Shown in pieces: positions 1-64,000 of a stretch of 64,000 nucleotides of DNA. This stretch comes from Arthrobacter globiformis (GTDB taxonomy: Bacteria; Actinomycetota; Actinomycetes; Actinomycetales; Micrococcaceae). A program made the translations under genes and the position numbers. Positions within the stretch are counted from its first letter, which is position 1, and every line of letters begins with the position of its first letter. The notes below the pieces were generated by a model. The model was not told the DNA's origin. It was given only the letters and a program-made list of their open reading frames with translations, and did no database searches. The stretch spans positions 1 through 64,000 of the forward strand of contig NZ_QLNP01000103.1 of NCBI RefSeq assembly GCF_003261175.1. Direction: 5' to 3'.

Positions 1-3
1 TTC

Positions 4-774
4 ATGACTTCACTTTTTGATTTGACCGGGCGGGTTGCTTTGGTGACTGGTTCGAGCCGGGGGATTGGTAATGCGTTGGCTCGGGCGTTGGCTGATGCGG
101 GTGCGACGGTGGTGTTGAACGGGGTGAATCCGGAGCGGTTGAAGGCTGCGGAGGCGGTGATGGCGGCTGAGTACGCGCCGGGCCGGGTGCACGGTGTGGC
201 GTTTGATGTCACGGACGATTCGGCGGCCGCGGCCGGGGTGGCCTGGGTCGAGGAGCATGTGGGGCCGCTGGAGGTCCTGGTGAACAACGCCGGGATCCAG
301 CACCGGGTGCCGATGCTGGAGCTGGACGTGAAGGACTGGGAGCGGGTGATCTCCACGGACCTGACCAGCGCCTTCCTGGTGGGCCGGGAGGCGGCCCGGC
401 ACATGATTCCGAGGGGTCACGGGAAGATCATTAACATCTGTTCGGTGCAGACGGACCTGGCCCGGCCCACGATCGCCCCGTATGTGGCGGCGAAGGGCGG
501 GTTGCGGAACCTGACCCGGGCGATGACCGCGGAGTGGGCTGGTGCGGGGCTGCAGATCAACGGGATCGCGCCGGGGTATATCCATACCGAGATGACGCAG
601 AACCTGGTGGACGATGAGCAGTTCAATGCCTGGATCCTGGGCCGGACCCCGGCGGCGCGGTGGGGCACGGTGCAGGATTTGGCCGGCCCGGCGGTGTGGC
701 TGGCCTCCAGCGGGTCTGATTTCGTGAACGGGCAGACAATCTTTATCGACGGCGGAATGACGGTGGTGGTCTGA
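4..774 (+). CDS. idnO: gluconate 5-dehydrogenase (SDR family)
   Basis: Cytosolic short-chain dehydrogenase that interconverts 5-keto-D-gluconate and D-gluconate with NAD(P)H. The protein (256 aa, usual length) shows the dinucleotide loop TGSSRGIG at residues 15-22, NNAG at 94-97 and the catalytic set Ser147, Tyr160 and Lys164 (YVAAK). The ATG lies three bases into the window, so its promoter and ribosome site are not visible. Its stop overlaps the start of the next gene (TGATG), which implies translational coupling with an L-idonate 5-dehydrogenase; that pairing is the main reason for preferring 5-ketogluconate as substrate. Another keto-sugar reductase of the same family is possible. Confidence 0.85.
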   Translation: MTSLFDLTGRVALVTGSSRGIGNALARALADAGATVVLNGVNPERLKAAEAVMAAEYAPGRVHGVAFDVTDDSAAAAGVAWVEEHVGPLEVLVNNAGIQHRVPMLELDVKDWERVISTDLTSAFLVGREAARHMIPRGHGKIINICSVQTDLARPTIAPYVAAKGGLRNLTRAMTAEWAGAGLQINGIAPGYIHTEMTQNLVDDEQFNAWILGRTPAARWGTVQDLAGPAVWLASSGSDFVNGQTIFIDGGMTVVV

Positions 775-1877
775 TGACACACACAACAGAATCTTCAGCA
801 GAAACAACGGCAGCAGCGGCAACGGAACTGCCGGTGTCGGGTCCGGCGGTGGTCGCGCATGCGAAGGGGGATCTGCGGATCGATGATGTCCCGCTGACGG
901 CCCCGGCCCCGGACGAGGCCGTGATCGAGGTGCTGTATGGGGGGATTTGCGGGTCGGACCTGCATTACTGGCTGCACGGCGCGGCGGGGGAGTCGATCCT
1001 GAAGGCGCCTTTGGTGCTGGGCCATGAGATCAGCGGCCGGGTGGTCAGGGCTGCCGCGGACGGTTCCGGCCCGGCCGCCGGGACCCCGGTGGCGGTGCAC
1101 CCGGCCACCCCGGGCCCCGGGACGGGCCCGGACGCGCCAAGGTACCCGGCGGACCGGCCGAACCTGTCACCGGGGTGCACGTACCTGGGCTCTGCGGCGC
1201 GGTTCCCGCACACTGACGGGGCGTTCAGCCGGTACGTGAACCTGCCGGTGAGGATGCTCCGGGCCCTGCCCGAAACCCTGGACCTGCGCACCGCGGCCCT
1301 GATCGAACCGGCCAGTGTGGCCTGGCACGCGGTCGCACGGGCGGGGGACGTGGCCGGCAAGACCGCGCTCGTGATCGGGTCTGGCCCGATCGGGGCGTTG
1401 GTGGTCGCGGTCCTCAAACGTGCCGGCGCTGCCCGGATCGTCGCGGTGGACATGCACGCCAAACCCCTGGAGATCGCCACGGCGGTGGGCGCGGACGAGA
1501 CCCTGAACGCCGCCGATGGTGAGGCGATCGCCAGGGTGCAGGCCGACGTCGTGATCGAATCCTCCGGGAACCACCACGGCCTGGCCTCCGCGATCCAGGG
1601 CGCCGCCCGGGGCGGGACCGTGGTCATGGTCGGGCTGCTGCCCACCGGCCCGCAGCCGGTCCTGATCTCCCTGGCCATCACCCGCGAACTGGACCTCAAA
1701 GGCTCCTTCCGGTTCAACGACGAAATCGACGAGGTCATCACCGCCCTCACCGACGGCACCCTCACCATCGGGCCCGTCATCACCCACGACTACCCCGTCA
1801 CCGACGCCCTCGAAGCCTTCGACATCGCCCGCAACTCCGCCCAATCCGGCAAAGTCCTCCTCAACTTCGCCGGCTAG
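774..1877 (+). CDS. idnD: L-idonate 5-dehydrogenase (zinc-type MDR family)
   Basis: Medium-chain dehydrogenase expected to oxidise L-idonate to 5-ketogluconate, the substrate of the preceding gene. Seen: GGICGSDLHYW at residues 56-66 (catalytic zinc Cys), GHE at 83-85, a Rossmann glycine motif GSGPIGAL near 200, and the family signature LGSAARFPH near 140. Oddity: the loop that carries four structural-zinc cysteines in IdnD/sorbitol dehydrogenase relatives is here Gly/Pro rich and retains a single cysteine (NLSPGC). The first 20 residues are Thr/Ala-rich and may be disordered. It is the second gene of a coupled idnO-idnD pair and ends six bases from the convergent GntR regulator gene. Confidence 0.85.
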   Translation: MTHTTESSAETTAAAATELPVSGPAVVAHAKGDLRIDDVPLTAPAPDEAVIEVLYGGICGSDLHYWLHGAAGESILKAPLVLGHEISGRVVRAAADGSGPAAGTPVAVHPATPGPGTGPDAPRYPADRPNLSPGCTYLGSAARFPHTDGAFSRYVNLPVRMLRALPETLDLRTAALIEPASVAWHAVARAGDVAGKTALVIGSGPIGALVVAVLKRAGAARIVAVDMHAKPLEIATAVGADETLNAADGEAIARVQADVVIESSGNHHGLASAIQGAARGGTVVMVGLLPTGPQPVLISLAITRELDLKGSFRFNDEIDEVITALTDGTLTIGPVITHDYPVTDALEAFDIARNSAQSGKVLLNFAG

Positions 1878-1883
1878 GAGGGA

Positions 1884-2636
1884 TTAGGCGGACTGCGTCC
1901 GCCGCTGCAGCGGAACGAAAACCCTCGGCTGCTCCACCCAGACAGGCTCCATTTCCGAGATGGTGCGGCGCATGATCCTGCTCGACGCCTCGCGGGCCTC
2001 CGCTGCGTTGCCCCCAAAGATGGCTTCGGCCACATCCAGATGCCACTGCAGCGTGAGGTCCCGGGGCCGGTCGGGCATGAGGCCGTGCACCGTGCGGCCG
2101 GTCAGGGTTTCGGCCACTTGGCCCACGAGGTTGGCAAACATCTCGTTGCCGGAGCCGCTGAGGAGCAGGGAGTGGAACTGTATGTCCAGTTCCAGGAAGC
2201 GCGGCACGTCGCCGGCCTGGCCGGCGTCGCGCATTGCCAGGGCCACGTCGAGCAGTTCCTGCCGCAGCTCCTGCGGTGCGTTGACAGCAGCGAGTTCGGC
2301 GGCCACGGGCTCGACGGCGGAGCGGAGTTCCGCGAGGGACCGCAGCTGGGCCCCGCGCCCTTCTCCGGCCAGCCGCCAGCGGATCACGAGCGGATCGAAC
2401 GGGTTCCAGCGGTGCGCCGGCAGGACCTTGATGCCCACCCGCTTGGTGGTCTCCACCAGGCCAAGCGACTGCAGCACGCGGACAGCTTCCCGGATCACGG
2501 ACCGGGACACCTGCAGTTCGTCCTCCAGCTGCTCCGCCAGCATCACATGCCCTGGCGGGAGGCTGCCGTCGACGATTCTGGTACCCAGGTGCTCGACGGC
2601 ACGGTGGTGGAGGCTGGTTGACATAGTCGTAAGCAT
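1884..2636 (-). CDS. GntR/FadR-family transcriptional regulator of gluconate/idonate genes
   Basis: DNA-binding regulator with an N-terminal winged helix (LEDELQVSRSVIREAVRVL, then GLVETTKRVGIKV) and a C-terminal helical FCD effector domain with histidine/aspartate metal-ligand positions (LDIQFHSLLL; WHLDVAEAIF). The frame is open to 2684, but ATG codons at 2636 and 2624 put the start next to the helix-turn-helix as in relatives; 2636 is chosen with moderate certainty. It converges on idnD and is divergent from gnd, so control of both by gluconate or 6-phosphogluconate is a reasonable inference from position, not shown by the sequence. Confidence 0.85.
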   Translation of the reverse strand: MLTTMSTSLHHRAVEHLGTRIVDGSLPPGHVMLAEQLEDELQVSRSVIREAVRVLQSLGLVETTKRVGIKVLPAHRWNPFDPLVIRWRLAGEGRGAQLRSLAELRSAVEPVAAELAAVNAPQELRQELLDVALAMRDAGQAGDVPRFLELDIQFHSLLLSGSGNEMFANLVGQVAETLTGRTVHGLMPDRPRDLTLQWHLDVAEAIFGGNAAEAREASSRIMRRTISEMEPVWVEQPRVFVPLQRRTQSA

Positions 2637-2853
2637 AATCGGGCCGGGAGGCTTTGTTCCCCGCACCCGGATGAGTCTGGACACTGCCGGAGAGGCACGT
2701 CATAGACTCTTTATGGCACGGCTGGCGTCCAAGGAGTGGTCACCCGCTTTCGCACTCGCCCCCGAATATATATGCTTTATTCACAGCCGACTTTTCTAAA
2801 AGCGTGTTCCGCAGCATCGCGGGACGCAATGCACATACGTTGCACACACTGAA

Positions 2854-2865
2854 TTGGAGTTTTTG
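2854..2865 (+). promoter_or_regulatory. gnd ribosome binding site fixing the start codon
   Basis: GGAG at 2856-2859 lies six bases before ATG 2866. The in-frame TTG at 2854 overlaps this ribosome site and is therefore not the start. An AT-rich stretch at 2766-2778 (TATATATGC) could hold the promoter. Confidence 0.6.
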
Positions 2866-4302
2866 ATGTCAGCACACATCGGTGTCACCGGCCTCGCGGT
2901 GATGGGGGCCAACCTCGCCCGCAACCTGGCCCGCAACGGCTTCACCGTTGCCCTGCACAACCGCTCGGTTGAGAAGACCGACGCCCTCCTCGAAAAGCAC
3001 GGCACGGACGGCGACTTCGTGCGCACCGAAACGCTGCAGGAGCTGGTGGACTCCCTGGAGAAGCCGCGCCGCGTGCTCATCATGGTCAAGGCCGGCAAGC
3101 CGGTTGACGCCGTCATCGACCAGCTCGTTCCCCTGCTGGAACCGGGCGACATCGTGATCGACGCCGGCAACTCGCACTACGAGGACACCCGCCGCCGGGA
3201 ATCCGCGCTGGCCGAGAAGGACCTGCACTTCGTGGGCGTAGGCGTATCCGGCGGTGAGGAAGGCGCCCTCAACGGCCCGTCCATCATGCCCGGCGGCTCG
3301 AAGGAGTCCTACGACGCCCTCGGCCCGCTGCTGGAAAAGATCTCCGCCAAGGTTGACGGCCAGCCGTGCTGCGCCTGGATCGGCACCGACGGTGCCGGCC
3401 ACTTCGTCAAGATGGTCCACAACGGCATCGAATACGCCGACATGCAGGTCATCGGTGAGGCCTTTGACCTCCTGCGCTCCGGCGCCGGCATCGAGCCCGC
3501 AGAACAGTCCAAGATCTTCGCCGACTGGAACAAGGGCGAGCTCGCTTCCTTCCTGATCGAAATCTCGGCCGAGGTCCTCGGCCACGTGGATGCCAAGACC
3601 GGCAAGCCGTTCGTCGACGTCGTCGTGGACGCCGCCGGCCAGAAGGGCACAGGCCGCTGGACGGTCATCTCCGCGCTCGAACTGGGCTCACCGGTTTCAG
3701 GCATCGCCGAGTCGGTTTTCGCCCGCGCCCTGTCCTCCCAGGCCGAGCAGCGCAAACTCGGCCAGGAGCTGCTGGCCGGCGAGGAAATCGCCGTCGAGAT
3801 CCCCGAAAACTTCGTCGAGGACGTCCGCCAGGCGCTGTACGCCTCCAAGCTGGTCTCCTACGCCCAGGGCCTGGACATGCTGACTTCCTCCGCAAAGGAA
3901 TACGGCTGGGACCTCAAGCTGGACGAGATCGCCTCGCTGTGGCGCGGTGGCTGCATCATCCGTGCAGAGCTGCTCAAGGAAATCACCAAGGCCTACGCCG
4001 CGGAGCAGAAGCCAGCCAACCTGCTGTTCGCCCCGGCCTTCACCAAGGCCATCGCCGAAGCACTCCCGGCCTGGCGCCGCGTGGTGGCCACCGCCGTGCA
4101 GCTCGGCATCCCGGTTCCGGTGTTTTCCTCCTCGCTGGCCTACTACGACGGCCTGCGCCGCAAGCGCCTCGCCGCCGCGGTCATCCAGGGCCAGCGCGAC
4201 CTGTTCGGTGCGCACACCTACGGCCGCGTCGACGCCGAGGGTACTTTCCACACGCTGTGGGGCGAGGACAAGTCCGAGGTCGAGGCAGTGGACACCCACT
4301 AG
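2866..4302 (+). CDS. gnd: 6-phosphogluconate dehydrogenase, decarboxylating
   Basis: Cytosolic enzyme of the oxidative pentose phosphate pathway: 6-phosphogluconate + NADP to ribulose 5-phosphate + CO2 + NADPH. The 478-aa protein matches the family length. Seen: N-terminal Rossmann motif GLAVMGANLARN, the substrate signature VGVGVSGGEEGA, the catalytic lysine region GAGHFVKMVHNGIEY, and a C-terminal all-helical domain with GRVDAEGTFHT that closes over the active site in dimers. It sits downstream of the idonate/gluconate genes, so it consumes the product of gluconate phosphorylation. Followed by a strong hairpin terminator. Confidence 0.97.
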   Translation: MSAHIGVTGLAVMGANLARNLARNGFTVALHNRSVEKTDALLEKHGTDGDFVRTETLQELVDSLEKPRRVLIMVKAGKPVDAVIDQLVPLLEPGDIVIDAGNSHYEDTRRRESALAEKDLHFVGVGVSGGEEGALNGPSIMPGGSKESYDALGPLLEKISAKVDGQPCCAWIGTDGAGHFVKMVHNGIEYADMQVIGEAFDLLRSGAGIEPAEQSKIFADWNKGELASFLIEISAEVLGHVDAKTGKPFVDVVVDAAGQKGTGRWTVISALELGSPVSGIAESVFARALSSQAEQRKLGQELLAGEEIAVEIPENFVEDVRQALYASKLVSYAQGLDMLTSSAKEYGWDLKLDEIASLWRGGCIIRAELLKEITKAYAAEQKPANLLFAPAFTKAIAEALPAWRRVVATAVQLGIPVPVFSSSLAYYDGLRRKRLAAAVIQGQRDLFGAHTYGRVDAEGTFHTLWGEDKSEVEAVDTH

Positions 4303-4324
4303 CCACACCCGCGGCATAACGCAG

Positions 4325-4368
4325 GAACGGCCGGCCCTCCCGGATACTCTGGGAGGTGCCGGCCGTTC
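4325..4368 (+). terminator. gnd terminator hairpin
   Basis: Ten-base arms GAACGGCCGG and CCGGCCGTTC with an inner CTCCC/GGGAG pair form a long stable stem 22 bases after the gnd stop. No clear U-tract follows. Confidence 0.65.
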
Positions 4369-4450
4369 GTGCGTCCGGCACCAGCCGTTCCAGACGATGA
4401 CGATCCGCCGTTTTGTCACGACGGCGCCGGTTTATCCCGAGGAGTGCCGA

Positions 4451-5284
4451 GTGCCCCAGCCAGTAGCGATTGTCACCGGAGCCTCCACCGGCATCGGCTT
4501 CGAGTCGGCGAAGCTCCTCAGCGCCAGCGGATTCATCGTCTACGCCGGAGCGAGGCGGGTGGACAGAATGGAACCGCTCAAGGCGCAGGGAATACGGGTC
4601 CTGCCGCTGGACGTCACGGATAACGCGTCCATGCACAGCCTGGTGGCCACGGTCACCCGGGAGCAGGGCCGGATTGACGTGTTGGTGAACAATGCCGGGT
4701 TCGGCTCCTTCGGTGCGCTGGAGGAGGTGGAGCTCGCGGAAGGCCGCCGGCAGTTCGACGTGAACGTCTTTGGCCTGGCGCGGATGACGCAGCTGGTCCT
4801 GCCCGCAATGCGCGCCGCGGGGCAGGGCAGAATCATCAACATCTCCTCCATCGGAGGCAAGTTCTATGAGCCGCTCGGCACCTGGTATCACGCCACCAAG
4901 TTCGCCGTGGAAGGGCTCAGTGATGCGCTACGGCTGGAACTGAAGCCGCACGGGATCAGCGTGTCCATCATCGAGCCCGCCAGCACCGTTACCGAGTGGG
5001 GCGGGATTGCGGCCGAGGGGCTGCTGGCCAGCTCGGGCGCCGGGCCGTACGCGGCGCAGGCAAGGGAGATGGCCGCCGTGCTCGCGTCCACGGGGAGGCC
5101 TGCGACGTCCACCCAGCCCCACGTCGTCGCCGGAGCGGTGCTGCGGGCTGCCATCGCCGCCCGTCCCCGGACCCGCTACCCGGTGGGCAGGGGCGCCGCT
5201 GCCATCACGGCTCTGCGGCGGCTCCTGCCCGACCGGGCCTACGACCTGGCGGTGACGGCGGTGCTGAAACGCATCGCCCGCTGA
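4451..5284 (+). CDS. SDR-family oxidoreductase
   Basis: Classical short-chain dehydrogenase of 277 aa. Seen: TGASTGIG cofactor loop just after the start, NNAGFG, the ISSIGG serine strand and YHATK catalytic tyrosine/lysine. The GTG at 4451 is preferred because GAGGAG lies just upstream and the Rossmann strand begins directly after it; the frame stays open further upstream but that part overlaps gnd in another frame. The C-terminal third (AGAVLRAAIAARPRTRYPVG) resembles the SDR group often annotated as oxidoreductases of unknown substrate. No operon partner; it converges on cysE. Substrate unknown. Confidence 0.85.
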   Translation: MPQPVAIVTGASTGIGFESAKLLSASGFIVYAGARRVDRMEPLKAQGIRVLPLDVTDNASMHSLVATVTREQGRIDVLVNNAGFGSFGALEEVELAEGRRQFDVNVFGLARMTQLVLPAMRAAGQGRIINISSIGGKFYEPLGTWYHATKFAVEGLSDALRLELKPHGISVSIIEPASTVTEWGGIAAEGLLASSGAGPYAAQAREMAAVLASTGRPATSTQPHVVAGAVLRAAIAARPRTRYPVGRGAAAITALRRLLPDRAYDLAVTAVLKRIAR

Positions 5285-5333
5285 GCCGGCCAGCGCCTAA
5301 AAGCACCTGACGCAGCCAGCCCCAACTTAAGGA

Positions 5334-5918
5334 TCAGATCCGGTATTCGATGTAATACTCGGCCGGGTCCACGGCCGGCTTGGTTTCCCGCAGGGCGTCG
5401 CGGTGCCGCCAGCTCGCGGGGATGCCGGTGATGATGGACTCGGGCGGGGCGTCCTTGACCACGACGGCGTTCGCCCCCACGGCGCTGTCGTTGCCGATGG
5501 TGATCGGCCCCAGGACTTTGGCCCCGGCGCCGATGGTCACCCGGTCCCCGATGGTGGGGTGGCGCTTGACCTTCGCGAGGGAGCGGCCGCCGAGAGTGAC
5601 GCCATGGTAGATCATGACGTCCTCGCCGATCTCGGCCGTTTCGCCGATGACCACGCCCATGCCGTGGTCAATGAAAAAGCGGCGTCCGATCGTGGCACCC
5701 GGATGGATCTCGATGCCCGTCAGGAAGCGTGCCAGCTGCGAAATGAGCCGGGCGGGGAACCGCGTGGACGGGTCCTGCCACAGCTTGTGCGTCAGGCGGT
5801 GCGCCCAGATGGCGTGAAGCCCGGAGTACGCGAAAAAGTTCTCAAAAGAACCTCGAGCCGCCGGGTCATGGGACCGGGCGGCGTCGAGGTCTTCCTTAAG
5901 TCTTGCGAAGAAACCCAC
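5334..5918 (-). CDS. cysE: serine O-acetyltransferase
   Basis: Acetylates L-serine with acetyl-CoA to O-acetylserine, the precursor for cysteine. The 194-aa protein is the short form (EpsC/CysE type): a small helical N-terminal part ([18 protein letters not shown]) and a left-handed beta helix of hexapeptide repeats, with the catalytic histidines in [16 protein letters not shown] and [10 protein letters not shown]. It lies 41 bases downstream of cysK on the same strand and is very likely co-transcribed, so acetylation and sulfide addition are made together. Confidence 0.95.
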
Positions 5919-5959
5919 AAAGATCTTTCTACAGGAAACGGAAAGCGGGTGGCTAAGGT

Positions 5960-6895
5960 CTAGCCCCGGATATCGTCATAGAGCACGGTGGAGATGTAAC
6001 GCTCACCGAAGTCGCAGACGACCGCCACGATCAGCTTGCCGGCGTTTTCCGGGCGCTTGGCCAGTTCGAGGGCGCCCCACACGATGGCGCCGGAGGAGAT
6101 GCCACCCAGGATGCCTTCCTTAATGCCGAGGTCGCGGGCCACAGCCACGGAGTCCTCCAGGGTGGCGTCGAGGACCTCGTCGTAGACGTTGGTGTCCAGG
6201 AGTTCCGGGATGAAGTTAGCGCCGAGGCCCTGGATCTTGTGCGGGCCGGGGGCACCGCCGTTCAAAATGGCGGAGTCCTTGGGTTCAACGGCCACGATCT
6301 GGACGTCCGGCTTGCGCTCCTTCAGGACCTGTCCGACGCCGGTGATGGTCCCGCCGGTGCCGATGCCGGAGACAAAGATGTCCACCTTGCCGTCGGTGTC
6401 GGCCCAGATTTCCTCGGCCGTGGTTTCACGGTGGATCTGCGGGTTGGCCTCGTTGGCGAACTGCTGGGCCCAGATGGAGTTCTCCGTGTTGGCGACGATC
6501 TCCTGGGCCTTCTCCACGGCGCCACGCATGCCTTCGGAACCCGGGGTCAGCACGATTTCGGCGCCGAAGGCACGGAGCATCACACGGCGCTCGGTGGACA
6601 TGGTTTCCGGCATGGTCAGGATGACCTTGTAGCCGCGGGCTGCGCCCACCATGGCCAGGGCGATGCCGGTGTTGCCGGAGGTGCCTTCGACGATCGTTCC
6701 GCCGGGCTTCAGTGCGCCGGACTTCTCAGCGGCGTCGATGATGGCGACGCCGATACGGTCCTTGACGCTGTTGGCCGGGTTGTAGAACTCAAGCTTGACC
6801 GCAACGGTGGCGTCCAGGCCTTCCGTCAGGCGGTTGAGCTTGACCAGCGGGGTGCCGCCCACCAGCTGTGTTACGTCGTCGTAGATCCGTGCCAT
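5960..6895 (-). CDS. cysK: cysteine synthase A (O-acetylserine sulfhydrylase)
   Basis: PLP enzyme that converts O-acetylserine and sulfide to L-cysteine. Seen: PLP lysine 45 in NPANSVKDR, the substrate loop [10 protein letters not shown] near residues 69-78, and the phosphate-binding [10 protein letters not shown]. Length 311 aa is typical. First gene of the cysK-cysE pair. The C-terminal tail of CysE needed for the cysteine synthase complex ends in ...YYIEYRI, so its terminal isoleucine is compatible with binding the CysK active site (known for other species, inferred here). Confidence 0.97.
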
Positions 6896-6962
6896 GTGTA
6901 CTTGCGCCTATCTCTCAGGGAGGAATACTTTGGTCAGCCTAACGAGGGGGTCATCGCCACTG

Positions 6963-7502
6963 CTACGCATTAAGCCATGCAGAGTAATATTTCCGGGCCT
7001 TGGCCAGCTTCGGGTTAATAATGACCTGGCAATACCCCTGCTCCGGGAACTTGGCGTAGTAGTCCTGGTGAATGTCCTCCGCCGGATAGAACACAGGGAG
7101 CCGGCTGACCTCGGTCACAATCGGCCGGGACCACAGCGCCTGGTTCCGTTCGATCGCCTCCTCGAAGAGGATCTTCTCCTCGGTGGTCTCATAGAACATC
7201 GAGGAGCGGTACTGCGTGCCGACGTCGTACCCCTGCCGGTTGAGGGTGGTGGGGTCGTGCAGGGCGAAGAACATGTCCAGGATGACTTCGGCCGGAATGA
7301 CGTTCTCATCGAAGGTCACGGCAACCACCTCCGCGTGTCCAGTGGTCCCGGAGCAAACGGAGTAGTAATCCGGATGGCGCTCATGGCCGCCGGTGTACCC
7401 CGAAACCACGGACGTGACGCCCTTCGTTTTCTGGTAGACGGCGTCCAGGCACCAGAAGCAGCCCCCGCCAAGCACAAAAGTTCTCATGTCCAATTTACTC
7501 AT
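6963..7502 (-). CDS. msrA: peptide-methionine (S)-S-oxide reductase
   Basis: Repairs methionine-S-sulfoxide in proteins and free form in the cytosol. The GGCFWC motif at residues 13-18 holds the nucleophilic Cys15, and SGYTGG and HAEVV are family signatures; the protein ends QGYCQVIINPKLAKARKYY with the usual recycling cysteine. Two starts are possible: ATG 7502, whose GAGG is only two bases away, and ATG 7487 (MRTFVLGGGCFWC), the more common family start. It is a single gene divergent from the Nif3-like gene. Confidence 0.95.
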   Translation of the reverse strand: MSKLDMRTFVLGGGCFWCLDAVYQKTKGVTSVVSGYTGGHERHPDYYSVCSGTTGHAEVVAVTFDENVIPAEVILDMFFALHDPTTLNRQGYDVGTQYRSSMFYETTEEKILFEEAIERNQALWSRPIVTEVSRLPVFYPAEDIHQDYYAKFPEQGYCQVIINPKLAKARKYYSAWLNA

Positions 7503-7596
7503 GTCCTCTTTAATGGATCGCGGGCGCCAATGATTCCCCAGCGAACCCTAGGGTCATATACCGGGCAGAGGCCAGAGCCGACTGTAGGGTAAAAAT

Positions 7597-8505
7597 ATGA
7601 GTATGGAACCTGTGAACAGTGACGTTGCAGCGGAACCGGAAGACGCTCCCGACGCCGCGGAGTCACCCGCCGCTGCAACCCTGGGGCAGCTCATGCTGGC
7701 CGTGGAAGAACTGTGGCCGGAGTCCCTGGCGGAGTCGTGGGACGAGGTGGGCCTCGTGGCCGGCCATCCGTCCGCTGACGTCACGCGCGTCATGTTCGCC
7801 GTGGATCCCACCATCGAGGTCATCGACGAAGCCATCGAATGGGGCGCGGAGTTGCTCATCACCCATCACCCGCTGCTCCTCAGGGGCGTCACCTCGGTTG
7901 CCGCCAACACCCCCAAAGGCCGGGCTGTCCACCGGCTGATCGAATCCGGAACGGCACTGCTGACGGTCCACACCAACGGCGACTCAGCAGTAGGCGGCGT
8001 TTCCGACGTCCTGGCCGACGCCCTGGGCCTTGAAAACGTGTCGCCGCTGACCCCCGCGGCCGACGGCCTCCCGGAGGAAGGCATCGGGCGGGTCGGGGAC
8101 TTGAGCGAGTCCATGACCCTGGGCGATTTCGCCGCACGAGTTTTCGGCATCCTCCCGTCGGTGGCGGGCGGGGTGCGCGTGTCCGGGGACAAGGACGGGA
8201 TTGTGCAACGGGTTGCGGTGTGCGGCGGGGCCGGGGATTCCCTCTTTGACGAGGTCCGGGCCAGCAATGCAGACCTGTACGTCACCGCTGACCTCCGCCA
8301 TCACCCGGCCTCGGAAGCCAGGGAGGCTGCCGTCAATGACCGCCCGTACCTCATCGATGTCTCGCACTTCGCCAGCGAATGGCTGTGGCTCCCGGCCGCG
8401 GCCGAAGCGCTGGGCAACGTGCTCGCGGACCAGGGCCTCGACGTCGAAATACGGGTCAGCACCACCAACAGCGATCCATGGGACTTCATATTGACTCCCG
8501 GCTAA
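7597..8505 (+). CDS. Nif3-like dinuclear metal centre protein
   Basis: Member of the NIF3/YbgI family (often labelled GTP cyclohydrolase I type 2 homologue), cytosolic toroidal hexamer with two metal ions per subunit; its physiological reaction is not settled. Metal ligands can be seen in ITHHPLLL, HTNGDSA (usual HTNLD), and the C-terminal pair DVSHFASE. The first about 25 residues are an acidic Ala/Pro-rich extension. It is followed, after 181 bases, by the coiled-coil/zinc-ribbon protein gene, a pairing common in Actinobacteria, which suggests linked roles. Confidence 0.9.
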   Translation: MSMEPVNSDVAAEPEDAPDAAESPAAATLGQLMLAVEELWPESLAESWDEVGLVAGHPSADVTRVMFAVDPTIEVIDEAIEWGAELLITHHPLLLRGVTSVAANTPKGRAVHRLIESGTALLTVHTNGDSAVGGVSDVLADALGLENVSPLTPAADGLPEEGIGRVGDLSESMTLGDFAARVFGILPSVAGGVRVSGDKDGIVQRVAVCGGAGDSLFDEVRASNADLYVTADLRHHPASEAREAAVNDRPYLIDVSHFASEWLWLPAAAEALGNVLADQGLDVEIRVSTTNSDPWDFILTPG

Positions 8506-8557
8506 GCCTGGTGCGCGAAGTCCATCGCAGGGCCCACGCCGGCGAGGGGCCCGCACC

Positions 8558-8612
8558 GAGCGCAGCGAGGTTTGGGAGCCGGTGGGGATGCGTAGCGAGG
8601 CCGGGGAGCGCG
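8558..8612. repeat. imperfect 30-base tandem repeat
   Basis: Two units with the core GCGCAGCGAGG (8560-8570) and GCGTAGCGAGG (8590-8600), each followed by a G-rich GGGAGC or GGGGAGC, lie in the gap between the Nif3-like gene and the next CDS. Function unknown. Confidence 0.5.
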
Positions 8613-8686
8613 TTAGGCGCTAGAGTCTAGAAAACCCCCAACGGGGTGCCGGCCAGGAGCCGGATGGGATCAAGCGGAGGTAAAAC

Positions 8687-9424
8687 GTGGCCAAGGCAGC
8701 ACCGGCGGAACAATTGAAGTTGCTCGAGCTCCAGGGCCTGGACGCCCGGCTGAAGTCATTGTCCAACCGCCGCCGTGCCCTTGAATCCGATCCCCGGATC
8801 ACCGATCTTGAGGCCGCCCTCAGCGTTGCCAACGGCGAGCTGGGCGCCGCGAAACTCGCCGTCCACGACGCCGAAGCGGAACTGAAGCGGGCCGAGGCGG
8901 ACGTGGAGCAGGTGGCTAACCGGATCGAACGGGACGAGGCAAAGCTCAACAGCGGAACCGGCCTCTCCAAGGACCTCGTCGCGCTGCAGAAGGACATTGC
9001 TTCGCTCAACAAGCGACGTTCAGACCTGGAAGACGTGGAACTCGAGGTCCTCGAGCGCCTGGATGTCCTGCGCGAACGCCAGGCGGCCCAGCAGAGCATC
9101 GTGGACGATATCCAGGGTTCATTCGGCGGGATCCGTGCAGAGCTCGATGAGCAGCTAGCGGAGGTCAACGCTGAAGAGACAGTAGTCCGCGGCCAAAGAG
9201 CAGAGTTCGCCGCGGGGCTGGACGCCGGCATGCTTGCGGTCTACGAGAAGACGCTGGCCCGCCGCGGAGTGGGCGCGGCGCGGCTCTTCCACGGCACGTC
9301 CGAAGGGTCGGGCATGCAGCTGAGCCCCGGCGACCTGGCCGAGATCAAGGCCGCCGCCGAGGACGAGATCGTGTTCTGCCCGGACTCCGGCTGCATCCTG
9401 GTGCGCTCCGGCGAGTGGGTCTGA
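8687..9424 (+). CDS. coiled-coil protein with C-terminal zinc-ribbon-like domain (DUF164/CT398 type)
   Basis: 245-aa protein. Residues about 10-170 are heptad-rich helices (LKLLELQGLDARLKSL onward), forming the long antiparallel coiled coil of the CT398/Rv2229c family. The end should be a C4 zinc ribbon, but only the second knuckle remains and it is altered (FCPDSGCILV, Cys-x4-Cys); the first pair is replaced by GTSEGSGMQLSPGD. GTG 8687 has GGAGG six bases upstream. Family members may bind nucleic acids or secretion/motor partners; the function is not established. It ends eight bases before a large palindrome. Confidence 0.85.
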   Translation: MAKAAPAEQLKLLELQGLDARLKSLSNRRRALESDPRITDLEAALSVANGELGAAKLAVHDAEAELKRAEADVEQVANRIERDEAKLNSGTGLSKDLVALQKDIASLNKRRSDLEDVELEVLERLDVLRERQAAQQSIVDDIQGSFGGIRAELDEQLAEVNAEETVVRGQRAEFAAGLDAGMLAVYEKTLARRGVGAARLFHGTSEGSGMQLSPGDLAEIKAAAEDEIVFCPDSGCILVRSGEWV

Positions 9425-9432
9425 CCGCCTCA

Positions 9433-9498
9433 CCCAACTGACTGGCAGTAGATGTCGTTTTGAGCGCTCAAAACGGCATCAATTGCCAGTCAGTTGGG
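9433..9498. repeat. 66-base intergenic palindrome (REP-like element A)
   Basis: Two 33-base arms meeting at 9465/9466 match at 30 of 33 positions; the outer 15 bases (CCCAACTGACTGGCA) and inner ten (CGTTTTGAGC) are perfect. It lies between convergent genes, and its right arm encodes the last two residues and stop of yaaA. It can act as a bidirectional terminator. Shares ACTGGCAG, the ATG spacing and GTTTTGAG with the palindrome at 56065-56131. Confidence 0.85.
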
Positions 9499-10254
9499 CA
9501 GGATGATGTTCAGGGCGTGGGCCTTGCGCGCAGTGCCCGGAACCAGTTCGGCCTGCCACTTCTCGGCCGCGGCCTTCCGCAGCTGCTCCGGCGTTGCCGG
9601 GGCCTTGCCCCGCCGGGTTAGGAGGTGCCGGGCCAGCTCGCCCCGGGTGTGCTTGGCGAAGTGGCTGACCACCTTGCGCGCGCCGTTCACCTCAGTGAAC
9701 ACGTTGACCGCCACGGTGTCTGCCGGCGGCGGAGTCCAAGCGGCGGCGTACGTGCTGGACCGGCAATCGACCAGGAGCTGGCCGCCGGCAATTCCGCCCA
9801 GGGCGTCGGTAAGCTGCGGTTTCCAGAATGAGGCGAGGCGTCCGACGTCGGGCAGTGCCGTTGACATTGACAGCCGGTAGGCGGGCACGGAGTCGGCGAA
9901 CCGGATGGCGCCCCACAACGCGGAGATGACCAGCACCGAGTCGTCCGCCCGGCGCCGCTGTGCCGGTGTCATCGACCTGTAGCCCAGGGCGTCGTACAGC
10001 ACCCCCGAATACACCTGGTGCGCCGGCGCCGCCGGTTCGGCGTGGAGCCGGGTGTTGCGTTCGACGTCGTCCTTGAGCGAGGCGCCGACGCCCAGCAAGG
10101 CGAGGGCGTCCTCGTGCGAACTGACTGTCCCCAGCGCGTCGAGCACCTTGGCCCGGTAGGTGTTGAGCACGGGAAAACTCAGCGAAGCCCAGTCCATGGC
10201 GTCACCGTGGACGGCCGGAGTCTTGCCTTCGGATGGGGGGAGCAGAATCAGCAC
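9490..10254 (-). CDS. yaaA: peroxide stress protein YaaA (DUF328/UPF0246)
   Basis: 254-aa cytosolic protein of the YaaA family, which limits free iron and DNA damage during peroxide stress in E. coli (family knowledge). Start MLILLPPSEGKT is the family signature, with GVLYDALGY, ISALWGAIR and the C-terminal VVSHFAKHTRGELARHLL that belongs to the DNA-binding helix-hairpin-helix-like part. Single gene; its last codons lie inside a long palindrome, and it follows the Tat esterase-type gene on the same strand with 32 bases between. Confidence 0.92.
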   Translation of the reverse strand: MLILLPPSEGKTPAVHGDAMDWASLSFPVLNTYRAKVLDALGTVSSHEDALALLGVGASLKDDVERNTRLHAEPAAPAHQVYSGVLYDALGYRSMTPAQRRRADDSVLVISALWGAIRFADSVPAYRLSMSTALPDVGRLASFWKPQLTDALGGIAGGQLLVDCRSSTYAAAWTPPPADTVAVNVFTEVNGARKVVSHFAKHTRGELARHLLTRRGKAPATPEQLRKAAAEKWQAELVPGTARKAHALNIILPN

Positions 10255-10286
10255 CGTACGATCTTACCGGCCGGTCGGGCGCGGGA

Positions 10287-11204
10287 TTAGTCCAGGTGGC
10301 GGCCCAGGAAGTCCAGCACGTCCGGGAGGATCGACCGCCAGTACAGGCCGTCGTGGCCGCCGGGCTGAAAGCCTCCCTCCACCCGGCCGGGAAGTCCCGA
10401 ACGGTACTGGCGCACCGTCGGCGCCAGTTCATCCTCAGTGCCGCAGTCGATCCGCTTGGAAATCGCTGCAAGCCGGGGACGGAGCGCGAAGACGTTATTC
10501 GCCGCGAAATCAGCCGGGCCGTCGAAGGCGCCCTGCATCCCCTCGCCGTAGCTGGACCAGACGGCCGGGCTCATGGCCGCAACGGCGCGAAGTCCGGACA
10601 CCCTGCCCCGAGACGCCAGGAGCAGGGCGCCGAACCCTCCCATCGACGTGCCGAAGAGGCCGACCCGTCCTAGGTCGAACCCCTGCTCGGCCAGGAACGG
10701 CAGGAACTCCAGCACCAGCATCGACTGCGTGTCGCTGCCGTCGGCGCGGGCATGCCACCAGGAGTCGCCGCCGTCAACGGCAGCAATCCCAAAGGGCTGG
10801 CCGCCGTCGTCCAGGTGGTGCTGCAGGGCCTGGTCCGCAACGAGGTCGCGCAGCAGAACTTCGCTGCTGCCGCCCAGCCCGTGCAGGAAGACCGCCACCG
10901 GCAGCACCTGGCTGGCCTGTTCCGGAAGCGGCACCGCGAGGGACCAGTGCGTGGTGGCCGCCGGGCGGAATCGGGAGCGAAAAGCGCCCGTCCGGGTCAA
11001 CACTGTGGACGGGGGCAATCTGGGAGGGGCCACTGCGGAGGGGGATACTGCGGACGGGGGACCAGGCCGGATGGCCACGGTCGTTGTGGGGCCGGGAACC
11101 GGCGGAGGCGGTGCCGTGCAGGCTGACGAGCCGGCTGCAGTCAGGCCGGCAGCGATTCCTGCCAGCTGCAGCATGCGTCGCCGTGGGAAGGACGGCTGGT
11201 CCAT
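10287..11204 (-). CDS. Tat-exported alpha/beta-hydrolase (putative esterase)
   Basis: 305 aa. The N-terminus RRRMLQLAGIAAGLTAAG is a twin-arginine signal, ending in SSAC, which may be a weak lipobox, so the protein is exported and possibly lipid-anchored. Pro/Thr-rich linker to about residue 75, then an alpha/beta-hydrolase with LHGLGG oxyanion region, nucleophile motif GTSMGG and catalytic histidine in PGGHDGLYW near the end. This matches the esterase-D/antigen-85-like putative esterase family (PF00756-like). The substrate is unknown; it may act on an acyl ester or glycolipid outside the cell. Upstream of yaaA on the same strand. Confidence 0.82.
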   Translation of the reverse strand: MDQPSFPRRRMLQLAGIAAGLTAAGSSACTAPPPPVPGPTTTVAIRPGPPSAVSPSAVAPPRLPPSTVLTRTGAFRSRFRPAATTHWSLAVPLPEQASQVLPVAVFLHGLGGSSEVLLRDLVADQALQHHLDDGGQPFGIAAVDGGDSWWHARADGSDTQSMLVLEFLPFLAEQGFDLGRVGLFGTSMGGFGALLLASRGRVSGLRAVAAMSPAVWSSYGEGMQGAFDGPADFAANNVFALRPRLAAISKRIDCGTEDELAPTVRQYRSGLPGRVEGGFQPGGHDGLYWRSILPDVLDFLGRHLD

Positions 11205-11271
11205 TTCCCGATCTTAGACCCCGGAACCGGCGCGTGTCCGGCACCGCAGGAAAGCCCGTAAACTGGACTCC

Positions 11272-11665
11272 GGATGGGTTGACCAGGCGGCCGCGCGTCA
11301 CGCAAGTGGCTCGAGGAACGTCCGGGCTCCACAGGGCAGGGTGGTGGGTAACGCCCACTCGGGGTAACCCGCAGGCCAGTGCCACAGAAAACAGACCGCC
11401 TGCGTCGCGCCGATTTGAAAGCGGCACGAAGCAGGTAAGGGTGAAACGGCGGTGTAAGAGACCACCAGCTTCCCGGGTGACCGGGAAGGCTAGGTAAACC
11501 CCACCCGGAGCAAGGCCAGACAGGACACGTTTGAGGGCTGCCCGCCCGAGTGTCCGGGTAGGCCGCTGGAGGGCGTCGGCAACGGCGTTCGTAGATGGAT
11601 GGCCGCTACTCCCGTGCTGGCAACGGCAGGGGAGCACAGAACCCGGCGTATCGGTCAACCCATCC
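11272..11665 (+). ncRNA. rnpB: RNase P RNA (class A)
   Basis: Catalytic RNA that matures tRNA 5' ends. Ends pair to form P1 (GGATGGGTTGAC with GTCAACCCATCC). Conserved segments in order: AGGAACGTCCGGGCTCCAC, GGGTAACCCGCAGGCCA, ACAGAAAACAGACCGCC, GGTAAGGGTGAAACGG and the 3' side GGCGTTCGTAGATGGATGG with the ACAGAACCCGG loop. Length about 394 nt is typical for Actinobacteria. Open frames across this stretch are chance. Confidence 0.95.
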
Positions 11666-11690
11666 ACTTAAGTCCGCGTCCGGAAAGTAG

Positions 11691-12083
11691 ATGCCCGTGC
11701 AGTCCTCCGATGACATCGACCCGAGACTGAACGCCGTGCTCGCGGCCACCGTTGGCCCCGGCAGCCTCGATCCGGATGGAACGATCGAGCTCACAGTCAT
11801 TGTCGACGGGACGATTATCTCCGGCTCGGTGGTGAGTGAGGAAGCGTGGTCCAGACGCCAGAAAGCGCAGATCAGCGCATCAGGCGAGTACGGGGCAGGC
11901 GTTGCCGAAGACGCGCAGGAAGCCAGGAACAACCCGCGCCTGGAAGACCAGGTCAGGTTCATCCATTTCCTTGAACCGGTAGTGGTCTCCGGCGGCAACC
12001 CCATCCGCCTGAACGCAACGAGGGTGGATCTCCGCAACGTGGCAGCCTGGAGCATTGGCCGCCTCCAGTACGGAGAGATGTAA
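11691..12083 (+). CDS. GvpU-like protein
   Basis: 130-aa acidic soluble protein. The block LTVIVDGTIISGSVVSEEAW followed by FLEPVVVSGGNPIRL and WSIGRLQYGEM resembles the gas-vesicle accessory protein GvpU family (beta-rich: a short hydrophobic strand pair, then a motif with GGNPI). No other gas-vesicle genes are present, so gas vesicle formation is not implied; solitary GvpU-like genes occur in soil actinobacteria (recalled, not checked). ATG at 11691 is preceded by a weak GGAAAG. It stands alone between rnpB and gap. Confidence 0.6.
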   Translation: MPVQSSDDIDPRLNAVLAATVGPGSLDPDGTIELTVIVDGTIISGSVVSEEAWSRRQKAQISASGEYGAGVAEDAQEARNNPRLEDQVRFIHFLEPVVVSGGNPIRLNATRVDLRNVAAWSIGRLQYGEM

Positions 12084-12178
12084 TGCTGCCCGTCCGGTGG
12101 TGTGAGTGATTTCACGGGCCCAGGGGCAAAAGAAGCCCTCTGCCCGCCCTAGAATGGATGGTGAACGTAGAGGTTCTT

Positions 12179-12206
12179 CCGCCGGATCTGCGTTCGCAGC
12201 CGGCGG
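12179..12206. other. GC-rich hairpin upstream of gap
   Basis: CCGCCGG, an AT bulge, CTGCG, a TT loop, CGCAG and CCGGCGG form a 12-base-pair stem, 130 bases before the gap start. It could end the GvpU-like transcript or fold in the gap leader; there is no U-tract. I see nothing else recognisable in 12084-12338. Confidence 0.45.
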
Positions 12207-12338
12207 TATTTCTTTGCACGTCCAACGGCATCCGGGGTGGACCGAAACCCTGCCGGTGCCAGCATGCCCTGGATAACTTCCAGTGGCCGCCATCCGGTTT
12301 ACGAGGACGTAGCCGGTTGAACCAAGGAAGGTAGTTCT

Positions 12339-13832
12339 GTGAGCCAGACGTCAGATTCTTGTCTTGATACGTGGATGAGCCGAGAGGCGCTCGCCGAGGC
12401 CATGATCCCGGTTATCGGCCGGCTGTACCGTGAAAACAACGTGGTTACCTCCATCCACGGCCGCAGCCTGATCAACAAGTCCACCATGAACATCCTGAAG
12501 GCGCACCGCTTTGCGCGCCGGATGAGCAAGGATGAGCTGCTCCTCGAGGAGACGGCACCGCTGCTGGACACGCTGGCACAGCTGGACCTGGGTGCCGCTG
12601 CCATCGACATTGCCCGCCTGAACCAGAAGTTCAAGTCCGACGGCGGGGACCTGACTCTGGAGGAATTCCTCCGCGCCGAACTGGCTGAGATCGTGGGTAA
12701 GCGGGGCGGCGACGACCGCACCAGCACCGACGTCGTGCTTTACGGCTTCGGCCGCATCGGCCGCCTGCTGGCGCGCCTCCTGATCGAAAAGGCCGGCGGC
12801 GGCCACGGCCTGCGCCTGCGCGCCATTGTGGTCCGGCGCGGTTCCGACAACGACCTGACCAAGCGGGCCAGCCTGCTGCGCCGCGACTCCGTCCACGGTT
12901 CCTTCGAAGGAACCATCCGGGTGGACACCGATGCCAACACCATCACGGCCAACGGCGTCCAGATCCAGGTGATTTACTCGGACAACCCGGCCACCATCGA
13001 CTACACGGCCTACGGCATCAACAACGCCCTGGTGGTAGACAACACCGGCCGCTGGCGCGATTCCGAGGGCCTCGGCCAGCATCTGCTCAGCAAGGGCGTG
13101 GCCAAGGTCCTGCTGACCGCGCCGGGCAAGGGCGAGCTGAAGAACATCGTCCACGGCATCAACCACCGCGACATCGCCGAGTCGGACAAAATCGTGACGG
13201 CAGCCTCCTGCACCACGAACGCCATCACCCCGGTCCTGAAGGCCCTCAACGACAAGTACGGCGTGATCCACGGCCACGTGGAGACCGTCCACTCGTTCAC
13301 GAACGACCAGAACCTGATCGACAACTTCCACAAGGGCGACCGCCGCGGACGCTCCGCCGCCCTCAATATGGTGATCACCGAGACCGGCGCCGCCAAGGCC
13401 GTCGCCAAGGCGCTGCCCGAACTGCAGGGCAAGCTCAGCGGCAGCTCCATCCGCGTCCCCACCCCGGACGTGTCTTTGGCCGTCCTGAACCTGAACCTGG
13501 AACGCGGTACCACCAAGGACGAGGTCAACGACTACCTGCGCGAGATGTCGCTGCACTCCGACCTGCGCAAGCAGATCGACTACATCGACTCGCCTGAGGT
13601 CGTCTCCACCGACTTCGTCGGCTCCCGCCGGGCAGGCATCGTCGATGGCCTCGCCACCATCGCCAACGACAAGAACCTCGTTGTCTACGTGTGGTACGAC
13701 AACGAGTTCGGCTACAGCTGCCAAGTGGTCCGCGTCATGGAGGAAATGGCCGGGGTTAACCCGCCGACCTTCCCGGCCAAGGACTCCGAAAAGGACGCCG
13801 CCCCGGTCCTGGCCGTGGCAGCATCGGCCTAA
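12339..13832 (+). CDS. gap: glyceraldehyde-3-phosphate dehydrogenase, long form
   Basis: Glycolysis/gluconeogenesis: glyceraldehyde 3-phosphate + NAD(P) + Pi to 1,3-bisphosphoglycerate. At 497 aa it is much longer than ordinary GapA (about 335 aa): residues 1-128 are an extra helical domain, then the NAD domain begins at VLYGFGRIGR. The catalytic cysteine lies in AASCTTNAITPV, with HSFTNDQ after it and YDNEFGYS at the end. The GTG start has AAGGAAGG upstream. This resembles the long Gap of some actinobacteria that appears beside a normal GapA elsewhere; a gluconeogenic or NADP role (GapB-like) is possible. Confidence 0.93.
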   Translation: MSQTSDSCLDTWMSREALAEAMIPVIGRLYRENNVVTSIHGRSLINKSTMNILKAHRFARRMSKDELLLEETAPLLDTLAQLDLGAAAIDIARLNQKFKSDGGDLTLEEFLRAELAEIVGKRGGDDRTSTDVVLYGFGRIGRLLARLLIEKAGGGHGLRLRAIVVRRGSDNDLTKRASLLRRDSVHGSFEGTIRVDTDANTITANGVQIQVIYSDNPATIDYTAYGINNALVVDNTGRWRDSEGLGQHLLSKGVAKVLLTAPGKGELKNIVHGINHRDIAESDKIVTAASCTTNAITPVLKALNDKYGVIHGHVETVHSFTNDQNLIDNFHKGDRRGRSAALNMVITETGAAKAVAKALPELQGKLSGSSIRVPTPDVSLAVLNLNLERGTTKDEVNDYLREMSLHSDLRKQIDYIDSPEVVSTDFVGSRRAGIVDGLATIANDKNLVVYVWYDNEFGYSCQVVRVMEEMAGVNPPTFPAKDSEKDAAPVLAVAASA

Positions 13833-13844
13833 CCGGAACGCGTC

Positions 13845-13882
13845 GTCAGCCCCGTCAGCACAGTTGTGCCGGCGGGGCTGAC
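13845..13882 (+). terminator. gap terminator hairpin
   Basis: GTCAGCCCCG pairs with CGGGGCTGAC around an 18-base loop, 13 bases after the gap stop codon; an outer GGAACG/CGTTCC pair extends the stem. Confidence 0.7.
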
Positions 13883-13947
13883 CCGTTCCCGGGAAGTTCC
13901 CGGGCAATTCTCTGGAATCAGGCGGAAATCCGGCGCAAACTTCTGTC

Positions 13948-14157
13948 ATGGAACAGAACCCGACACTCCAGCATGAGACAACCCTGGAACGTGCCCTCGA
14001 CATCGCCAAGGCCAACCAGAAAGAAGCCCAAAGGCTTCTCGACGAGGCCCGCGCGTCACATGCGGCAGGGGAAATTGGCGAGGACAGGGTGGCCCAGCTT
14101 GAGCGGCTCCTGGATCTGGCCAACACCGATCTCCATCGGGTCATGCGCGAGCAGTAG
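13948..14157 (+). CDS. small helical protein of unknown function
   Basis: A 69-aa frame encoding a charged, Leu/Ala-rich helix (LERALDIAKANQKEAQ; RVAQLERLLDLANTDLHRVM) that could form a short coiled coil. Third positions show normal G/C preference. The upstream region offers only a weak ribosome site, so the call is moderate. It sits alone between gap and the HNH nuclease gene. No family recognised. Confidence 0.5.
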   Translation: MEQNPTLQHETTLERALDIAKANQKEAQRLLDEARASHAAGEIGEDRVAQLERLLDLANTDLHRVMREQ

Positions 14158-14287
14158 GCGACCCGCCCTCCACAGGGCACCTGTCCTCCACACTGTGGAT
14201 ACCCGCACAGTGACGGGTGGTTCCGCTTAGGCTTCTCGATGTGTACCCACAACCTGCCGCCAAAACCCGGCGCCCCCGGAGGCCCCT

Positions 14288-15085
14288 GTGAGCGTAAGCT
14301 GGGCCGGTTACCGGCGTGCGCGGCGCCGCTCCCGGCAGGCCTGGGTGGTGCTCGGTGCCCTGGCGGTATCGGTGGTCGGCGCCACCGTGTGGTTTTTCAC
14401 GGCAGGCCAGTTCATCGCCGCCGAGCCTGCCGTGTCCGGACCCAGCGAGGCGCCGGTGTTCGATGCCGCCTGGATGAAGCCCGTGACGCCCCCGCACCAG
14501 GTGCCGCCGGGCAACGCCGCCGCTGTACTGGAAAACCTGGCAGTGAAGGGCAGGGCATCCGCCAGCGACTATGACCGGTCAGCCTTCGGCCAGGCCTGGC
14601 AGGACGCAGACCACAACGGTTGCGACACGCGGAACGACATCCTGCGCCGGGACCTTCACGACGTTGAGTTCACCAAGGGGTCAAAGTGCAAGGTTGCCGC
14701 CGGAACCATGCATGAGCCGTACGTGGGGCTGGTGGTCAGGTTCGTCCGCGGCGCAGACTCCAGCAAGGCCGTGCAGATCGACCACGTCGTCGCGCTCGGC
14801 GACGCTTGGCAGAAGGGGGCCCAGCAGCTGACGCTGCAGCAGCGGCAGAACCTTGCCAACGATCCGGTCAACCTCATTGCCGCGGACGGTGACGCCAACC
14901 AGGAGAAAAGTGCCTCCGACGCCGCCACCTGGCTGCCGAAGAACAAGACCCTCCGGTGCCACTACGTGGCGCGGCAGATCTCGGTGAAGGCGGCGTATGG
15001 ACTCTGGGTCACCCAGCCGGAGAAGGACGCCATGGCCCGCGTGCTGGATTCATGCCCGCAGCAGCAGACCGTCGTGCCGCAGTAG
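14288..15085 (+). CDS. secreted HNH-family nuclease (DUF1524 type)
   Basis: 265-aa protein with an N-terminal signal or anchor helix (AWVVLGALAVSVVGATVWFF, about residues 18-37) followed by an exported domain. The DUF1524/GmrSD-C-type HNH core is seen as QIDHVVALGDAWQKGA, then LIAADGDANQEKSASDAATW and a C-terminal pair of cysteines; earlier cysteines in GCDTRNDIL and GSKCKV may form disulfides outside the cell. Likely a nonspecific extracellular DNase used for nutrient gain; an antibacterial role is possible but there are no immunity or secretion neighbours. GTG 14288 has GGAGG five bases upstream. Confidence 0.85.
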   Translation: MSVSWAGYRRARRRSRQAWVVLGALAVSVVGATVWFFTAGQFIAAEPAVSGPSEAPVFDAAWMKPVTPPHQVPPGNAAAVLENLAVKGRASASDYDRSAFGQAWQDADHNGCDTRNDILRRDLHDVEFTKGSKCKVAAGTMHEPYVGLVVRFVRGADSSKAVQIDHVVALGDAWQKGAQQLTLQQRQNLANDPVNLIAADGDANQEKSASDAATWLPKNKTLRCHYVARQISVKAAYGLWVTQPEKDAMARVLDSCPQQQTVVPQ

Positions 15086-15114
15086 GGCCGCAAAGGCAGC
15101 AAGCAGGGGCGGTG

Positions 15115-15687
15115 TCAGTGGCCGAACGGGTCCGGGTCAACGCCCGGCATCCAGGTCAGGCCGGGTACGCCCCAGCCGCTCTTCTTGGCTTGCTTCATCG
15201 CCTTGCGGGCATACCTGTCGATGAGTCGGTTGACGTACAGCTTCCCGTCAAGGTGGTCGTATTCGTGCTGGATGATGCGGGCAAACCAGCCGGTGGCCTC
15301 GAAATCCACCGGATTGCCGAGCCCATCAAAGCCCTGGACGCGCACCCACTCGGCGCGCTTGAGCGGAAACTGCTCGCCGGGGAAGGACAGGCAGCCCTCC
15401 ACTTCCTCGTCCGGATCCGGCAGCGCCCCGGACACCTTGGAAAGGGTCAGCACAGGATTGACCACGACGCCGGCCGGGGGAGCGCCGTCCTCGTTCTCGT
15501 ACTTGTACACGAAGATGCGCTTGCCCACGCCGACCTGCGGCGCGGCCAGACCGACACCGTTCGCCTTGTCGTTGGTTTCGAACATATCGGCAATCAGCTG
15601 GCGCAGCCCGTCGTCGAACTCGTCCACTTCAGCAGCCCGGCGGTGCAGCACCGGCTCACCCCAGATGGTGATGGGCAGAACGGTCAT
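15115..15687 (-). CDS. def: peptide deformylase
   Basis: Removes the N-formyl group from nascent proteins. The 190-aa protein carries all three metal-site motifs: GVGLAAPQVG (near residue 45), EGCLSFPG (metal Cys) and HEYDHLDG (two His and catalytic Glu). The longer reading frame runs back through tRNA-His, so the start is ATG 15687, preceded by AAGGA. The C-terminal tail GVPGLTWMPGVDPDPFGH is an actinobacterial extension. Transcribed toward the HNH gene. Confidence 0.95.
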   Translation of the reverse strand: MTVLPITIWGEPVLHRRAAEVDEFDDGLRQLIADMFETNDKANGVGLAAPQVGVGKRIFVYKYENEDGAPPAGVVVNPVLTLSKVSGALPDPDEEVEGCLSFPGEQFPLKRAEWVRVQGFDGLGNPVDFEATGWFARIIQHEYDHLDGKLYVNRLIDRYARKAMKQAKKSGWGVPGLTWMPGVDPDPFGH

Positions 15688-15725
15688 GTGAGGGATCCTT
15701 CGACGCTTTGCCGGGGGTGGACCCG

Positions 15726-15758
15726 GCAGTGGTGAAAACGAGCAGCAGTGGTGAAAAC
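15726..15758. repeat. 14-base direct repeat upstream of def
   Basis: GCAGTGGTGAAAAC occurs at 15726-15739 and again at 15745-15758, a 19-base period, in the space between tRNA-His terminator and def. It could be a duplicated regulator site or a slippage product. Confidence 0.6.
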
Positions 15759-15762
15759 AAAC

Positions 15763-15794
15763 AAAGGCCGCACCGGTAAACCGGTACGGCCTTT
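15763..15794 (-). terminator. terminator downstream of tRNA-His
   Basis: AAAGGCCG/CGGCCTTT arms with inner ACCGGT pairs give a near-perfect stem; on the minus strand it is followed by a T-rich run. Confidence 0.8.
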
Positions 15795-15830
15795 GTTGCT
15801 GGCCGGCAAGAAACTGCCGTCCTCGGTGAG

Positions 15831-15904
15831 GGTGAGCGACGGGGGTTGAACCCGCGACCTCCTGGACCACAACCAGGCGCTCTGCCAACTGAGCTACGCC
15901 CACC
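15831..15904 (-). tRNA. tRNA-His (anticodon GTG)
   Basis: Minus-strand cloverleaf: acceptor GTGGGCG with CGCTCAC, D arm AGCTCAGTTGGCAGAGC, anticodon stem CCTGG with loop TTGTGGT, T arm CGGGTTCAACCCC. The extra 5' G (position -1) opposite the discriminator C is the histidine identity feature. Confidence 0.95.
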
Positions 15905-16033
15905 ATGTGCCCTGCAGACTGTCCGGTTTCCCGGCCGTCCGAATTGGCAACGACAAATAGCTTACCTGCTGTTTGGGGATGCTTTTGCCACTTTTGGCTG
16001 TTTCGGCAAAATTTTCCCCAAACGTGGCGCAGA

Positions 16034-16705
16034 TTACTTTCCGGACTGCTGAGCTGCGGGCGGCAGAACGCCTTCCGTGGTTTGCTGGTCGACGGCGGAG
16101 GGCGACGCAGAGATGCGCTTGGAGATCTTCTGGGCAGTGGCACTGTCCGGTCCCGGTGCGGGCACGAAGACGGCTTCCCGGTAGTACCGGAGTTCATCAA
16201 TGGAATCCTTGATGTCCCCGAGGGCGCGGTGGCCGCCGAGCTTCGCCGGCGCCTGGAAGTAGGCGCGCGCGTACCAGCGCCGGGCCAGTTCCTTGATGGT
16301 GCTGACGTCGATGATCCGGTAGTGCAGGTGCTCCACCACCGAGGGCATGTCCCTGGCAAGGAAGACCCGGTCCGTTCCCACCGAGTTGCCGGCAAGGGGC
16401 GCCTTGCGGGGGTCCGGCACCCACTTGCGGATGTAGTCCAGCACCAGGGCCTCCGCCTCGGCCATGGTTTTGCCGGCCGGAAGCTCGTTCAGCAGGCCTG
16501 ACCGGGTGTGCATGTCCCGGACGAAGTCGTTCATCTGGGCGAGGGCGGCGTCGTCCGGTTTGATCACCACGTCCACCCCGTCTCCGAGGATGTTGAGCTC
16601 GGAGTCGGTCACCAGGGCCGCGACCTCGATCAGGGCGTCGTTGACGCTGTCGAGGCCGGTCATTTCGCAGTCGATCCAGACGATGCGTTCGTTAGTAATA
16701 GGCAC
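16034..16705 (-). CDS. orn: oligoribonuclease
   Basis: 3'-5' exonuclease of the DEDDh class that clears di- and short oligoribonucleotides, including pGpG from c-di-GMP breakdown. The motifs IDCEMTGLD (first Asp and Glu), SVGTDRVFLARDMP (Asp) and GGHRALGDIKDSI (His and Asp) are present. About 40 residues at the C-terminus beyond the usual 180-aa core are low complexity. Single gene, divergent from mptB. Confidence 0.95.
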   Translation of the reverse strand: MPITNERIVWIDCEMTGLDSVNDALIEVAALVTDSELNILGDGVDVVIKPDDAALAQMNDFVRDMHTRSGLLNELPAGKTMAEAEALVLDYIRKWVPDPRKAPLAGNSVGTDRVFLARDMPSVVEHLHYRIIDVSTIKELARRWYARAYFQAPAKLGGHRALGDIKDSIDELRYYREAVFVPAPGPDSATAQKISKRISASPSAVDQQTTEGVLPPAAQQSGK

Positions 16706-16931
16706 CCGTTCAGCCTACCGTTTAGCCGCCCGCAAGCCTTGGAGAGGCGCTCCGATGCTAATATTTCGGGTACGTGGCAACGCCTGATTGCGGCGGCCGC
16801 GCCCCCGGCGTCGCCCGTTTTGGCTGGCCGCCCGATTTGGCCGGCCGCGCAGCTTGGCTGCAGATGGGGCAGCATGCCAAAAGAGATACGCGCAAAAGAG
16901 TTAGGCGCAGAAGAGATTGGACGATCCTGAG

Positions 16932-18488
16932 ATGACGGCGCCTGTGCCTGCGATAGGGGAAACGGCCATCGGCACTTCCACGGAGCCGGCCCGGCCGGAA
17001 GTGGACAACCCACGCTCGCCGATCCTCTCCGGTTTCATCGGTTCCATGTTCCTGCTCATCGGGTCGCTCGGCGTCGGCTGGCTGGCTCCGGTCTCGGAGC
17101 TGCGGCGGATGCCCCTGTTCATCTGGATGCGCACGGAGGCGTTCGGCGTCGGGCTGTCCATCGTGCTGCTTGCGGTGGGCGGCATGCTGCTGGTCCGGGC
17201 GTGGCTCAGGCTTGGCCAGCACGTTCATGTGTGGGGCCGGGAAGCCCGGAAGGCCACCCTGCAGGCCGTCGTCGCGTGGGGTCTTCCCATGATGTTCACC
17301 GTCCCGCTGTTCAGCCGTGATGTGTACGCCTACATCGGCCAGGGCCGGCTGATGGTGGAGGGCTTCAACCCGTACGAGAACGGCATCTCGGCGCTGTCCA
17401 ACTACTTCCAGCTGGGCGCGGACAAGATGTGGACCGAGGCCCCGGTTCCCTACGGCCAGGTGTTTTTGTGGATCGAACAGTTCGTGGTCTGGTCCACCAA
17501 CGTTCACCCGGAAGCCAGCATCATGCTGTTCCGCCTCGCCGCGCTGGCGGGTGTGGTGCTGTGCATCATCTACGTGCCTAAGCTTGCCGAGCTGCACGGC
17601 GTCAATCCGCACCGTGCCCTCTGGCTGACGGCGGCAAACCCGCTCTTCCTGACCAACTTCATCGCCAGCGTCCACAATGATGCGCTGATGATCGGGCTGG
17701 CCCTCGCGGGCCTCTACTACTGCGCCACGCGGCGCGTCATCCTGGGCCTCGTCCTCGTCACGGCCTCCATCGCCGTGAAGCCGATCACCGTGGTGTTCCT
17801 TCCGTTTATCGGGTTGCTCTGGGCGGGCAAAAGGGCCAGCTGGCCCAGGAAGTTCGTGTTCTGGGGCCTGACCGCCGGAATCAGCCTCGCCCTGCTCTAC
17901 GCCATGAGCCTGGTCAACGGCTTCGGGTTCGGCTGGATTAACGGGCTCTCGGCGCCCGGCAGCGTCTGGATCTGGTACGCCCCCGTGGGGCTGCTTGGCC
18001 TGGTGGTCGCCTCCATTTTTAACGCGTTCAGCCTGGACGGCTGGGGGCTGGCGAAATGGGTTTACGACGCCGGCAAGCTGCTTGCCGTGGGCATCGTCGC
18101 CTGGCAGATTTTCCGGGGCGAACACGACCGCCTCATGCGCCGCCTGACCCTCGCCTTCGCGGCCGTTGTGGTGCTCGCCCCCATGATCCAGTCCTGGTAT
18201 GTGGTGTGGCTGATCCCGCTGTTTGCCGTCACGGGGATCCGCGACGACTGGCAGGTCAAGGCCCTGTACTTCATCGTGTCCTTCTTCATGGTCTATGCCA
18301 TCTCCGACCAGCTGGAAGTCTTCCCCTACCTGCAGACCGGCGACCTGGGCCTTGCCCTGGCGCTGGCCCGCAACGCAGCCGCCATCATTGCCCTGCTGTT
18401 TGCCCTGTACCTGATCTTCCTGGACCGCAGCACCAAGCTGCTTTTCAGCAAGGCGGAGCAGCCGGTCACGACGCGCCCCGTCATCTGA
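16932..18488 (+). CDS. mptB: polyprenol-phosphomannose-dependent alpha-1,6-mannosyltransferase
   Basis: GT-C membrane glycosyltransferase of about 518 aa with about a dozen transmembrane helices. In mycolic-acid relatives MptB starts the alpha-1,6-mannan backbone of lipomannan; here it should use polyprenyl-phosphomannose for a cell-envelope mannan. Seen: the acidic catalytic loop FSRDVYAYIGQGRLM after the second membrane segments, WLTAANPLFLTNFIASVHNDAL, and VKPITVVFLPFIG. An in-frame TTG at 16917 is an alternative start. Its 3' end overlaps that of the convergent AlkD-like gene by eight bases. Confidence 0.9.
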   Translation: MTAPVPAIGETAIGTSTEPARPEVDNPRSPILSGFIGSMFLLIGSLGVGWLAPVSELRRMPLFIWMRTEAFGVGLSIVLLAVGGMLLVRAWLRLGQHVHVWGREARKATLQAVVAWGLPMMFTVPLFSRDVYAYIGQGRLMVEGFNPYENGISALSNYFQLGADKMWTEAPVPYGQVFLWIEQFVVWSTNVHPEASIMLFRLAALAGVVLCIIYVPKLAELHGVNPHRALWLTAANPLFLTNFIASVHNDALMIGLALAGLYYCATRRVILGLVLVTASIAVKPITVVFLPFIGLLWAGKRASWPRKFVFWGLTAGISLALLYAMSLVNGFGFGWINGLSAPGSVWIWYAPVGLLGLVVASIFNAFSLDGWGLAKWVYDAGKLLAVGIVAWQIFRGEHDRLMRRLTLAFAAVVVLAPMIQSWYVVWLIPLFAVTGIRDDWQVKALYFIVSFFMVYAISDQLEVFPYLQTGDLGLALALARNAAAIIALLFALYLIFLDRSTKLLFSKAEQPVTTRPVI

Positions 18489-19167
18489 CCTGAAGGTTTT
18501 TCAGGGCTTCCCTGCGCGAGAGCGGACTGAGTGACGTGCCGTTCCGCGTCACGAAATCCCGGACCCATTCGGGATCGGTTTTGGCGTACTCACGCAATGC
18601 CCACCCGATGGCCTTGCGGATGAAGAACTCCCTGTCCGCCATGTTGGCCTCGATGACGGCAGAGAGCAGCGCGGTGTCCGTCTGGAATTTTGCCCCCAGC
18701 TGGGCCGTGATGGACGCCCGGCGAATCCAGAAGTCGCGATCGGCGCTCCACTGGAGCAGTACGTGGGTGAGTTCGTCCCGGTGCGCCCGGAGCAGTGTGC
18801 CGATCCGGTGGGCCACGCCGTCGACATAGTCCCAGGACGAGCCGGTCCGGATGATCTCCTCATACACCGGAAGCATCCGCGGGTCTCCGGCGACGGCCCG
18901 CAGCCCGGTCAGGTCGATCGCCGCGTAGCGTTCCTCGCGGTAACAGGCTTCACGCCACAGGACAAGCACCGTTGACCGCAGGTCCTCGGCGGTCTCAAAC
19001 GGATGGGCAGCGGCCGCGGCCTTGGCTGCCTTGCGCACCTCCGGCACACGGACGCCGAGGGACGGCGTTGCGGACTTCATGTAGGCCTGCGCTGCGGCGC
19101 CGCGGACGGGGTCTGCCGCCGCCCGCAGTTCGGCCCGGATCAGCGCCAGCACCGCATCATTCGCCAT
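18481..19167 (-). CDS. DNA alkylation repair protein (AlkD-like HEAT-repeat glycosylase)
   Basis: 228-aa all-helical protein of the AlkC/AlkD superfamily, which excises positively charged N3/N7 alkylpurines without base flipping. Family signatures: YMKSATPSLGVRVPEVR at the start, WDYVDGVAHRIG, DRDFWIRRASI and EFFIRKAIGWALREYAKTDP. Single gene; it overlaps mptB tail to tail. Confidence 0.88.
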   Translation of the reverse strand: MANDAVLALIRAELRAAADPVRGAAAQAYMKSATPSLGVRVPEVRKAAKAAAAAHPFETAEDLRSTVLVLWREACYREERYAAIDLTGLRAVAGDPRMLPVYEEIIRTGSSWDYVDGVAHRIGTLLRAHRDELTHVLLQWSADRDFWIRRASITAQLGAKFQTDTALLSAVIEANMADREFFIRKAIGWALREYAKTDPEWVRDFVTRNGTSLSPLSRREALKNLQVR

Positions 19168-19238
19168 GCTGCCAACATAGCCGGTCCAAGGAGGCCAAGG
19201 CAGCGGTTGCCGCCGCCTCTACGGTCCTTGTGCTCCTG

Positions 19239-19847
19239 TCATCCGGCCCGCAGCCGCACCACCCTGCGCCCGGGAACTGCGTCACTGACCACCTCAAACC
19301 CGGCGGCCAGGAACAGCGCCAGCGTGCCCTGGTAGAGATCCGACGGACCGGCCTTTGGCCGTTCCCGTGGATCCACCGGATACCCTTCGACGACGGCGGC
19401 CCCGTTGGCGCGCGCGTGGCCGACGGCGGCAGCCAGCAGGGCCGTTGCCACGCCGCTGCGCCTGTGGCCGGGTGCGACGACGAAGCAGCTCACCGACCAT
19501 ACGCTCCCGCCGCCGTCGGCGGCGGCCGCGGGACCGGCAGCCTTGAACGCCTGGGAACGGAGAATTCGCGGGTAGCACCCCCGCGGCTCCACGGCGCACC
19601 AGCCGACTGCCGAGCCGTCGCGGTAGGCCAGGACCCCCGGCGCCGGCCCGACGCCGTCGAACTTGTCTTTCAGCTGTGCTTTGCGGTCAGCAGGCGGCGT
19701 GGCAGCAAAGCTGGCTCCCGGCAGGGCAAAGAACCGGCACCAGCAGCGTGACGGTTCGCCGCGGACGCCAAATAGTTCCTCGACGGCGGGCCACTCGGCG
19801 GCCGCGGTGGTGATGCCGCCTGCTGTCTCCTGTGAATGGTCTGTCAT
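19239..19847 (-). CDS. GNAT-family N-acetyltransferase
   Basis: 202-aa acetyl-CoA transferase fold. The cofactor loop is seen as FVVAPGHRRSGVATALL (Q/RxxGxA type) and the C-terminal strand as YQGTLALFLAAGFEVV. A cysteine-rich start (SRCWCRFFAL) is characteristic of a subgroup of unknown substrate. Followed 71 bases later by the AlkD-like gene on the same strand. No substrate can be proposed from context. Confidence 0.82.
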   Translation of the reverse strand: MTDHSQETAGGITTAAAEWPAVEELFGVRGEPSRCWCRFFALPGASFAATPPADRKAQLKDKFDGVGPAPGVLAYRDGSAVGWCAVEPRGCYPRILRSQAFKAAGPAAAADGGGSVWSVSCFVVAPGHRRSGVATALLAAAVGHARANGAAVVEGYPVDPRERPKAGPSDLYQGTLALFLAAGFEVVSDAVPGRRVVRLRAG

Positions 19848-19922
19848 GGCCGCCTTCCGTTGCCGCCAGCAATGTTCTGCTGCAGGACTGTGGCTGTTGC
19901 CGGACCTGCCTTGCTGCCGGGA

Positions 19923-21017
19923 CTAGGAAGAAGCGGGTTCGCCGGCCCGCTCGGTGCTCCGGCGCAGCGTCACCTCGCCCTTGACGCCCACGGTGCCGGC
20001 CGCCGCGTGGCCCGACCCGGCGGGAACTGCCAGCCTCCCGATCTCCTCCAGGGGCAGGCGTACGGTGGAGAGGGCGGGCCGGAAGTCGCGCAGGGTTTCG
20101 ATGTCGTCAAAGCCGGCGATGGCGGCGTCACGGGGGACGCGCAGCCCCTTGGAGCGCAGCGCGGCAGTGGCGCCGATCGCCATGACGTCGTTGACGGCGA
20201 AGATACAGAGCCGTGGCGGTGCGGCGGCTTCAGTACCGCCCTCGCCGTTGCCGCCGTGCGCCCCGATGCGTGCGGCGAGCTCCAAGCCCGCCTCGTAACC
20301 ACCCGTGCGGTCAAATCCCGTGTGCAGGACATCTGCCGGCGAAAACCCGGCGTCCGCCAGGCCCCGCTGGAAGCCGCGCACCCGGTCGTCGGAGGTCAGG
20401 AGGCCCTCCGGACCGGCTATGATCACGAACTCCCCGGCATGTGAGGCGGCCAGTTCCCGGGCGAGTTCGGCGGCGAGCTCCTCGTTGGGAACCTCAACCA
20501 CGTGATAGCCCTCGTCGGATTCGGCGCCCACTACGGCGTGTCCCACAACGCCCACCTGGCCACCGTTGCGGCAGTAGCGGTCAAGCTCGGCCGCCAGTTC
20601 GGCGTTGCCCAGCTGGTCGGCGGTCCGTGCAGACCGCGATCCCGCGATCACTATCGAGTCCGCCCGGCGCGCCGCAAACGCAGCCACGGCCGCGCGCTCG
20701 TCCGCGGGGCTGCCCGCCGTGGTGGCCAGCAGCACCATCTTGTTTTGGTGCCGGGCCGCGGTCTGGACGCCGCGGGCGATGGCTGAGAAGTAGGGGTCCG
20801 CGATGTCGTGCACGATGAGTCCGATCAGGCCGGAGCTCGACTTGGCGAGGCCCTGTGCCTGGGCGTTGGGGATGTAGCCGAGGGAGTCCGCAGCCTTCCG
20901 GACCCGCTCAGCGATATCAGGGCCGGGGGTCCTGGCGGAACCGTTCAGGACACGGCTGGCGGTGGCAGGGGAGACCCCCGCCAGGCGGGCTACTTCGGTC
21001 AGGGTGCTTGCTGCCAC
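19923..21017 (-). CDS. LacI-family transcriptional regulator
   Basis: 364-aa repressor: N-terminal helix-turn-helix LTEVARLAGVSPATASRVLNG, hinge VRKAADSLGYIPNAQAQGL and a periplasmic-binding-protein-like effector domain (GLIVHDIADPYFSAIARGV; GFDDIETLRDFRPALSTVR). It is divergent from a three-gene sugar operon and the shared intergenic region holds two LacI-type palindromes, so local repression lifted by a sugar derivative, with self-control, is a strong inference. Confidence 0.92.
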   Translation of the reverse strand: MAASTLTEVARLAGVSPATASRVLNGSARTPGPDIAERVRKAADSLGYIPNAQAQGLAKSSSGLIGLIVHDIADPYFSAIARGVQTAARHQNKMVLLATTAGSPADERAAVAAFAARRADSIVIAGSRSARTADQLGNAELAAELDRYCRNGGQVGVVGHAVVGAESDEGYHVVEVPNEELAAELARELAASHAGEFVIIAGPEGLLTSDDRVRGFQRGLADAGFSPADVLHTGFDRTGGYEAGLELAARIGAHGGNGEGGTEAAAPPRLCIFAVNDVMAIGATAALRSKGLRVPRDAAIAGFDDIETLRDFRPALSTVRLPLEEIGRLAVPAGSGHAAAGTVGVKGEVTLRRSTERAGEPASS

Positions 21018-21096
21018 AGACGAAACTCCTCTTCAACGGGCCCCGGCATCGGGAAATTCGGCTGATGCCCACATTATCGCAGTTACGGGAACTCGC

Positions 21097-21110
21097 GGAA
21101 AGCGCTTGCC
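21097..21110. promoter_or_regulatory. LacI-type operator 1
   Basis: GGAAAGCGCTTGCC is a near-perfect palindrome with the central CG of the LacI/GalR family. It lies 80 bases from the regulator start; a TTGACT follows at 21114-21119 and a TATAGG at 21132-21137, so it sits near a promoter for the sugar operon. Confidence 0.65.
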
Positions 21111-21143
21111 ATATTGACTGTGTGGCTGCACTATAGGAGCAGT

Positions 21144-21159
21144 GGGAATGCGCTTTCCC
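21144..21159. promoter_or_regulatory. LacI-type operator 2
   Basis: GGGAATGCGCTTTCCC, a 16-base palindrome with one mismatch pair, 47 bases after operator 1 and just downstream of the likely promoter of the sugar operon, a position suited to block transcription. Confidence 0.65.
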
Positions 21160-21192
21160 GCTTTGCTAACCATCTCGAATGAATGAGGACTC

Positions 21193-22362
21193 ATGGGCTT
21201 CGAAACAAAGACGATCCGTATCGCCATGAACGGCATTACCGGCCGGATGGGCTACCGCCAGCATCTGCTGCGCTCCATCCTCCCCATCCGCGACGCAGGC
21301 GGCTTCACCCTGGAGGACGGCACCAAAGTCCAGGTCGAGCCGATCCTCGTCGGCCGCAACGAGGCCAAGATCCGTGAACTGGCAGAGCTCCACAAAATTT
21401 CGGAGTGGACCACCGACCTCGACGGCGTGATCAACGATCCCACTGTCGATGTCGTCTTCGACGCCTCCATGACCAGCCTGCGGGCCGCAACCCTGGAGAA
21501 GGCCATGCAGGCCGGCAAGCACATCTTCACCGAGAAGCCGACGGCGGAAACGCTCGAGGAAGCCATCGAGCTGGCGCGCATCGGCAAGGAAGCCGGGGTC
21601 ACCGCCGGCGTCGTGCACGACAAGCTTTACCTGCCCGGCCTGGTTAAGCTCCGCCGCCTCGTGGACGAAGGGTTCTTCGGCCGGATCCTGTCCATCCGCG
21701 GCGAATTCGGCTACTGGGTCTTCGAAGGCGACGTGCAGGCGGCCCAGCGCCCGTCCTGGAACTACCGCAAGGAGGACGGCGGCGGAATGACCACGGACAT
21801 GTTCTGCCACTGGAACTACGTCCTCGAAGGCATCATCGGCAAGGTCACGAGTGTCAACGCCAAGACCGCCACCCACATCCCGACGCGGTGGGATGAGGCC
21901 GGTAAGGAATACAGGGCAACGGCAGACGACGCCTCCTACGGCATCTTCGAGCTGCAAACCCCCGGCGGGGACGACGTCATCGGCCAGATCAACTCCTCCT
22001 GGGCTGTCCGGGTTTACCGTGACGAGCTGGTCGAGTTCCAGGTGGACGGCACGCACGGATCTGCCGTCGCCGGCCTGAACAAGTGCGTAGCGCAGCAGCG
22101 GGCCCACACACCGAAGCCGGTCTGGAACCCCGACCTTCCAGTCACCGAATCCTTCCGCAGCCAGTGGCAGGAAGTCCCCGCCAACGCCGAACTGGACAAC
22201 GGCTTCAAGCTGCAGTGGGAAGAGTTCCTGCGCGACGTCGTCGCCGGCCGCGAGCACCGCTTCGGGCTGCTTTCCGCCGCACGCGGCGTGCAGCTCGCCG
22301 AACTTGGCCTGCAGTCCAGCGACGAACGCCGCACCCTCGACATCCCGGAGATCACGCTCTGA
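21193..22362 (+). CDS. Gfo/Idh/MocA-family sugar dehydrogenase
   Basis: 389-aa NAD(P)-dependent dehydrogenase. Seen: an N-terminal Rossmann glycine motif (NGITGRMGYRQHL), the conserved EKPTAETLEEA with the Glu-Lys-Pro catalytic lysine, and the C-terminal alpha/beta substrate domain (DDVIGQINSSWAVRVYRDELVEF). Members oxidise sugars or inositols, often at C3 or C1. First of three tightly coupled genes (TGATG overlap with the next) under an adjacent LacI regulator. The substrate is unknown, as no transporter is next to it. Confidence 0.88.
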   Translation: MGFETKTIRIAMNGITGRMGYRQHLLRSILPIRDAGGFTLEDGTKVQVEPILVGRNEAKIRELAELHKISEWTTDLDGVINDPTVDVVFDASMTSLRAATLEKAMQAGKHIFTEKPTAETLEEAIELARIGKEAGVTAGVVHDKLYLPGLVKLRRLVDEGFFGRILSIRGEFGYWVFEGDVQAAQRPSWNYRKEDGGGMTTDMFCHWNYVLEGIIGKVTSVNAKTATHIPTRWDEAGKEYRATADDASYGIFELQTPGGDDVIGQINSSWAVRVYRDELVEFQVDGTHGSAVAGLNKCVAQQRAHTPKPVWNPDLPVTESFRSQWQEVPANAELDNGFKLQWEEFLRDVVAGREHRFGLLSAARGVQLAELGLQSSDERRTLDIPEITL

Positions 22363-23576
22363 TGACTTCACTCATCTTTCCCACATCCGAAGGCGGGACC
22401 CGGGAGTACCGCCTCCGCTCCGCCACCACCTGGGCCAAGCCGACGGCGCCGCTGACGTCGCGCCGGGCCTACGCGGCGGCACACGTCATCCCCGAGGTTG
22501 CCGCAGACAACACCCCGGGCGCCCCGGCCCGTCTCGATTGGGACGCCACCCTGGCCTACCGGCACGAGCTGTGGTCCTACGGGCTCGGGGTTGCCGACGC
22601 GATGGACACCGCCCAGCGCGGCATGGGTCTGGACTGGCCCGCCACGCAGCAGCTGATCAAGCGCACAGGGGCGGAAGCGGCCTCCGTGGTCTCCGCCGGC
22701 GGCACGGCCACGGCGGGCATGACCGTTCGCGACCTTGTGTCCTGCGGCGCGGGCACTGACCAGCTGGACCTCGCCACGCTGCCGTCCGGCGCGGCCGGGC
22801 TGCAGGCTGTCCTGGCCGCCTACCGCGAGCAGGTCGCCGTCGTGAGCGAGGCCGGACCCAAGGTGATCCTCATGGCCTCCAGGGCGCTGGCCCAGGTGGC
22901 GTCCGGTCCCGAGGACTACCTGAGGGTCTACTCCACGCTGCTCCAGGAAGCCGAGCAGCCCGTCATCCTGCACTGGCTCGGCACCATGTTCGATCCCGCG
23001 CTGGCCGGCTATTGGGGCTCGGACAGTGTTGACGAGGCCACCGAGACGTTCCTTTCCCTCATCCGCGAGAACGCGGACAGGGTGGACGGCGTCAAGGTCT
23101 CGCTCCTGGACGCCTCGCATGAGATCGCGCTGCGGGCGGCGCTCCCCGAGGGCGTCCGCCTCTACACCGGTGACGACTTCAACTACCCCGAGCTGATCGA
23201 CGGCGACGGAACCCTCCACTCGGATGCACTGCTGGGAATCTTTGCGGCAATCTATCCCGCTGCGTCCGCGGCGCTGCAAAGCTACGACGCCGGAGATGCC
23301 GCCAAAGCGCGTGCCATCCTGGACTCCACCCGCGAACTGGGCAAGCACATCTTCAGTGCCCCCACGTTTTACTACAAGACCGGAATCGCCTTCCTGTCCT
23401 GGCTCAACGGCAAGCAGCCCGGATTCCAGATGGTCGGCGGCCTGCACTCCGGCCGTTCCGTGGTGCACCTGGCGAAGACCTTCGAACTGGCCGACGAAGC
23501 CGGGCTGCTGAAGGACCCCGCGCTCGCAGCCTTCCGGATGTCCGATTTCCTTCGAATCAACGGAGTGGGAGTATGA
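22362..23576 (+). CDS. DUF993-family protein (aldolase/DapA-like)
   Basis: 404-aa protein of the DUF993 family, which has a TIM-barrel fold related to dihydrodipicolinate synthase. Recognised from its start (TSEGGTREYRL), the block WDATLAYRHELWSYGLGVADAMDTAQRGMGL, HWLGTMFDPALAGYWG, VDGVKVSLLDASHE with a candidate Schiff-base lysine, and SAPTFYYKTGIAFLSWL. The reaction is undetermined; a retro-aldol or dehydration step is an inference from the fold. Its start overlaps the stop of the dehydrogenase, and its stop overlaps the start of the isomerase-like gene. Confidence 0.85.
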   Translation: MTSLIFPTSEGGTREYRLRSATTWAKPTAPLTSRRAYAAAHVIPEVAADNTPGAPARLDWDATLAYRHELWSYGLGVADAMDTAQRGMGLDWPATQQLIKRTGAEAASVVSAGGTATAGMTVRDLVSCGAGTDQLDLATLPSGAAGLQAVLAAYREQVAVVSEAGPKVILMASRALAQVASGPEDYLRVYSTLLQEAEQPVILHWLGTMFDPALAGYWGSDSVDEATETFLSLIRENADRVDGVKVSLLDASHEIALRAALPEGVRLYTGDDFNYPELIDGDGTLHSDALLGIFAAIYPAASAALQSYDAGDAAKARAILDSTRELGKHIFSAPTFYYKTGIAFLSWLNGKQPGFQMVGGLHSGRSVVHLAKTFELADEAGLLKDPALAAFRMSDFLRINGVGV

Positions 23577-24430
23577 CCTTCAATTCAGAACCGTCCCCCT
23601 TTTCACGGCTTTCCCTCAACAGCGCCACCACCAAGAAGTGGACGCTCGCCGAGGCTGTCGACGGCTGCGCCCGTGCAGGCATCCCCGCCATCGGGCCCTG
23701 GCGGGACATCGTCGCCGAGGCCGGGCTGGACAAGGCGGCGAAGCTGATCAAGGACGCCGGGCTCCGGGTTTCCTCGCTGTGCCGCGGCGGGTTCCTCACC
23801 GCTCCGGACGCCGGCGGGCAGGCGGCAGCGCTTGCGGACAACAGGGCCGCGATCCTGGAGGCCGTTGCTCTCGATACGCAAGAACTGTTCCTCGTGGTCG
23901 GGGGGCTGGCGCCGGGGGAGAAGGACGTCGTGGCTGCCCGCCAGCGTGTGGCTGACCGGCTCGAGGACCTCGTCCCATTCGCCGTCGAACACGGCGTCCG
24001 GCTGGTGCTGGAACCCCTGCACCCGATGTACGCCGCCGACCGTGCGCTCATCTCCACGCTGGGGCAGGCGCTGGACCTGGCGGCGCCGTACGACGCCCGG
24101 GCGGTGGGTGTCGCCGTCGACACCTTCCATGTCTGGTGGGATCCGGACCTGAAAGCGCAGATCGAGCGCGCCGGCCGGGAGAACCGGATCGCCTCTTACC
24201 AGGTGTGTGACTTCAACCTTCCGATCGCCGCGGACGCGCTGCTTTCCCGCGGCATGATGGGCGACGGCGTGATTGACTTCGCGACGATCGGCACCTGGGT
24301 CCGGGACGCTGGGTATACAGGCGACATCGAAGTGGAGATATTCAACCAGGAGATCTGGGACGCCGACGGCGACGACGTCCTGGGGAGGATGAAGGAGCGC
24401 TACGCGGAACTGGTGCAGCCCTATGCCTGA
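23573..24430 (+). CDS. sugar phosphate isomerase/epimerase-like protein
   Basis: 285-aa TIM barrel of the xylose-isomerase-like family. Metal-site residues are visible in RLVLEPLHPMY (Glu), GVAVDTFHVWWDPD (Asp, His), SYQVCDFNL (Asp) and YTGDIEVEIF (Glu). Members act as isomerases, epimerases, dehydratases or, in 3-keto-glycoside pathways, as lyases. Last gene of the LacI-controlled operon, starting inside the end of the DUF993 gene. Confidence 0.88.
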   Translation: MTFNSEPSPFSRLSLNSATTKKWTLAEAVDGCARAGIPAIGPWRDIVAEAGLDKAAKLIKDAGLRVSSLCRGGFLTAPDAGGQAAALADNRAAILEAVALDTQELFLVVGGLAPGEKDVVAARQRVADRLEDLVPFAVEHGVRLVLEPLHPMYAADRALISTLGQALDLAAPYDARAVGVAVDTFHVWWDPDLKAQIERAGRENRIASYQVCDFNLPIAADALLSRGMMGDGVIDFATIGTWVRDAGYTGDIEVEIFNQEIWDADGDDVLGRMKERYAELVQPYA

Positions 24431-24486
24431 ACCTGCCCTTACTTCGGTGGCTGTCCGCGGGTAGGGTGGCGCCAGGAGGCGAAGCA

Positions 24487-24918
24487 ATGGACAAACAAGC
24501 CAGGGACGCCGAGGCGAGCGCTGTTGTCGCTGCGCGGCCGGAGCGGGTGTGGAAGGCGCTGACGGATCCGGCCGACGTCAAGGAATACTTTCTCGGCACG
24601 AACGTCACATCCACCTGGCGGGAAGGGGAGTCTGTGACGTTCGAGGGGGAGTGGCAGGGCAAGTCCTACCAGGACAAGGGGACCGTGCTGGAAGTCCGCC
24701 CCAACGAACTCCTGCGCATCACCCACTACAGCCCCTTGTCGGGCCTGGCCGACGAGCCGGACAGCTACCACACCGTGGAATACGGCCTGGAGCCCGTGGC
24801 GGAGGGCACCCGGGTGAGCATCGCCCAGGGCAACAACAAGAGTGCTGACGAAGCCGCGGAGTCGGAGAAACTTTGGGGCATGGTGCTTGGCAACCTCAAG
24901 GAGTACCTGGAGGGCTGA
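24487..24918 (+). CDS. SRPBCC (AHSA1-like) domain protein
   Basis: 143-aa START/Bet v1-like fold with a large ligand cavity. The start AAVVAARPERVWKALTDP (as EASAVVAARPERVWKAL) and the end LWGMVLGNLKEYLEG are typical of the AHSA1/polyketide-cyclase-like group. AGGAGG lies nine bases before ATG 24487. Role unknown; it converges on the LapA-like gene and has no operon partner. Confidence 0.82.
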   Translation: MDKQARDAEASAVVAARPERVWKALTDPADVKEYFLGTNVTSTWREGESVTFEGEWQGKSYQDKGTVLEVRPNELLRITHYSPLSGLADEPDSYHTVEYGLEPVAEGTRVSIAQGNNKSADEAAESEKLWGMVLGNLKEYLEG

Positions 24919-24941
24919 CCGCGCCGCTGTTGGCTTGCGGC

Positions 24942-25424
24942 CTACCGGTTCCGGCCAGCCTGTACCCTGCGACGGTGGGCAGCAGCGCGCAGCTGGATGA
25001 TCCGGGCTGCGCCCGCCATGGCCACGAGGACACCCCCGCCTACTGCCGCGATGAAGAGGGACATCCCGAGCGACACCGCGCCTTCAAGGCCGAAGAACTT
25101 CACCTGGACAAGCTCCTGGTTCTGCAGGATGAAGATGATCAGCAGCACCAGTACCACCAGCGCCGAGGCCACCGCCGCCCAGATCATGCCCGCGCGCGTC
25201 ACACGCCGTTCCGGCTCCGCCAGGCCGGGCCGCGGTGACGCGGCTCCGTCGTAACCCGGGATCGCGGCCGCGCCGGGATGGCGGGCCGCCGCGCCGGTAT
25301 CCGCCGCCGCTGCGGTGGGTGTCCGGTCAAGGTGCTCTCCTGCACTTGGCCGACCTGCCGCCGGGTTCGCTGACCTGGGCGTTTCCGGATCGGCCGGGTT
25401 TCCGCCCGACTGGCTTTGCTGCAT
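24942..25424 (-). CDS. LapA-like (DUF1049) membrane protein
   Basis: 160 aa: a 75-residue Pro/Ala-rich cytoplasmic N-terminus, then two membrane helices (MIWAAVASALVVLVLLIIF and MSLFIAAVGGGVLVAMAGAA) joined by FILQNQELVQVKFFGLEG, the lipopolysaccharide-assembly-protein A domain signature, and a basic tail. The actinobacterial function is unknown because these cells lack LPS. Single gene. Confidence 0.8.
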   Translation of the reverse strand: MQQSQSGGNPADPETPRSANPAAGRPSAGEHLDRTPTAAAADTGAAARHPGAAAIPGYDGAASPRPGLAEPERRVTRAGMIWAAVASALVVLVLLIIFILQNQELVQVKFFGLEGAVSLGMSLFIAAVGGGVLVAMAGAARIIQLRAAAHRRRVQAGRNR

Positions 25425-25675
25425 GCGGATGTTCCTTCCCTGACGGTTGGTCCGGGCTGACCGGCCTGTGCAAATCGCCGGCGCCCAGTCCGATCATAGG
25501 CACACCCGGGGCATATTAGTAAGCATGCTTGCAATCTGCCCACGCGGGCGATGCAACCGCGCACTCTAATGAGCCCCCGACAAGCGCTACGGGGTGTTCT
25601 ACACTCGGAAGGAGACATGCGGGGCGTTCTTGTCCGAGGTAGTACACGGCCGCCCCGAAGGGAGGAGTACCCCCG

Positions 25676-26713
25676 ATGCGCGGCAACCGTGTTATCGCTG
25701 GAACGTCCGCTTTGCTCTTGGCCGTCACTGGCCTTTGGGCTGCGTCCCTCGCTATCGGCGGTGGGGAGGTGCCGCAATCAACGGCGACTCTCAGTCCGGG
25801 TTCGCTACCGTCCCCCAACAAGCCCAGGGTCCCGGCGCCTGATGTTCGGATCGCTGCTGTCGGTGACATGAATGGCGTCAGGAACATTGAGCCGACTAGC
25901 CCCTCCGGCCGGAACGGTGCTGCGATCACGCGGCTCGCGCAGAAGAATCAGATTGACGCGTTCATGGGGCTCGGGGACTTCCAGTACGACACCCCGCGCT
26001 GCGCTGACTACGTGAAGTACTGGACGCCGCTGTGGGGTGGCACCAAACCAAAGCTGTACTGGGTGTCCGCCCCCAACCATGACTGGCAACCAGGGCGGAA
26101 CGAAGACCTCGACAACTTTATGAATGGCCAGTGCCCGGGTGCCCCGGCGAAGGCTGCGATCAACCGGCAGCGCGGGTTCATCGGGAACGGGGATCCGTAC
26201 TCGAAGGACTTCGGAAACTGGCACTTCGCGTTCCTGTCGTCCGCGCAGTGGCGCTACGACCCCGCGAAGGCTCACGCGTTGACGGCATGGCTGGACGGCG
26301 ACCTCGCTGCTGCCAGGGCGGCGGGCAAGTACCTGGCAGTTGTCTACCACGAACCGTACTTCACATCGAACACCGGCGAACATAAGCGGGCCCTTGACCA
26401 CAAGCCGTGGATCGACGTCATGTACAGGCACCGGGTCCGCCTGACCCTGTCAGGCTCACAACACAACTACGAACGCACATGTCCGGTGAACAACAAGGAC
26501 CAGTGCGTCAGCGACGGGATGACAGCGTTCCAAGTATCCACGGGAGGCATCGGCCTCCGCCCCTTCACCAGCAGTCCGCCGTACATCGCAAAGCGGTTCA
26601 GCAACACCCACGGGTTCCTCCGGATGACACTCCGCGACAACGGGTCTTTCAGCTGGAACTTCGTTCCAACGTCGGGGCCGGGCAAGGACGCGGGTACGCG
26701 CACCCTACCGTAG
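25676..26713 (+). CDS. secreted metallophosphoesterase (purple-acid-phosphatase-like)
   Basis: 345 aa with an N-terminal signal helix (SALLLAVTGLWAASLAIGG) and a calcineurin-like core: GD at 63-64, GLGDFQYD at 98-105, NHD at 134-136 (usual GNH), VVYHEPYF, and SGSQHNYER. The last motif normally reads GHxHxYER, so one metal histidine is replaced by serine. Likely cleaves phosphate esters outside the cell. GGGAGGAG lies just upstream. Codons are less G/C-biased than in neighbours and the gene lies beside a tRNA, which hints at transfer without proving it. Confidence 0.82.
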   Translation: MRGNRVIAGTSALLLAVTGLWAASLAIGGGEVPQSTATLSPGSLPSPNKPRVPAPDVRIAAVGDMNGVRNIEPTSPSGRNGAAITRLAQKNQIDAFMGLGDFQYDTPRCADYVKYWTPLWGGTKPKLYWVSAPNHDWQPGRNEDLDNFMNGQCPGAPAKAAINRQRGFIGNGDPYSKDFGNWHFAFLSSAQWRYDPAKAHALTAWLDGDLAAARAAGKYLAVVYHEPYFTSNTGEHKRALDHKPWIDVMYRHRVRLTLSGSQHNYERTCPVNNKDQCVSDGMTAFQVSTGGIGLRPFTSSPPYIAKRFSNTHGFLRMTLRDNGSFSWNFVPTSGPGKDAGTRTLP

Positions 26714-26739
26714 TAAAGGCCACCGCCGCGCCCTCCCAG

Positions 26740-26779
26740 AAGCGGTCCTGACTGGCGTTTCCGCAGGTCAGGACCGCTT
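26740..26779. terminator. bidirectional terminator between metallophosphoesterase and tRNA-Arg
   Basis: AAGCGGTCCTGAC pairs perfectly with GTCAGGACCGCTT around a 14-base loop, between two converging transcripts. Confidence 0.8.
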
Positions 26780-26785
26780 GTGGCT

Positions 26786-26860
26786 GTGCCCCAGGAGGGA
26801 ATCGAACCCCCGACCGGCGGATTAGAAGGCCGCTGCTCTATCCCCTGAGCTACTGGGGCA
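26786..26860 (-). tRNA. tRNA-Arg (anticodon TCT)
   Basis: Minus-strand cloverleaf: acceptor TGCCCCA with TGGGGCA, D arm AGCTCAGGGGATAGAGC, anticodon stem GCGGC.. with loop CTTCTAA, T arm GGGGGTTCGATTCCCTC. It decodes the rare AGA codon. Confidence 0.93.
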
Positions 26861-27041
26861 ACTGGTTTCCCGGCTTCCCGGGTGCCTGAAAAAGTCTACA
26901 TTGCCTGCGGGCCCGTCGGCGGCACCGGGGAGGATCGTTTCGGTTATCCACATACAGCATTGCCTACCTCCCGCCGGTCCCGTCGGCGGTTGATGCTGGA
27001 AGTGCCTTCTAGGGCAAGACACTTCGAGACAGGACACCAAG

Positions 27042-27605
27042 ATGAGTGACAACATTACGGTCCGGGGCTTCGTGGCCACGGAGATCCGCAGTTCCACAAC
27101 TCCCGGGGGCGTTCCCACCGCCTCATTCCGCCTCGGTTCCGCTGAACGGCGGTACGACCGCGCGGCCAACGCCTGGGTGGACGGCAACATCAACTGGTTC
27201 ACCGTCCAGGGATACCGGCAGCTGGCCGGGAACATGGGCTGCAGCATCAAGAAGGGGCAGCGCGTCGTCGTCGTGGGCAAGCTGAAGATGCGCAGCTGGG
27301 AGAAGGACGGCCGCATCTACCACGACGCCGAGATCGACGCGGACGCGGTGGGCCACGATCTTAAGTGGGGCACCGCCAACTTCATCCGCAATTCCGGCAA
27401 CCCGCAGGCCGCTGACGGATACGGCCCCGCGAACGGCGACCGCAGCGGATCCTCCGGCGGGGTCGGGGACGGCTCCGACGAGGACCGGGAGGAAGGCGAC
27501 GAGGCCGACGAAGACCCGGCTGCGGCGGGCATCTTCCTCGACGACGCCGGCGACGAGTTGCAGCTCGACCCTGAAACGGGCGAACTCACGGGAGCCGCTG
27601 CCTGA
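27042..27605 (+). CDS. ssb: single-stranded DNA-binding protein, tail-less paralogue
   Basis: 187-aa protein with an N-terminal OB fold (ITVRGFVATEIR; NWFTVQGYRQLAGN; KGQRVVVVGKLKMRSWEKDG) that binds ssDNA as a tetramer. The C-terminal part is Gly/Asp/Glu-rich but ends TGELTGAAA, so it lacks the acidic Pro-Phe tip with which housekeeping SSB recruits partners. It is therefore probably the SsbB-type paralogue, and the main ssb should lie elsewhere next to rpsF/rplI. Followed by the lipoprotein gene. Confidence 0.88.
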   Translation: MSDNITVRGFVATEIRSSTTPGGVPTASFRLGSAERRYDRAANAWVDGNINWFTVQGYRQLAGNMGCSIKKGQRVVVVGKLKMRSWEKDGRIYHDAEIDADAVGHDLKWGTANFIRNSGNPQAADGYGPANGDRSGSSGGVGDGSDEDREEGDEADEDPAAAGIFLDDAGDELQLDPETGELTGAAA

Positions 27606-27662
27606 ACGCCGGTGGCGTGCGGCACTGCACCCCCTGGCGGTGCCGCATGGCAGAATGGCAGC

Positions 27663-28229
27663 GTGATGCGAGCGACTACACTTCAGCGGAACAAAGCACT
27701 CCGCGGCAATGCCACTGATGCCCGGGTAACCGCCAAGAAGGTTGCCCTCCGGCTCGCATTGGCGGTTGTTGTCGTCTCGCTGGCCGCCTGCACGGCACCG
27801 GGAGATCAGCCGACCGTGAACCAGACGGCGGAAGCACAGGCCACCGGAGAACAGGCTGCCACGCAATCGGCAGCGGCAGCATCAGCCTCGGCAAAACCGT
27901 CGGCGCCTGCGGCCGGCACGAAAGCCCCTGCGGGGGCCACGGCCGCACTGCAGCGGACCATGGCTGACGTCCTGGGAAGTGTAGTCGCGGCCAACCCCAA
28001 GCCGGCTACGGCGGACATCACCTCAGCCCTCACGGCGGCAGGCGTTCCGGCGCGGAGCCTCGAGGTCTCGGCAGGGCGCACGCCCACCGGACTCGAGGTT
28101 GATTCCATGGAAGCGGCGGCTGTCCAGGCCAAGGAATGCGTGATCGGCCAGATTCGCGATCGGAAGGTGACGGTGACCGTGCTGCCGGCGCTGTCGAACG
28201 GCAAGTGTTTCGTCGGAGCCGCCGGCTGA
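27663..28229 (+). CDS. lipoprotein of unknown function (DUF6993-like)
   Basis: About 188 aa. A signal peptide (VALRLALAVVVVSLAAC) ends in lipobox LAAC, then an Ala/Thr/Gln-rich linker (about 27-80) and a small globular domain with two cysteines (KECVIGQIRD and GKCFVGAAG) that could form an extracellular disulfide. GTG 27663 and ATG 27666 are both possible starts. The assignment to DUF6993 is from memory of actinobacterial annotation and is tentative. Confidence 0.75.
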   Translation: MMRATTLQRNKALRGNATDARVTAKKVALRLALAVVVVSLAACTAPGDQPTVNQTAEAQATGEQAATQSAAAASASAKPSAPAAGTKAPAGATAALQRTMADVLGSVVAANPKPATADITSALTAAGVPARSLEVSAGRTPTGLEVDSMEAAAVQAKECVIGQIRDRKVTVTVLPALSNGKCFVGAAG

Positions 28230-28274
28230 GCCCGGAATGTGAGATATCACCGCCAACCCACTAGATTTGGAACC

Positions 28275-29957
28275 ATGGCGGAATTTATCTACACAATGAC
28301 CAAGGCCCGAAAGGCTGTTGGCGAAAAACTTATTCTCGACGACGTCAGCATGTCGTTCTTCCCGGGCGCCAAGATCGGAGTCGTTGGCCCCAACGGTGCC
28401 GGTAAGTCCACCATCCTGAAAATTATGGCCGGCCTGGACACCCCCTCCAACGGCGAGGCGCGGCTGAGCCCCGGCTACACGGTCGGCATCCTGCTGCAGG
28501 AGCCGCCGCTGAACGAGGAAAAGACCGTCCTGGGCAACGTCCAGGAAGGCGTGGGCGAGATCTACGGCAAGATCCAGCGCTTTAATGAGATCTCCGAGGA
28601 GATGGCCAGCCCGGACGCGGATTACGACAAGCTCCTGGAAGAGATGGGCCACCTGCAGGAGGCCATCGACACCGCTGATGCCTGGGACCTGGATTCCCAG
28701 CTTGAGCAGGCTATGGACGCCCTGCGCTGCCCGCCGGCCGACGCGGACGTGACGCTGCTTTCCGGTGGTGAGCGCCGCCGCGTCGCGCTCTGCAAGCTGC
28801 TGCTGCAGAAGCCGGACCTCCTGCTGCTTGACGAGCCCACTAACCACCTTGACGCCGAGAGCGTGCTGTGGCTGGAACAGCACCTCTCCAGCTACGCCGG
28901 CGCCGTCCTGGCGGTCACCCACGACCGGTACTTCCTGGACCACGTCGCGGAATGGATCGCCGAAGTGGACCGTGGCCACCTGTACCCCTACGAGGGCAAC
29001 TACTCCACTTACTTGGAGAAGAAGCGGGCCCGCCTGGAAGTCCAGGGCAAGAAGGACGCCAAGCAGGCCAAGCGGCTTACCGAGGAACTTGAGTGGGTGC
29101 GCTCCAACGCCAAGGGCCGGCAGACCAAGTCCAAGGCACGTCTGGCACGCTACGAGGAAATGGCGGCCGAGGCCGACCGTACCCGGAAGCTGGACTTCGA
29201 AGAGATCCAGATCCCGCCGGGACCGCGACTTGGCGGAGTGGTGCTGGAAGCCAAGAACCTGCAGAAGGGCTTCGACGACCGCACCCTGATCGACGGCCTG
29301 TCCTTCTCCCTGCCCCGCAACGGCATCGTCGGCGTCATCGGCCCGAACGGTGTGGGCAAGTCCACGCTGTTCAAGACCATCGTGGGCCTCGAGCCCCTCG
29401 ACGGCGGCGAGCTGAAGATCGGCGACTCGGTCAAGATCTCCTACGCTGACCAGAGCCGCGGCGGCATCGATCCCAACAAGACACTGTGGGAAGTTGTTTC
29501 CGACGGCCTGGACTTCATCCAGGTGGGCAACGTTGAAATGCCGTCCCGCGCCTATGTCGCAGCGTTCGGGTTCAAGGGGCCGGACCAGCAGAAGAAGGCA
29601 GGTGTGCTCTCCGGTGGTGAGCGCAACCGCCTGAACCTGGCGCTGACCCTCAAGCAGGGCGGAAACCTGCTCCTGCTCGACGAACCGACCAACGACCTCG
29701 ACGTCGAAACCCTCAGCAGCCTGGAAAACGCGCTGCTGGAATTCCCGGGCTGTGCTGTCGTGGTCTCCCACGACCGCTGGTTCCTGGACCGGGTGGCCAC
29801 CCACATCCTTGCCTACGAAGGTGACGAGGAGAACCCGTCGAAGTGGTACTGGTTTGAAGGCAACTTCGAATCCTACGAGGAGAACAAGGTGCAGCGCCTT
29901 GGCCCCGATGCCGCCAAGCCGCACCGCGTCACGCACCGCCGCCTGACCCGCGACTGA
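28275..29957 (+). CDS. ettA: energy-dependent translational throttle protein (ABC-F)
   Basis: 560-aa ABC-F ATPase without membrane domains that binds the ribosomal E site and gates the first elongation step by ATP/ADP level. Two ATPase units: Walker A GPNGAGKST and GPNGVGKST, signatures LSGGERRRVAL and LSGGERNRLNL, Walker B LLLDEPTNHLD and LLLDEPTNDLD; the linker region ELEWVRSNAKGRQTKSKARL lies between. The start FIYTMTKARKAVGEKLIL and length are those of EttA. Single gene with a strong terminator. Confidence 0.96.
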   Translation: MAEFIYTMTKARKAVGEKLILDDVSMSFFPGAKIGVVGPNGAGKSTILKIMAGLDTPSNGEARLSPGYTVGILLQEPPLNEEKTVLGNVQEGVGEIYGKIQRFNEISEEMASPDADYDKLLEEMGHLQEAIDTADAWDLDSQLEQAMDALRCPPADADVTLLSGGERRRVALCKLLLQKPDLLLLDEPTNHLDAESVLWLEQHLSSYAGAVLAVTHDRYFLDHVAEWIAEVDRGHLYPYEGNYSTYLEKKRARLEVQGKKDAKQAKRLTEELEWVRSNAKGRQTKSKARLARYEEMAAEADRTRKLDFEEIQIPPGPRLGGVVLEAKNLQKGFDDRTLIDGLSFSLPRNGIVGVIGPNGVGKSTLFKTIVGLEPLDGGELKIGDSVKISYADQSRGGIDPNKTLWEVVSDGLDFIQVGNVEMPSRAYVAAFGFKGPDQQKKAGVLSGGERNRLNLALTLKQGGNLLLLDEPTNDLDVETLSSLENALLEFPGCAVVVSHDRWFLDRVATHILAYEGDEENPSKWYWFEGNFESYEENKVQRLGPDAAKPHRVTHRRLTRD

Positions 29958-30019
29958 TCGAGCAGCGGCGAATCAAGCCGCGGCTCATCAAGCGGTGAAA
30001 TCAGGCGCTGGGCACGAAG

Positions 30020-30061
30020 AAGGCCGGCCTCAGGTTGACGAGTTCAACCGGGGCCGGCCTT
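30020..30061. terminator. bidirectional terminator between ettA and tesB
   Basis: AAGGCCGGCC and GGCCGGCCTT arms with inner GGTTGA/TCAACC pairing; TTTC follows on the plus strand and TTCTTC on the minus strand. Confidence 0.8.
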
Positions 30062-30079
30062 TTCATGGCCGGAAGGCCG

Positions 30080-31051
30080 TCAGGCCTTGCGCATCTGGTG
30101 CTGCAGGATCTTGGTCTGCACGGCACCGGCCACCTTGCTCTTGATGTCCGTCGGCACGCGGACCATGCCCTCCTGCGCCACGGACGCCACGTGCAGGCCC
30201 TCCCGGTTGAAGATCTTGCCGGTCGCCAGGCCCCGCGCTCCCTGGGCGCTGGGCGATTCCTGCACGTACAGGAGCCACTCGTCAACGCGCACGGGACGGT
30301 GCCACCACATGGCGTGATCGAGGCTCGCCACGCTCATACCCGGCGTGATCCAGCTCAGCCCGTGCTTGCGAAGAATCGACTCGAGCAGCGTGTAGTCACT
30401 GGCGTAGGCCAGCGCAGCACGGTGCGTGTTGGCGTTGTCCGGCATGGGGCTGAAGGTCTTCATCCACACGGCGTTGCGCGCTTCCTTCTTCCCGGTGGCC
30501 GCCACATACAGTGCGGGATCCACATGGCGGATGTCGAAGGGCCGTTCGTACGACCAGTGCCGGGCGACGGGGTGGTCGAACTTGCCCAGCAGGTCAGCCG
30601 TGCTGGGCAGCGTCTCTGGATCCGGAATACCGGCAGGCATCTCGGACTGGTGCTCAATGCCGTCATCGCCGGCCTGGAATGAGGCGATCATGGACAGAAT
30701 CGGAGTGCCGTCCTGATAGGCATGCACACGCCGGGCAGAGAACGAGCGGCCGTCCCGAAGACGCTGGACGCCGAACGTGATGGGCTTGTTCGCGTCGCCG
30801 GGCCGGAGGAAGTAGCCGTGCATGGAATGGACGGTGCGGTCCTCGTCCACGGTGCGCATACCGGCGACCAGGGACTGGGCCAGGACCTGGCCGCCGAAAA
30901 CGCGCTGGTGCGGCTGGCGCTGCGACGGACCCATGAAAATATCCTCGTCGGTGCGGGCGCCTTCCAGCTCGCCGAGGTCAAGCAGTTCGAGGAGGGAGTT
31001 CGTGGGTTCGTTTGTGGGCAAGGCCTGCAATCCGGCGTCCGCTTCAGTCAT
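30080..31051 (-). CDS. tesB: acyl-CoA thioesterase II
   Basis: Hydrolyses acyl-CoA to fatty acid and CoA. Double hot-dog protein of 323 aa: first domain with FGGQVLAQSLVAGMRTV and SMHGYFLRPGDA, second with ASLDHAMWWHRPVRVDEWLLY and GRGLATGKIFNREGLHVASVAQEGMVR (split across the sequence), the signature of TesB. Divergent from a hypothetical gene 63 bases away. Confidence 0.93.
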   Translation of the reverse strand: MTEADAGLQALPTNEPTNSLLELLDLGELEGARTDEDIFMGPSQRQPHQRVFGGQVLAQSLVAGMRTVDEDRTVHSMHGYFLRPGDANKPITFGVQRLRDGRSFSARRVHAYQDGTPILSMIASFQAGDDGIEHQSEMPAGIPDPETLPSTADLLGKFDHPVARHWSYERPFDIRHVDPALYVAATGKKEARNAVWMKTFSPMPDNANTHRAALAYASDYTLLESILRKHGLSWITPGMSVASLDHAMWWHRPVRVDEWLLYVQESPSAQGARGLATGKIFNREGLHVASVAQEGMVRVPTDIKSKVAGAVQTKILQHQMRKA

Positions 31052-31114
31052 GCTTTGACTCTAGACGGCGCCCCGGCACCGCTCAACCGGGCCCCAGCCG
31101 GTAGTGTTCTTAAC

Positions 31115-31792
31115 GTGTCTGATCTCCTTACCCAGTCTTTCCGCTTCGCCGACCCCCGCGATCTTGCCGATCTGAAGACCTTCGTCACCCGCGCCAGGGC
31201 CATCGATGACGGCGCCATCCGCCTGCAGGCAGCCGGCGCGGTCCTGGCCGCCTACGTGTGCGTGCTCCGGCCGCGGATCCTGGGGGAGTCCACCCCCACG
31301 ATTCTGGGCCTGCGCACCATGGGACTGGCAGAGCCGTCCGCCGTGGACGTCACGGTTCCGCTCGCTGCCGTCCTGGACCGGCTGGCCCGGGTGGGGGAGA
31401 ACGACGCCGATCTTCCGGTCCCGCCGTCGACCGTCACCGAGTCATGGGCCGGCGTGGGCGCGCCGCGCGGCGGTTGGGAACTCGTGGACTCCGTGCCCGA
31501 CGCCGAACTGCGGCAGGCCGCCGAGGCCGGCATCGCCGAGGTGGCCGGTATCGTTCCGGACAAACCCGGAGCCATGATCGTGAACAACGCCCGGGCCGCT
31601 GTCTGGGGACGCGGGCTCGAGCGACGGCACGGGGTACCGGCCGGAGCGGCGTTCGCCGCCCTTGCCCTGGGATTCCTGGGCGGAGACGGACCAGGCGAGG
31701 ACGAACAGAAGCTCTACCGTTCCGGGCGCTGGTTCCGGCTAAGCGGCAACCGCGGACACGTGCTGGCGCGTACCGGCGCCGGCTTGCTCTAG
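31115..31792 (+). CDS. conserved actinobacterial protein of unknown function
   Basis: 225 aa, no signal peptide or membrane segment. Visible: a helical N-terminal part (DLADLKTFVTRARAIDDGAIRLQAAG), a central strand with a hydrophobic run (VLAAYVCVLRPRILGE), and a C-terminal block PAGAAFAALALGFLG then WFRLSGNRGHVLART. I do not recognise a fold. GTG 31115 chosen since the longer frame would overlap tesB. Divergent from tesB, so they may share a promoter region. Confidence 0.75.
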   Translation: MSDLLTQSFRFADPRDLADLKTFVTRARAIDDGAIRLQAAGAVLAAYVCVLRPRILGESTPTILGLRTMGLAEPSAVDVTVPLAAVLDRLARVGENDADLPVPPSTVTESWAGVGAPRGGWELVDSVPDAELRQAAEAGIAEVAGIVPDKPGAMIVNNARAAVWGRGLERRHGVPAGAAFAALALGFLGGDGPGEDEQKLYRSGRWFRLSGNRGHVLARTGAGLL

Positions 31793-31829
31793 GCGGCCGG
31801 CACCCGGCGGCGCGAAGCAGTAGCCGGAA

Positions 31830-32303
31830 TTAGCCCTGCGCCCCGGACGGGCTGTTCACCATCGAGAGCGCGGCGCGCTCCATGTAATCCCACAGCGTTC
31901 CTTCATGCAGCGGCGGCAGGTCAAGGGAATCGACCGCCGTCCGCATGTGGTGCAGCCAGCGGTCCTTCGCCTCGGGCGTCACCCGGAACGGCATGTGGCG
32001 CATCCGCAGCCGGGGATGGCCGCGCTCCTCGCCGTAGGTGGTGGGGCCGCCCCAGTACTGCTCGAGAAACATCAGGAACCGCCGCTTGGCCGGACCCAGG
32101 TCCTCCTCCGGATACATGGGGCGCAGCAGCGGATCGGCGGCCACGCCGTCGTAAAAGACGTCAATGAGCTTCACGAAGGTCTCATGCCCGCCGACGGCGT
32201 CGTAGAAGTTGTCCGTGTAGCCCGGCTGGCTGAAGGGGTCGTTACGCATCAGCGGCTTCCGGACCCCCGGCTCGGGCGGGGTGGGAAGGGATGGAATGGT
32301 CAT
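31830..32303 (-). CDS. glbO: group II truncated haemoglobin
   Basis: 157 aa with a 2-over-2 globin fold: start YDAVGGHETFVKLIDVFY, then LGPAKRRFLMFLEQYWGGP (Trp G8 region) and TYGEERGHPRLRMRHMPF with the proximal histidine. TrHbO proteins bind O2 and handle reactive species or respiratory oxygen delivery. It follows the short MscS gene by two bases, so the two are co-transcribed. Confidence 0.93.
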   Translation of the reverse strand: MTIPSLPTPPEPGVRKPLMRNDPFSQPGYTDNFYDAVGGHETFVKLIDVFYDGVAADPLLRPMYPEEDLGPAKRRFLMFLEQYWGGPTTYGEERGHPRLRMRHMPFRVTPEAKDRWLHHMRTAVDSLDLPPLHEGTLWDYMERAALSMVNSPSGAQG

Positions 32304-32305
32304 GG

Positions 32306-32968
32306 CTATTCTCCGGCCTTCTGCTGGGGTGCGTGCTCGGCTTCCGCAGCCGTCTCTTCAGGCTCCGCAGGCGGGACGTAGTTGCCCTGCGAGCGGTTGC
32401 CCACCCGGAGGATCTCACCGTTGCGGAGGTACCAGATGGCGCCGTCCTCGTCGCGGACGCGCGTGATCCGCAGCCCGATCGACTCCACGACGCCCACCAC
32501 TTCGCTGGTTTCAATGATGTCGCCGATGCCGTACTGGTCCTCGATGGTGATGAAGATGCCGGCAAGGAAGTCCCTGATCAGCTGCTGGGCGCCAAAGCCG
32601 ATGGCGATACCGAGGATTCCCACGCTGGTCAGCAGCGGCGCCACGTCGACGTCGAGGTTCTTCAGCATGTAGATGGTGGTGATCACGGCGATCATCACGC
32701 CGATGCCGCTCTTCAGCAGAGAGCCGATCGTGTTGGCCCGCTGCACGCGCCGCTCATGGTCCAGGGCACGGAGCGCCGGCGCCACCCAGCGGAAATGAGG
32801 CTTTTTGAACAGCGACGTGCCGCTGGCCACGCGCTTGGTGATCCGGGCGATCAGGAAACTGGCGATCAGCCACAGGAGTATGCCTGCGCCAAGGCTGATG
32901 GCCACGCCGGCCAGGTCGAGTCCGGTGGGCTCCAGTGAGGCGGAGGGCGCGGTGAACATGCTGTGCAT
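32306..32968 (-). CDS. short MscS-family mechanosensitive channel
   Basis: 220 aa: N-terminal membrane helix (LAGVAISLGAGILLWLIASF), a second at about 85-103 (SGIGVMIAVITTIYML), the pore helix with SVGILGIAIGFGAQQLI, and the beta domain IEDQYGIGDIIETSEVVGVV to WYLRNGEILRVGNRSQGN. It lacks the alpha/beta cytoplasmic cage of the E. coli MscS, as often seen in Actinobacteria. Co-transcribed with the truncated haemoglobin; osmotic release of solutes is the family role. Confidence 0.88.
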   Translation of the reverse strand: MHSMFTAPSASLEPTGLDLAGVAISLGAGILLWLIASFLIARITKRVASGTSLFKKPHFRWVAPALRALDHERRVQRANTIGSLLKSGIGVMIAVITTIYMLKNLDVDVAPLLTSVGILGIAIGFGAQQLIRDFLAGIFITIEDQYGIGDIIETSEVVGVVESIGLRITRVRDEDGAIWYLRNGEILRVGNRSQGNYVPPAEPEETAAEAEHAPQQKAGE

Positions 32969-33075
32969 CTGCTGGAAGGCTCCTTGCTGCTGTCCGGTGG
33001 CGGCCGGTCTCCGCGCTTTCCGGGGAGGCCGGCCGCTCTTTGGTCACCTTTAAGCCTAACGGGGTCTGCCGCTGG

Positions 33076-33555
33076 CTAAGGACTTCCGGCTGTGGTAACG
33101 GGAGCGTGCAGGACGGGGAAATTTACGCTACGGGCAATGAAGCACACCTGGTTGGCCTCGTGATGCATCCGGTCCGCCAGCCCGATGTGCCCCGGATCCG
33201 CAACCGTCACTTGCGGGCGCAGCGTTACGGTTTCGAACTGGCCGGTGCCGTCCCGGTTGAGCCGCATCATGCCTGTGGCGTTGTCCTCATAGGACAGGAC
33301 CACCACGCCGTGCTTCACAGCAACGTGCAGGAAGGACAGCATGTGGCACTGTGCCAGCGCCGTCAGCAGCAGCTGCTCGGGGTTGTACCGGGAGCGGTCG
33401 CCGTGGAAGGTGGGATCGGCCGAGCCGTGCAGGACCGGCAGCCCGGGAATTTCGATGTCGTGGTCCCGGGAGTAGTCCCGGTAGGACGACGTGCCGCTTC
33501 CAAGGTTGCCGGTCCAGCGGACCGTCAGCGCATAGTGGTGTTCGTTGAGTGCCAT
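33076..33555 (-). CDS. OsmC-family peroxide-reducing protein
   Basis: 159 aa. The two redox cysteines of the OsmC/Ohr family are visible in ALAQCHMLSFLH and EANQVCFIARSVNFPV, with the start LNEHHYALTVRWTGN. It probably reduces organic hydroperoxides. It starts three bases after the pepN stop and is therefore in a pepN-osmC operon; the aminopeptidase partner gives no obvious functional link. Confidence 0.9.
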   Translation of the reverse strand: MALNEHHYALTVRWTGNLGSGTSSYRDYSRDHDIEIPGLPVLHGSADPTFHGDRSRYNPEQLLLTALAQCHMLSFLHVAVKHGVVVLSYEDNATGMMRLNRDGTGQFETVTLRPQVTVADPGHIGLADRMHHEANQVCFIARSVNFPVLHAPVTTAGSP

Positions 33556-33558
33556 TGC

Positions 33559-36111
33559 CTAGACATCCGCCGCGCGGGCCCGCAGAGCCCGGGCGACGCC
33601 GTCGCGGTTTTCCAGCATCATCCGGCGCAGCGCAGCGCTCTCCTCCGGCAGCGACGCAAGGAACGCGTCGGTCCGGTCCACGGTGGCCTGGCTGGTCAGC
33701 TGCGCCGGGTACAGCCCGACGACGACCTGCTGGGCCAGGGCATTGGTGCGCTCGGCAACGATTCCCGGGACGGCCTCGAAGTATTTCTCCGCGAACGGTT
33801 CCAGCAGCGCAGTGTCCAGCACCCGCGTGAAGCCCGCGACGGCCGAGGCCTGGATGGCGTTGGACAGCTCGCCCTTGACCACGATCGATTCCCAGGCTGC
33901 CAACTTGGCCTCCGGCGTGGGGATGGCAGCCTTGGCCAGGGCGGCCGCGTTCTGGCCGCTGGAGGTGTTGTCCTGCTTCAGTTCAGCGTCGATGTCCGCT
34001 TGGCCCAGCCTGCCGCCCGCCACGAGGGCGGCCACCAGCTCCCAGCGGAGGTCCTGGTCCACGGTAAGCCCGGCCAGCGTGGCCGAGCCGTCCAGCAGCC
34101 CGGCGATCCGGTCCAGCTGCTGCTCGCTGCGCGCCAGGAGCGCGAACGACTTGATGAACTGCAGCTGGGCGTCGGACCCGCCCGGCACGTCCGTGGCCAG
34201 TTCCCAGAGCCGGTCGACGGCGGCAACGGTGGTGGCCTCGCGGTGCTCCTCGGCCACGTAGAACGTGAGCGTGGTGGCAAGTTGCCGCAGCTGCACCAGG
34301 ATCACCGAGGAATCGGACTCGGAGGCGATGTTGGCCAGGATCAGGTCGACGTATCCGCGGGCGGGGCTCTCCCCGTCCCGTGCAGCGTCCCAGGCCGAAC
34401 CCCACACCAGCGTCCGCGGCAGGCTCTCGCGGAAATCCTTCAGGTGCGCCTTGGCGGTGGCGAGGGACTGCTCATCGAGGCGCACCTTGGCGTAGGCGAG
34501 GTCATCGTCGTTGAGCAGGATGAGGTCCGGCCGCTTGAGTCCGGCCAGTTCGGGGACCTCGGTGCGTTCGCCGTCGACGTCGAGCTCCTCACGGTGCACG
34601 CGCTCGAGCGTTCCCTCGCCGGTGAGGTCATAGAACCCAACCGCCAGGCGGTGCGGGCGGATGGTGGGCTGCTCGGCAACGGCCGACTGCAGGATGGCGA
34701 ACGAGGTGATGGTGCCGTCGGCGTCCACCGCCAGCTCCGGCTTGAGCGAGTTCACGCCGGCCGTCTCCAGCCACAGGCGGCCCCACTGGTCGAGGTCGCG
34801 TCCGCTGGCCTTCTCCAGCTCGACCATCAGGTCGCCGAGCTCGGTGTTGCGCCACGAATGCTTGGCGAAGTACTCACGTACCCCGGCCATGAACTGCTCG
34901 GGCCCCACCCAGGCCACCAGTTGCCGCAGCACGGAGGCGCCCTTGGCATAGGTGATGCCGTCGAAGTTCACCTCGACGTCCTGCAGGTCGTTGATCTCCG
35001 CGAAGATCGGGTGGGTCGTGGGGAGCTGGTCCTGGCGGTAGGCCCACGACTTCTCGACCGAGGCGAACGTGGTCCACGCGCTCTGGAACTTGGTGTTCTC
35101 CACCGCGGCCAGGTGTGACATGTATTCGGCGAAGGATTCGTTGAGCCAGAGGTCGTTCCACCAGCGCATGGTCACGAGGTCGCCAAACCACATGTGGGCG
35201 AGTTCGTGCAACACGGTGATGGCGCGGCGTTCTACCTGCGCCTCCGGGACCTTGCCGCGGAAGACATAGCCTTCGAGGATGGTGACCGCGCCGGCGTTTT
35301 CCATGGCGCCGGCGTTGAACTCCGGCACAAACAGCTGGTCGTACTTCTCAAACGGGTAGGGGCAGCCGAACTGAGCCTCGAAGAACTCGAAGCCCTGGCG
35401 CGTGAGCTCAAAGATGTTGTCCGCGTCCAGGTACTGCATGAGGGACTTGCGGGCGAAGACGCCCAGCGGCACGACGCGGCCATCCGAACTGGTGACGTCG
35501 CTGCGCACCGACTGGTACGGTCCCGCGATCAGCGCGGTGACGTAGGAGGACAGGCGTGGCGTGGGCGGAAAGTCCCAGACCGAGCGGGCGGCGCCGTCGT
35601 TCCCCGGTGTTGCCGTCACCGGCTCCGGCGTCGGGGAATTGGAGACGACGTCCCAGTGCGAGGGTGCGGTGACACGGAACCGGAAGGTGGCCTTGAGGTC
35701 GGGCTGTTCAAAGACCGCGAACATGCGGCGCGAGTCCGGCACCTCGAACTGCGTGTACAGGTACACCTCGCCGTCCACCGGGTCCACGAAGCGGTGCAGG
35801 CCTTCGCCGGTGTTCATGTAGGGAGCGTCCGCCACTACCGTCAGTTCGTTGTCCGCAGCAAGGTCCGGCAGCTGGATCCGGACGCCGTCGGACACCTCGG
35901 CGGGGTCCAGTTCGCGGCCGTTCAGCGTCACGCTGTGGACGGCGTCTGTCACGGCGTCGATGAACGTCGAGGATCCCGGCGCCGCCGTGAACCTGACAGT
36001 GGTGGTGGAACCGAAGACCGTCTCACCCTTGGTCAGGTCCAGGCTGACATCGTAGGAGTCGACGGCGATCAGGGCGGCGCGCTCGCGTGCTTCGGCGCGG
36101 GTCAGGTTCAT
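33559..36111 (-). CDS. pepN: aminopeptidase N (M1 family)
   Basis: 850-aa cytosolic zinc aminopeptidase. Seen: substrate motif GAMENAGAVTILE, zinc/catalytic HELAHMWFGDLVTMRWWNDL with distal Glu in WLNESFAEYM, and a helical C-terminal ERAP1-like domain (LVWGSAWDAARDGE onward). ATG 36111 is preferred over 36120 (MPGMNLTRAEAR) because family members begin MNLTR. First gene of the pepN-osmC operon. Confidence 0.96.
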   Translation of the reverse strand: MNLTRAEARERAALIAVDSYDVSLDLTKGETVFGSTTTVRFTAAPGSSTFIDAVTDAVHSVTLNGRELDPAEVSDGVRIQLPDLAADNELTVVADAPYMNTGEGLHRFVDPVDGEVYLYTQFEVPDSRRMFAVFEQPDLKATFRFRVTAPSHWDVVSNSPTPEPVTATPGNDGAARSVWDFPPTPRLSSYVTALIAGPYQSVRSDVTSSDGRVVPLGVFARKSLMQYLDADNIFELTRQGFEFFEAQFGCPYPFEKYDQLFVPEFNAGAMENAGAVTILEGYVFRGKVPEAQVERRAITVLHELAHMWFGDLVTMRWWNDLWLNESFAEYMSHLAAVENTKFQSAWTTFASVEKSWAYRQDQLPTTHPIFAEINDLQDVEVNFDGITYAKGASVLRQLVAWVGPEQFMAGVREYFAKHSWRNTELGDLMVELEKASGRDLDQWGRLWLETAGVNSLKPELAVDADGTITSFAILQSAVAEQPTIRPHRLAVGFYDLTGEGTLERVHREELDVDGERTEVPELAGLKRPDLILLNDDDLAYAKVRLDEQSLATAKAHLKDFRESLPRTLVWGSAWDAARDGESPARGYVDLILANIASESDSSVILVQLRQLATTLTFYVAEEHREATTVAAVDRLWELATDVPGGSDAQLQFIKSFALLARSEQQLDRIAGLLDGSATLAGLTVDQDLRWELVAALVAGGRLGQADIDAELKQDNTSSGQNAAALAKAAIPTPEAKLAAWESIVVKGELSNAIQASAVAGFTRVLDTALLEPFAEKYFEAVPGIVAERTNALAQQVVVGLYPAQLTSQATVDRTDAFLASLPEESAALRRMMLENRDGVARALRARAADV

Positions 36112-36333
36112 GCCTGGCAAGGTTGTGCCTCCAGAGGTTGTGGTGGCCGGGCAGGCCCGGCCCGCCGGCTGCTGCGCACGGTAGTCACTCGTGCGGTTGC
36201 ATCACTGTGAAGCCATTGTTTCATTTCGGTGCCGCTTGGCAAGTTGCGTAGCGCACTTCCCTGCCCCAAGTCCAGGGCCCGTTCCCCCGCGGGGTCCTCT
36301 CCGGCCGGCCGGTGCAGGGGTAGCGTTAAGGGC

Positions 36334-37347
36334 ATGGGAAAGATCCTCGATGCTGTGGACATCAAAGCGCTGCGGTTCGCGATCGGCTTCCCAGTGTTGC
36401 TTGCCGCCGGGTTCGCGGTCTGTGCCGTGCTGTTGCGGCCGGATCTGCCGGAACCACTGGCGGTCATGTGGAATAACGACGGCGGCACCGCCTTCGCTCC
36501 GTTCCCCGCCTTCGTGGGCGGCGGGGCCGCCCTGATCGTCATCACCGGCTGGCTGGTGCTGCTGCAGGCCGCGCCGGTGTCGCGGCCAACCGTCATGCGC
36601 CGGATCATGATGGGTGCGGGGTTGACAGTGAGCCTTTTCGTCACGACCGTGCTGGCGGCCGCCCTCGTAGGCCAGGCCGGCGTGGCTGACGCGCGCGGGT
36701 CAAGCGTGGACATGATTGTCCTGGCCTCGGGCAGCGGCGCCGCACTTTCCCTGGGGGTCATCATCGGATTCGTGTTCAAGGCGGACCAGCAGTGGACACC
36801 GGAGGATGACCGTGCCCTGCAGCAGGCCCTGGAACTTGAGCTCGACCCTGAGCTCGTCCGCGATTCCGTCCGGTTCTGGGTGCATGCGCGCAGCTCGGTC
36901 TTCGTCATGATCGCCATAGCCAGCCTGTTTCCCGCTTCCCTGATCGCGATCGCCGTGCCGTGGCTCGGAGCGCTGCTCGTGGCGGCCGCGCTCGTGGGCG
37001 CCGCGTTCCTGTTCGCCCGGGTCACCGCGGACCGAAGCGGGCTGCGCGTCTTCCTTGCAGGGATCCTGCGTGTGATCGACGTCCCCGCCGCCGCCATCTC
37101 CGCCGCCCAGCCGGCTGACGTCCGCGCCGCCGACTACGGCGGCTGGGGCTACCGCAACCACGACGGAACCGCAGCGGTTCTCGTCAGCAGCGGCCCCGCC
37201 GTCGTCGTCCGCAAGACCGACGGCCACAAACTTGCCGTAAGCGGCGGCAACGCCGACTCGGCCGCCCGTCTCGCGGAGGTCCTGACCCGCGTTGCGGCAA
37301 GGGCCCGCGGTGACGCCCGGCCGCCGGATACCCACCCGCCAGTTTAG
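36334..37347 (+). CDS. DUF1648-like membrane protein
   Basis: 337 aa with about five membrane helices: one near the start (FPVLLAAGFAVCAVLL), then the DUF1648 signature LPEPLAVMWNNDGGTAFAPF and three to four more segments to about residue 235; the soluble C-terminus (DYGGWGYRNHDGTAAVLVS) contains the YGGWGYR motif of this family. Some members act with sensor kinases in bacitracin or cell-wall responses, but no such partner lies here. Upstream gap 36112-36333 shows nothing recognisable. Confidence 0.8.
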   Translation: MGKILDAVDIKALRFAIGFPVLLAAGFAVCAVLLRPDLPEPLAVMWNNDGGTAFAPFPAFVGGGAALIVITGWLVLLQAAPVSRPTVMRRIMMGAGLTVSLFVTTVLAAALVGQAGVADARGSSVDMIVLASGSGAALSLGVIIGFVFKADQQWTPEDDRALQQALELELDPELVRDSVRFWVHARSSVFVMIAIASLFPASLIAIAVPWLGALLVAAALVGAAFLFARVTADRSGLRVFLAGILRVIDVPAAAISAAQPADVRAADYGGWGYRNHDGTAAVLVSSGPAVVVRKTDGHKLAVSGGNADSAARLAEVLTRVAARARGDARPPDTHPPV

Positions 37348-37488
37348 GGCGACGCGGAAGCGTACGGCCGCGTCACCACCCGGGCGGCACCCCGCTGGGG
37401 CGAAGCACACCGAGTACTCTTGGATCTGTTGATTTGACCTGTACCAGCCCGGCCGCGCCCCGGTGCTCATGACTGAACGGAAGCTACC

Positions 37489-37983
37489 GTGACAACAAAC
37501 CCTGCATTTCCGCGGGTCCACATCGCCACCGACCACGCCGGCATGGAGCTGAGCGCCCACCTGGTCAAGCACCTGACGGCGAACGGCTACGACGTGGTGG
37601 ATCACGGACCCAAGGAATACGACGCCCTGGACGACTACCCGTCGTTCTGCATCAACGCGGCGCTCGCAGTAGTGGCGGACCAGGCAGCAGGAGTCCACGC
37701 GCTGGGCATCGTGCTGGGCGGATCCGGAAACGGCGAGCAGATCGCGGCCAACAAGGTCAAGGGAGTCCGCGCCGCCCTGGCCTGGAACCTGTCCACCGCC
37801 ACGCTGGCCCGCGAGCACAATGATGCCAACGTCGTGGCCGTCGGCGGGCGCCAGCACAGTGTCGAGGAGGCCACGTCCCTGATCGAGGCTTTCCTGCAGG
37901 AGCCTTTCAGCAACGATGAGCGGCACGTCCGCCGGATCGGCAAGATCGCCACCTACGAAACCACCGGCGAGATCGTCGAATAG
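37489..37983 (+). CDS. rpiB: ribose-5-phosphate isomerase B
   Basis: 164 aa. Interconverts ribulose 5-phosphate and ribose 5-phosphate. Seen: ATDHAGMELSAHL at the start, GIVLGGSGNGEQIAANK and the later AREHNDANVVAVGGR. GTG start with GGAAG upstream. Its stop overlaps the GTG of the next gene (TAGTG), so it is coupled to the Nei-like glycosylase. It extends the pentose route served by gnd. Confidence 0.94.
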   Translation: MTTNPAFPRVHIATDHAGMELSAHLVKHLTANGYDVVDHGPKEYDALDDYPSFCINAALAVVADQAAGVHALGIVLGGSGNGEQIAANKVKGVRAALAWNLSTATLAREHNDANVVAVGGRQHSVEEATSLIEAFLQEPFSNDERHVRRIGKIATYETTGEIVE

Positions 37984-38909
37984 TGCCGGAAGGCCACTCC
38001 ATACACCGGCTGGCCCGCCAGTTCGGTGACGTGTTCGCCGGCGAGCGGCTGGCTGTCAGCAGCCCCCAGGGCCGCTTTGCCGCCGGCGCCGCGCTGCTGG
38101 ACGGGCACACCATGGTGCATGCGTCCGCCCATGGAAAGCACCTGTTCCTGCACTTCGAGCACGCTCTGGTGCTGCACGTCCACCTCGGCCTCTACGGGGC
38201 CTGGGATTTCGGCGGGGACAGCCAGTTCCGCGGGACCTCCAGCATCGGCGCGCCCCGCCGGGTGGGGGAACGTGAACTGCCTGGTGGCACTGGGTCATCA
38301 ACCGACGGGCCCGGTAACGATGCTGCTCCCGCCGAGTACGCCGGGCCGCCGGCGCCGGTGGGAGCGGTGCGGGTCCGGCTGGTGAGCGACCATGGGTGGG
38401 CTGACCTGCGCGGTGCCACCACGTGCGCGGCCATCACCGATGCCGAGGCGGCAGCCGTACTGGACAGGCTGGGCCCCGATCCGCTCCACAACACCTGCGG
38501 CAGCAGGGACGACTTCATCCGGCGCGTCCTGGCAAAGCGGACCCCGCTCGCCACGCTGCTGATGGACCAGAAGGTGATTGCCGGCGTCGGGAACGTCTAC
38601 CGGGCCGAAGTGCTGTTCCGCGGCAGGATCGACCCCCTGCTTCCCGGCCGTGCGCTCACCGCGGACGCCGCCGGCCTCCTCTGGGATGACACCGCCGCGG
38701 TGATGGCCGACGGCGTCCGCGACGGGCGGATCATCACCACCACCGCCGGCTTCTGGACCCGGAGCGGCCACCTTCCGCCGGGGGAGGAGGCGCACTTTGT
38801 CTACCGCCGCCACGGCCAGCCCTGCCGTGTCTGTGGCACTCCGGTTGCCCTGGCCGAACACGGCGCCCGCAAACTGTACTGGTGCCCGTCCTGCCAGCAG
38901 CCCGTTTGA
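37983..38909 (+). CDS. nei: Fpg/Nei-family DNA glycosylase (endonuclease VIII type)
   Basis: 308-aa base-excision repair enzyme. The catalytic N-terminus PEGHS (Pro2 and Glu3) is the Nei form; the H2TH region is MDQKVIAGVGNVYRAEVLFRG and the C-terminal zinc finger uses CRVCGTP and YWCPSCQQ. It should remove oxidised pyrimidines and nick the strand. GTG start overlaps the rpiB stop. A residue 100-125 insert rich in Gly/Thr (GGTGSSTDGPG) is unlike the core. Confidence 0.93.
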   Translation: MPEGHSIHRLARQFGDVFAGERLAVSSPQGRFAAGAALLDGHTMVHASAHGKHLFLHFEHALVLHVHLGLYGAWDFGGDSQFRGTSSIGAPRRVGERELPGGTGSSTDGPGNDAAPAEYAGPPAPVGAVRVRLVSDHGWADLRGATTCAAITDAEAAAVLDRLGPDPLHNTCGSRDDFIRRVLAKRTPLATLLMDQKVIAGVGNVYRAEVLFRGRIDPLLPGRALTADAAGLLWDDTAAVMADGVRDGRIITTTAGFWTRSGHLPPGEEAHFVYRRHGQPCRVCGTPVALAEHGARKLYWCPSCQQPV

Positions 38910-38950
38910 GCTGCGGGGGGCGCTGGCATAAGGGCGGCGAACCGAAACGG

Positions 38951-39020
38951 GGCACTTTGACACAAGACACGCCGGCCGCCGTCGCAATTCTTGGTTCCCG
39001 CGTCACCAAAGTGCCCCACG
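38951..39020. repeat. imperfect intergenic inverted repeat
   Basis: GGGGCACTTTG (38950-38960) and CAAAGTGCCCC (39006-39016) are perfect 11-base arms separated by about 45 bases, with an inner GCCGGCCGCCG. It lies between the Nei-like gene and the tRNA-Gly terminator and could fold when transcribed. It does not share sequence with the element at 9433. Confidence 0.6.
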
Positions 39021-39093
39021 ACGGCTGTCGACGGGGTGCCCAACTCTGAGTTGCTGCCCAGGGTTGTTGGAACAGCAGCGGGCTTAACGCAAA

Positions 39094-39118
39094 AGAGGCC
39101 CCTCGACGAGGGGCCTCT
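39094..39118 (-). terminator. tRNA-Gly terminator
   Basis: AGAGGCCCCTCG pairs perfectly with CGAGGGGCCTCT; read on the minus strand it is followed by TTTTG. Located just beyond the 3' end of tRNA-Gly. Confidence 0.85.
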
Positions 39119-39127
39119 CTGGTGCGG

Positions 39128-39198
39128 AGGGGACGACGGGAATCGAACCCGCGTAATCAGTTTGGAAGACTGAGGCTTTACCATTAAGCTACGTCCCC
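39128..39198 (-). tRNA. tRNA-Gly (anticodon TCC)
   Basis: 71-nt minus-strand cloverleaf: acceptor GGGGACG with CGTCCCC, D arm AGCTTAATGGTAAAGC, anticodon stem CAGTC... with TTCCAAA loop, T arm CGGGTTCGATTCCCG. Confidence 0.94.
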
Positions 39199-39350
39199 GA
39201 GGAAAGCGTTCCGGCGCCGGCTTTTGGGGGCGCGGGCCTTGGGCTCTTCTTCGGCGGCTGTTCAAGCCGGATATAACTAAACCTAATTCATGTCCCAACT
39301 GTCAAATGTGCAATCGCGGCGGGGATGAACGTAGACTGTCCTGTGCATTA

Positions 39351-39425
39351 CGGGGTGTAGCTCAGCTTGGCTAGAGCACCTGCTTTGGGAGCAGGAAGTC
39401 GCAGGTTCAAATCCTGTCACCCCGA
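39351..39425 (+). tRNA. tRNA-Pro (anticodon TGG)
   Basis: 75 nt: acceptor CGGGGTG with CACCCCG and A73, D arm GCTCAGCTTGGCTAGAGC, anticodon stem CCTGC/GCAGG with loop TTTGGGA, T arm GCAGGTTCAAATCCTGT. It lies about 80 bases before trigger factor and may share its leader region. Confidence 0.95.
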
Positions 39426-39504
39426 CTCTGCGGCCCGGGCCCCAGGCCTGGTCACAACAACGCGTTTGCAGAACCCATCCAACAAAACCAGGAGTACTTA
39501 GACC

Positions 39505-40896
39505 GTGAAGAGCGCTGTCGAGAACCTCACCCCCACGCGGGTCAAGCTCAATGTTGAGGTCCCCTTTGAGGAATTGAAGCCCAGCATCGACGAGGCATAC
39601 AAGACTGTTGCTTCGCAGATCCAGGTCCCTGGCTTCCGTAAGGGCAAGGTTCCCGCCAAGCTGATCGACCAGCGCGTCGGCCGCGGCTACGTCCTGGAGA
39701 CCGCCATCAACGAGGGCCTCAACGGCTGGTACCAGGCTGCAGTCCAGGAGTCCGGCATCCACCCCCTGAGCCGTCCCGAGGTTGAGATCACCGAGGTTCC
39801 GGATCCTTCCGCCACCGATGGTGAGCTGAAGTTCCAGGCCGAGGTTGACGTCCGCCCCGAGATCGAATTGCCCGACTACGCCGGCATCAAGGTTGAGGTT
39901 GCGGCGGCAGAGTCCTCTGACGCCGACGTCGACAAGGCCCTGGACGAACTGCGCGGCCGCTTCGGCACGCTCAAGTCCGTGGAGCGCCCGGCAGCTGACG
40001 GGGACTTCCTGAGCATCGACATCACCGCGAGCATCGACGGCGCCGAGGTGGACTCCGCTTCCGGGCTGTCCTACCAGGTTGGCGCCGGCACCATGCTCGA
40101 GGGCATGGACGAAGCCGTGACCGGCCTGAGCGCTGACGAGGACGCCATCTTCGACACCACCCTCGTGGGCGGCGACCACGCCGGCGAAGCCGCGCAGGTC
40201 AAGGTTGTCGTCAAGTCCGTCAAGGAGCGCGAACTGCCTGAGGCGAACGACGACTTCGCCCAGCTGGCCTCCGAGTTCGACACGCTGGCCGAACTGCGCG
40301 AGGACCTCGCCAAGCAGGCCGCCGATTCCAAGGTCGTGGAGCAGGGCGTCGAGGCCCGTGACAAGGTCCTTGACAAGCTCGTTGAGCTGGTTGAGGTTCC
40401 CGTTCCCGAGTCCGTCGTCGAAGAGCAGCTCGAGCAGCACTTCAAGGCCGAGAACTCCCACGGTGAAGGCGAGCACGACACCGAAGAGCACCGCGCCGAG
40501 GTCAAGGCCAACACCGAGCGCGCCTTCCAGAACGAGATCATCCTCGATGCCATCGCCGAGAAGGAAGAAGTTGGCGTCAGCCAGAACGAGCTGATCGACT
40601 ACATCGTCACCACCGCCAGCCAGTACGGCATGGACCCGAACCAGTTCGCCCAGATCATCGACCAGAGCGGCCAGGTTCCCATGATGGTCTCCGAGGTCCG
40701 CCGCCGTAAGGCGCTGGCCGTCGTCCTGGGCCAGGCCGAGGTCACGGACTCCGAGGGCAACAAGGTTGACCTGAGCGACTTCGTCCGCCCCGGCGGCGAA
40801 GAGGCTCCGGCCGTCGAAGCCGACGCAGAAACCGAAGCGGAAGAGGCAGCCGGCGAGACCGTCGCGAACGACGATCCCGCGGCCGTGAAGTTCTAG
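39505..40896 (+). CDS. tig: trigger factor
   Basis: 463-aa ribosome-bound chaperone. Ribosome-binding N-domain with [17 protein letters not shown], a PPIase domain ([11 protein letters not shown] to [23 protein letters not shown]) at about 150-240, and a helical C-domain; the acidic Glu/Ala tail after residue 430 is typical of Actinobacteria. GTG start. Upstream of clpP1-clpP2-clpX, the common chaperone-protease arrangement. Confidence 0.96.
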
Positions 40897-40914
40897 CAGC
40901 AGCACGCATCAGCG

Positions 40915-40952
40915 GCGACAGCCCCCGGGTCCTCGGATCCGGGGGCTGTCGC
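40915..40952 (+). terminator. tig terminator
   Basis: GCGACAGCCCCCGG pairs perfectly with CCGGGGGCTGTCGC around a ten-base loop, 18 bases after the stop codon. Confidence 0.85.
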
Positions 40953-41112
40953 GTTAACGGCCGGTCCACAGCTCACGCTGGCAATCGTGCGCCGTCAGCG
41001 AACAGCGCGATTCCGACGAACAAATCCGCTCCGAAAGCGGTTAGTGTCCAAGTAGTGAAGTTCAGTGATGTCGTTCAGTGATGTCACCGTCACCAGCGAG
41101 AGGTAAGTACAA

Positions 41113-41754
41113 ATGTCACAGCAAGCAGCGGCCCCCCGCATGGCAACCGTCGATCCTGCAGCCCAGGACAACTACATCTACAACCGCCTGCTGAAAGAGC
41201 GCATCATCTGGCTTGGCTCCGAGGTCCGCGACGAGAACGCGAACGCCATCTGCTCACAGCTGCTGCTGCTTTCCGCCGAGGATCCCAACAAGGACATCTA
41301 CCTCTACATCAACTCGCCCGGCGGCTCGGTGACCGCCGGCATGGCCATCTACGACACCATGCAGTTCATCCCCAACGACGTCGTTACCGTCGCCACCGGC
41401 CTGGCGGCCTCCATGGGACAGTTCCTGCTGTCCTCGGGCACCAAGGGCAAGCGCTACGCCACCCCGAACGCCCGCATCCTGATGCACCAGCCCTCCGGTG
41501 GCATCGGCGGAACGGCTTCGGACATCAAGATCCAGGCCGAGCTGATCCTCCACATGAAGAAGGTCATGGCTGAGCTCACGGCGGACCAGACCGGACAGAC
41601 CGTGGAAACCATCCTCAAGGACAACGACCGCGACAAGTGGTTCACCGCCACCGAGGCGCTGGAATACGGCTTCTTCGACAAGATCTCGGCACACGCAGGA
41701 TCTGTCGCGGGCGGCGGCGGAACCCAGAACGCGTCATCCAACGGCCAGAGCTAA
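41113..41754 (+). CDS. clpP1: ATP-dependent Clp protease proteolytic subunit 1
   Basis: 213-aa serine protease subunit. Nucleophile in [14 protein letters not shown], catalytic His in [11 protein letters not shown] and Asp in [17 protein letters not shown]. The N-terminal extension before [17 protein letters not shown] is probably cleaved. It forms mixed rings with ClpP2. SD-like GAGAGG lies upstream; clpP2 follows 33 bases later. Confidence 0.96.
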
Positions 41755-41787
41755 ACCGGCACCAAGACAGAACTGAATCCAGGAGCA

Positions 41788-42453
41788 ATGAACATGAACT
41801 ACAATTTCGGATCGTCTGCCGGTAACCTGCCGACAAGCCGCTACGTCCTGCCGCAGTTCGAGGAGCGCACGCCGTATGGCTTCAAGCGCCAGGATCCCTA
41901 CACCAAGCTCTTCGAGGACCGGATCATCTTCCTCGGAGTCCAGGTGGATGACGCCTCGGCCGATGACATCATGGCTCAGCTGCTGGTGCTCGAGTCGACG
42001 GACCCGGACCGCGACATCACCCTGTACATCAACTCGCCGGGCGGCTCCTTCACGGCCATGACCGCGATCTACGACACCATGCAGTACATCCGCCCTGAGA
42101 TCCAGACCGTGTGCCTGGGCCAGGCCGCAAGTGCAGCTGCCGTGCTGCTGGCCGCGGGAACGCCGGGCAAGCGCCTGGCACTGCCCAACGCCCGCGTCCT
42201 GATCCACCAGCCGGCGCTGTCCGGCGGCCAGGGCGGACAGGCATCCGACCTTGAGATCCAGGCGGCCGAAGTCATGCGCATGCGGACCTGGCTGGAGGAT
42301 ACCTTGGCCAAGCACTCCGGCCGGACGCCGGAACAGGTCAACAATGACATCGAGCGCGACAAGATCCTCACCGCGGCCGAGGCGCAGGATTACGGCCTGA
42401 TCGACCAGGTCCTTGATTCCCGCAAGATCAAGCCGCAGGCGCTTGCCCGCTAA
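41788..42453 (+). CDS. clpP2: ATP-dependent Clp protease proteolytic subunit 2
   Basis: 221-aa ClpP paralogue: [14 protein letters not shown] (nucleophile Ser), NARVLIHQP (His) and [15 protein letters not shown] (Asp). The start [18 protein letters not shown] differs from ClpP1, as in other Actinobacteria where ClpP1P2 heterotetradecamers are the active form. ATG 41788 has CAGGAGC upstream; a second ATG lies two codons on. Confidence 0.96.
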
Positions 42454-42472
42454 ACAGGCGCTTGCCCGCTAA
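42436..42472. repeat. 18-base tandem duplication over the clpP2 stop codon
   Basis: CAGGCGCTTGCCCGCTAA at 42436-42453 (the last five codons and stop) is repeated exactly at 42455-42472, one base later. The second copy with GCGGGC at 42474-42479 forms a short GCCCGC/GCGGGC hairpin. Confidence 0.8.
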
Positions 42473-42667
42473 TGCGGGCACATGCCGCGTAAACAGCAGT
42501 AACGGACGCCGGTGGGGTTTAGATTTTTGAACCGCACCGGCGCCCGGTTTCCACCCCTCGGGCCGAATGTGACCTAGAGTGGATGTAAATCATTGCCGGA
42601 TCCCGGCCATGGTTAGATTCAACCGGTGCAAAGCTGCCCTTGCGGCAAGATACTAAGGGGTTCACAT

Positions 42668-43954
42668 ATGGCTCGGATTGGCGAGAGCGCGGATCTGCTC
42701 AAGTGCTCTTTCTGCGGCAAGAGCCAGAAGCAGGTGCGCAAGCTCATTGCCGGGCCCGGCGTCTACATCTGCGACGAGTGCATCGAGCTCTGTAACGAGA
42801 TCATCGAGGAAGAACTCGCAGAAGTCGCCGATCTGGGCAGTTTCGAGCTGCCAAAGCCCCGCGAAATCTTTGACTTCCTGCAGGAATACGTCATTGGCCA
42901 GGAACCGGCCAAGCGTTCCCTCGCCGTCGCGGTCTACAACCACTACAAGCGGATCCAGGCCGGCCACGCGCCCAAGAGCGGCACACTGGCCGACGGCGTC
43001 CACCACGACGACGTTGAAATCGCGAAGTCCAACATTCTCCTGATCGGCCCCACCGGCTGCGGCAAGACGTACCTTGCGCAGACCCTGGCGCGCCGGCTGA
43101 ACGTGCCCTTCGCCGTCGCCGACGCCACCGCCCTGACCGAAGCCGGATACGTGGGTGAAGACGTGGAGAACATCCTCCTCAAGCTCATCCAGGCCGCAGA
43201 CTATGACGTCAAAAAGGCTGAACAGGGCATTATCTATATCGACGAGATCGACAAGATCTCGCGCAAGAGCGAAAACCCCTCGATCACCCGCGATGTCTCG
43301 GGCGAGGGCGTACAGCAGGCCCTGCTGAAGATCCTCGAAGGAACGGTTGCTTCAGTTCCGCCGCAGGGCGGCCGCAAGCACCCGCACCAGGAATTCATCC
43401 AGATCGACACCACGAACGTCCTCTTCATCGTTGCCGGCGCCTTCGCCGGACTGGAGGACATCATCGGCTCCCGCTCCGGCCGCAAGGGCATCGGCTTCGG
43501 CGCTCCGCTGAACGAGGTCAAGAACACCGACTCCTACGGCGAAGTGATGCCGGAAGACCTCCTGAAGTTCGGGCTTATTCCGGAGTTCATCGGCCGCCTG
43601 CCGGTCATCACCACTGTCTCCAACCTTGACCGTCCCGCTCTGATCCAGATCCTGTCGACGCCCAAGAACGCTCTGGTCAAGCAGTACCAGAAGATGTTCC
43701 AGCTGGACGGCGTGGAGCTGGTGTTCGACGACGATGCCCTGGACCTGATTGCAGACCAGGCACTGGAACGGGGAACCGGAGCCCGCGGACTGCGCGCCAT
43801 CATGGAGGAAGTCCTTCTCCCGGTAATGTTCGACCTGCCCAGCAGGGACGACATCGCCAGCGTGGTCATCACCGCTGACGTGGTGGGCAAGAAGGCCCAG
43901 CCCACCATGATCACGCACGACGTCGTGGCCAAGCGGCGGAACAAGTCCGCTTAG
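42668..43954 (+). CDS. clpX: ATP-dependent Clp protease ATP-binding subunit ClpX
   Basis: 428-aa AAA+ unfoldase that feeds ClpP1P2. N-terminal zinc-binding domain with Cys13, Cys16, Cys35 and Cys38, Walker [16 protein letters not shown], Walker [11 protein letters not shown], the pore loop and IGFGAPL region preceding the sensor-2 motif [13 protein letters not shown]. The ATG at 42668 begins exactly at the zinc domain; the frame upstream to 42626 is not part of the protein. 214 bases separate it from clpP2. Confidence 0.97.
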
Positions 43955-44075
43955 CCGGATTGAATCGGCCGGGCCGGAATAAATCGGCCCGATCCATCGC
44001 TGTCACTTAAGCGTGCCTTCCGAGTATGGCTTTGCGGCGCGCCACACCCCGAAGACTTCCCTGAGGAGATTTGCT

Positions 44076-44690
44076 GTGTCTGAAACCGCCGCCAATAAGG
44101 CTGACTTCTGGTTCGACCCCCTCTGCCCGTTCGCCTGGATCACCTCCCGCTGGATCGGCGAGGTGGAAGGCGTCCGCGACATCCAGACGGAGTGGCACGT
44201 CATGAGCCTGTCCGTGCTGAACGAAGGCCGAGACCTTGATCCCAAGTACCGCGAGGCCATGGACAAGGCCTGGGGGCCGGTCAGGGTGATCATCGCCGCT
44301 CAGGAACAGCACGGCGACCACGTGGTCAAGCCGCTGTACGACGCCATGGGATCGCAGATCCACGATGGCGGGCAGAAGGACTTCTCGATCGTCATCAGCA
44401 AGGCCCTGGCCGACTGCGGCCTCCCCGCCGAGCTGGCAGCGGCTGCCGGCTCCGACGAGTACGACCCCCAGCTGCGAGCCAGCCACGAAAAGGGCATCTC
44501 CCGGGTGGGCCAGGACGTCGGAACCCCCGTGGTGGCCTTCAACGGCACCGCGTTCTTTGGACCGGTCCTCACGCGCATTCCGCGCGGGGAGGAAGCCGGG
44601 AAGATCTGGGACGCGTCGGTCACTCTCGCGTCGTACCCGCACTTCTTTGAGATCAAGCGCAGCCGGACTGAAAGCCCTGCCTTCGACTGA
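44076..44690 (+). CDS. DsbA-like protein, mycothiol-dependent nitroreductase Rv2466c type
   Basis: 204-aa thioredoxin-fold protein with helical insertion. The active site is CPFA in DPLCPFAWITSRWI: the first cysteine is present, the second of the CxxC pair is alanine, so it works as a mycothiol-type monothiol rather than a disulfide exchanger. VGTPVVAFNGTAFFGPVL contains the cis-Pro loop. GTG 44076 has GAGGAG nine bases upstream. Rv2466c reduces nitro prodrugs using mycothiol; the natural substrate is unknown. Confidence 0.88.
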   Translation: MSETAANKADFWFDPLCPFAWITSRWIGEVEGVRDIQTEWHVMSLSVLNEGRDLDPKYREAMDKAWGPVRVIIAAQEQHGDHVVKPLYDAMGSQIHDGGQKDFSIVISKALADCGLPAELAAAAGSDEYDPQLRASHEKGISRVGQDVGTPVVAFNGTAFFGPVLTRIPRGEEAGKIWDASVTLASYPHFFEIKRSRTESPAFD

Positions 44691-44696
44691 CCGATT

Positions 44697-44738
44697 GAGC
44701 CCTGGCAGAACTACATGAGAGTAGTTCTGCCGGGGCTC
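44697..44738 (+). terminator. terminator after the DsbA-like gene
   Basis: GAGCCCTGGCAGAACTAC pairs with GTAGTTCTGCCGGGGCTC (one mismatch), followed by TTG. Confidence 0.8.
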
Positions 44739-44744
44739 TTGCGC

Positions 44745-44976
44745 ATCCGCAACAGGAGGACAAAGATAGTTGTTACCCACTTCGAAAGAAGTGAGACGCA
44801 GGAACCAAAGATTCAGTGACATGCTTCCAACGCAGCCTTTGGCAAAGTTAGAAGCAGGCTACCGGTGACAAGGTAGGAAGACCTGAAATTCTAAGGATCT
44901 TGCCAGACTGTCAAAGATGTCACCAGACAGCCGAAAAGTCGAAGCCCCACCAACGGCAAAACGCTGATGGGGCTTC
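44745..44976 (+). ncRNA. candidate structured RNA or degenerate small ORF in low-GC intergenic region
   Basis: Stretch of lower GC with no normal gene. It holds a CACTTC-GAAA-GAAGTG hairpin with a GNRA tetraloop (44778-44793), a two-part stem CAGG/CCTG around CTACC/GGTAG (44855-44885), a CTGTC/GACAG stem (44908-44930) and the hairpin at 44941-44976. Alternatively, AGGAGG (44754-44759) precedes an in-frame TTG opening a 32-codon frame to 44868 with only about half G/C at third positions. Strand and function are uncertain. Confidence 0.35.
44941..44976. terminator. valS terminator hairpin
   Basis: GAAGCCCCA and TGGGGCTTC close an 18-base loop; on the minus strand the stem lies just after valS and is followed by a TTTT-containing run. 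Confidence 0.7.
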
Positions 44977-45009
44977 CCCTTTGCCCGGATACATCCGGGC
45001 CCCTTCGAA

Positions 45010-47631
45010 TCAGGCCTGCGCCGGCTCCTCCGCCGGGGCTAGCTGCACGTCGCTGACCGTGAGCTCGCCCTCGCCGGTGTTGAGGGTGATCTCCTGCGCG
45101 TTGGCCGCGGCCTTGAGGTCCCCGAGCCCTGCCTCAAGCTGGGCCACGAGCGACTCCGTCGCCGTGATCGTCGCCGACAGGACCTCGGTGCGCTGCTTGA
45201 CCTTGGCCTCGGACTTGGCCTTCCGGATGCCGCTGAGCGCAATGCCCACGGTGCCGAGCATGCCGGTGTCGCCGTCGGTGATCTCCAGCGGCGAGGGCCA
45301 GGCGGCGCGGTGCACGGAACCGGCCCGCCACCAGCCCCAAACCTCTTCGGTGGCGAAGGGCAGGAACGGCGCGAAGAGGCGCAGCAGCGAATCCAGCGTG
45401 GTGGCCAGGGCAGCGAGAACCGAAGCCTGCTCGGTCTCGCCGGCGGCACCGTAGGCGCGGTCCTTGATCAGCTCGACGTAGTCGTCCGTGAACTGCCAGA
45501 AGAAGCTTTCGCTGATCTGCAGCGCCCGGGCGTAGTCGTAGTTGTCGAACGCCTTCGTGGCCTGCGCCACGACGTCGGAGAGCTGGGCCAGCAGGGCACG
45601 GTCCAGGGGATTCGTCAGGACAGACAGATCGGTGGATACCACCGAATTCTCCGTGGCACCCAGGTTCAGAACGAACTTCGAGGCGTTCAGCAGCTTGATG
45701 GCCAGGCGCCGGCCGATCTTCATCTGCGCGATCTCGTAGGCGGTGTCCGCGCCCAGGCGTGCGGAGGCAGCCCAGTAGCGGACAGCGTCCGAGCCGTACT
45801 CATTCAGGACGTCCGTCGGCACCACCACGTTGCCCTTGGACTTGGACATCTTCTTGCGGTCCGGATCCAGGATCCAGCCGGAGATGGCCGCGTGCTTCCA
45901 GGGCGCGACGTCCTGCAGGGCGTCCGCGCGGACGACGGAGGAGAACAGCCAGGTGCGGATGATGTCGTGTCCCTGGGGGCGCAGATCGAACGGGAACACC
46001 TTGGCGAACAGGTCCTCGTCCCGGCTCCAGCCGCCCACGATCTGCGGGGTCAGGGATGAGGTGGCCCAGGTGTCCAGGACGTCGGCGTCACCGGTGAAGC
46101 CGTTGGGCTGGTCGCGCTGGGACTCGTCGTAGCCCGGCGCGGCGTCGGCAGCAGGGTCCACCGGCAGGGACTCGTCCGAGGGCAGGACAGGGTTGTCGTA
46201 GTCCGGGTTGCCCTGCGCGTCCAGCGGGTACCAGACCGGGATCGGCACGCCGAAGAAGCGCTGGCGGGAGACCAGCCAGTCCCCGTTGAGGCCGGCAATC
46301 CAGTTCTCGTATCGGGAGCGCATGAAGGACGGGTGGAAGTCGATGTCCTTGCCGCGGCCGATCAGGCGTTCGCGGCGGTCCTCGTCGCGGCCGCCGTTGC
46401 GGATGTACCACTGCCGGGACGTGACCACCTCGAGGGGCTTGTCACCCTTTTCGAAGAAGTTCACCGGGTGGGTGATCTTCTTGGGCTCGCCATCGAGCAG
46501 GTCGGCTGCCGTGAGGAGCTCCACCACTGCCTCCTTGGCGGAGAAGACCGTCTTGCCGGCGATCGCGGCGTAGGCCTCGCGGCCGGCATCCGTGGTGATC
46601 CACTCCGGAGTCTCGGCGAGGATGCGGCCGTCGCGGCCCACGATCGCACGGGTGGGAAGCTGGAGTTCGCGCCACCAGGTCACGTCGGTCAGGTCGCCGA
46701 AGGTGCAGACCATCGCGATGCCCGAGCCCTTGTCCGCCTTGGCCAGCGGGTGCGCCTTGACCTCGAGTTCGACGTCGAACAGGGGGGACTTCACGGTCTT
46801 GCCGAACAGCGGCTGGTACCGCTCGTCGTCGGGGTTTGCCACCAGGGCGGCGCAGGCCGCGAGCAGTTCGGGACGCGTGGTCTCGATGAAGATCTTCTCG
46901 CCGTCCGCCGTGAAGAACGGGTAGCGGTAGTACGCGCCCGGCACCTCGCGGTCCTCGAGCTCGGCCTGGGCGACGGCGGTGCGGAAGGTGACGTCCCAGA
47001 GTGTGGGGGCCTCGGCCATGTAGGCGTCGCCGGCGGAAAGGTTGGCGAGGAAGGCGCGCTGCGACACAGCCCGGGACGTGTCGTCGATGGTGCGGTAGGT
47101 GAGGTTCCAGTCGACGGACAGGCCCAGGGTCTGGAACAGGTTCTCGAAGACCTTCTCGTCCTCGACCGCAAGTTCCTCGCAGAGCTCGATGAAGTTCTGC
47201 CGGGAGACGACGTCGAAGTCCCGCTGGTTCTTCGCCGGCTGTGCCGGCGGCTGGTAGTCCGGGTTGTACGGGATGGCGGGATCGCAGCGGACACCGTAGT
47301 AGTTCTGGACGCGGCGCTCGGTGGGCAGGCCGTTGTCGTCCCAGCCCATGGGGTAGAAGACGTTCTTGCCGGTCATGCGCATGTAGCGGGCCTGCACGTC
47401 GGTCTGGGTGAAGGAAAACATGTGGCCCACGTGAAGGGAACCGGAAGCGGTGGGCGGGGGAGTGTCGATCGAGTAGACCTGCTCCCGGGTGGTGTCGGGG
47501 TCGAACCGGTAGGTTCCTTCCTCGAGCCAGCGCTGCGTGAGGGCAGCCTCCAGGCCCTCCAGGGCCGGCTTGTCGGGAACGTTGATGGGGGCGGTGGCGG
47601 GCGTGTCTGTACCCTGCGTTGATTCAGCCAT
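45010..47631 (-). CDS. valS: valine--tRNA ligase, archaeal/rickettsial type
   Basis: 873-aa class Ia synthetase that charges tRNA-Val. Seen: HVGH for HIGH in SGSLHVGHMFSF, then GWDDNGLPTERRVQNYYGV rather than DHAGIATQ of standard bacterial ValRS, the editing domain with TTRPELLAACAALVANPDDE, CTFGDLTDVTWWRELQLPTR, KMSKSKGNVV, and an anticodon-binding helical C-terminus. The GLPTER form is the archaea-like group found in some bacteria. Single gene ended by the hairpin at 44941. Confidence 0.93.
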   Translation of the reverse strand: MAESTQGTDTPATAPINVPDKPALEGLEAALTQRWLEEGTYRFDPDTTREQVYSIDTPPPTASGSLHVGHMFSFTQTDVQARYMRMTGKNVFYPMGWDDNGLPTERRVQNYYGVRCDPAIPYNPDYQPPAQPAKNQRDFDVVSRQNFIELCEELAVEDEKVFENLFQTLGLSVDWNLTYRTIDDTSRAVSQRAFLANLSAGDAYMAEAPTLWDVTFRTAVAQAELEDREVPGAYYRYPFFTADGEKIFIETTRPELLAACAALVANPDDERYQPLFGKTVKSPLFDVELEVKAHPLAKADKGSGIAMVCTFGDLTDVTWWRELQLPTRAIVGRDGRILAETPEWITTDAGREAYAAIAGKTVFSAKEAVVELLTAADLLDGEPKKITHPVNFFEKGDKPLEVVTSRQWYIRNGGRDEDRRERLIGRGKDIDFHPSFMRSRYENWIAGLNGDWLVSRQRFFGVPIPVWYPLDAQGNPDYDNPVLPSDESLPVDPAADAAPGYDESQRDQPNGFTGDADVLDTWATSSLTPQIVGGWSRDEDLFAKVFPFDLRPQGHDIIRTWLFSSVVRADALQDVAPWKHAAISGWILDPDRKKMSKSKGNVVVPTDVLNEYGSDAVRYWAASARLGADTAYEIAQMKIGRRLAIKLLNASKFVLNLGATENSVVSTDLSVLTNPLDRALLAQLSDVVAQATKAFDNYDYARALQISESFFWQFTDDYVELIKDRAYGAAGETEQASVLAALATTLDSLLRLFAPFLPFATEEVWGWWRAGSVHRAAWPSPLEITDGDTGMLGTVGIALSGIRKAKSEAKVKQRTEVLSATITATESLVAQLEAGLGDLKAAANAQEITLNTGEGELTVSDVQLAPAEEPAQA

Positions 47632-47705
47632 GGTCCCAATTGTTTCATGCCGGGCAGTTGTTTCCTGCCCGGCGGCGAGCGCTGCAGCGGGATGACCGGA
47701 GTAGC

Positions 47706-48089
47706 ATGCGGCCTATGGGCAAAGCAGGCGCTTCCTTTGCGATCAAACGCATCTATGAGGAACCCGCGGCCGACGACGGCTGCCGGGTTCTGGTGGACAG
47801 GCTCTGGCCGCGCGGTGTCAGCAAGGAAAGGGCCCAGCTGGAGCTGTGGCTCAAGGAAGTGGCGCCGTCGCCGCCGCTGCGGCAGGAATTCGCCCACATG
47901 CAGGAGCGGTTCGAGGACTTCCGTGCCCAGTATGAGGACGAGCTGGCGGGCAATCCCGCGGTGGACCAGCTCCTGGAACTCGCGGCCAGGCACGGGAAGC
48001 TGACCCTGCTGTACGCGGCCCGGGATCCGGAGGTGAACCATGCACGGGTTCTGCTGGAGTTCCTGGCAGCACGGGGTCCGGGAAAGTGA
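47706..48089 (+). CDS. DUF488-family protein
   Basis: About 127 aa. The block CRVLVDRLWPRGVSKERAQL, LELWLKEVAPSPPLRQEF and KLTLLYAARDPEVNHARVLLEFL mark the DUF488 family, small proteins of unknown function found near heme or stress genes. ATG 47706 has CGGAG four bases upstream; ATG 47715 is an alternative. It sits between valS and an SDR gene. Confidence 0.85.
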   Translation: MRPMGKAGASFAIKRIYEEPAADDGCRVLVDRLWPRGVSKERAQLELWLKEVAPSPPLRQEFAHMQERFEDFRAQYEDELAGNPAVDQLLELAARHGKLTLLYAARDPEVNHARVLLEFLAARGPGK

Positions 48090-48149
48090 GCCGTTCCCGG
48101 GAGTAAACATTGGGCTGGCCCACCCTGCGGTTGGCGTTAGGGTGGTGCC

Positions 48150-48941
48150 ATGACTGAGGTTTCCGCAAGCTCTGACGTGTCCACCAACAAGTCCATCAAG
48201 AAGGCAGCCCTCGTTACAGGCGCCAGCTCCGGCATTGGCGAGGCCACCGTCCGCGCGCTCCGCGCAGACGGCTGGACCGTGTACGCCGTCGCCCGCCGCC
48301 AGGAACGGCTGGCCGCGCTGGAAGCCCAGACCGGCGCCGTCGCCCTCGCCGGCGACATTTCCGAGGACGGGGACGTGGCCCGCCTGCTGGCAGAGGTGAC
48401 CTCTGCCGGCGGGATCGACACGCTGGTCAACATCGCCGGCGGCGCCCGCGGAGCGGACCGTGTGGGGCAGGCCGTGACTGAGGACTGGGAGTGGATGTAC
48501 CGCGTGAACGTCCTCGGCACCATGAAGCTCACCCGCGCTTTCCTGCCGATGCTGCGCGAGAACGGCGAGGGCACCGTCCTGAACCTGACGTCCACGGCCG
48601 GGCTGGATGCTTACGAGGGCGGCGGCGGCTACAACGCCGCCAAATTCGCCCAGCACGGCCTGACCGGGGCGCTGCGGCTGGAAGAGGCCGATCACAACGT
48701 CCGGGTCATCGAAATCGCCCCAGGCCTGGTCCAGACCGAGGAGTTTGCCATCAACCGGCTTGGTGACGCGCAGGCGGCCGGCAAGGTCTACCAGGGCGTG
48801 GAGAAGCCGCTGACCGCCGAGGACGTGGCCGATGTGGTGCGCTACGCCGTAAGCGCACCGCACCACGTAAATCTCGACCAGATCGTCATCCGCCCGGTGG
48901 CGCAGGCCTCGACCTTCAAGCTGATCCGCAAGCAGGCCTGA
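48150..48941 (+). CDS. SDR-family oxidoreductase
   Basis: 263-aa short-chain dehydrogenase. TGASSGIGEAT near residue 21-31 for the cofactor, NIAGGARG (for NNAG), STAGLDAYEGGGGYNAAKFAQ with catalytic Ser, Tyr and Lys. The C-terminal block PLTAEDVADVVRYAVSAPHHV NLDQIVIRP identifies the YdfG-like/clavaldehyde-type SDR group that reduces 3-hydroxy acids such as L-allo-threonine; the substrate here is unproven. Follows the DUF488 gene by 60 bases and converges on the nuclease-family gene. Confidence 0.85.
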   Translation: MTEVSASSDVSTNKSIKKAALVTGASSGIGEATVRALRADGWTVYAVARRQERLAALEAQTGAVALAGDISEDGDVARLLAEVTSAGGIDTLVNIAGGARGADRVGQAVTEDWEWMYRVNVLGTMKLTRAFLPMLRENGEGTVLNLTSTAGLDAYEGGGGYNAAKFAQHGLTGALRLEEADHNVRVIEIAPGLVQTEEFAINRLGDAQAAGKVYQGVEKPLTAEDVADVVRYAVSAPHHVNLDQIVIRPVAQASTFKLIRKQA

Positions 48942-48960
48942 GCAGGCTGACCCGCGGCCT

Positions 48961-50073
48961 CTATCCGGCCGTCGGAACCTCCAGCGTGGCCAGGACGGCC
49001 GCGTGGTCCGTCCCGGGGACGCGGTGCACGGCGTAGCCCGACGCCGGAATGCGCGGGCTGGTGACCAGGTGGTCGATGGTGATGCCGGGCAGCGCCTGGC
49101 CGTCCATCGGCCACGTGGGCATGAACCGCGCCCCCGACGCCATGCCGACGTCCACCAGCTTCCGGCCGCCCGGGCCGCCGTCGAGCAGCCTGCGGAACTC
49201 CGCGTGGTCATAGGTCGCGTTGAAATCGCCCAGCAGGAGTTGGTTGCGCGTCAGTTGGTTGTTCTGGCCGTCGGCCCCGTTCCGGGCAACCAGCCGGCCC
49301 AGCGATTCCAGGTCGCTGCGCCACTGCCCCACCCGGACATCCGCCGGTGGGAGGGTGTGCACGTTCGTGACCTCAAGAACGGCGGGGGCAGCAGCCGCCT
49401 TGCCAGCACCCGCAACGGCGCCGCCAGCAACGGGCACTGTCACCCGGAAGCTAGGCATCTGGAACGGAGTGTCGGGAACCAGCCCGATGGCTTGGATGGC
49501 GTGTTTTGAGTACGTTGCGCTGCCCGAGCCGTTCTCGGTGGGGCTGCTGATCCTGTTGGGCAGGAGGCTTCCCAGGCCTGCCGCTGCCAGCCGGTCCTCC
49601 AGCGCCTGGGTGAACTCCTGAATGGCCAGAAGTTCCACCCCGTTGTCCCGGACCAGCCGGACGATGTCGGCGGCGTCGGCCCTGCCGAAGCGGGAATTGA
49701 TGCTCATCACCGTCAACGGAACGGTGCTGCCGGTACGGGAGGCTCCGGAGTCTGCCCGGCCTGCACCCGCCTGTCCTGCTTCGGCTGCCCCTTCATCCGC
49801 CCGACCCGCATCCGGTGCCCAGAGCCAGAAAAGCTGGGCTGCCAGGAGCAGGGCGGCAGCGGCCGTGACCAGATGCCGCCGGCCCAGCAGGGCCAGGGCC
49901 AGCGCAAGGGCGGCGGGAATCACCAGCCACGGGGTGAAGGACAGCAGCTGGACCACCAGCGTGGGCCACTCGCCCGGGATGGCGCGGAACACCGAAAGCG
50001 AAGCGACCGGCAGGAGGATGCACAGTGCCAGCACCAGCCAGACGGTTTGCGTGCGGCGGGCCCAAGCAGTCAT
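48961..50073 (-). CDS. membrane-anchored endonuclease/exonuclease/phosphatase-family protein
   Basis: 370 aa: three N-terminal membrane helices within residues 10-95 (VWLVLALCILLPVASL; LLSFTPWLVIPAALALALALL; LVTAAAALLLAAQLFWLW), an Ala/Gly linker and an EEP domain with VMSINSRFGRAD, LLAIQEF, LLGDFNATYDHAEF, IDHLVTSP and GTDHAAVLATL. Active site faces outside the cell. Substrate may be a lipid or phosphate ester, or DNA; not determinable. Divergent from ileS. Confidence 0.87.
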   Translation of the reverse strand: MTAWARRTQTVWLVLALCILLPVASLSVFRAIPGEWPTLVVQLLSFTPWLVIPAALALALALLGRRHLVTAAAALLLAAQLFWLWAPDAGRADEGAAEAGQAGAGRADSGASRTGSTVPLTVMSINSRFGRADAADIVRLVRDNGVELLAIQEFTQALEDRLAAAGLGSLLPNRISSPTENGSGSATYSKHAIQAIGLVPDTPFQMPSFRVTVPVAGGAVAGAGKAAAAPAVLEVTNVHTLPPADVRVGQWRSDLESLGRLVARNGADGQNNQLTRNQLLLGDFNATYDHAEFRRLLDGGPGGRKLVDVGMASGARFMPTWPMDGQALPGITIDHLVTSPRIPASGYAVHRVPGTDHAAVLATLEVPTAG

Positions 50074-50129
50074 GGATCGAGTCTAGGCTCTGGCCGCCGG
50101 ATGGTTGTGGCCGCCCCTGCCTGAGCAGT

Positions 50130-50401
50130 TAGACTGGAGCCAGCAGCTTTGACCCGGCCATCACCGGTGAGCTTCCGGAAGAACACCCGGCCCGCGGTGC
50201 GCACAACCGACCGCGGGGACCAGGCCAGTAGAACCGGACGGGTAAGCCCGTCACAGCAGCAATGAGCGGCCGTCGTCGAACTCCCTTGGAGTAGGCAGCG
50301 GTAAGTGAGGTGGTACCGCGGTGCCGGTGCAGTCGCAGGACTGTGCGTGCGCCGTCCTCGCATCCTGAATTTGTTCACCAGCTCAACCCAGGATGTTCGA
50401 G
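50130..50401 (+). promoter_or_regulatory. T-box riboswitch (translational) upstream of ileS
   Basis: Short stem I with ATC as specifier (50160-50162, isoleucine codon) in GGCCATCACCGGTGAGC, then the T-box element GAGGTGGTACCGCGG ending at 50321 with TGGT at 50311-50314 to pair with uncharged tRNA 3' end. CATCCTG at 50361-50367 pairs exactly with CAGGATG at 50389-50395, which carries the ribosome site, so uncharged tRNA-Ile should free it. This is the actinobacterial translational T-box design. Confidence 0.9.
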
Positions 50402-53400
50402 ATGACGTATTACCCCAAGGCCTCAGCAGCCCCGTCCGGTCCGGGCTCCTCTGCAGGAGTGTCCGCCTCCGTGAAGTTCCCGGAGATCGAGGAGCGGATC
50501 CTCAAGTACTGGGACGAGGACGGCACCTTCCAGGCCAGCATCGACCAGCGCAGCGCCGACCTTCCCGGCGGAACCCCCGGCAGCAACGAATTCGTCTTCT
50601 ACGACGGGCCGCCCTTCGCCAACGGCCTGCCGCACTACGGCCACCTGCTGACCGGCTACGCCAAGGACCTGGTGGGTCGCTACCAGACCCAGCGCGGCAA
50701 GCGCGTGGAGCGCCGCTTTGGCTGGGACACCCACGGCCTGCCCGCCGAGCTGGAAGCCATGAAGCAGCTGGGCATGACGGACAAGACCCAGATCGAGGCC
50801 ATGGGCATCGACAAGTTCAACGACGCCTGCCGCGCCTCCGTGATGAAATACGCCAACGAGTGGCAGGCCTACGTCACCCGCCAGGCCCGCTGGGTGGACT
50901 TCGACAACGACTACAAGACGCTCAATGTCGAGTACATGGAGTCCGTGCTCTGGGCCTTCAAGCAGCTGCACGAGAAGGGCCTGACCTACAACGGCTACCG
51001 CGTGCTGCCGTACTGCTGGAAGGACGAGACGCCGCTGTCCAACCATGAGCTGCGCATGGACGACGACGTCTACAAGAACCGCCAGGACCAGACCGTCACG
51101 GTGACCTTCCCCGTCAAGGCGGGGGAGTCGGAACTGTCCAAGCAGCTGGCCGGTGTGCAGGCGCTTGCCTGGACCACCACGCCCTGGACGCTGCCCACCA
51201 ACCTGGCGCTCGCCGTCGGGCCTTCCATCAGCTACGCCGTGGTGCCCGCCGGACCGAACGGCGTCAAGGCCGCCTCGGCGGAGGCGCCCGTCACCGGCAG
51301 TTTCCTGCTGGCGGAGGACCTGCTGGGCACCTACGCGAAGGACCTGGGGTACGGTGATGGTGCCGCTGGCGCGGCCGCCGCTGCCGCCGCCGTCACCTCC
51401 ACCCACACGGGCGCGGAGCTCGAAGGGCTCACCTACGAGCCACTGTGGCACGACTTCGCAGACACGGAAAAGTACGGCACCCAGAACGCCTGGCAGTTCC
51501 TCGTTGCCGACTACGTCACCACCACCGACGGCACCGGCATCGTCCACCAGGCCCCGGCCTACGGCGAGGACGACCAGAAGGTCTGCGAGGAGGCCGGCAT
51601 CCCCGTGGTCCTCTCCGTGGACGAGGGCGCGAAGTTCCTGCACCTGTTCGCGCACGGCGACCTGCACGACATCGTCGGCCTCCAGGTCTTCGAAGCCAAC
51701 AAGCCCATCACCCAGGTGCTCCGCGCCCAGGGCCGCCTGGTCCGCCAGGCCAGCTACGAGCACAGCTACCCGCACTGCTGGCGCTGCCGCAACCCCCTGA
51801 TCTACCGCGCCGTCTCCTCCTGGTACGTGGAAGTCACCAAGTTCCGCGACCGGATGTCCGAGCTGAACCAGGAAATCAACTGGATCCCCGGCAACGTCAA
51901 GGACGGCCAGTTCGGCAAGTGGCTCGCCAACGCCCGCGACTGGTCCATCAGCCGCAACCGCTACTGGGGCAGCCCCATCCCGGTGTGGCAGTCCAGCGAC
52001 CCGGAGTACCCGCGCACCGACGTCTACGGCTCGCTCGCCGAAATCGAGGCCGACTTCGGCCGGCTGCCGCTGAACAAGGACGGCCAGGTGGACCTGCACC
52101 GGCCGTTCATCGACGAACTGACCAGGCCCAACCCGGACGATCCCCGCACCCCCGAAGAGGGCCAGTCCGTCATGCGCCGCGTGGAGGACGTGCTGGACGT
52201 CTGGTTCGACTCCGGCTCCATGCCCTACGGCCAGGTGCACTACCCGTTCCAGAACGAGGCCTGGTTCGACACCCACAACCCGGCCGACTTCATCGTGGAG
52301 TACATCGGACAGACCCGCGGCTGGTTCTACATGCTGCACATCCTGTCCACCGCGCTGTTTGACCGCCCGGCCTTCCGGAACGTCATCAGCCACGGCATCG
52401 TGCTCGGGTCCGACGGGCAGAAGATGTCCAAGAGCCTGCGCAACTACCCGGACGTCTCCGAGGTGCTGGACCGCGACGGCTCCGACGCCATGCGCTGGTT
52501 CCTCATGTCCAGCCCCATCCTGCGCGGCGGCAACCTCGTGGTCACCGAACAGGGCATCCGCGACGGCGTCCGCCAGGTCATCCTGCCCCTGTGGAACGTG
52601 TACAGCTTCTTCACGCTGTACACGAACGCATCGAACAAAGTGGACGGAACAGCGAACGGCTACGACGCCCAGCTGCGGTACGACGGCTACGCGGACACGC
52701 TGGACCAGTACCTGCTGGCCAACACCGGCGACCTCGTCCGGAACATGACCGCCCAGCTGGACACGTACGACATCTCCGGCGCCTGCGACGAACTCCGCAG
52801 CTACCTGGACATGCTCACCAACTGGTACGTCCGCCGCAGCCGGCAGCGCTTCTTCGACGAGAACGCCGATGCGTTCGACGCCCTGTACACCGCCTTGGAA
52901 GCTGTGTGCCGCGTGGCTGCCCCGCTGCTGCCGCTGGTCTCCGAGGAGATCTGGCGCGGCCTCACCGGCGGCCGCTCCGTGCACCTCGCAGACTGGCCGG
53001 ACCCCGAGCTGTTCCCGGCCAACGCCGCGCTGGTCGAGGCGATGGACCGCGTGCAGCAGATCTGCTCCACGGGCTCCTCGCTGCGGAAGGCCGCCAACCT
53101 GCGCGTTCGCCTGCCGCTGCAGGAACTCACTGTCGTGGCACCCGGTGCAGATGCGCTGGAAGGCTTTGCCGCCGTCGTCGCCGACGAACTGAACCTGCGC
53201 TCGGTCCGGCTGCTGGATGCCGCCAGCGCCTCCCCGGAGGAGTTCGGCATCGAGCAGAAGCTCGTGGTCAACGCCCGCGCCGCCGGTCCGCGCCTCGGCA
53301 AGAACGTGCAGCTGGCCATCAAGGGCTCCAAGTCCGGTGACTGGTCGGTCAGTGAAGCCGGGGTGGTCACGGCCGGCGGCCTCGAGCTTGAGCCGCAGGA

Positions 53401-53743
53401 ATACACCCTGGAAACCGTCGTGGCAGAGTCCGACGGCGGTTCTGCCTCTGTCGCAGTATTGCCCGGAGGCGGCTTCGTGGTTCTGAACACCGAGGTCACC
53501 CCCGAGCTTGAGGCCGAAGGCCTGGCCCGTGACATGGTCCGTGCCATCCAGCAGGCGCGCAAGGATGCCGGGCTGAACGTCAGCGACCGGATCCGGACCA
53601 GCGTGAACGCCGCACAGAACGTCATCGACGCCCTGCTGGCGAACGCCGAGCTGGTGAAGACCGAAACGCTGACGCTGGAGCTGGACGCCGTGGCGGCCGA
53701 CGCTGCCGAACCGCAGATCACTGTAGAAAAAGTGGGGGCCTGA
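50402..53743 (+). CDS. ileS: isoleucine--tRNA ligase, long (IleRS2-like) type
   Basis: 1113-aa class Ia synthetase charging tRNA-Ile. [21 protein letters not shown] is the HIGH region (HYGH) in the eukaryote-like IleRS2 form, [17 protein letters not shown] the KMSKS loop, [15 protein letters not shown] and [11 protein letters not shown] core blocks, and the anticodon domain lies after about residue 740. An Ala-rich insert ([13 protein letters not shown], about 325) is unlike the core. ATG 50402 uses AGGA inside the T-box sequester; the ATG at 50393 overlaps this ribosome site. First gene of an operon with folC, DUF4233 and ndk. Confidence 0.95.
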
Positions 53744-53746
53744 GAC

Positions 53747-55108
53747 ATGACCGACGAGTTCTCCGTGGAGAGCGTCTACGCCGAGCTGCTGGGCCGCGCA
53801 CCGGAAAACAAGATGGAGCCCAGACTGGCGCCGCTGTTCCGCGCCATGGATGTCCTGGGGGAGCCCAACAAGGCCTACCCGATCATCCACATCACCGGGA
53901 CCAACGGCAAAACGTCCACGGCCCGGATGATCGAGGCCGGCCTGCGCGCCCACGGCCTCAGCACCGGGCGCTACACCAGCCCGCACCTGTCCAAAGTCAC
54001 GGAGCGGATCAGCCTGGACGGCGAGCCGGTGTCCGACGAGACGTTCGTGCGCATCTGGGACGAGATCCGGCCGTACCTGCAGATCGTCGACGACGAACTC
54101 ACCGCCGAAGGCCAGCCCCGGCTGACGTACTTCGAATGCCTGACCATCCTGGCCTTCGCCGTGTTCGCCGACCAGCCGGTCAACGTGGCCATCATGGAGG
54201 TGGGCCTCGGCGGCATCACCGACGCCACCAACGTGGGCGACGGCCAGGTGTCCGTGGTGACACCCATCTCCCTCGACCACACCGACCTGCTGGGCGACAC
54301 CACCGAGGACATCGCCCACGAGAAAGCCGGCATCATCAAGCCCGGCGGCTTCCTCGTCAGCGCGGCCCAGCCGCTGGATGCCGCACAGGTCCTGCTGGAG
54401 AAGGCCAAAGAGGTGCAGGTGCCGTTCCGCTTCGAAGGCGTGGAATTCGGCGTCGAATCCCGCCAGGTCGCCGTCGGCGGACAGGTGGTGACCGTCCAGG
54501 GCCTCGCCGGCCGCTACCCGGACCTCATGGTCCCGCTGCACGGTGCCCACCAGGCCGAGAACGCAGCCGTGGCAGTGGCCGCGCTGGAGGCATTCCTTGG
54601 CGGCGGCGAGAAGGAGCTGTCCCTGGAGGTCCTGCAGGAAGCCTTCGGCACCGTCTCGTCACCGGGCCGGCTGGAAGTCGTGCGGACAGCCCCCACCATC
54701 ATCGTGGACGCTGCCCACAACCCGGACGGCATCCGGGCGTCCGCGGAGGCGATCCAGGAGGCCTTCAGCTTCAGCAAGCTGGTGGTCGTCGTGGGTGTGC
54801 TAAAGGAAAAGGACGCCGAGGAGATCCTGCGCCAGCTCAAGGAATCCCTGGGCGGCCTCGCGGAGGAATTCTGCTTCACCCAGTCCAATTCCCCGCGGGC
54901 AGTGCCTGCAGCGGAACTCGCGGAGCTCGCCGTCGACCTCGGTTTTGGCGAGGAAAACGTGCACATCGCCGAGAAGCTGGACGATGCGCTGGAGTGGGCC
55001 GTTGAACGCGCCGAAGCCAATGACGACCTCGCCGGCGGCGTGCTGGTGACCGGCTCCATCACGCTGGTGGCGGACGCCCGCATCCTGCTTGGAAAGGCGG
55101 CCGACTGA
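53747..55108 (+). CDS. folC: folylpolyglutamate synthase/dihydrofolate synthase
   Basis: 453-aa ATP-dependent ligase that adds glutamate to dihydropteroate and folates. HITGTNGKTSTARMI is the P-loop, IMEVGLGGITDATNV and SLDHTDLLGDTTEDIAHEKAGIIKPGG follow as Mur-ligase-like metal/ATP motifs, and VDAAHNPDGIRA opens the C-terminal domain. Starts three bases after the ileS stop, so its expression follows the T-box. Its stop overlaps the DUF4233 start. Confidence 0.96.
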   Translation: MTDEFSVESVYAELLGRAPENKMEPRLAPLFRAMDVLGEPNKAYPIIHITGTNGKTSTARMIEAGLRAHGLSTGRYTSPHLSKVTERISLDGEPVSDETFVRIWDEIRPYLQIVDDELTAEGQPRLTYFECLTILAFAVFADQPVNVAIMEVGLGGITDATNVGDGQVSVVTPISLDHTDLLGDTTEDIAHEKAGIIKPGGFLVSAAQPLDAAQVLLEKAKEVQVPFRFEGVEFGVESRQVAVGGQVVTVQGLAGRYPDLMVPLHGAHQAENAAVAVAALEAFLGGGEKELSLEVLQEAFGTVSSPGRLEVVRTAPTIIVDAAHNPDGIRASAEAIQEAFSFSKLVVVVGVLKEKDAEEILRQLKESLGGLAEEFCFTQSNSPRAVPAAELAELAVDLGFGEENVHIAEKLDDALEWAVERAEANDDLAGGVLVTGSITLVADARILLGKAAD

Positions 55109-55587
55109 TGGCCCGTCTGACCAAGGCCCAGCGTGAATGGCGCCCGGGCATGCCCAAGAAGCGGCGGTCCACCAAGGTCATGTTCGCCTCGACGGTCCTG
55201 CTGCTGGAGGCCTTCGTGGTCTTCTTCGCAACACTGGCGGTGTTCGGCCTGCGCCGCGCCGAGATCTCCCCGGCGCTGATCCTCTCGGCGGGCATCGGAC
55301 TGAGCGTGGTGCTGATCCTCGCCTGCGCGGTGCTGTCCAAGCCGTGGGGCGTGGCGCTGGGCTGGATCCTGCAGCTGGTGCTCATCCTGAGCGGCTTCGC
55401 GGAACCGTTGATGTTCCTCGTCGGCGCGCTGTTCGCCCTCGCCTGGTGGTACGGCATCCGGGCCGGCATCCGAATCGACCGGGAATCCGCCCAGCGGGAC
55501 CGGGCGCAGGCTGAATGGGATGCCGCGCACCCTGAGGCCGCCGGCACTGAGGCCGCCGGCACTGAAGGATCAGACCAGACCCCGTAG
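55108..55587 (+). CDS. DUF4233-family membrane protein
   Basis: 159 aa with about four membrane helices ([73 protein letters not shown]) between charged ends. This is the conserved actinobacterial protein always found between folC and ndk; function unknown. The tail has a duplicated 15-base unit coding EAAGT twice (near 55535-55565). ATG overlaps the folC stop. Confidence 0.88.
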
Positions 55588-55628
55588 ACTTACCGTCGAA
55601 ACCCACAACCAACCTCATTGGAGCATCT

Positions 55629-56048
55629 GTGAGCATCGAGCGCACCCTTGTCCTGATCAAGCCGGACGGCGTCAGCCGCAACCTGACCGGTGAGATCCTC
55701 AAAAGGATCGAAGCCAAGGGCTACACCCTGGCCGAACTCAAGAAGACCAACGCCAGTCGGGAGCTGCTCGAGCAGCACTACGAGGAGCACGTGGGCAAGC
55801 CGTTCTACGAGCCGCTCGTGGAGTTCATGCTCAGCGGCCCCGTGGTGGCGGCGATCTTCGAGGGCCACCGCGTTATCGAGGGCTTCCGGTCGCTGGCCGG
55901 CACCACGGACCCGACGACGGCGGCCCCCGGCACCATCCGCGGCGACTTCGGCCGCGACTGGGGCCTAAAGGTCCAGCAGAACCTCGTCCACGGTTCTGAC
56001 TCGGTGGACTCGGCCGAGCGCGAAATCAAGATCTGGTTCCAGGCCTAA
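55629..56048 (+). CDS. ndk: nucleoside-diphosphate kinase
   Basis: 139-aa transferase that moves the gamma phosphate between NTPs and NDPs via a phosphohistidine in [12 protein letters not shown]. Start [20 protein letters not shown] is the canonical N-terminus. GTG start with TGGAGC upstream. Last gene of the ileS operon, ended by the large palindrome at 56065-56131. Confidence 0.97.
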
Positions 56049-56064
56049 CCTAAAACTGCAGGTG

Positions 56065-56131
56065 AAGCGCGAACTGGCAGCTAATGCCCCGAAAAGCTGG
56101 TTTTGAGGGCGTTAGCTGCCAGTTCGCGCTT
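56065..56131. repeat. 67-base intergenic palindrome (REP-like element B)
   Basis: 25-base arms AAGCGCGAACTGGCAGCTAA... and their complement match at 24 of 25 positions around a 17-base loop that contains GTTTTGA. A T-run follows on the plus strand, so it can end ndk transcription and, in the other direction, VKOR. Shares ACTGGCAG and GTTTTGA with the palindrome at 9433-9498. Confidence 0.85.
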
Positions 56132-56151
56132 TTTCGTTTAGAAGTCGGTGA

Positions 56152-56835
56152 CTAGAAGCCCGAGGTGCCGGCGAACACCTGGATGAAGGCGAAGAAGATA
56201 GTCGCAATAACGGCTACGTAGAGCAGCGCCGTGATGATCCAGCCGGAGTCGCCCAGGATCCGGGCCAGGCCTGCCGGCACCGGAATCACGCCGTGGACCA
56301 CGTTCCGCACGGTGACCCAGACGAAGAGCGGAATCATCGCCGCCCAGACCACCATGCAGAACGGGCACAGGATGTGGATGGAGTACAGCGCCTGCGACCA
56401 CAGCCACACCACGAAGATGAAGCCGAGGGTGATGCCGGCCTGCAGCCCGAGCCAGTACCAGCGGGCGAACCGGGCGCCGGCGAGCAGCGCCATTCCCACG
56501 GTGGTGGTGATGGCGAAGGCGACTATTCCGATGAACATGTTCGGGAAGCCGAAGACGGAACTCTGCCACGTCTGCATGACCTGCCCGCAGGAAATCCAGG
56601 GGTTCACGTCACACACGGTGGCATGGTTGGGATCCTTCAGGACCTCAAGCTTTTCCAGCACCAGAATGCCGGATGCCAGCCAGCCCACAACGCCGGTGAT
56701 GACCAGCAGCCAGCCGAAGGGGCGGTCGCGTGTCATGGCCGGCCCGGCGGCACCGGCGGAAGCCGCGGCGGGCCGGGCACCCTCCTGCTGGTCGCGGTCG
56801 TAGTCCGTGCCTGTGGAAGGCGAAGTGCGTGGCAT
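56152..56835 (-). CDS. vitamin K epoxide reductase family protein (VKOR)
   Basis: 227-aa membrane protein with four or more helices that oxidises a DsbA-like partner and passes electrons to menaquinone, forming disulfides outside the cell. Loop cysteines in CDVNPWISCGQVM and active-site CPFC in HILCPFCMVVW are all present. Start MPRTSPSTG at 56835 has AAGGACG upstream; the frame open to 56943 is not needed. It is divergent from rne and converges on ndk. Confidence 0.92.
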   Translation of the reverse strand: MPRTSPSTGTDYDRDQQEGARPAAASAGAAGPAMTRDRPFGWLLVITGVVGWLASGILVLEKLEVLKDPNHATVCDVNPWISCGQVMQTWQSSVFGFPNMFIGIVAFAITTTVGMALLAGARFARWYWLGLQAGITLGFIFVVWLWSQALYSIHILCPFCMVVWAAMIPLFVWVTVRNVVHGVIPVPAGLARILGDSGWIITALLYVAVIATIFFAFIQVFAGTSGF

Positions 56836-56943
56836 GGGATGGCGTCCTTTGTCTGGGGTGCTCCTGCCCAGATTGTATCGCCGCCAGCTTGACGCAGGCT
56901 GTACCCGTACGCAACGGCGGCATTGACCGGCCTTGTCACACAA

Positions 56944-57292
56944 TTACAGCGTATTTGTACGGCAATATGAGAGAATGAACGTGGCTGGAGCGCGAACCAC
57001 ATTCGAACTCCAGTCCGGTGGCTTGTTCCCAAGACCGCCAATGAGCAGTGGTGCAGGCTTCGGAATGAAGATCCAGCCTCCCACCTTCCATTGGACGGCA
57101 CCTGGTTGTGGTTGTCAGAAACAACGGGTTCCAGTAACAATCCCGCCGGCCTGTCAGGCCTGCCGCACCCCACTGCCGGTGCGAGCCTGCTGGTATCCAA
57201 TTGACTTCTGTCAATGCCTGCGGGTTTTGACAATATGTGCCCCAATGGGTGCCGAATGTGGCGGCACGTCAGGGGCAGGAGTGTTGCCACAT
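56944..57292 (+). promoter_or_regulatory. long structured leader of rne
   Basis: About 350 bases of low GC with no normal gene. Hairpins: GTTGT-CAGAA-ACAAC (57111-57125), GGCCTG-T-CAGGCC (57148-57160), ATTGAC-TTCT-GTCAAT (57200-57215). The rne frame stays open upstream through it, but third positions are near random. Likely a 5' leader open to self-cleavage, as known for rne in other bacteria; inferred. Confidence 0.5.
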
Positions 57293-60200
57293 ATGGATAA
57301 TGACCAGGTTATAGCCGTCAACGAAGAACCGGCTGCCGCCGGCGAAGCCGCCGCTGAGGCCCCGAAGAAAGCCACCCGGACCCGCCGCAAGGCGACGCCC
57401 AAGGCCGAAGCAGCGGACACGGAGACTGCGGCGTCGGAGCTGCCCGCTCCGGAAACCCTGACGCCTGCAGGCGCAGCACCTGAAACTGCAGCACCTGAAA
57501 CGGCAGTGCCGGAGCCGGCTGCCGGAGAGGCCGCAGAAGCCCCGGCCAAGACCCCGGTCCGCCGGACCCGCGCCCGGAAGAAGGTCGCCGAAGAACCGCT
57601 GCCCGCGTTTGCGGAAGCTGCCGGGGCCGAAGTTGATGTGCAGGAAGGTGGCGCGCAGGTAGCCGTCACGGAGCAGGCAGTCGAGGCGGCGGCAGTTCCC
57701 GCCGCCCCTGAGCAAGCTGCCGCTGAGCAGGCGGCCGCAGAGCCCGCCGCCGAGTCCAAGCCTGTACGCCGCCGCCGGGCAACAAAGCCCAAGGCCGCCG
57801 AGCTGGCCGAAAGCCCCGCTGAGTCAGCGGAATCTGCCGAGGCACCCGCTCCGGCGGCTACCGGAACAGCCACTGAGGTGCCTTCGGCCGGTCCGGCTGA
57901 ACAGCCCGCCCCGGGCGTCGGCGCCCCTGATACCCAGGCAGCGCCCGCCACCGCAGCCCCTGCTGCAGACGTGGCCGCACAGGAGCCGGCCGTCGAGGAA
58001 GAGGCCGAAGAAGAGGCCGGCGGGCAGTCGCCCCTGGGCTCGCTTTTCCTGGAACCGTCGTCCGTGACATCGATTATCTTCCAGGCCCCCGACCTGAACA
58101 CGGTGGTCCGCCCTGCCGCTTCCGCCGCGAAGGAGGAATCGGCCGCCGAGGACGGCGAGGACGAGCTGGAGGACGACGACGGCGGGCGGCGCCGGCGGCG
58201 CAGCCGCGGCCGCCGCGGCCGCAGCCGGACCGACCGTGAAATCACCGACGACGATGAAGGCACTGAAGTCTCTGATGAGGCGGGCGAAGACGAGGGTGCG
58301 CCGCTCGAAGATGGCGTGACGTCCCGCCGCCGCCGCCGCCGCCGCCGCGGCGACCAGGATCTGGAACTGACTGGCGGCGGAGACGACGATCCCCCCAACA
58401 CGGTCACCCGCGTCCGCGCCCCGCGGACCATCAGCGAGGCCCCGGCGAGCAACCGCGTCACCAGCGTCAAGGGCTCCACCCGTCTGGAAGCCAAGAAGCA
58501 GCGCCGCCGCGAATCGCGGGACACCGGCCGCCGCCGCACGGTGATCACCGAGGCTGAGTTCCTGGCCCGCCGGGAATCCGTGGACCGGCAGATGATCGTG
58601 CGCCAGCGCGACGACAGAATCCAGATCGGCGTCCTGGAAGACGGCGTCCTGGCCGAACATTTCGTCTCCAAGACGCAGCAGGACTCCCTGATCGGCAACG
58701 TCTACCTGGGCAAGGTCCAGAACGTTTTGCCGTCCATGGAAGCTGCTTTCGTGGACATCGGGCGCGGCCGCAACGCCGTGCTGTACGCCGGCGAAGTGAA
58801 CTGGGAAGCCGTCAACCTCGAAGGCAAGCAGCGCCGCATCGAGAACGCGCTGAAGTCCGGCGATTCCGTCCTGGTCCAGGTCACCAAGGATCCGGTGGGC
58901 CACAAGGGTGCACGGCTGACCAGCCAGATCTCCCTGCCCGGCCGTTACCTCGTGTACGTCCCCGGCGGGTCCATGACCGGTATCTCCCGCAAGCTGCCCG
59001 ACGTCGAACGCAACCGGCTGAAGCGAATCCTCAAGGACCGCCTCCCCGAGGACGCCGGCGTCATTGTGCGCACGGCCGCCGAGGGCGCCTCCGAGGAGGA
59101 GCTGACCCACGACATCAACCGTCTCCGTGCCCAGTGGGAGGGGATCGACAGCCAGGCGAAGTCCACCAAGGTCCTCGCCCCCGAACTGCTCTACGGCGAA
59201 CCGGACCTGACCATCAAGGTTGTGCGCGACGTCTTCAACGAGGATTTCTCCAAGCTGATCGTCTCCGGCGACGAAGCGTGGGACACCATCGAGGCCTACG
59301 TCACTTACGTCGCCCCGGACCTGGTGGGCCGGCTCGAAAAGTGGACCAAGGACGAGGACATCTTCTCCGCCTGGCGCATCGACGAGCAGATCCACAAGGC
59401 TCTCGACCGTAAGGTATTCCTGCCGTCCGGCGGCTCACTGGTCATTGACCGGACCGAGGCCATGACGGTGGTTGACGTCAACACCGGCAAGTTCACCGGC
59501 AGCGGCGGCAACCTGGAAGAGACCGTCACCAAGAACAACCTTGAGGCTGCCGAGGAAGTTGTGCGCCAGCTGCGGCTGCGTGACATCGGCGGCATCATCG
59601 TCATCGACTTCATCGACATGGTGCTGGAGTCCAACCGCGACCTCGTCCTGCGCCGTCTGGTGGAATGCCTGGGCCGCGACCGGACCAAGCACCAGGTGGC
59701 CGAAGTGACGTCCCTGGGACTCGTGCAGATGACGCGCAAGCGCATGGGCACCGGCCTCCTGGAAGTCTTCGGCGAGCAGTGCGAGGCATGTGCGGGCCGG
59801 GGCGTCGTCACCCATGACGAGCCGGTGGAGCACCGCCGCGCCAACACCGTGGCCGCGGAGCACCACGTGCACCGTGCCGAGGTCCAGCCCCCTGCCCGAA
59901 CAGAGCGGAAGCGCCGCCGCGGCAAGGGCGGTCAGCCGTCCTCCGAGGCAGCTCCGGCCGCCCCCACCGTGCCGCACCACCCCGAACCGTCGGACGCTGA
60001 GCGCCACGCCAAGGCTGAAGCGACCCGCGCCGCGCTGGCCAACATCGCCGCAGCGGCCCACGCCGCACACCTGCATGAGGAAGAAGCTGCGCACAGTGCC
60101 GCAGCGTCGGGTGAGGCTGCCCGGCCCGCCGCATCCGCTGCCGCCGCACCGGAAAGCCCCGTGGTGCACCGCGCTCCGGAAACGGAAAGCGTCTCCGGAC

Positions 60201-60709
60201 GCCCCGGCGCAGTGCTCACCTTCGGCGGCGAGAAAGTGGTGCTTCCGTTTGTCGATCACAGCGAGGAGCCGGTCAAGGAAGCGCCGGCCCTGACGCTGGA
60301 CCGCCTGGAGGAGGCCTTCGCGCACCTGGGTGCTCCGATTGCCCCCGCCGAAGAGGAGGAAGCCAAGGACGAGGCCCCCGCGCAGGTCCGCCCGGAAAGC
60401 CGGCAGCCGGAGGGTCGGCAGACTGGAAGCCAGCCCGCGGCCCAGCCTGCTGCACGGCAGCCGGTGGAAAGCCCCGCGGCACCGTCCCGCAGCCGCCGTC
60501 CGCGCCGCAACCGCAGTGCCAGTCGCCCCCAGGGTGCAGCCAACGAGACATCCGTGGAACACCACGAGGTAGCTCCGGCCGCAGCTGCCGGGCACTCGCA
60601 CGAGGCCAAGGCACCCGAGGCAGGCAATGCGCAGACGCCCAAGGCGGCCCCGCAGCCGGCCAGCGAACCGATCATCCTGGGGGTCGGCGTACCCGCCTCA
60701 GAACTGTAG
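57293..60709 (+). CDS. rne: ribonuclease E/G family protein
   Basis: 1138-aa endoribonuclease that initiates mRNA decay and processes rRNA/tRNA. The catalytic core runs from about residue 410 to 860: S1 domain GNVYLGKVQNVLPSMEAAFVD, 5'-sensor and DNase I-like parts with VDVNTGKFTGSGGNLEETV, and the zinc-link CEACAGRG. As usual for Actinobacteria the core is flanked by disordered ends: an Ala/Glu/Pro-rich N-terminus with Arg-rich clusters (RRRRSRGRRGRSR) and an Arg/Pro-rich C-terminus, which may bind RNA or degradosome partners. Confidence 0.95.
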   Translation: MDNDQVIAVNEEPAAAGEAAAEAPKKATRTRRKATPKAEAADTETAASELPAPETLTPAGAAPETAAPETAVPEPAAGEAAEAPAKTPVRRTRARKKVAEEPLPAFAEAAGAEVDVQEGGAQVAVTEQAVEAAAVPAAPEQAAAEQAAAEPAAESKPVRRRRATKPKAAELAESPAESAESAEAPAPAATGTATEVPSAGPAEQPAPGVGAPDTQAAPATAAPAADVAAQEPAVEEEAEEEAGGQSPLGSLFLEPSSVTSIIFQAPDLNTVVRPAASAAKEESAAEDGEDELEDDDGGRRRRRSRGRRGRSRTDREITDDDEGTEVSDEAGEDEGAPLEDGVTSRRRRRRRRGDQDLELTGGGDDDPPNTVTRVRAPRTISEAPASNRVTSVKGSTRLEAKKQRRRESRDTGRRRTVITEAEFLARRESVDRQMIVRQRDDRIQIGVLEDGVLAEHFVSKTQQDSLIGNVYLGKVQNVLPSMEAAFVDIGRGRNAVLYAGEVNWEAVNLEGKQRRIENALKSGDSVLVQVTKDPVGHKGARLTSQISLPGRYLVYVPGGSMTGISRKLPDVERNRLKRILKDRLPEDAGVIVRTAAEGASEEELTHDINRLRAQWEGIDSQAKSTKVLAPELLYGEPDLTIKVVRDVFNEDFSKLIVSGDEAWDTIEAYVTYVAPDLVGRLEKWTKDEDIFSAWRIDEQIHKALDRKVFLPSGGSLVIDRTEAMTVVDVNTGKFTGSGGNLEETVTKNNLEAAEEVVRQLRLRDIGGIIVIDFIDMVLESNRDLVLRRLVECLGRDRTKHQVAEVTSLGLVQMTRKRMGTGLLEVFGEQCEACAGRGVVTHDEPVEHRRANTVAAEHHVHRAEVQPPARTERKRRRGKGGQPSSEAAPAAPTVPHHPEPSDAERHAKAEATRAALANIAAAAHAAHLHEEEAAHSAAASGEAARPAASAAAAPESPVVHRAPETESVSGRPGAVLTFGGEKVVLPFVDHSEEPVKEAPALTLDRLEEAFAHLGAPIAPAEEEEAKDEAPAQVRPESRQPEGRQTGSQPAAQPAARQPVESPAAPSRSRRPRRNRSASRPQGAANETSVEHHEVAPAAAAGHSHEAKAPEAGNAQTPKAAPQPASEPIILGVGVPASEL

Positions 60710-60766
60710 GCCAAGCGGACTCTGAGCTCCCGGGACTCGGGGTGACTCACCTCCGAGCCCGCCCAT

Positions 60767-60804
60767 GAAAGGTCCGGCACCGCGGCTGCGGTGCCGGACC
60801 TTTC
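60767..60804 (+). terminator. rne terminator
   Basis: GAAAGGTCCGGCACCG pairs perfectly with CGGTGCCGGACCTTTC around a six-base loop. Confidence 0.85.
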
Positions 60805-60930
60805 TGGTTCCGGGCACCCGCCAGCCGGCGAAGGGCAGAAGGCAGAGGGCAGGGGACAAGAGCGCCCGCGGAAGCCTGTCGCAAACGTCAAATTTGGGCC
60901 CGCGGGCCGGCCGAACCGCTAGGCTGGAGG

Positions 60931-61006
60931 ACTGACACGGGGTGCCGCGCAAGGGCCGGCTGAGATCCAAACCCGTTGAACCTGTCCGGTTAGCACCGGC
61001 GAAGGG
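60931..61006 (+). promoter_or_regulatory. TPP riboswitch upstream of thiD-tenA
   Basis: The thi-box hallmarks are seen in order: ACGGGGTGCCG, GGCCGGCTGAGATCC, ACCCGTTGAACCTGTCCGGTT and GCACCGGCGAAGGGATG. The 3' end overlaps the ribosome site AAGGGA and the first ATG, so thiamine pyrophosphate would block translation. Confidence 0.93.
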
Positions 61007-62602
61007 ATGTCTTCTTTGTCATCAGCACTGTCATCAGCCTCACTCCTGCCGGCACCCGCGGCCGCCGGCAAGTCGCTTCTGGAAACGGTCGAACCGGCCC
61101 TTCAGACCTCCCGCGACGTTCCCCGGGTCCTGGCCATCGCAGGCTCGGATCCTTCCGGCGGTGCAGGCATCCAGGCCGATCTGAAAAGCATTGCGGCCCA
61201 CGGCGGCTATGGGATGGCCGCAATAACAGCCCTCACTGCGCAGAACACCACGGGCGTGCGCGGCGTGCATGTTCCGCCGGCTTCCTTCCTGTCGGCGCAA
61301 CTGGACGCTGTCAGCGACGACATCCACGTGGACGCCGTGAAGATCGGCATGCTGGGCGATGATCAGGTGATCGCAGCCGTCCGCGGCTGGCTCGAAAAGG
61401 TGAGGCCCGGCGTCGTGGTTCTCGATCCGGTGATGGTGGCTACCAGCGGTGACCGCCTCCTCCAGGAGTCTGCAGAGGCAGCTATGCGGAGACTGCTGCC
61501 TCTGGCGCACCTGATTACCCCCAACCTTCCCGAACTGGCCATGCTGCTCGGGGAACCTGAGGCCGCAGACTGGGACGCCGCCCTTGGCCAAGGCAGGCGG
61601 CTTGCGGACCAGACGGGTGCCACGGTCCTCGTCAAAGGCGGGCACCTGAACGGCTTAAGCTGCCCGGACGCGCTCGTGAACACGGCCGGGCTGCTCTCTG
61701 CGGAGGTGGTGGAGGTTGCGGGCGAACGGATCAGCACGCGGAACAGCCACGGCACCGGATGCTCGCTCTCCTCGGCCATGGCCACGGCGCAGGCGCGGCT
61801 GGGTGACTGGGAAGCCTCCCTGCGGGCGGTCAAACCGTGGCTGGCCGGGGCCCTCCGCACGTCCGGGCAGCTGGAGGTCGGGGCCGGCAACGGGCCGATC
61901 AACCATTTCCACCACGTCCGCCAGGCCGAACCGGCAGCCCAGCCCGAGCCCAGCGGCGGCTTCGCGGAACTGCTGCGCGCCGAGACCATTTCCTACCTGG
62001 AAGACATCTTTGGCCTGGGCTTCATCCGCGGGCTTGCCGACGGCACCCTGGCGGAGAAGGAATTCGCGTACTACCTAGCACAGGACGCTATATACCTCAA
62101 CGGCTACTCCCGGGTCCTGGCCAGGGCCAGCGCGCTCGCGCCAACCGAGTCCGAGCAGCTGTTTTGGGCACGCTCCGCCCAGCAATGCCTGGAAGTTGAA
62201 TCGGAACTGCACCGCTCCTGGCTCAGCACGCGAACCGTGCAGGTGGAACTGGGCCCGGTCACGAAGGCTTACGTCGATCATTTGCTGGCGGCTTCGGCTG
62301 GCGGCAGTTACGCGGTGCTGGTCGCCGCGGTCCTGCCGTGCTTCTGGCTGTACGCCGAGGTGGGGGAGACCCTGCACGCCGAATATGTGGCCGCCGGAGC
62401 GCAGGCCGGGCATCCGTACGCAGAGTGGCTGCGGACCTACGCCGACGAGGACTTCGCTGCCGCCACCCTGCAGGCCATCGACATCGCCGACGACGCCGGC
62501 CGGGCCGCGTCAGAGGGGGAGCGCGAAGCGATGTTCACCGCATTCCGGCAGTCCTGCCAGTACGAGGTGGAATTTTTCGACGCGCCGAGCCGCCACAGCT
62601 GA
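61007..62602 (+). CDS. thiD: HMP-phosphate kinase / TenA fusion
   Basis: 531-aa two-domain protein. N-terminal ribokinase fold (residues about 40-300) phosphorylates hydroxymethylpyrimidine (phosphate): IAGSDPSGGAGIQADLKS, ALTAQNT, LDPVMVATSGDRLL, GTGCSLSSAMA. C-terminal TenA (about 320-531) salvages thiamine pieces: AETISYLEDIF, YYLAQDAIYLNGYSRVLA, LPCFWLYAEVG, with the active-site cysteine in RQSCQYEVEFFD. The ATG touches the ribosome site, and TTG 61016 in frame has better spacing (about nine bases from AAGGGA), so the start is uncertain. Confidence 0.92.
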   Translation: MSSLSSALSSASLLPAPAAAGKSLLETVEPALQTSRDVPRVLAIAGSDPSGGAGIQADLKSIAAHGGYGMAAITALTAQNTTGVRGVHVPPASFLSAQLDAVSDDIHVDAVKIGMLGDDQVIAAVRGWLEKVRPGVVVLDPVMVATSGDRLLQESAEAAMRRLLPLAHLITPNLPELAMLLGEPEAADWDAALGQGRRLADQTGATVLVKGGHLNGLSCPDALVNTAGLLSAEVVEVAGERISTRNSHGTGCSLSSAMATAQARLGDWEASLRAVKPWLAGALRTSGQLEVGAGNGPINHFHHVRQAEPAAQPEPSGGFAELLRAETISYLEDIFGLGFIRGLADGTLAEKEFAYYLAQDAIYLNGYSRVLARASALAPTESEQLFWARSAQQCLEVESELHRSWLSTRTVQVELGPVTKAYVDHLLAASAGGSYAVLVAAVLPCFWLYAEVGETLHAEYVAAGAQAGHPYAEWLRTYADEDFAAATLQAIDIADDAGRAASEGEREAMFTAFRQSCQYEVEFFDAPSRHS

Positions 62603-62929
62603 GCGGAAGCGGGGCCGCTACCCGGTAAGATAGTCGCGCACGGCATCGGATGTCCGGGAAAGCGGCCTGTGTGGCGCTTATCACGGACAACCCGCCGCTG
62701 CCAGCCTCATTTGCGGCCGACGACGGAATTAGCGTATTCTAGATCTTCGGTGCTTACGCCAACACTTGGGTTATGACCCGGGATCGTCCACTCGGACATG
62801 TTCCTGGGATAGCTCACGGGTTCCCCCGGGGAATCCACGGCGTTGAGGCACAGCGAGAACCAGGCCAATTACGGACCTGGCTTCCGCACGCAAATTTAGT
62901 AATAAACGTCGAGAGAAGTGAGTTCCCAA
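62603..62929 (+). promoter_or_regulatory. rplU leader region
   Basis: 327 bases without a gene. A possible promoter is TTGCGG (62710-62715) with TATTCT 18 bases later. Hairpins CCAGG/CCTGG (62860-62880) and GGTTCCCC/GGGGAATCC (62819-62836) suggest a folded leader that could bind ribosomal protein L21; inferred. Confidence 0.4.
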
Positions 62930-63238
62930 GTGGTGTACGCGATTGTCCGCGCAGGCGGCCGCCAAGAGAAGGTTTCCGTTGGAGACTTCGTTACCCTGAA
63001 CCGCGTCGCCGGTGGAGCTGGCAGCACCATTGAGCTGCCCGCGCTGCTTCTGGTGGACGGTGACAAGGTCACCTCCGCAGCTGCGGACCTGGCCAAGGTA
63101 ACTGTTACGGCTGAGATCCTCCAGGACCTCCGTGGTCCGAAGATCGTCATCCAGAAGTTCAAGAACAAGACCGGTTACAAGAAGCGCCAGGGTCACCGTC
63201 AGGAACTGACCAAGGTCAAGATCACCGGTATCAACTAA
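62930..63238 (+). CDS. rplU: 50S ribosomal protein L21
   Basis: 102-aa ribosomal protein of the large subunit: [56 protein letters not shown] (positions in two parts), ending [11 protein letters not shown] 62930 gives the usual start VVYAIV; earlier GTG 62918 would add four residues. First of rplU-rpmA-obg. Confidence 0.96.
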
Positions 63239-63295
63239 CCGCCGGTTACTGTTCAGGTTTCCCGCAGTCTCAAGAATTAAAGGCAGGCATTCCAA

Positions 63296-63559
63296 ATGGC
63301 ACACAAAAAAGGCGCGAGCTCCACTCGCAACGGTCGTGACTCCAACGCCCAGTACCTCGGCGTCAAGCGCTTCGGCGGCCAGGTAGTTTCCGCTGGCGAG
63401 ATCATCGTCCGCCAGCGCGGCACCCACTTCCACCCCGGTGCAGGCGTTGGCCGTGGCGGCGACGACACCCTGTTCGCCCTGCAGGCAGGTGCCGTTGAAT
63501 TCGGCACGCGCCGCGGCCGTCGGGTCGTCAACATCGTTGCTGCTGCAGCTGCAGAGTAA
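63296..63559 (+). CDS. rpmA: 50S ribosomal protein L27
   Basis: 87 aa; N-terminus [15 protein letters not shown] reaches toward the peptidyl-transferase centre, followed by [13 protein letters not shown] and [27 protein letters not shown] upstream of ATG. Fifty-seven bases after rplU. Confidence 0.97.
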
Positions 63560-63574
63560 CAACAAGTTCTGAAC

Positions 63575-63603
63575 CGGTGGAGCGGGCCATGATGGCTCGC
63601 TCC
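63575..63603 (+). terminator. rpmA terminator hairpin
   Basis: GTGGAGCGGGCC pairs with GGCTCGCTCCAC (a bulged stem), followed by TGTTCTTTT; obg follows, so it may allow partial read-through. Confidence 0.75.
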
Positions 63604-63676
63604 ACTGTTCTTTTAACCGCATTACAATCGATTTGGACGTCCAGGACGGCCTGATCAGCAACAGAGGAGATTCAAC

Positions 63677-64000
63677 GTGGCGAGCTTTGTAGACCGGGTA
63701 GTACTGCACGTATCCGGCGGTACCGGCGGCCACGGCTGTGTCTCCGTTCACCGTGAAAAGTTCAAGCCGCTGGGCGGGCCCGACGGCGGCAACGGCGGCA
63801 ACGGCGGCGACGTCATCCTGCGCGTCGACTCGCAGACCACGACACTGCTGGATTACCACCACGCACCCCACCGGCATGCCACCAACGGCGGCCCCGGCAT
63901 GGGTGACTGGCGCGGCGGCAAGAACGGCGAGACCCTGGTCCTTCCTGTCCCCGAGGGGACCGTCGTCAAGACCAAGGACGGCAAGGTGCTTGCTGACCTC
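63677..64000 (+). CDS. obg: GTPase Obg (5' part, cut by window end)
   Basis: The first 108 codons of the Obg/CgtA GTPase, which helps late 50S subunit maturation. Seen: [21 protein letters not shown], the Gly-rich Obg-fold loop [19 protein letters not shown], and [11 protein letters not shown] 63677 has AGAGGAG 11 bases before. G domain lies beyond the window. Conserved order rplU-rpmA-obg. Confidence 0.95.

Follow-up and report, generated by a model that had tools for sequence, protein, structure and literature searches.

Organisation of the DUF993 locus

The window, a stretch of 64,000 nucleotides from Arthrobacter globiformis, contains three overlapping genes that are transcribed divergently from a gene for a LacI-family repressor. 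The lacI gene lies on the minus strand (19923-21017; GTG start; Pfam LacI, 6.9e-13). The plus strand carries a gene for a Gfo/Idh/MocA oxidoreductase (21193-22362; Pfam GFO_IDH_MocA, 4.1e-13; C3 domain, 1.2e-19), here called MocA, followed by a DUF993 gene (22362-23576; PF06187, 2e-179) and a gene for an AP_endonuc_2 TIM-barrel protein that is xylose-isomerase-like (23573-24430; PF01261, 1.4e-31), here called the isomerase. According to the ORF calls, MocA and DUF993 overlap by 1 base, and DUF993 and the isomerase by 4 bases. The range initially described, 21018-24430, excludes lacI itself.

Two operators, to which no strand is assigned, are found between lacI and MocA: operator 1, GCGGAAAGCGCTTGCCAT (21095-21112; motif score 19.0), and operator 2, TGGGAATGCGCTTTCCCG (21143-21160; motif score 26.7). 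They are spaced 48 bp apart and both are conserved in related loci. The training set of the motif was 29 sites from 15 of 16 inspected loci, including the two of the window itself. No other position in the window scores strongly, the next best on either strand reaching 7.8. The repressor has a helix-turn-helix and a sugar-binding-like domain, which, together with the conserved palindromes between lacI and the operon, leads us to predict that LacI binds these operators. The original prediction of three overlapping genes with a divergent LacI and two clear operators is thus borne out by ORFs, Pfam and motif scores. Its view of the operon as a catabolic unit under LacI control, with no function published, also stands within the open-licence PMC library searched, where neither DUF993 nor PF06187 is mentioned; searches by enzyme name or structure code likewise found no relevant literature on the pathway.

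Other window genes near the operon encode DNA-alkylation-repair, GNAT, AHSA1 and LapA-domain proteins (Pfam), and no Pfam match was obtained for two ORFs, 16917-18488 (which by eye resembles a membrane protein) and 25676-26713. The AHSA1 gene 3' of the operon (24487-24918) was not counted as part of it, because homologs occur in just two of 80 GTDB loci (L007 and L009). Pfam recognised no transporter among the genes adjoining the operon.

Conservation of the core and its operators

The gene order is highly conserved. Among the best 80 of at least 591 confirmed DUF993 loci, MocA lies directly upstream of DUF993 in 77 and the isomerase directly downstream in 77, with both flanks in place in 76. 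A LacI gene is found within 1.5 kb of the core in most of these 80 loci, divergent in 55 and codirectional in nine. DUF993 itself was found in 113 of the 150 genomes sampled within the genus and in 24 of the 296 sampled phylum-wide.

Both operators recur in L002-L011, L014, L025 and L031, while L012 has one and L013 none of the same form. More broadly, 72 of the 78 GTDB loci that have MocA show an operator-like palindrome in the 300 bp preceding this gene (the exceptions are L037, L039, L050, L058, L072 and L074), compared with 32 of 1600 random 300-mers from the same loci; this count is favoured, as the expression was partly built from sites already seen and the control had fewer alternatives.

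A glycerate kinase with an operator-like site

LacI orthologs with at least 69% identity are found in 33 of 41 genomes of the genus. Among the PF02595 kinases of these 41 genomes, one ortholog group alone carries an operator-like site, in 30 genomes. The threshold of 12.8 is a natural gap in the scores and was picked after these had been seen; no PF02595 kinase outside the group scores above 5.2, in a scan that excluded three short fragments and seven kinases whose PF02595 match was split in two. The kinase site is present in 30 of the 33 genomes with LacI and in none of the eight without it, and the three exceptions (G303, G310 and G320) have the most divergent LacI proteins, at 69-70% identity. 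By DUF993 status, the site occurs in 29 of 32 genomes with the gene and in one of nine without (Fisher p 1.4e-5, with no correction for descent). Because seven of the eight joint absences of LacI and kinase site form one clade, and a tree test yields one to three independent pairs, too few for significance, this correlation rests on few independent events. In the genome of the window, the glycerate-kinase site is degenerate (TGGGTAATCGCGTTCCCT, score 13.1) and may not be bound.

In other loci, glycerate kinases adjoin the core itself. In L032, L039, L054 and L085, the isomerase has a PF02595 kinase as its immediate neighbour, in L012 such a kinase comes after lacI, and a MOFRL-family glycerate kinase was annotated and found in L088, L089, L100 and L101. 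L082, L264 and L265, which are near-identical copies, have the order GMC-aldehyde dehydrogenase-MocA-DUF993-glycerate kinase and lack the isomerase.

A putative metabolite/H+ symporter of the same regulon

The own genome also encodes an H+ symporter, on contig C58, that is preceded by an operator-like site. Its best match is the metabolite/H+ symporter (MHS) model TIGR00883 (356.9 bits, E 1.4e-106, below the cut-off of 443.45); together with a shikimate transporter, whose cut-off is not reached either, this is the nearest model. A site scoring at least 12.8 lies within 400 bp upstream in 14 of the 23 genomes that have a relative, compared with one of 2000 random 400-mers, which were taken from the genus's kinase and DHDPS loci rather than from whole genomes. 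The own copy and three close orthologs have sites scoring 22.7-26.8. All eight relatives without a good site are among 19 with only ~55-60% identity, which may be paralogs. In G310 and G320, the symporter gene adjoins lacI with two tandem sites between them. In G008, which has a LacI of 95% identity, a search at E 1e-120 gave no relative of the symporter.

Uptake had been placed elsewhere in the genome, and the symporter on C58 fits this expectation. The operon had also been taken as a complete catabolic unit. This is not supported, because its regulon appears to include a glycerate kinase and a symporter that are encoded elsewhere. The motif search found no aldehyde dehydrogenase or semialdehyde reductase gene with an operator.

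Could the kinase and symporter sites belong to another LacI with the same recognition sequence, the operon product being unrelated? The core GAAANCGNTTNC is generic for LacI proteins, and the 15-mer GGGAAAGCGCTTGCC is also found on contig C20, beside a different lacI and genes for L-rhamnose mutarotase and isomerase-like proteins. Furthermore, the loose operator pattern occurs no more often in the own genome than in a reversed control (10 sites each). However, the sites track the LacI ortholog across the 41 genomes, G311 lacks DUF993 but retains both lacI and the kinase site, and the symporter lies inside the lacI cluster in G310 and G320. The glycerate kinase is also joined to DUF993 in other genera, independently of the operators. 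We thus regard a second LacI as quite improbable.

Several loose-pattern sites of the own genome fall inside ORFs. With two mismatches allowed, the pattern gives 218 sites versus 124 in the control, too many for reading singly. The C20 site, which precedes MocA-DUF6807 and GH42 genes, was rejected as a regulon member, as it adjoins the other lacI and the rhamnose genes. Sites near ANTAR-type genes (named by eye) were seen in five genomes.

Transport genes beside DUF993 in other lineages pose the question whether the substrate is the same everywhere. Acid-type carriers or enolase-superfamily genes adjoin DUF993 in some other lineages, in favour of the acidic substrate proposed below. Sugar-type ABC transporters accompany it in several clusters; the substrate may therefore differ between lineages or be a non-acid. 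If DUF993 were a general lyase recruited to several pathways, core substrates would vary by lineage and neighbours could not be transferred to the window operon. The range of transporters beside DUF993 (sugar ABC, NMT1-like ABC, TRAP, tripartite tricarboxylate and MFS) would agree with this, as would one group of clusters that lacks a close relative of this MocA and contains genes for a CoA-transferase, crotonase, acyl-CoA dehydrogenase or SDR. On the other hand, MocA, DUF993 and the isomerase occur together in type-A Proteobacteria clusters at ~44-61% identity with many invariant columns, and glycerate kinases turn up repeatedly in clusters of either kind. A general lyase with varied substrates is therefore unlikely in our view, though it deserves serious consideration.

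The dehydrogenase and the TIM-barrel protein

MocA scores above the Pfam cut-offs for the Gfo/Idh/MocA family (PF01408, 50.5 bits with a cut-off of 24; PF22725, 70.9 with a cut-off of 27) and has an invariant E114-K115-P116 and H206. The nearest solved chain, 3oqb (E 1.6e-136), is named only as an oxidoreductase. We predict that MocA performs the first step, an NAD(P)-dependent oxidation. The isomerase has invariant E147, D183 and E253, and its solved relatives are 7vpf, 3ju2 and 3qc0; it is predicted to be a ketol isomerase, epimerase or dehydratase.

Among the models for MocA, inositol 2-dehydrogenase ranks second (61.9 bits), inositol and L-glucose dehydrogenases of solved structure are remotely related to MocA, and the best model for the isomerase is IolO (34.5 bits). 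This would suit cyclitol catabolism, in which an inositol-type dehydrogenase is followed by an inosose dehydratase or isomerase, with ring opening left to DUF993. Yet every one of these scores is far below its cut-off, and the window operon has no IolB, IolC, IolD or IolJ-like gene. We also know of no inositol route that includes an organic-acid symporter and a glycerate kinase. A cyclitol pathway is accordingly very improbable.

The closest named MocA model is levoglucosan dehydrogenase. In a scheme of oxidation followed by elimination, MocA would form a 3-keto-glycoside, the TIM barrel would eliminate the aglycone, and DUF993 would hydrate or cleave the product. LgdB1 and LgdB2 of the levoglucosan pathway are annotated in the same kind as the isomerase in the accessible text (PMC7676230), and an alpha/beta hydrolase family stands behind lacI in nine close Arthrobacter loci, the one member scanned being esterase-like. 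A variant with a glycosyl-glycerate as substrate and glycerate as aglycone would explain the glycerate kinase and the acid carrier directly and need no aldehyde dehydrogenase. Against these readings, MocA reaches 76.7 bits where the equivalog cut-off of NF052479 is 650, no glycosidase is annotated beside DUF993 in the annotated plasmid records, and the regulon genes found include no reductase partner. L082, L264 and L265, with an aldehyde dehydrogenase in place and no isomerase, suit an aldehyde product better. We consider a glycoside substrate improbable. The levoglucosan and 3-keto-glycoside analogy, which had been offered for this operon, is not supported, because of the low MocA score, the lack of an LgdC-like reductase among the regulon genes found, and linked genes that suggest an acid entering and a C3 acid leaving.

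DUF993 as a putative Schiff-base lyase

The solved homolog of DUF993, 4dnh (3.3e-115), is named only 'uncharacterized protein'. An hhalign comparison with DapA gave a probability of 61.6% and an E of 7.7e-5, with K245 placed on K161, the Schiff-base lysine in beta-strand 6 of DapA, and H204 on Y133. K245, in the segment GVKVSLLD, is at least 97% conserved in 99 sequences. In the profile alignment, a TGDD segment of DUF993 meets SGDD of DapA. The pyruvate-binding motif of the DHDPS/DapA family, GTTGE, is not recognisable in the alignment, its region lying outside the confident part. A smaller profile of five DHDPS sequences gave a probability of 2.5% and was uninformative, and a PDB profile search returned two DHDPS chains at E 0.13-0.14, but two unrelated chains came up as well, one from a flagellar protein (0.04) and one at 0.7. 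The DapA-like character proposed earlier for DUF993 thus finds weak but consistent evidence in the hhalign comparison and the PDB profile search, and we predict a Schiff-base C-C lyase with K245 as the candidate lysine.

Proposed pathway

Taken together, we propose, with a probability of roughly 0.55, that the operon forms the centre of a regulon repressed by LacI, which would break down an acidic polyhydroxy compound to glycerate. The MHS-type symporter would import the substrate, an acidic polyol. MocA would oxidise one hydroxyl to a ketone, which the TIM-barrel protein would shift or epimerise, and DUF993 would cut the carbon chain via a Schiff base at K245. The resulting C3 aldehyde would be converted to glycerate by an aldehyde dehydrogenase or semialdehyde reductase, and glycerate kinase would pass it into central metabolism. 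In a concrete form, a 5-keto-hexonate might be cleaved into dihydroxyacetone and tartronate semialdehyde. We infer the direction of every reaction, the substrate and the cleavage products from sequence.

Shared operators linking DUF993 to a glycerate kinase and an organic-acid-type symporter would define where the pathway starts and ends. Candidate substrates would then shrink from all sugars to acids from which a C3 acid can be formed. More tentatively, DUF993 could found a family of class I (Schiff-base) C-C lyases acting on unphosphorylated keto-acids or keto-polyols. MocA, isomerase, DUF993 and glycerate kinase could then form a widespread, unrecognised entry route into central carbon metabolism in soil Actinobacteria and Proteobacteria, comprising uptake, oxidation, isomerisation and aldol cleavage to glycerate; we hold this broader claim to be possible, at less than even odds.

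Comparison with known systems

The levoglucosan pathway, LgdA-LgdB1-LgdB2-LgdC, similarly combines a Gfo/Idh/MocA dehydrogenase with proteins annotated as sugar phosphate isomerase (PMC7676230). It differs in LgdC, a reductase that would return the 3-keto-sugar to glucose and has no counterpart found in the present regulon, and the text of that paper does not contain the term 'DUF' (PMC7676230).

The Sinorhizobium meliloti SMc04130-SMc04139 region and the chains 4dnh, 3oqb, 3ju2, 3qc0 and 7vpf provide sequence homologs of the three enzymes. 3ju2 is SMc04130, and we take 4dnh to be SMc04132. SMc04132, SMc04133, SMc04135, SMc04138 and SMc04139 are placed in one protein module, in a list where SMc04135 is an ABC transporter solute-binding protein (PMC12542648). 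In the accessible portions of the literature found by locus tags, the cluster is assigned no function.

For the DHDPS/N-acetylneuraminate lyase family (PF00701), the similarity lies in the profile alignment, which places K245 of DUF993 on the DapA lysine and TGDD on SGDD. As differences, the alignment sets H204 against Y133 of DapA and shows no recognisable GTTGE motif, and DUF993 has no match to PF00701, PF06187 alone being found.

The non-phosphorylated Entner-Doudoroff pathway proceeds through unphosphorylated intermediates and a DapA-like Schiff-base lyase to glycerate and glycerate kinase. A link between glycerate kinase and the lyase, as expected for such a route, is seen here through the operator-like site in 30 of 41 genomes and two kinase families beside DUF993 in other genera. 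The window operon contains no sugar-acid dehydratase for a 2-keto-3-deoxy acid step, and enolase-superfamily genes lie beside the core only in L041, L047, L055, L099 and L102. The proposed route would thus resemble this pathway in its unphosphorylated intermediates, DapA-like lyase, glycerate and glycerate kinase, whereas MocA oxidation and a TIM-barrel isomerase would replace the sugar-acid dehydratase, and the cleavage would fall to a lyase from outside the DHDPS Pfam family.

A conserved operon of unassigned function

The operon comprises three tightly coupled genes on the plus strand, which code for a Gfo/Idh/MocA protein (21193-22362; MocA), DUF993 (22362-23576) and a xylose-isomerase-like TIM barrel (23573-24430; isomerase). 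The lacI gene (19923-21017) is divergent from it on the minus strand. The intergenic region between lacI and the MocA gene contains two palindromes 48 bp apart, operator 1 (21095-21112) and operator 2 (21143-21160). A motif trained on 29 operators from 15 of the 16 loci looked at, the window's own included, assigns them scores of 19.0 and 26.7, whereas the best non-operator position in the 64 kb reaches 7.8. Upstream of the operators lies a TTATNGCAGTT element (21074-21084), which is common to the closest Arthrobacter loci and may be part of the lacI promoter. An AHSA1/SRPBCC-domain gene (24487-24918) is located directly 3' of the operon; just 2 of 80 related loci contain a homolog of it.

A scan of genome contigs returned at least 591 stretches coding for a DUF993 relative. 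Layouts were counted in the best 80 of these, which makes the set mostly actinobacterial, and in 76 of the 80 MocA and the isomerase both directly flank DUF993. The exceptions are L042, L049, L050 and L061; in L049 an incomplete MocA match is found farther upstream. Plasmid records (60 listed out of 147) add Alpha-, Beta- and Gammaproteobacteria. DUF993 was found in 113 of 150 genomes of the same genus, in 24 of 296 genomes of a phylum sample and in none of 14 control genomes. Three copies in genomes of the genus (G328:C1:2113666-2114858, G357:C1:3088476-3089381 and G430:C1:2009281-2010471) are interrupted by stops or matched piecewise.

None of the four proteins (LacI, MocA, DUF993, isomerase) reaches a curated NCBIfam equivalog cut-off. 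For DUF993, no NCBIfam model was hit at E 0.001, the isomerase falls far under the IolO cut-off, and MocA falls far under those for inositol dehydrogenase and levoglucosan dehydrogenase. The nearest solved chains, 3oqb for MocA, 4dnh for DUF993 and 7vpf, 3ju2 and 3qc0 for the isomerase, are named only as oxidoreductase, uncharacterized protein, and xylose isomerase or sugar isomerase. The operon singled out in the original prediction is thus real, conserved and without an assigned function. The accompanying analogy with levoglucosan catabolism is not supported, given the score of MocA against the levoglucosan dehydrogenase model.

DUF993 is likely a DapA-like lyase

Across 99 sequences, the DUF993 residues K245, H204, D211, TGDD (269-272) and K339 are at least 97% conserved. 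Comparison of the DUF993 profile with ten DHDPS-family proteins gave a probability of 61.6% (E 7.7e-5) and aligned K245 with K161 and H204 with Y133 of DapA; with a smaller set of five such proteins the probability was 2.5%. A PDB profile search returned two DHDPS chains aligned over the K245 region, with E values of 0.13-0.14; an unrelated chain ranked ahead of them at 0.04. Based on these profile comparisons, DUF993 is likely a DapA-like lyase.

Operator-like sites predict a wider regulon

The strict operator pattern GGGAANGCGCTTNCC was found 73 times across 34 of 41 genus genomes, compared with 6 for the reversed control; DUF993 is missing from all seven genomes that have no site. Thirteen of the 73 sites end 29-31 bp ahead of a glycerate kinase match. 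We regard this kinase as a predicted regulon member. The kinase scan of the 41 genomes covered PF02595 kinases matching in one long stretch, omitting seven two-piece kinases and three fragments, and upstream regions were scored blind to DUF993 status. One ortholog group (one kinase per genome, 41 in total) carries a site of at least 12.8 in 30 genomes, a threshold that corresponds to a gap in the kinase scores and was fixed after these were known. The remaining 11 members score at most 7.6, and kinases not belonging to this group stay at or below 5.2. The kinase site of the window's genome is a weak one, with a score of 13.1.

Of the 32 genomes with DUF993, 29 have the kinase site, as does one of the 9 without (Fisher p 1.4e-5, for events that are not independent by descent). 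It accompanies the LacI ortholog in 30 of 33 genomes and is absent from all 8 without this ortholog; the three LacI-bearing genomes without the site have the most divergent LacI proteins. The sole DUF993-less genome with a kinase site, G311, has kept lacI and the operator before it. Beside these, at locus L152 on contig C26, lies an isomerase-like remnant matched in two pieces, while DUF993 is absent from the whole genome and MocA from an 11 kb stretch; L152 is a decayed operon copy. Descent alone could yield much of the correlation, since a single clade of the kinase tree accounts for seven of the eight joint absences (G326 stands apart) and the tree offers only 1 to 3 independent pairs. In five genomes (L140, L141, L142, L144, L145), a 15-mer resembling the operator turns up repeatedly close to ANTAR-type genes, identified as such by eye, and to a conserved membrane-protein-like gene, perhaps inside coding sequence.

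An operator-like site also lies upstream of an MHS-type MFS gene on contig C58 of the window's genome (L090, 1277-2878, likely start 2686). This site differs from operator 2 at 1 of 18 positions, and we consider the symporter a predicted regulon member and importer. Relatives occur in 23 of the 41 genomes at E 1e-120; within 400 bp upstream, 14 of the 23 have a site of at least 12.8 and 15 one of at least 10, levels reached by 1 and 93 of 2000 random 400-mers from genus loci. Scores of 22.7-26.8 were obtained for the symporter and for its close orthologs (83-86% identity) in G334, G310 and G320. Of the 19 relatives that share about 55-60% identity with it, 10 carry a site of at least 12.8, one scores 10.3 and 8 have no site. 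In G310 and G320 the gene belongs to the cluster itself, in the order isomerase, DUF993, MocA; lacI; two tandem sites; symporter. The best model is the metabolite/H+ symporter TIGR00883 (357 bits versus a cut-off of 443), and the nearest named carrier, the shikimate transporter, is likewise under its cut-off. These models suggest an organic acid as substrate, with a betaine- or proline-like compound as a possible alternative.

A second AP_endonuc_2 gene with its own operator stands beside the cluster in G306, G302 and G303; loci with such a gene are L148 (3852-5367), L149 (4619-5521) and L294 (557-1300). Sites at matching distance, counted as sites only, are also present in G337, G321, G331, G332 and G314. 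In L148, as in other close Arthrobacter loci, an esterase-like alpha/beta hydrolase directly follows lacI; neither this gene nor the second AP_endonuc_2 gene was found in the window. On contig C20 of the window's genome (L091, 3219-7424), a MocA-DUF6807 fusion gene followed by a GH42 gene has the 15-mer GGGAAAGCGCTTGCC in front, and rhamnose genes and another lacI as neighbours. In L013, L016, L019 and L020 (L019 being the one scanned), the isomerase is directly followed by a DUF6807 fusion gene from the same cluster.

Gene neighbours in other lineages

Two glycerate kinase families are associated with DUF993. By tblastn with own kinases, PF02595 kinases were found in 9 of 98 DUF993 loci: adjoining the isomerase gene (L032, L039, L054, L085), after DUF993 (L082), after lacI (L012) or some kb off (L021, L024, L103). 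L088, L089, L100 and L101 carry an annotated glycerate kinase of the other family (DUF4147 and MOFRL domains). The near-identical L082, L264 and L265, tallied as one arrangement, have the order GMC oxidoreductase, aldehyde dehydrogenase, MocA, DUF993, glycerate kinase, and the stretch read contains no isomerase; in L266 and L267 isomerase, DUF993 and kinase are grouped.

In Nocardiopsis (L041, L047, L055) an enolase-superfamily gene is located further along the operon, preceded in L041 and L055 by a DHDPS-family gene, which in L055 is of the KdgD subfamily. Four Proteobacteria records combine the core with acid-type carriers (TRAP, tripartite tricarboxylate) or enolase-family genes, other records have sugar ABC systems alongside it, and Nocardia, Rhodococcus or Rhodococcoides, and Mycolicibacterium loci have an NMT1-like ABC system. 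A second kind of DUF993 cluster (L083, L084, L086, L087, L089, L100, L103, L104, L107) lacks a close relative of the window's MocA; it contains varying sets of CoA-transferase, crotonase, acyl-CoA dehydrogenase, SDR, GMC oxidoreductase and Dabb genes, and sugar ABC transporters are frequent companions.

Proposed pathway

From the genes and operator-like sites described here, we infer a substrate and an ordered series of reactions as follows. An acidic polyol would be brought in by H+ symport and oxidised by MocA. The product may then be isomerised or epimerised by the TIM barrel, which retains E147, D183 and E253, presumably its metal ligands. DUF993 would perform a retro-aldol cleavage, and the resulting C3 aldehyde would be turned into glycerate, the substrate of the glycerate kinase. 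One fitting scheme among others, and taken singly a rather unlikely one, is the split of a 5-keto-hexonate into dihydroxyacetone and tartronate semialdehyde; it would be compatible with an acid as substrate, with glycerate as product and with IolO as a distant relative of the isomerase. Compared with the original prediction, the predicted regulon provides the pathway with an importer and an exit point, and places a single uncharacterised enzyme family, DUF993, at its centre.
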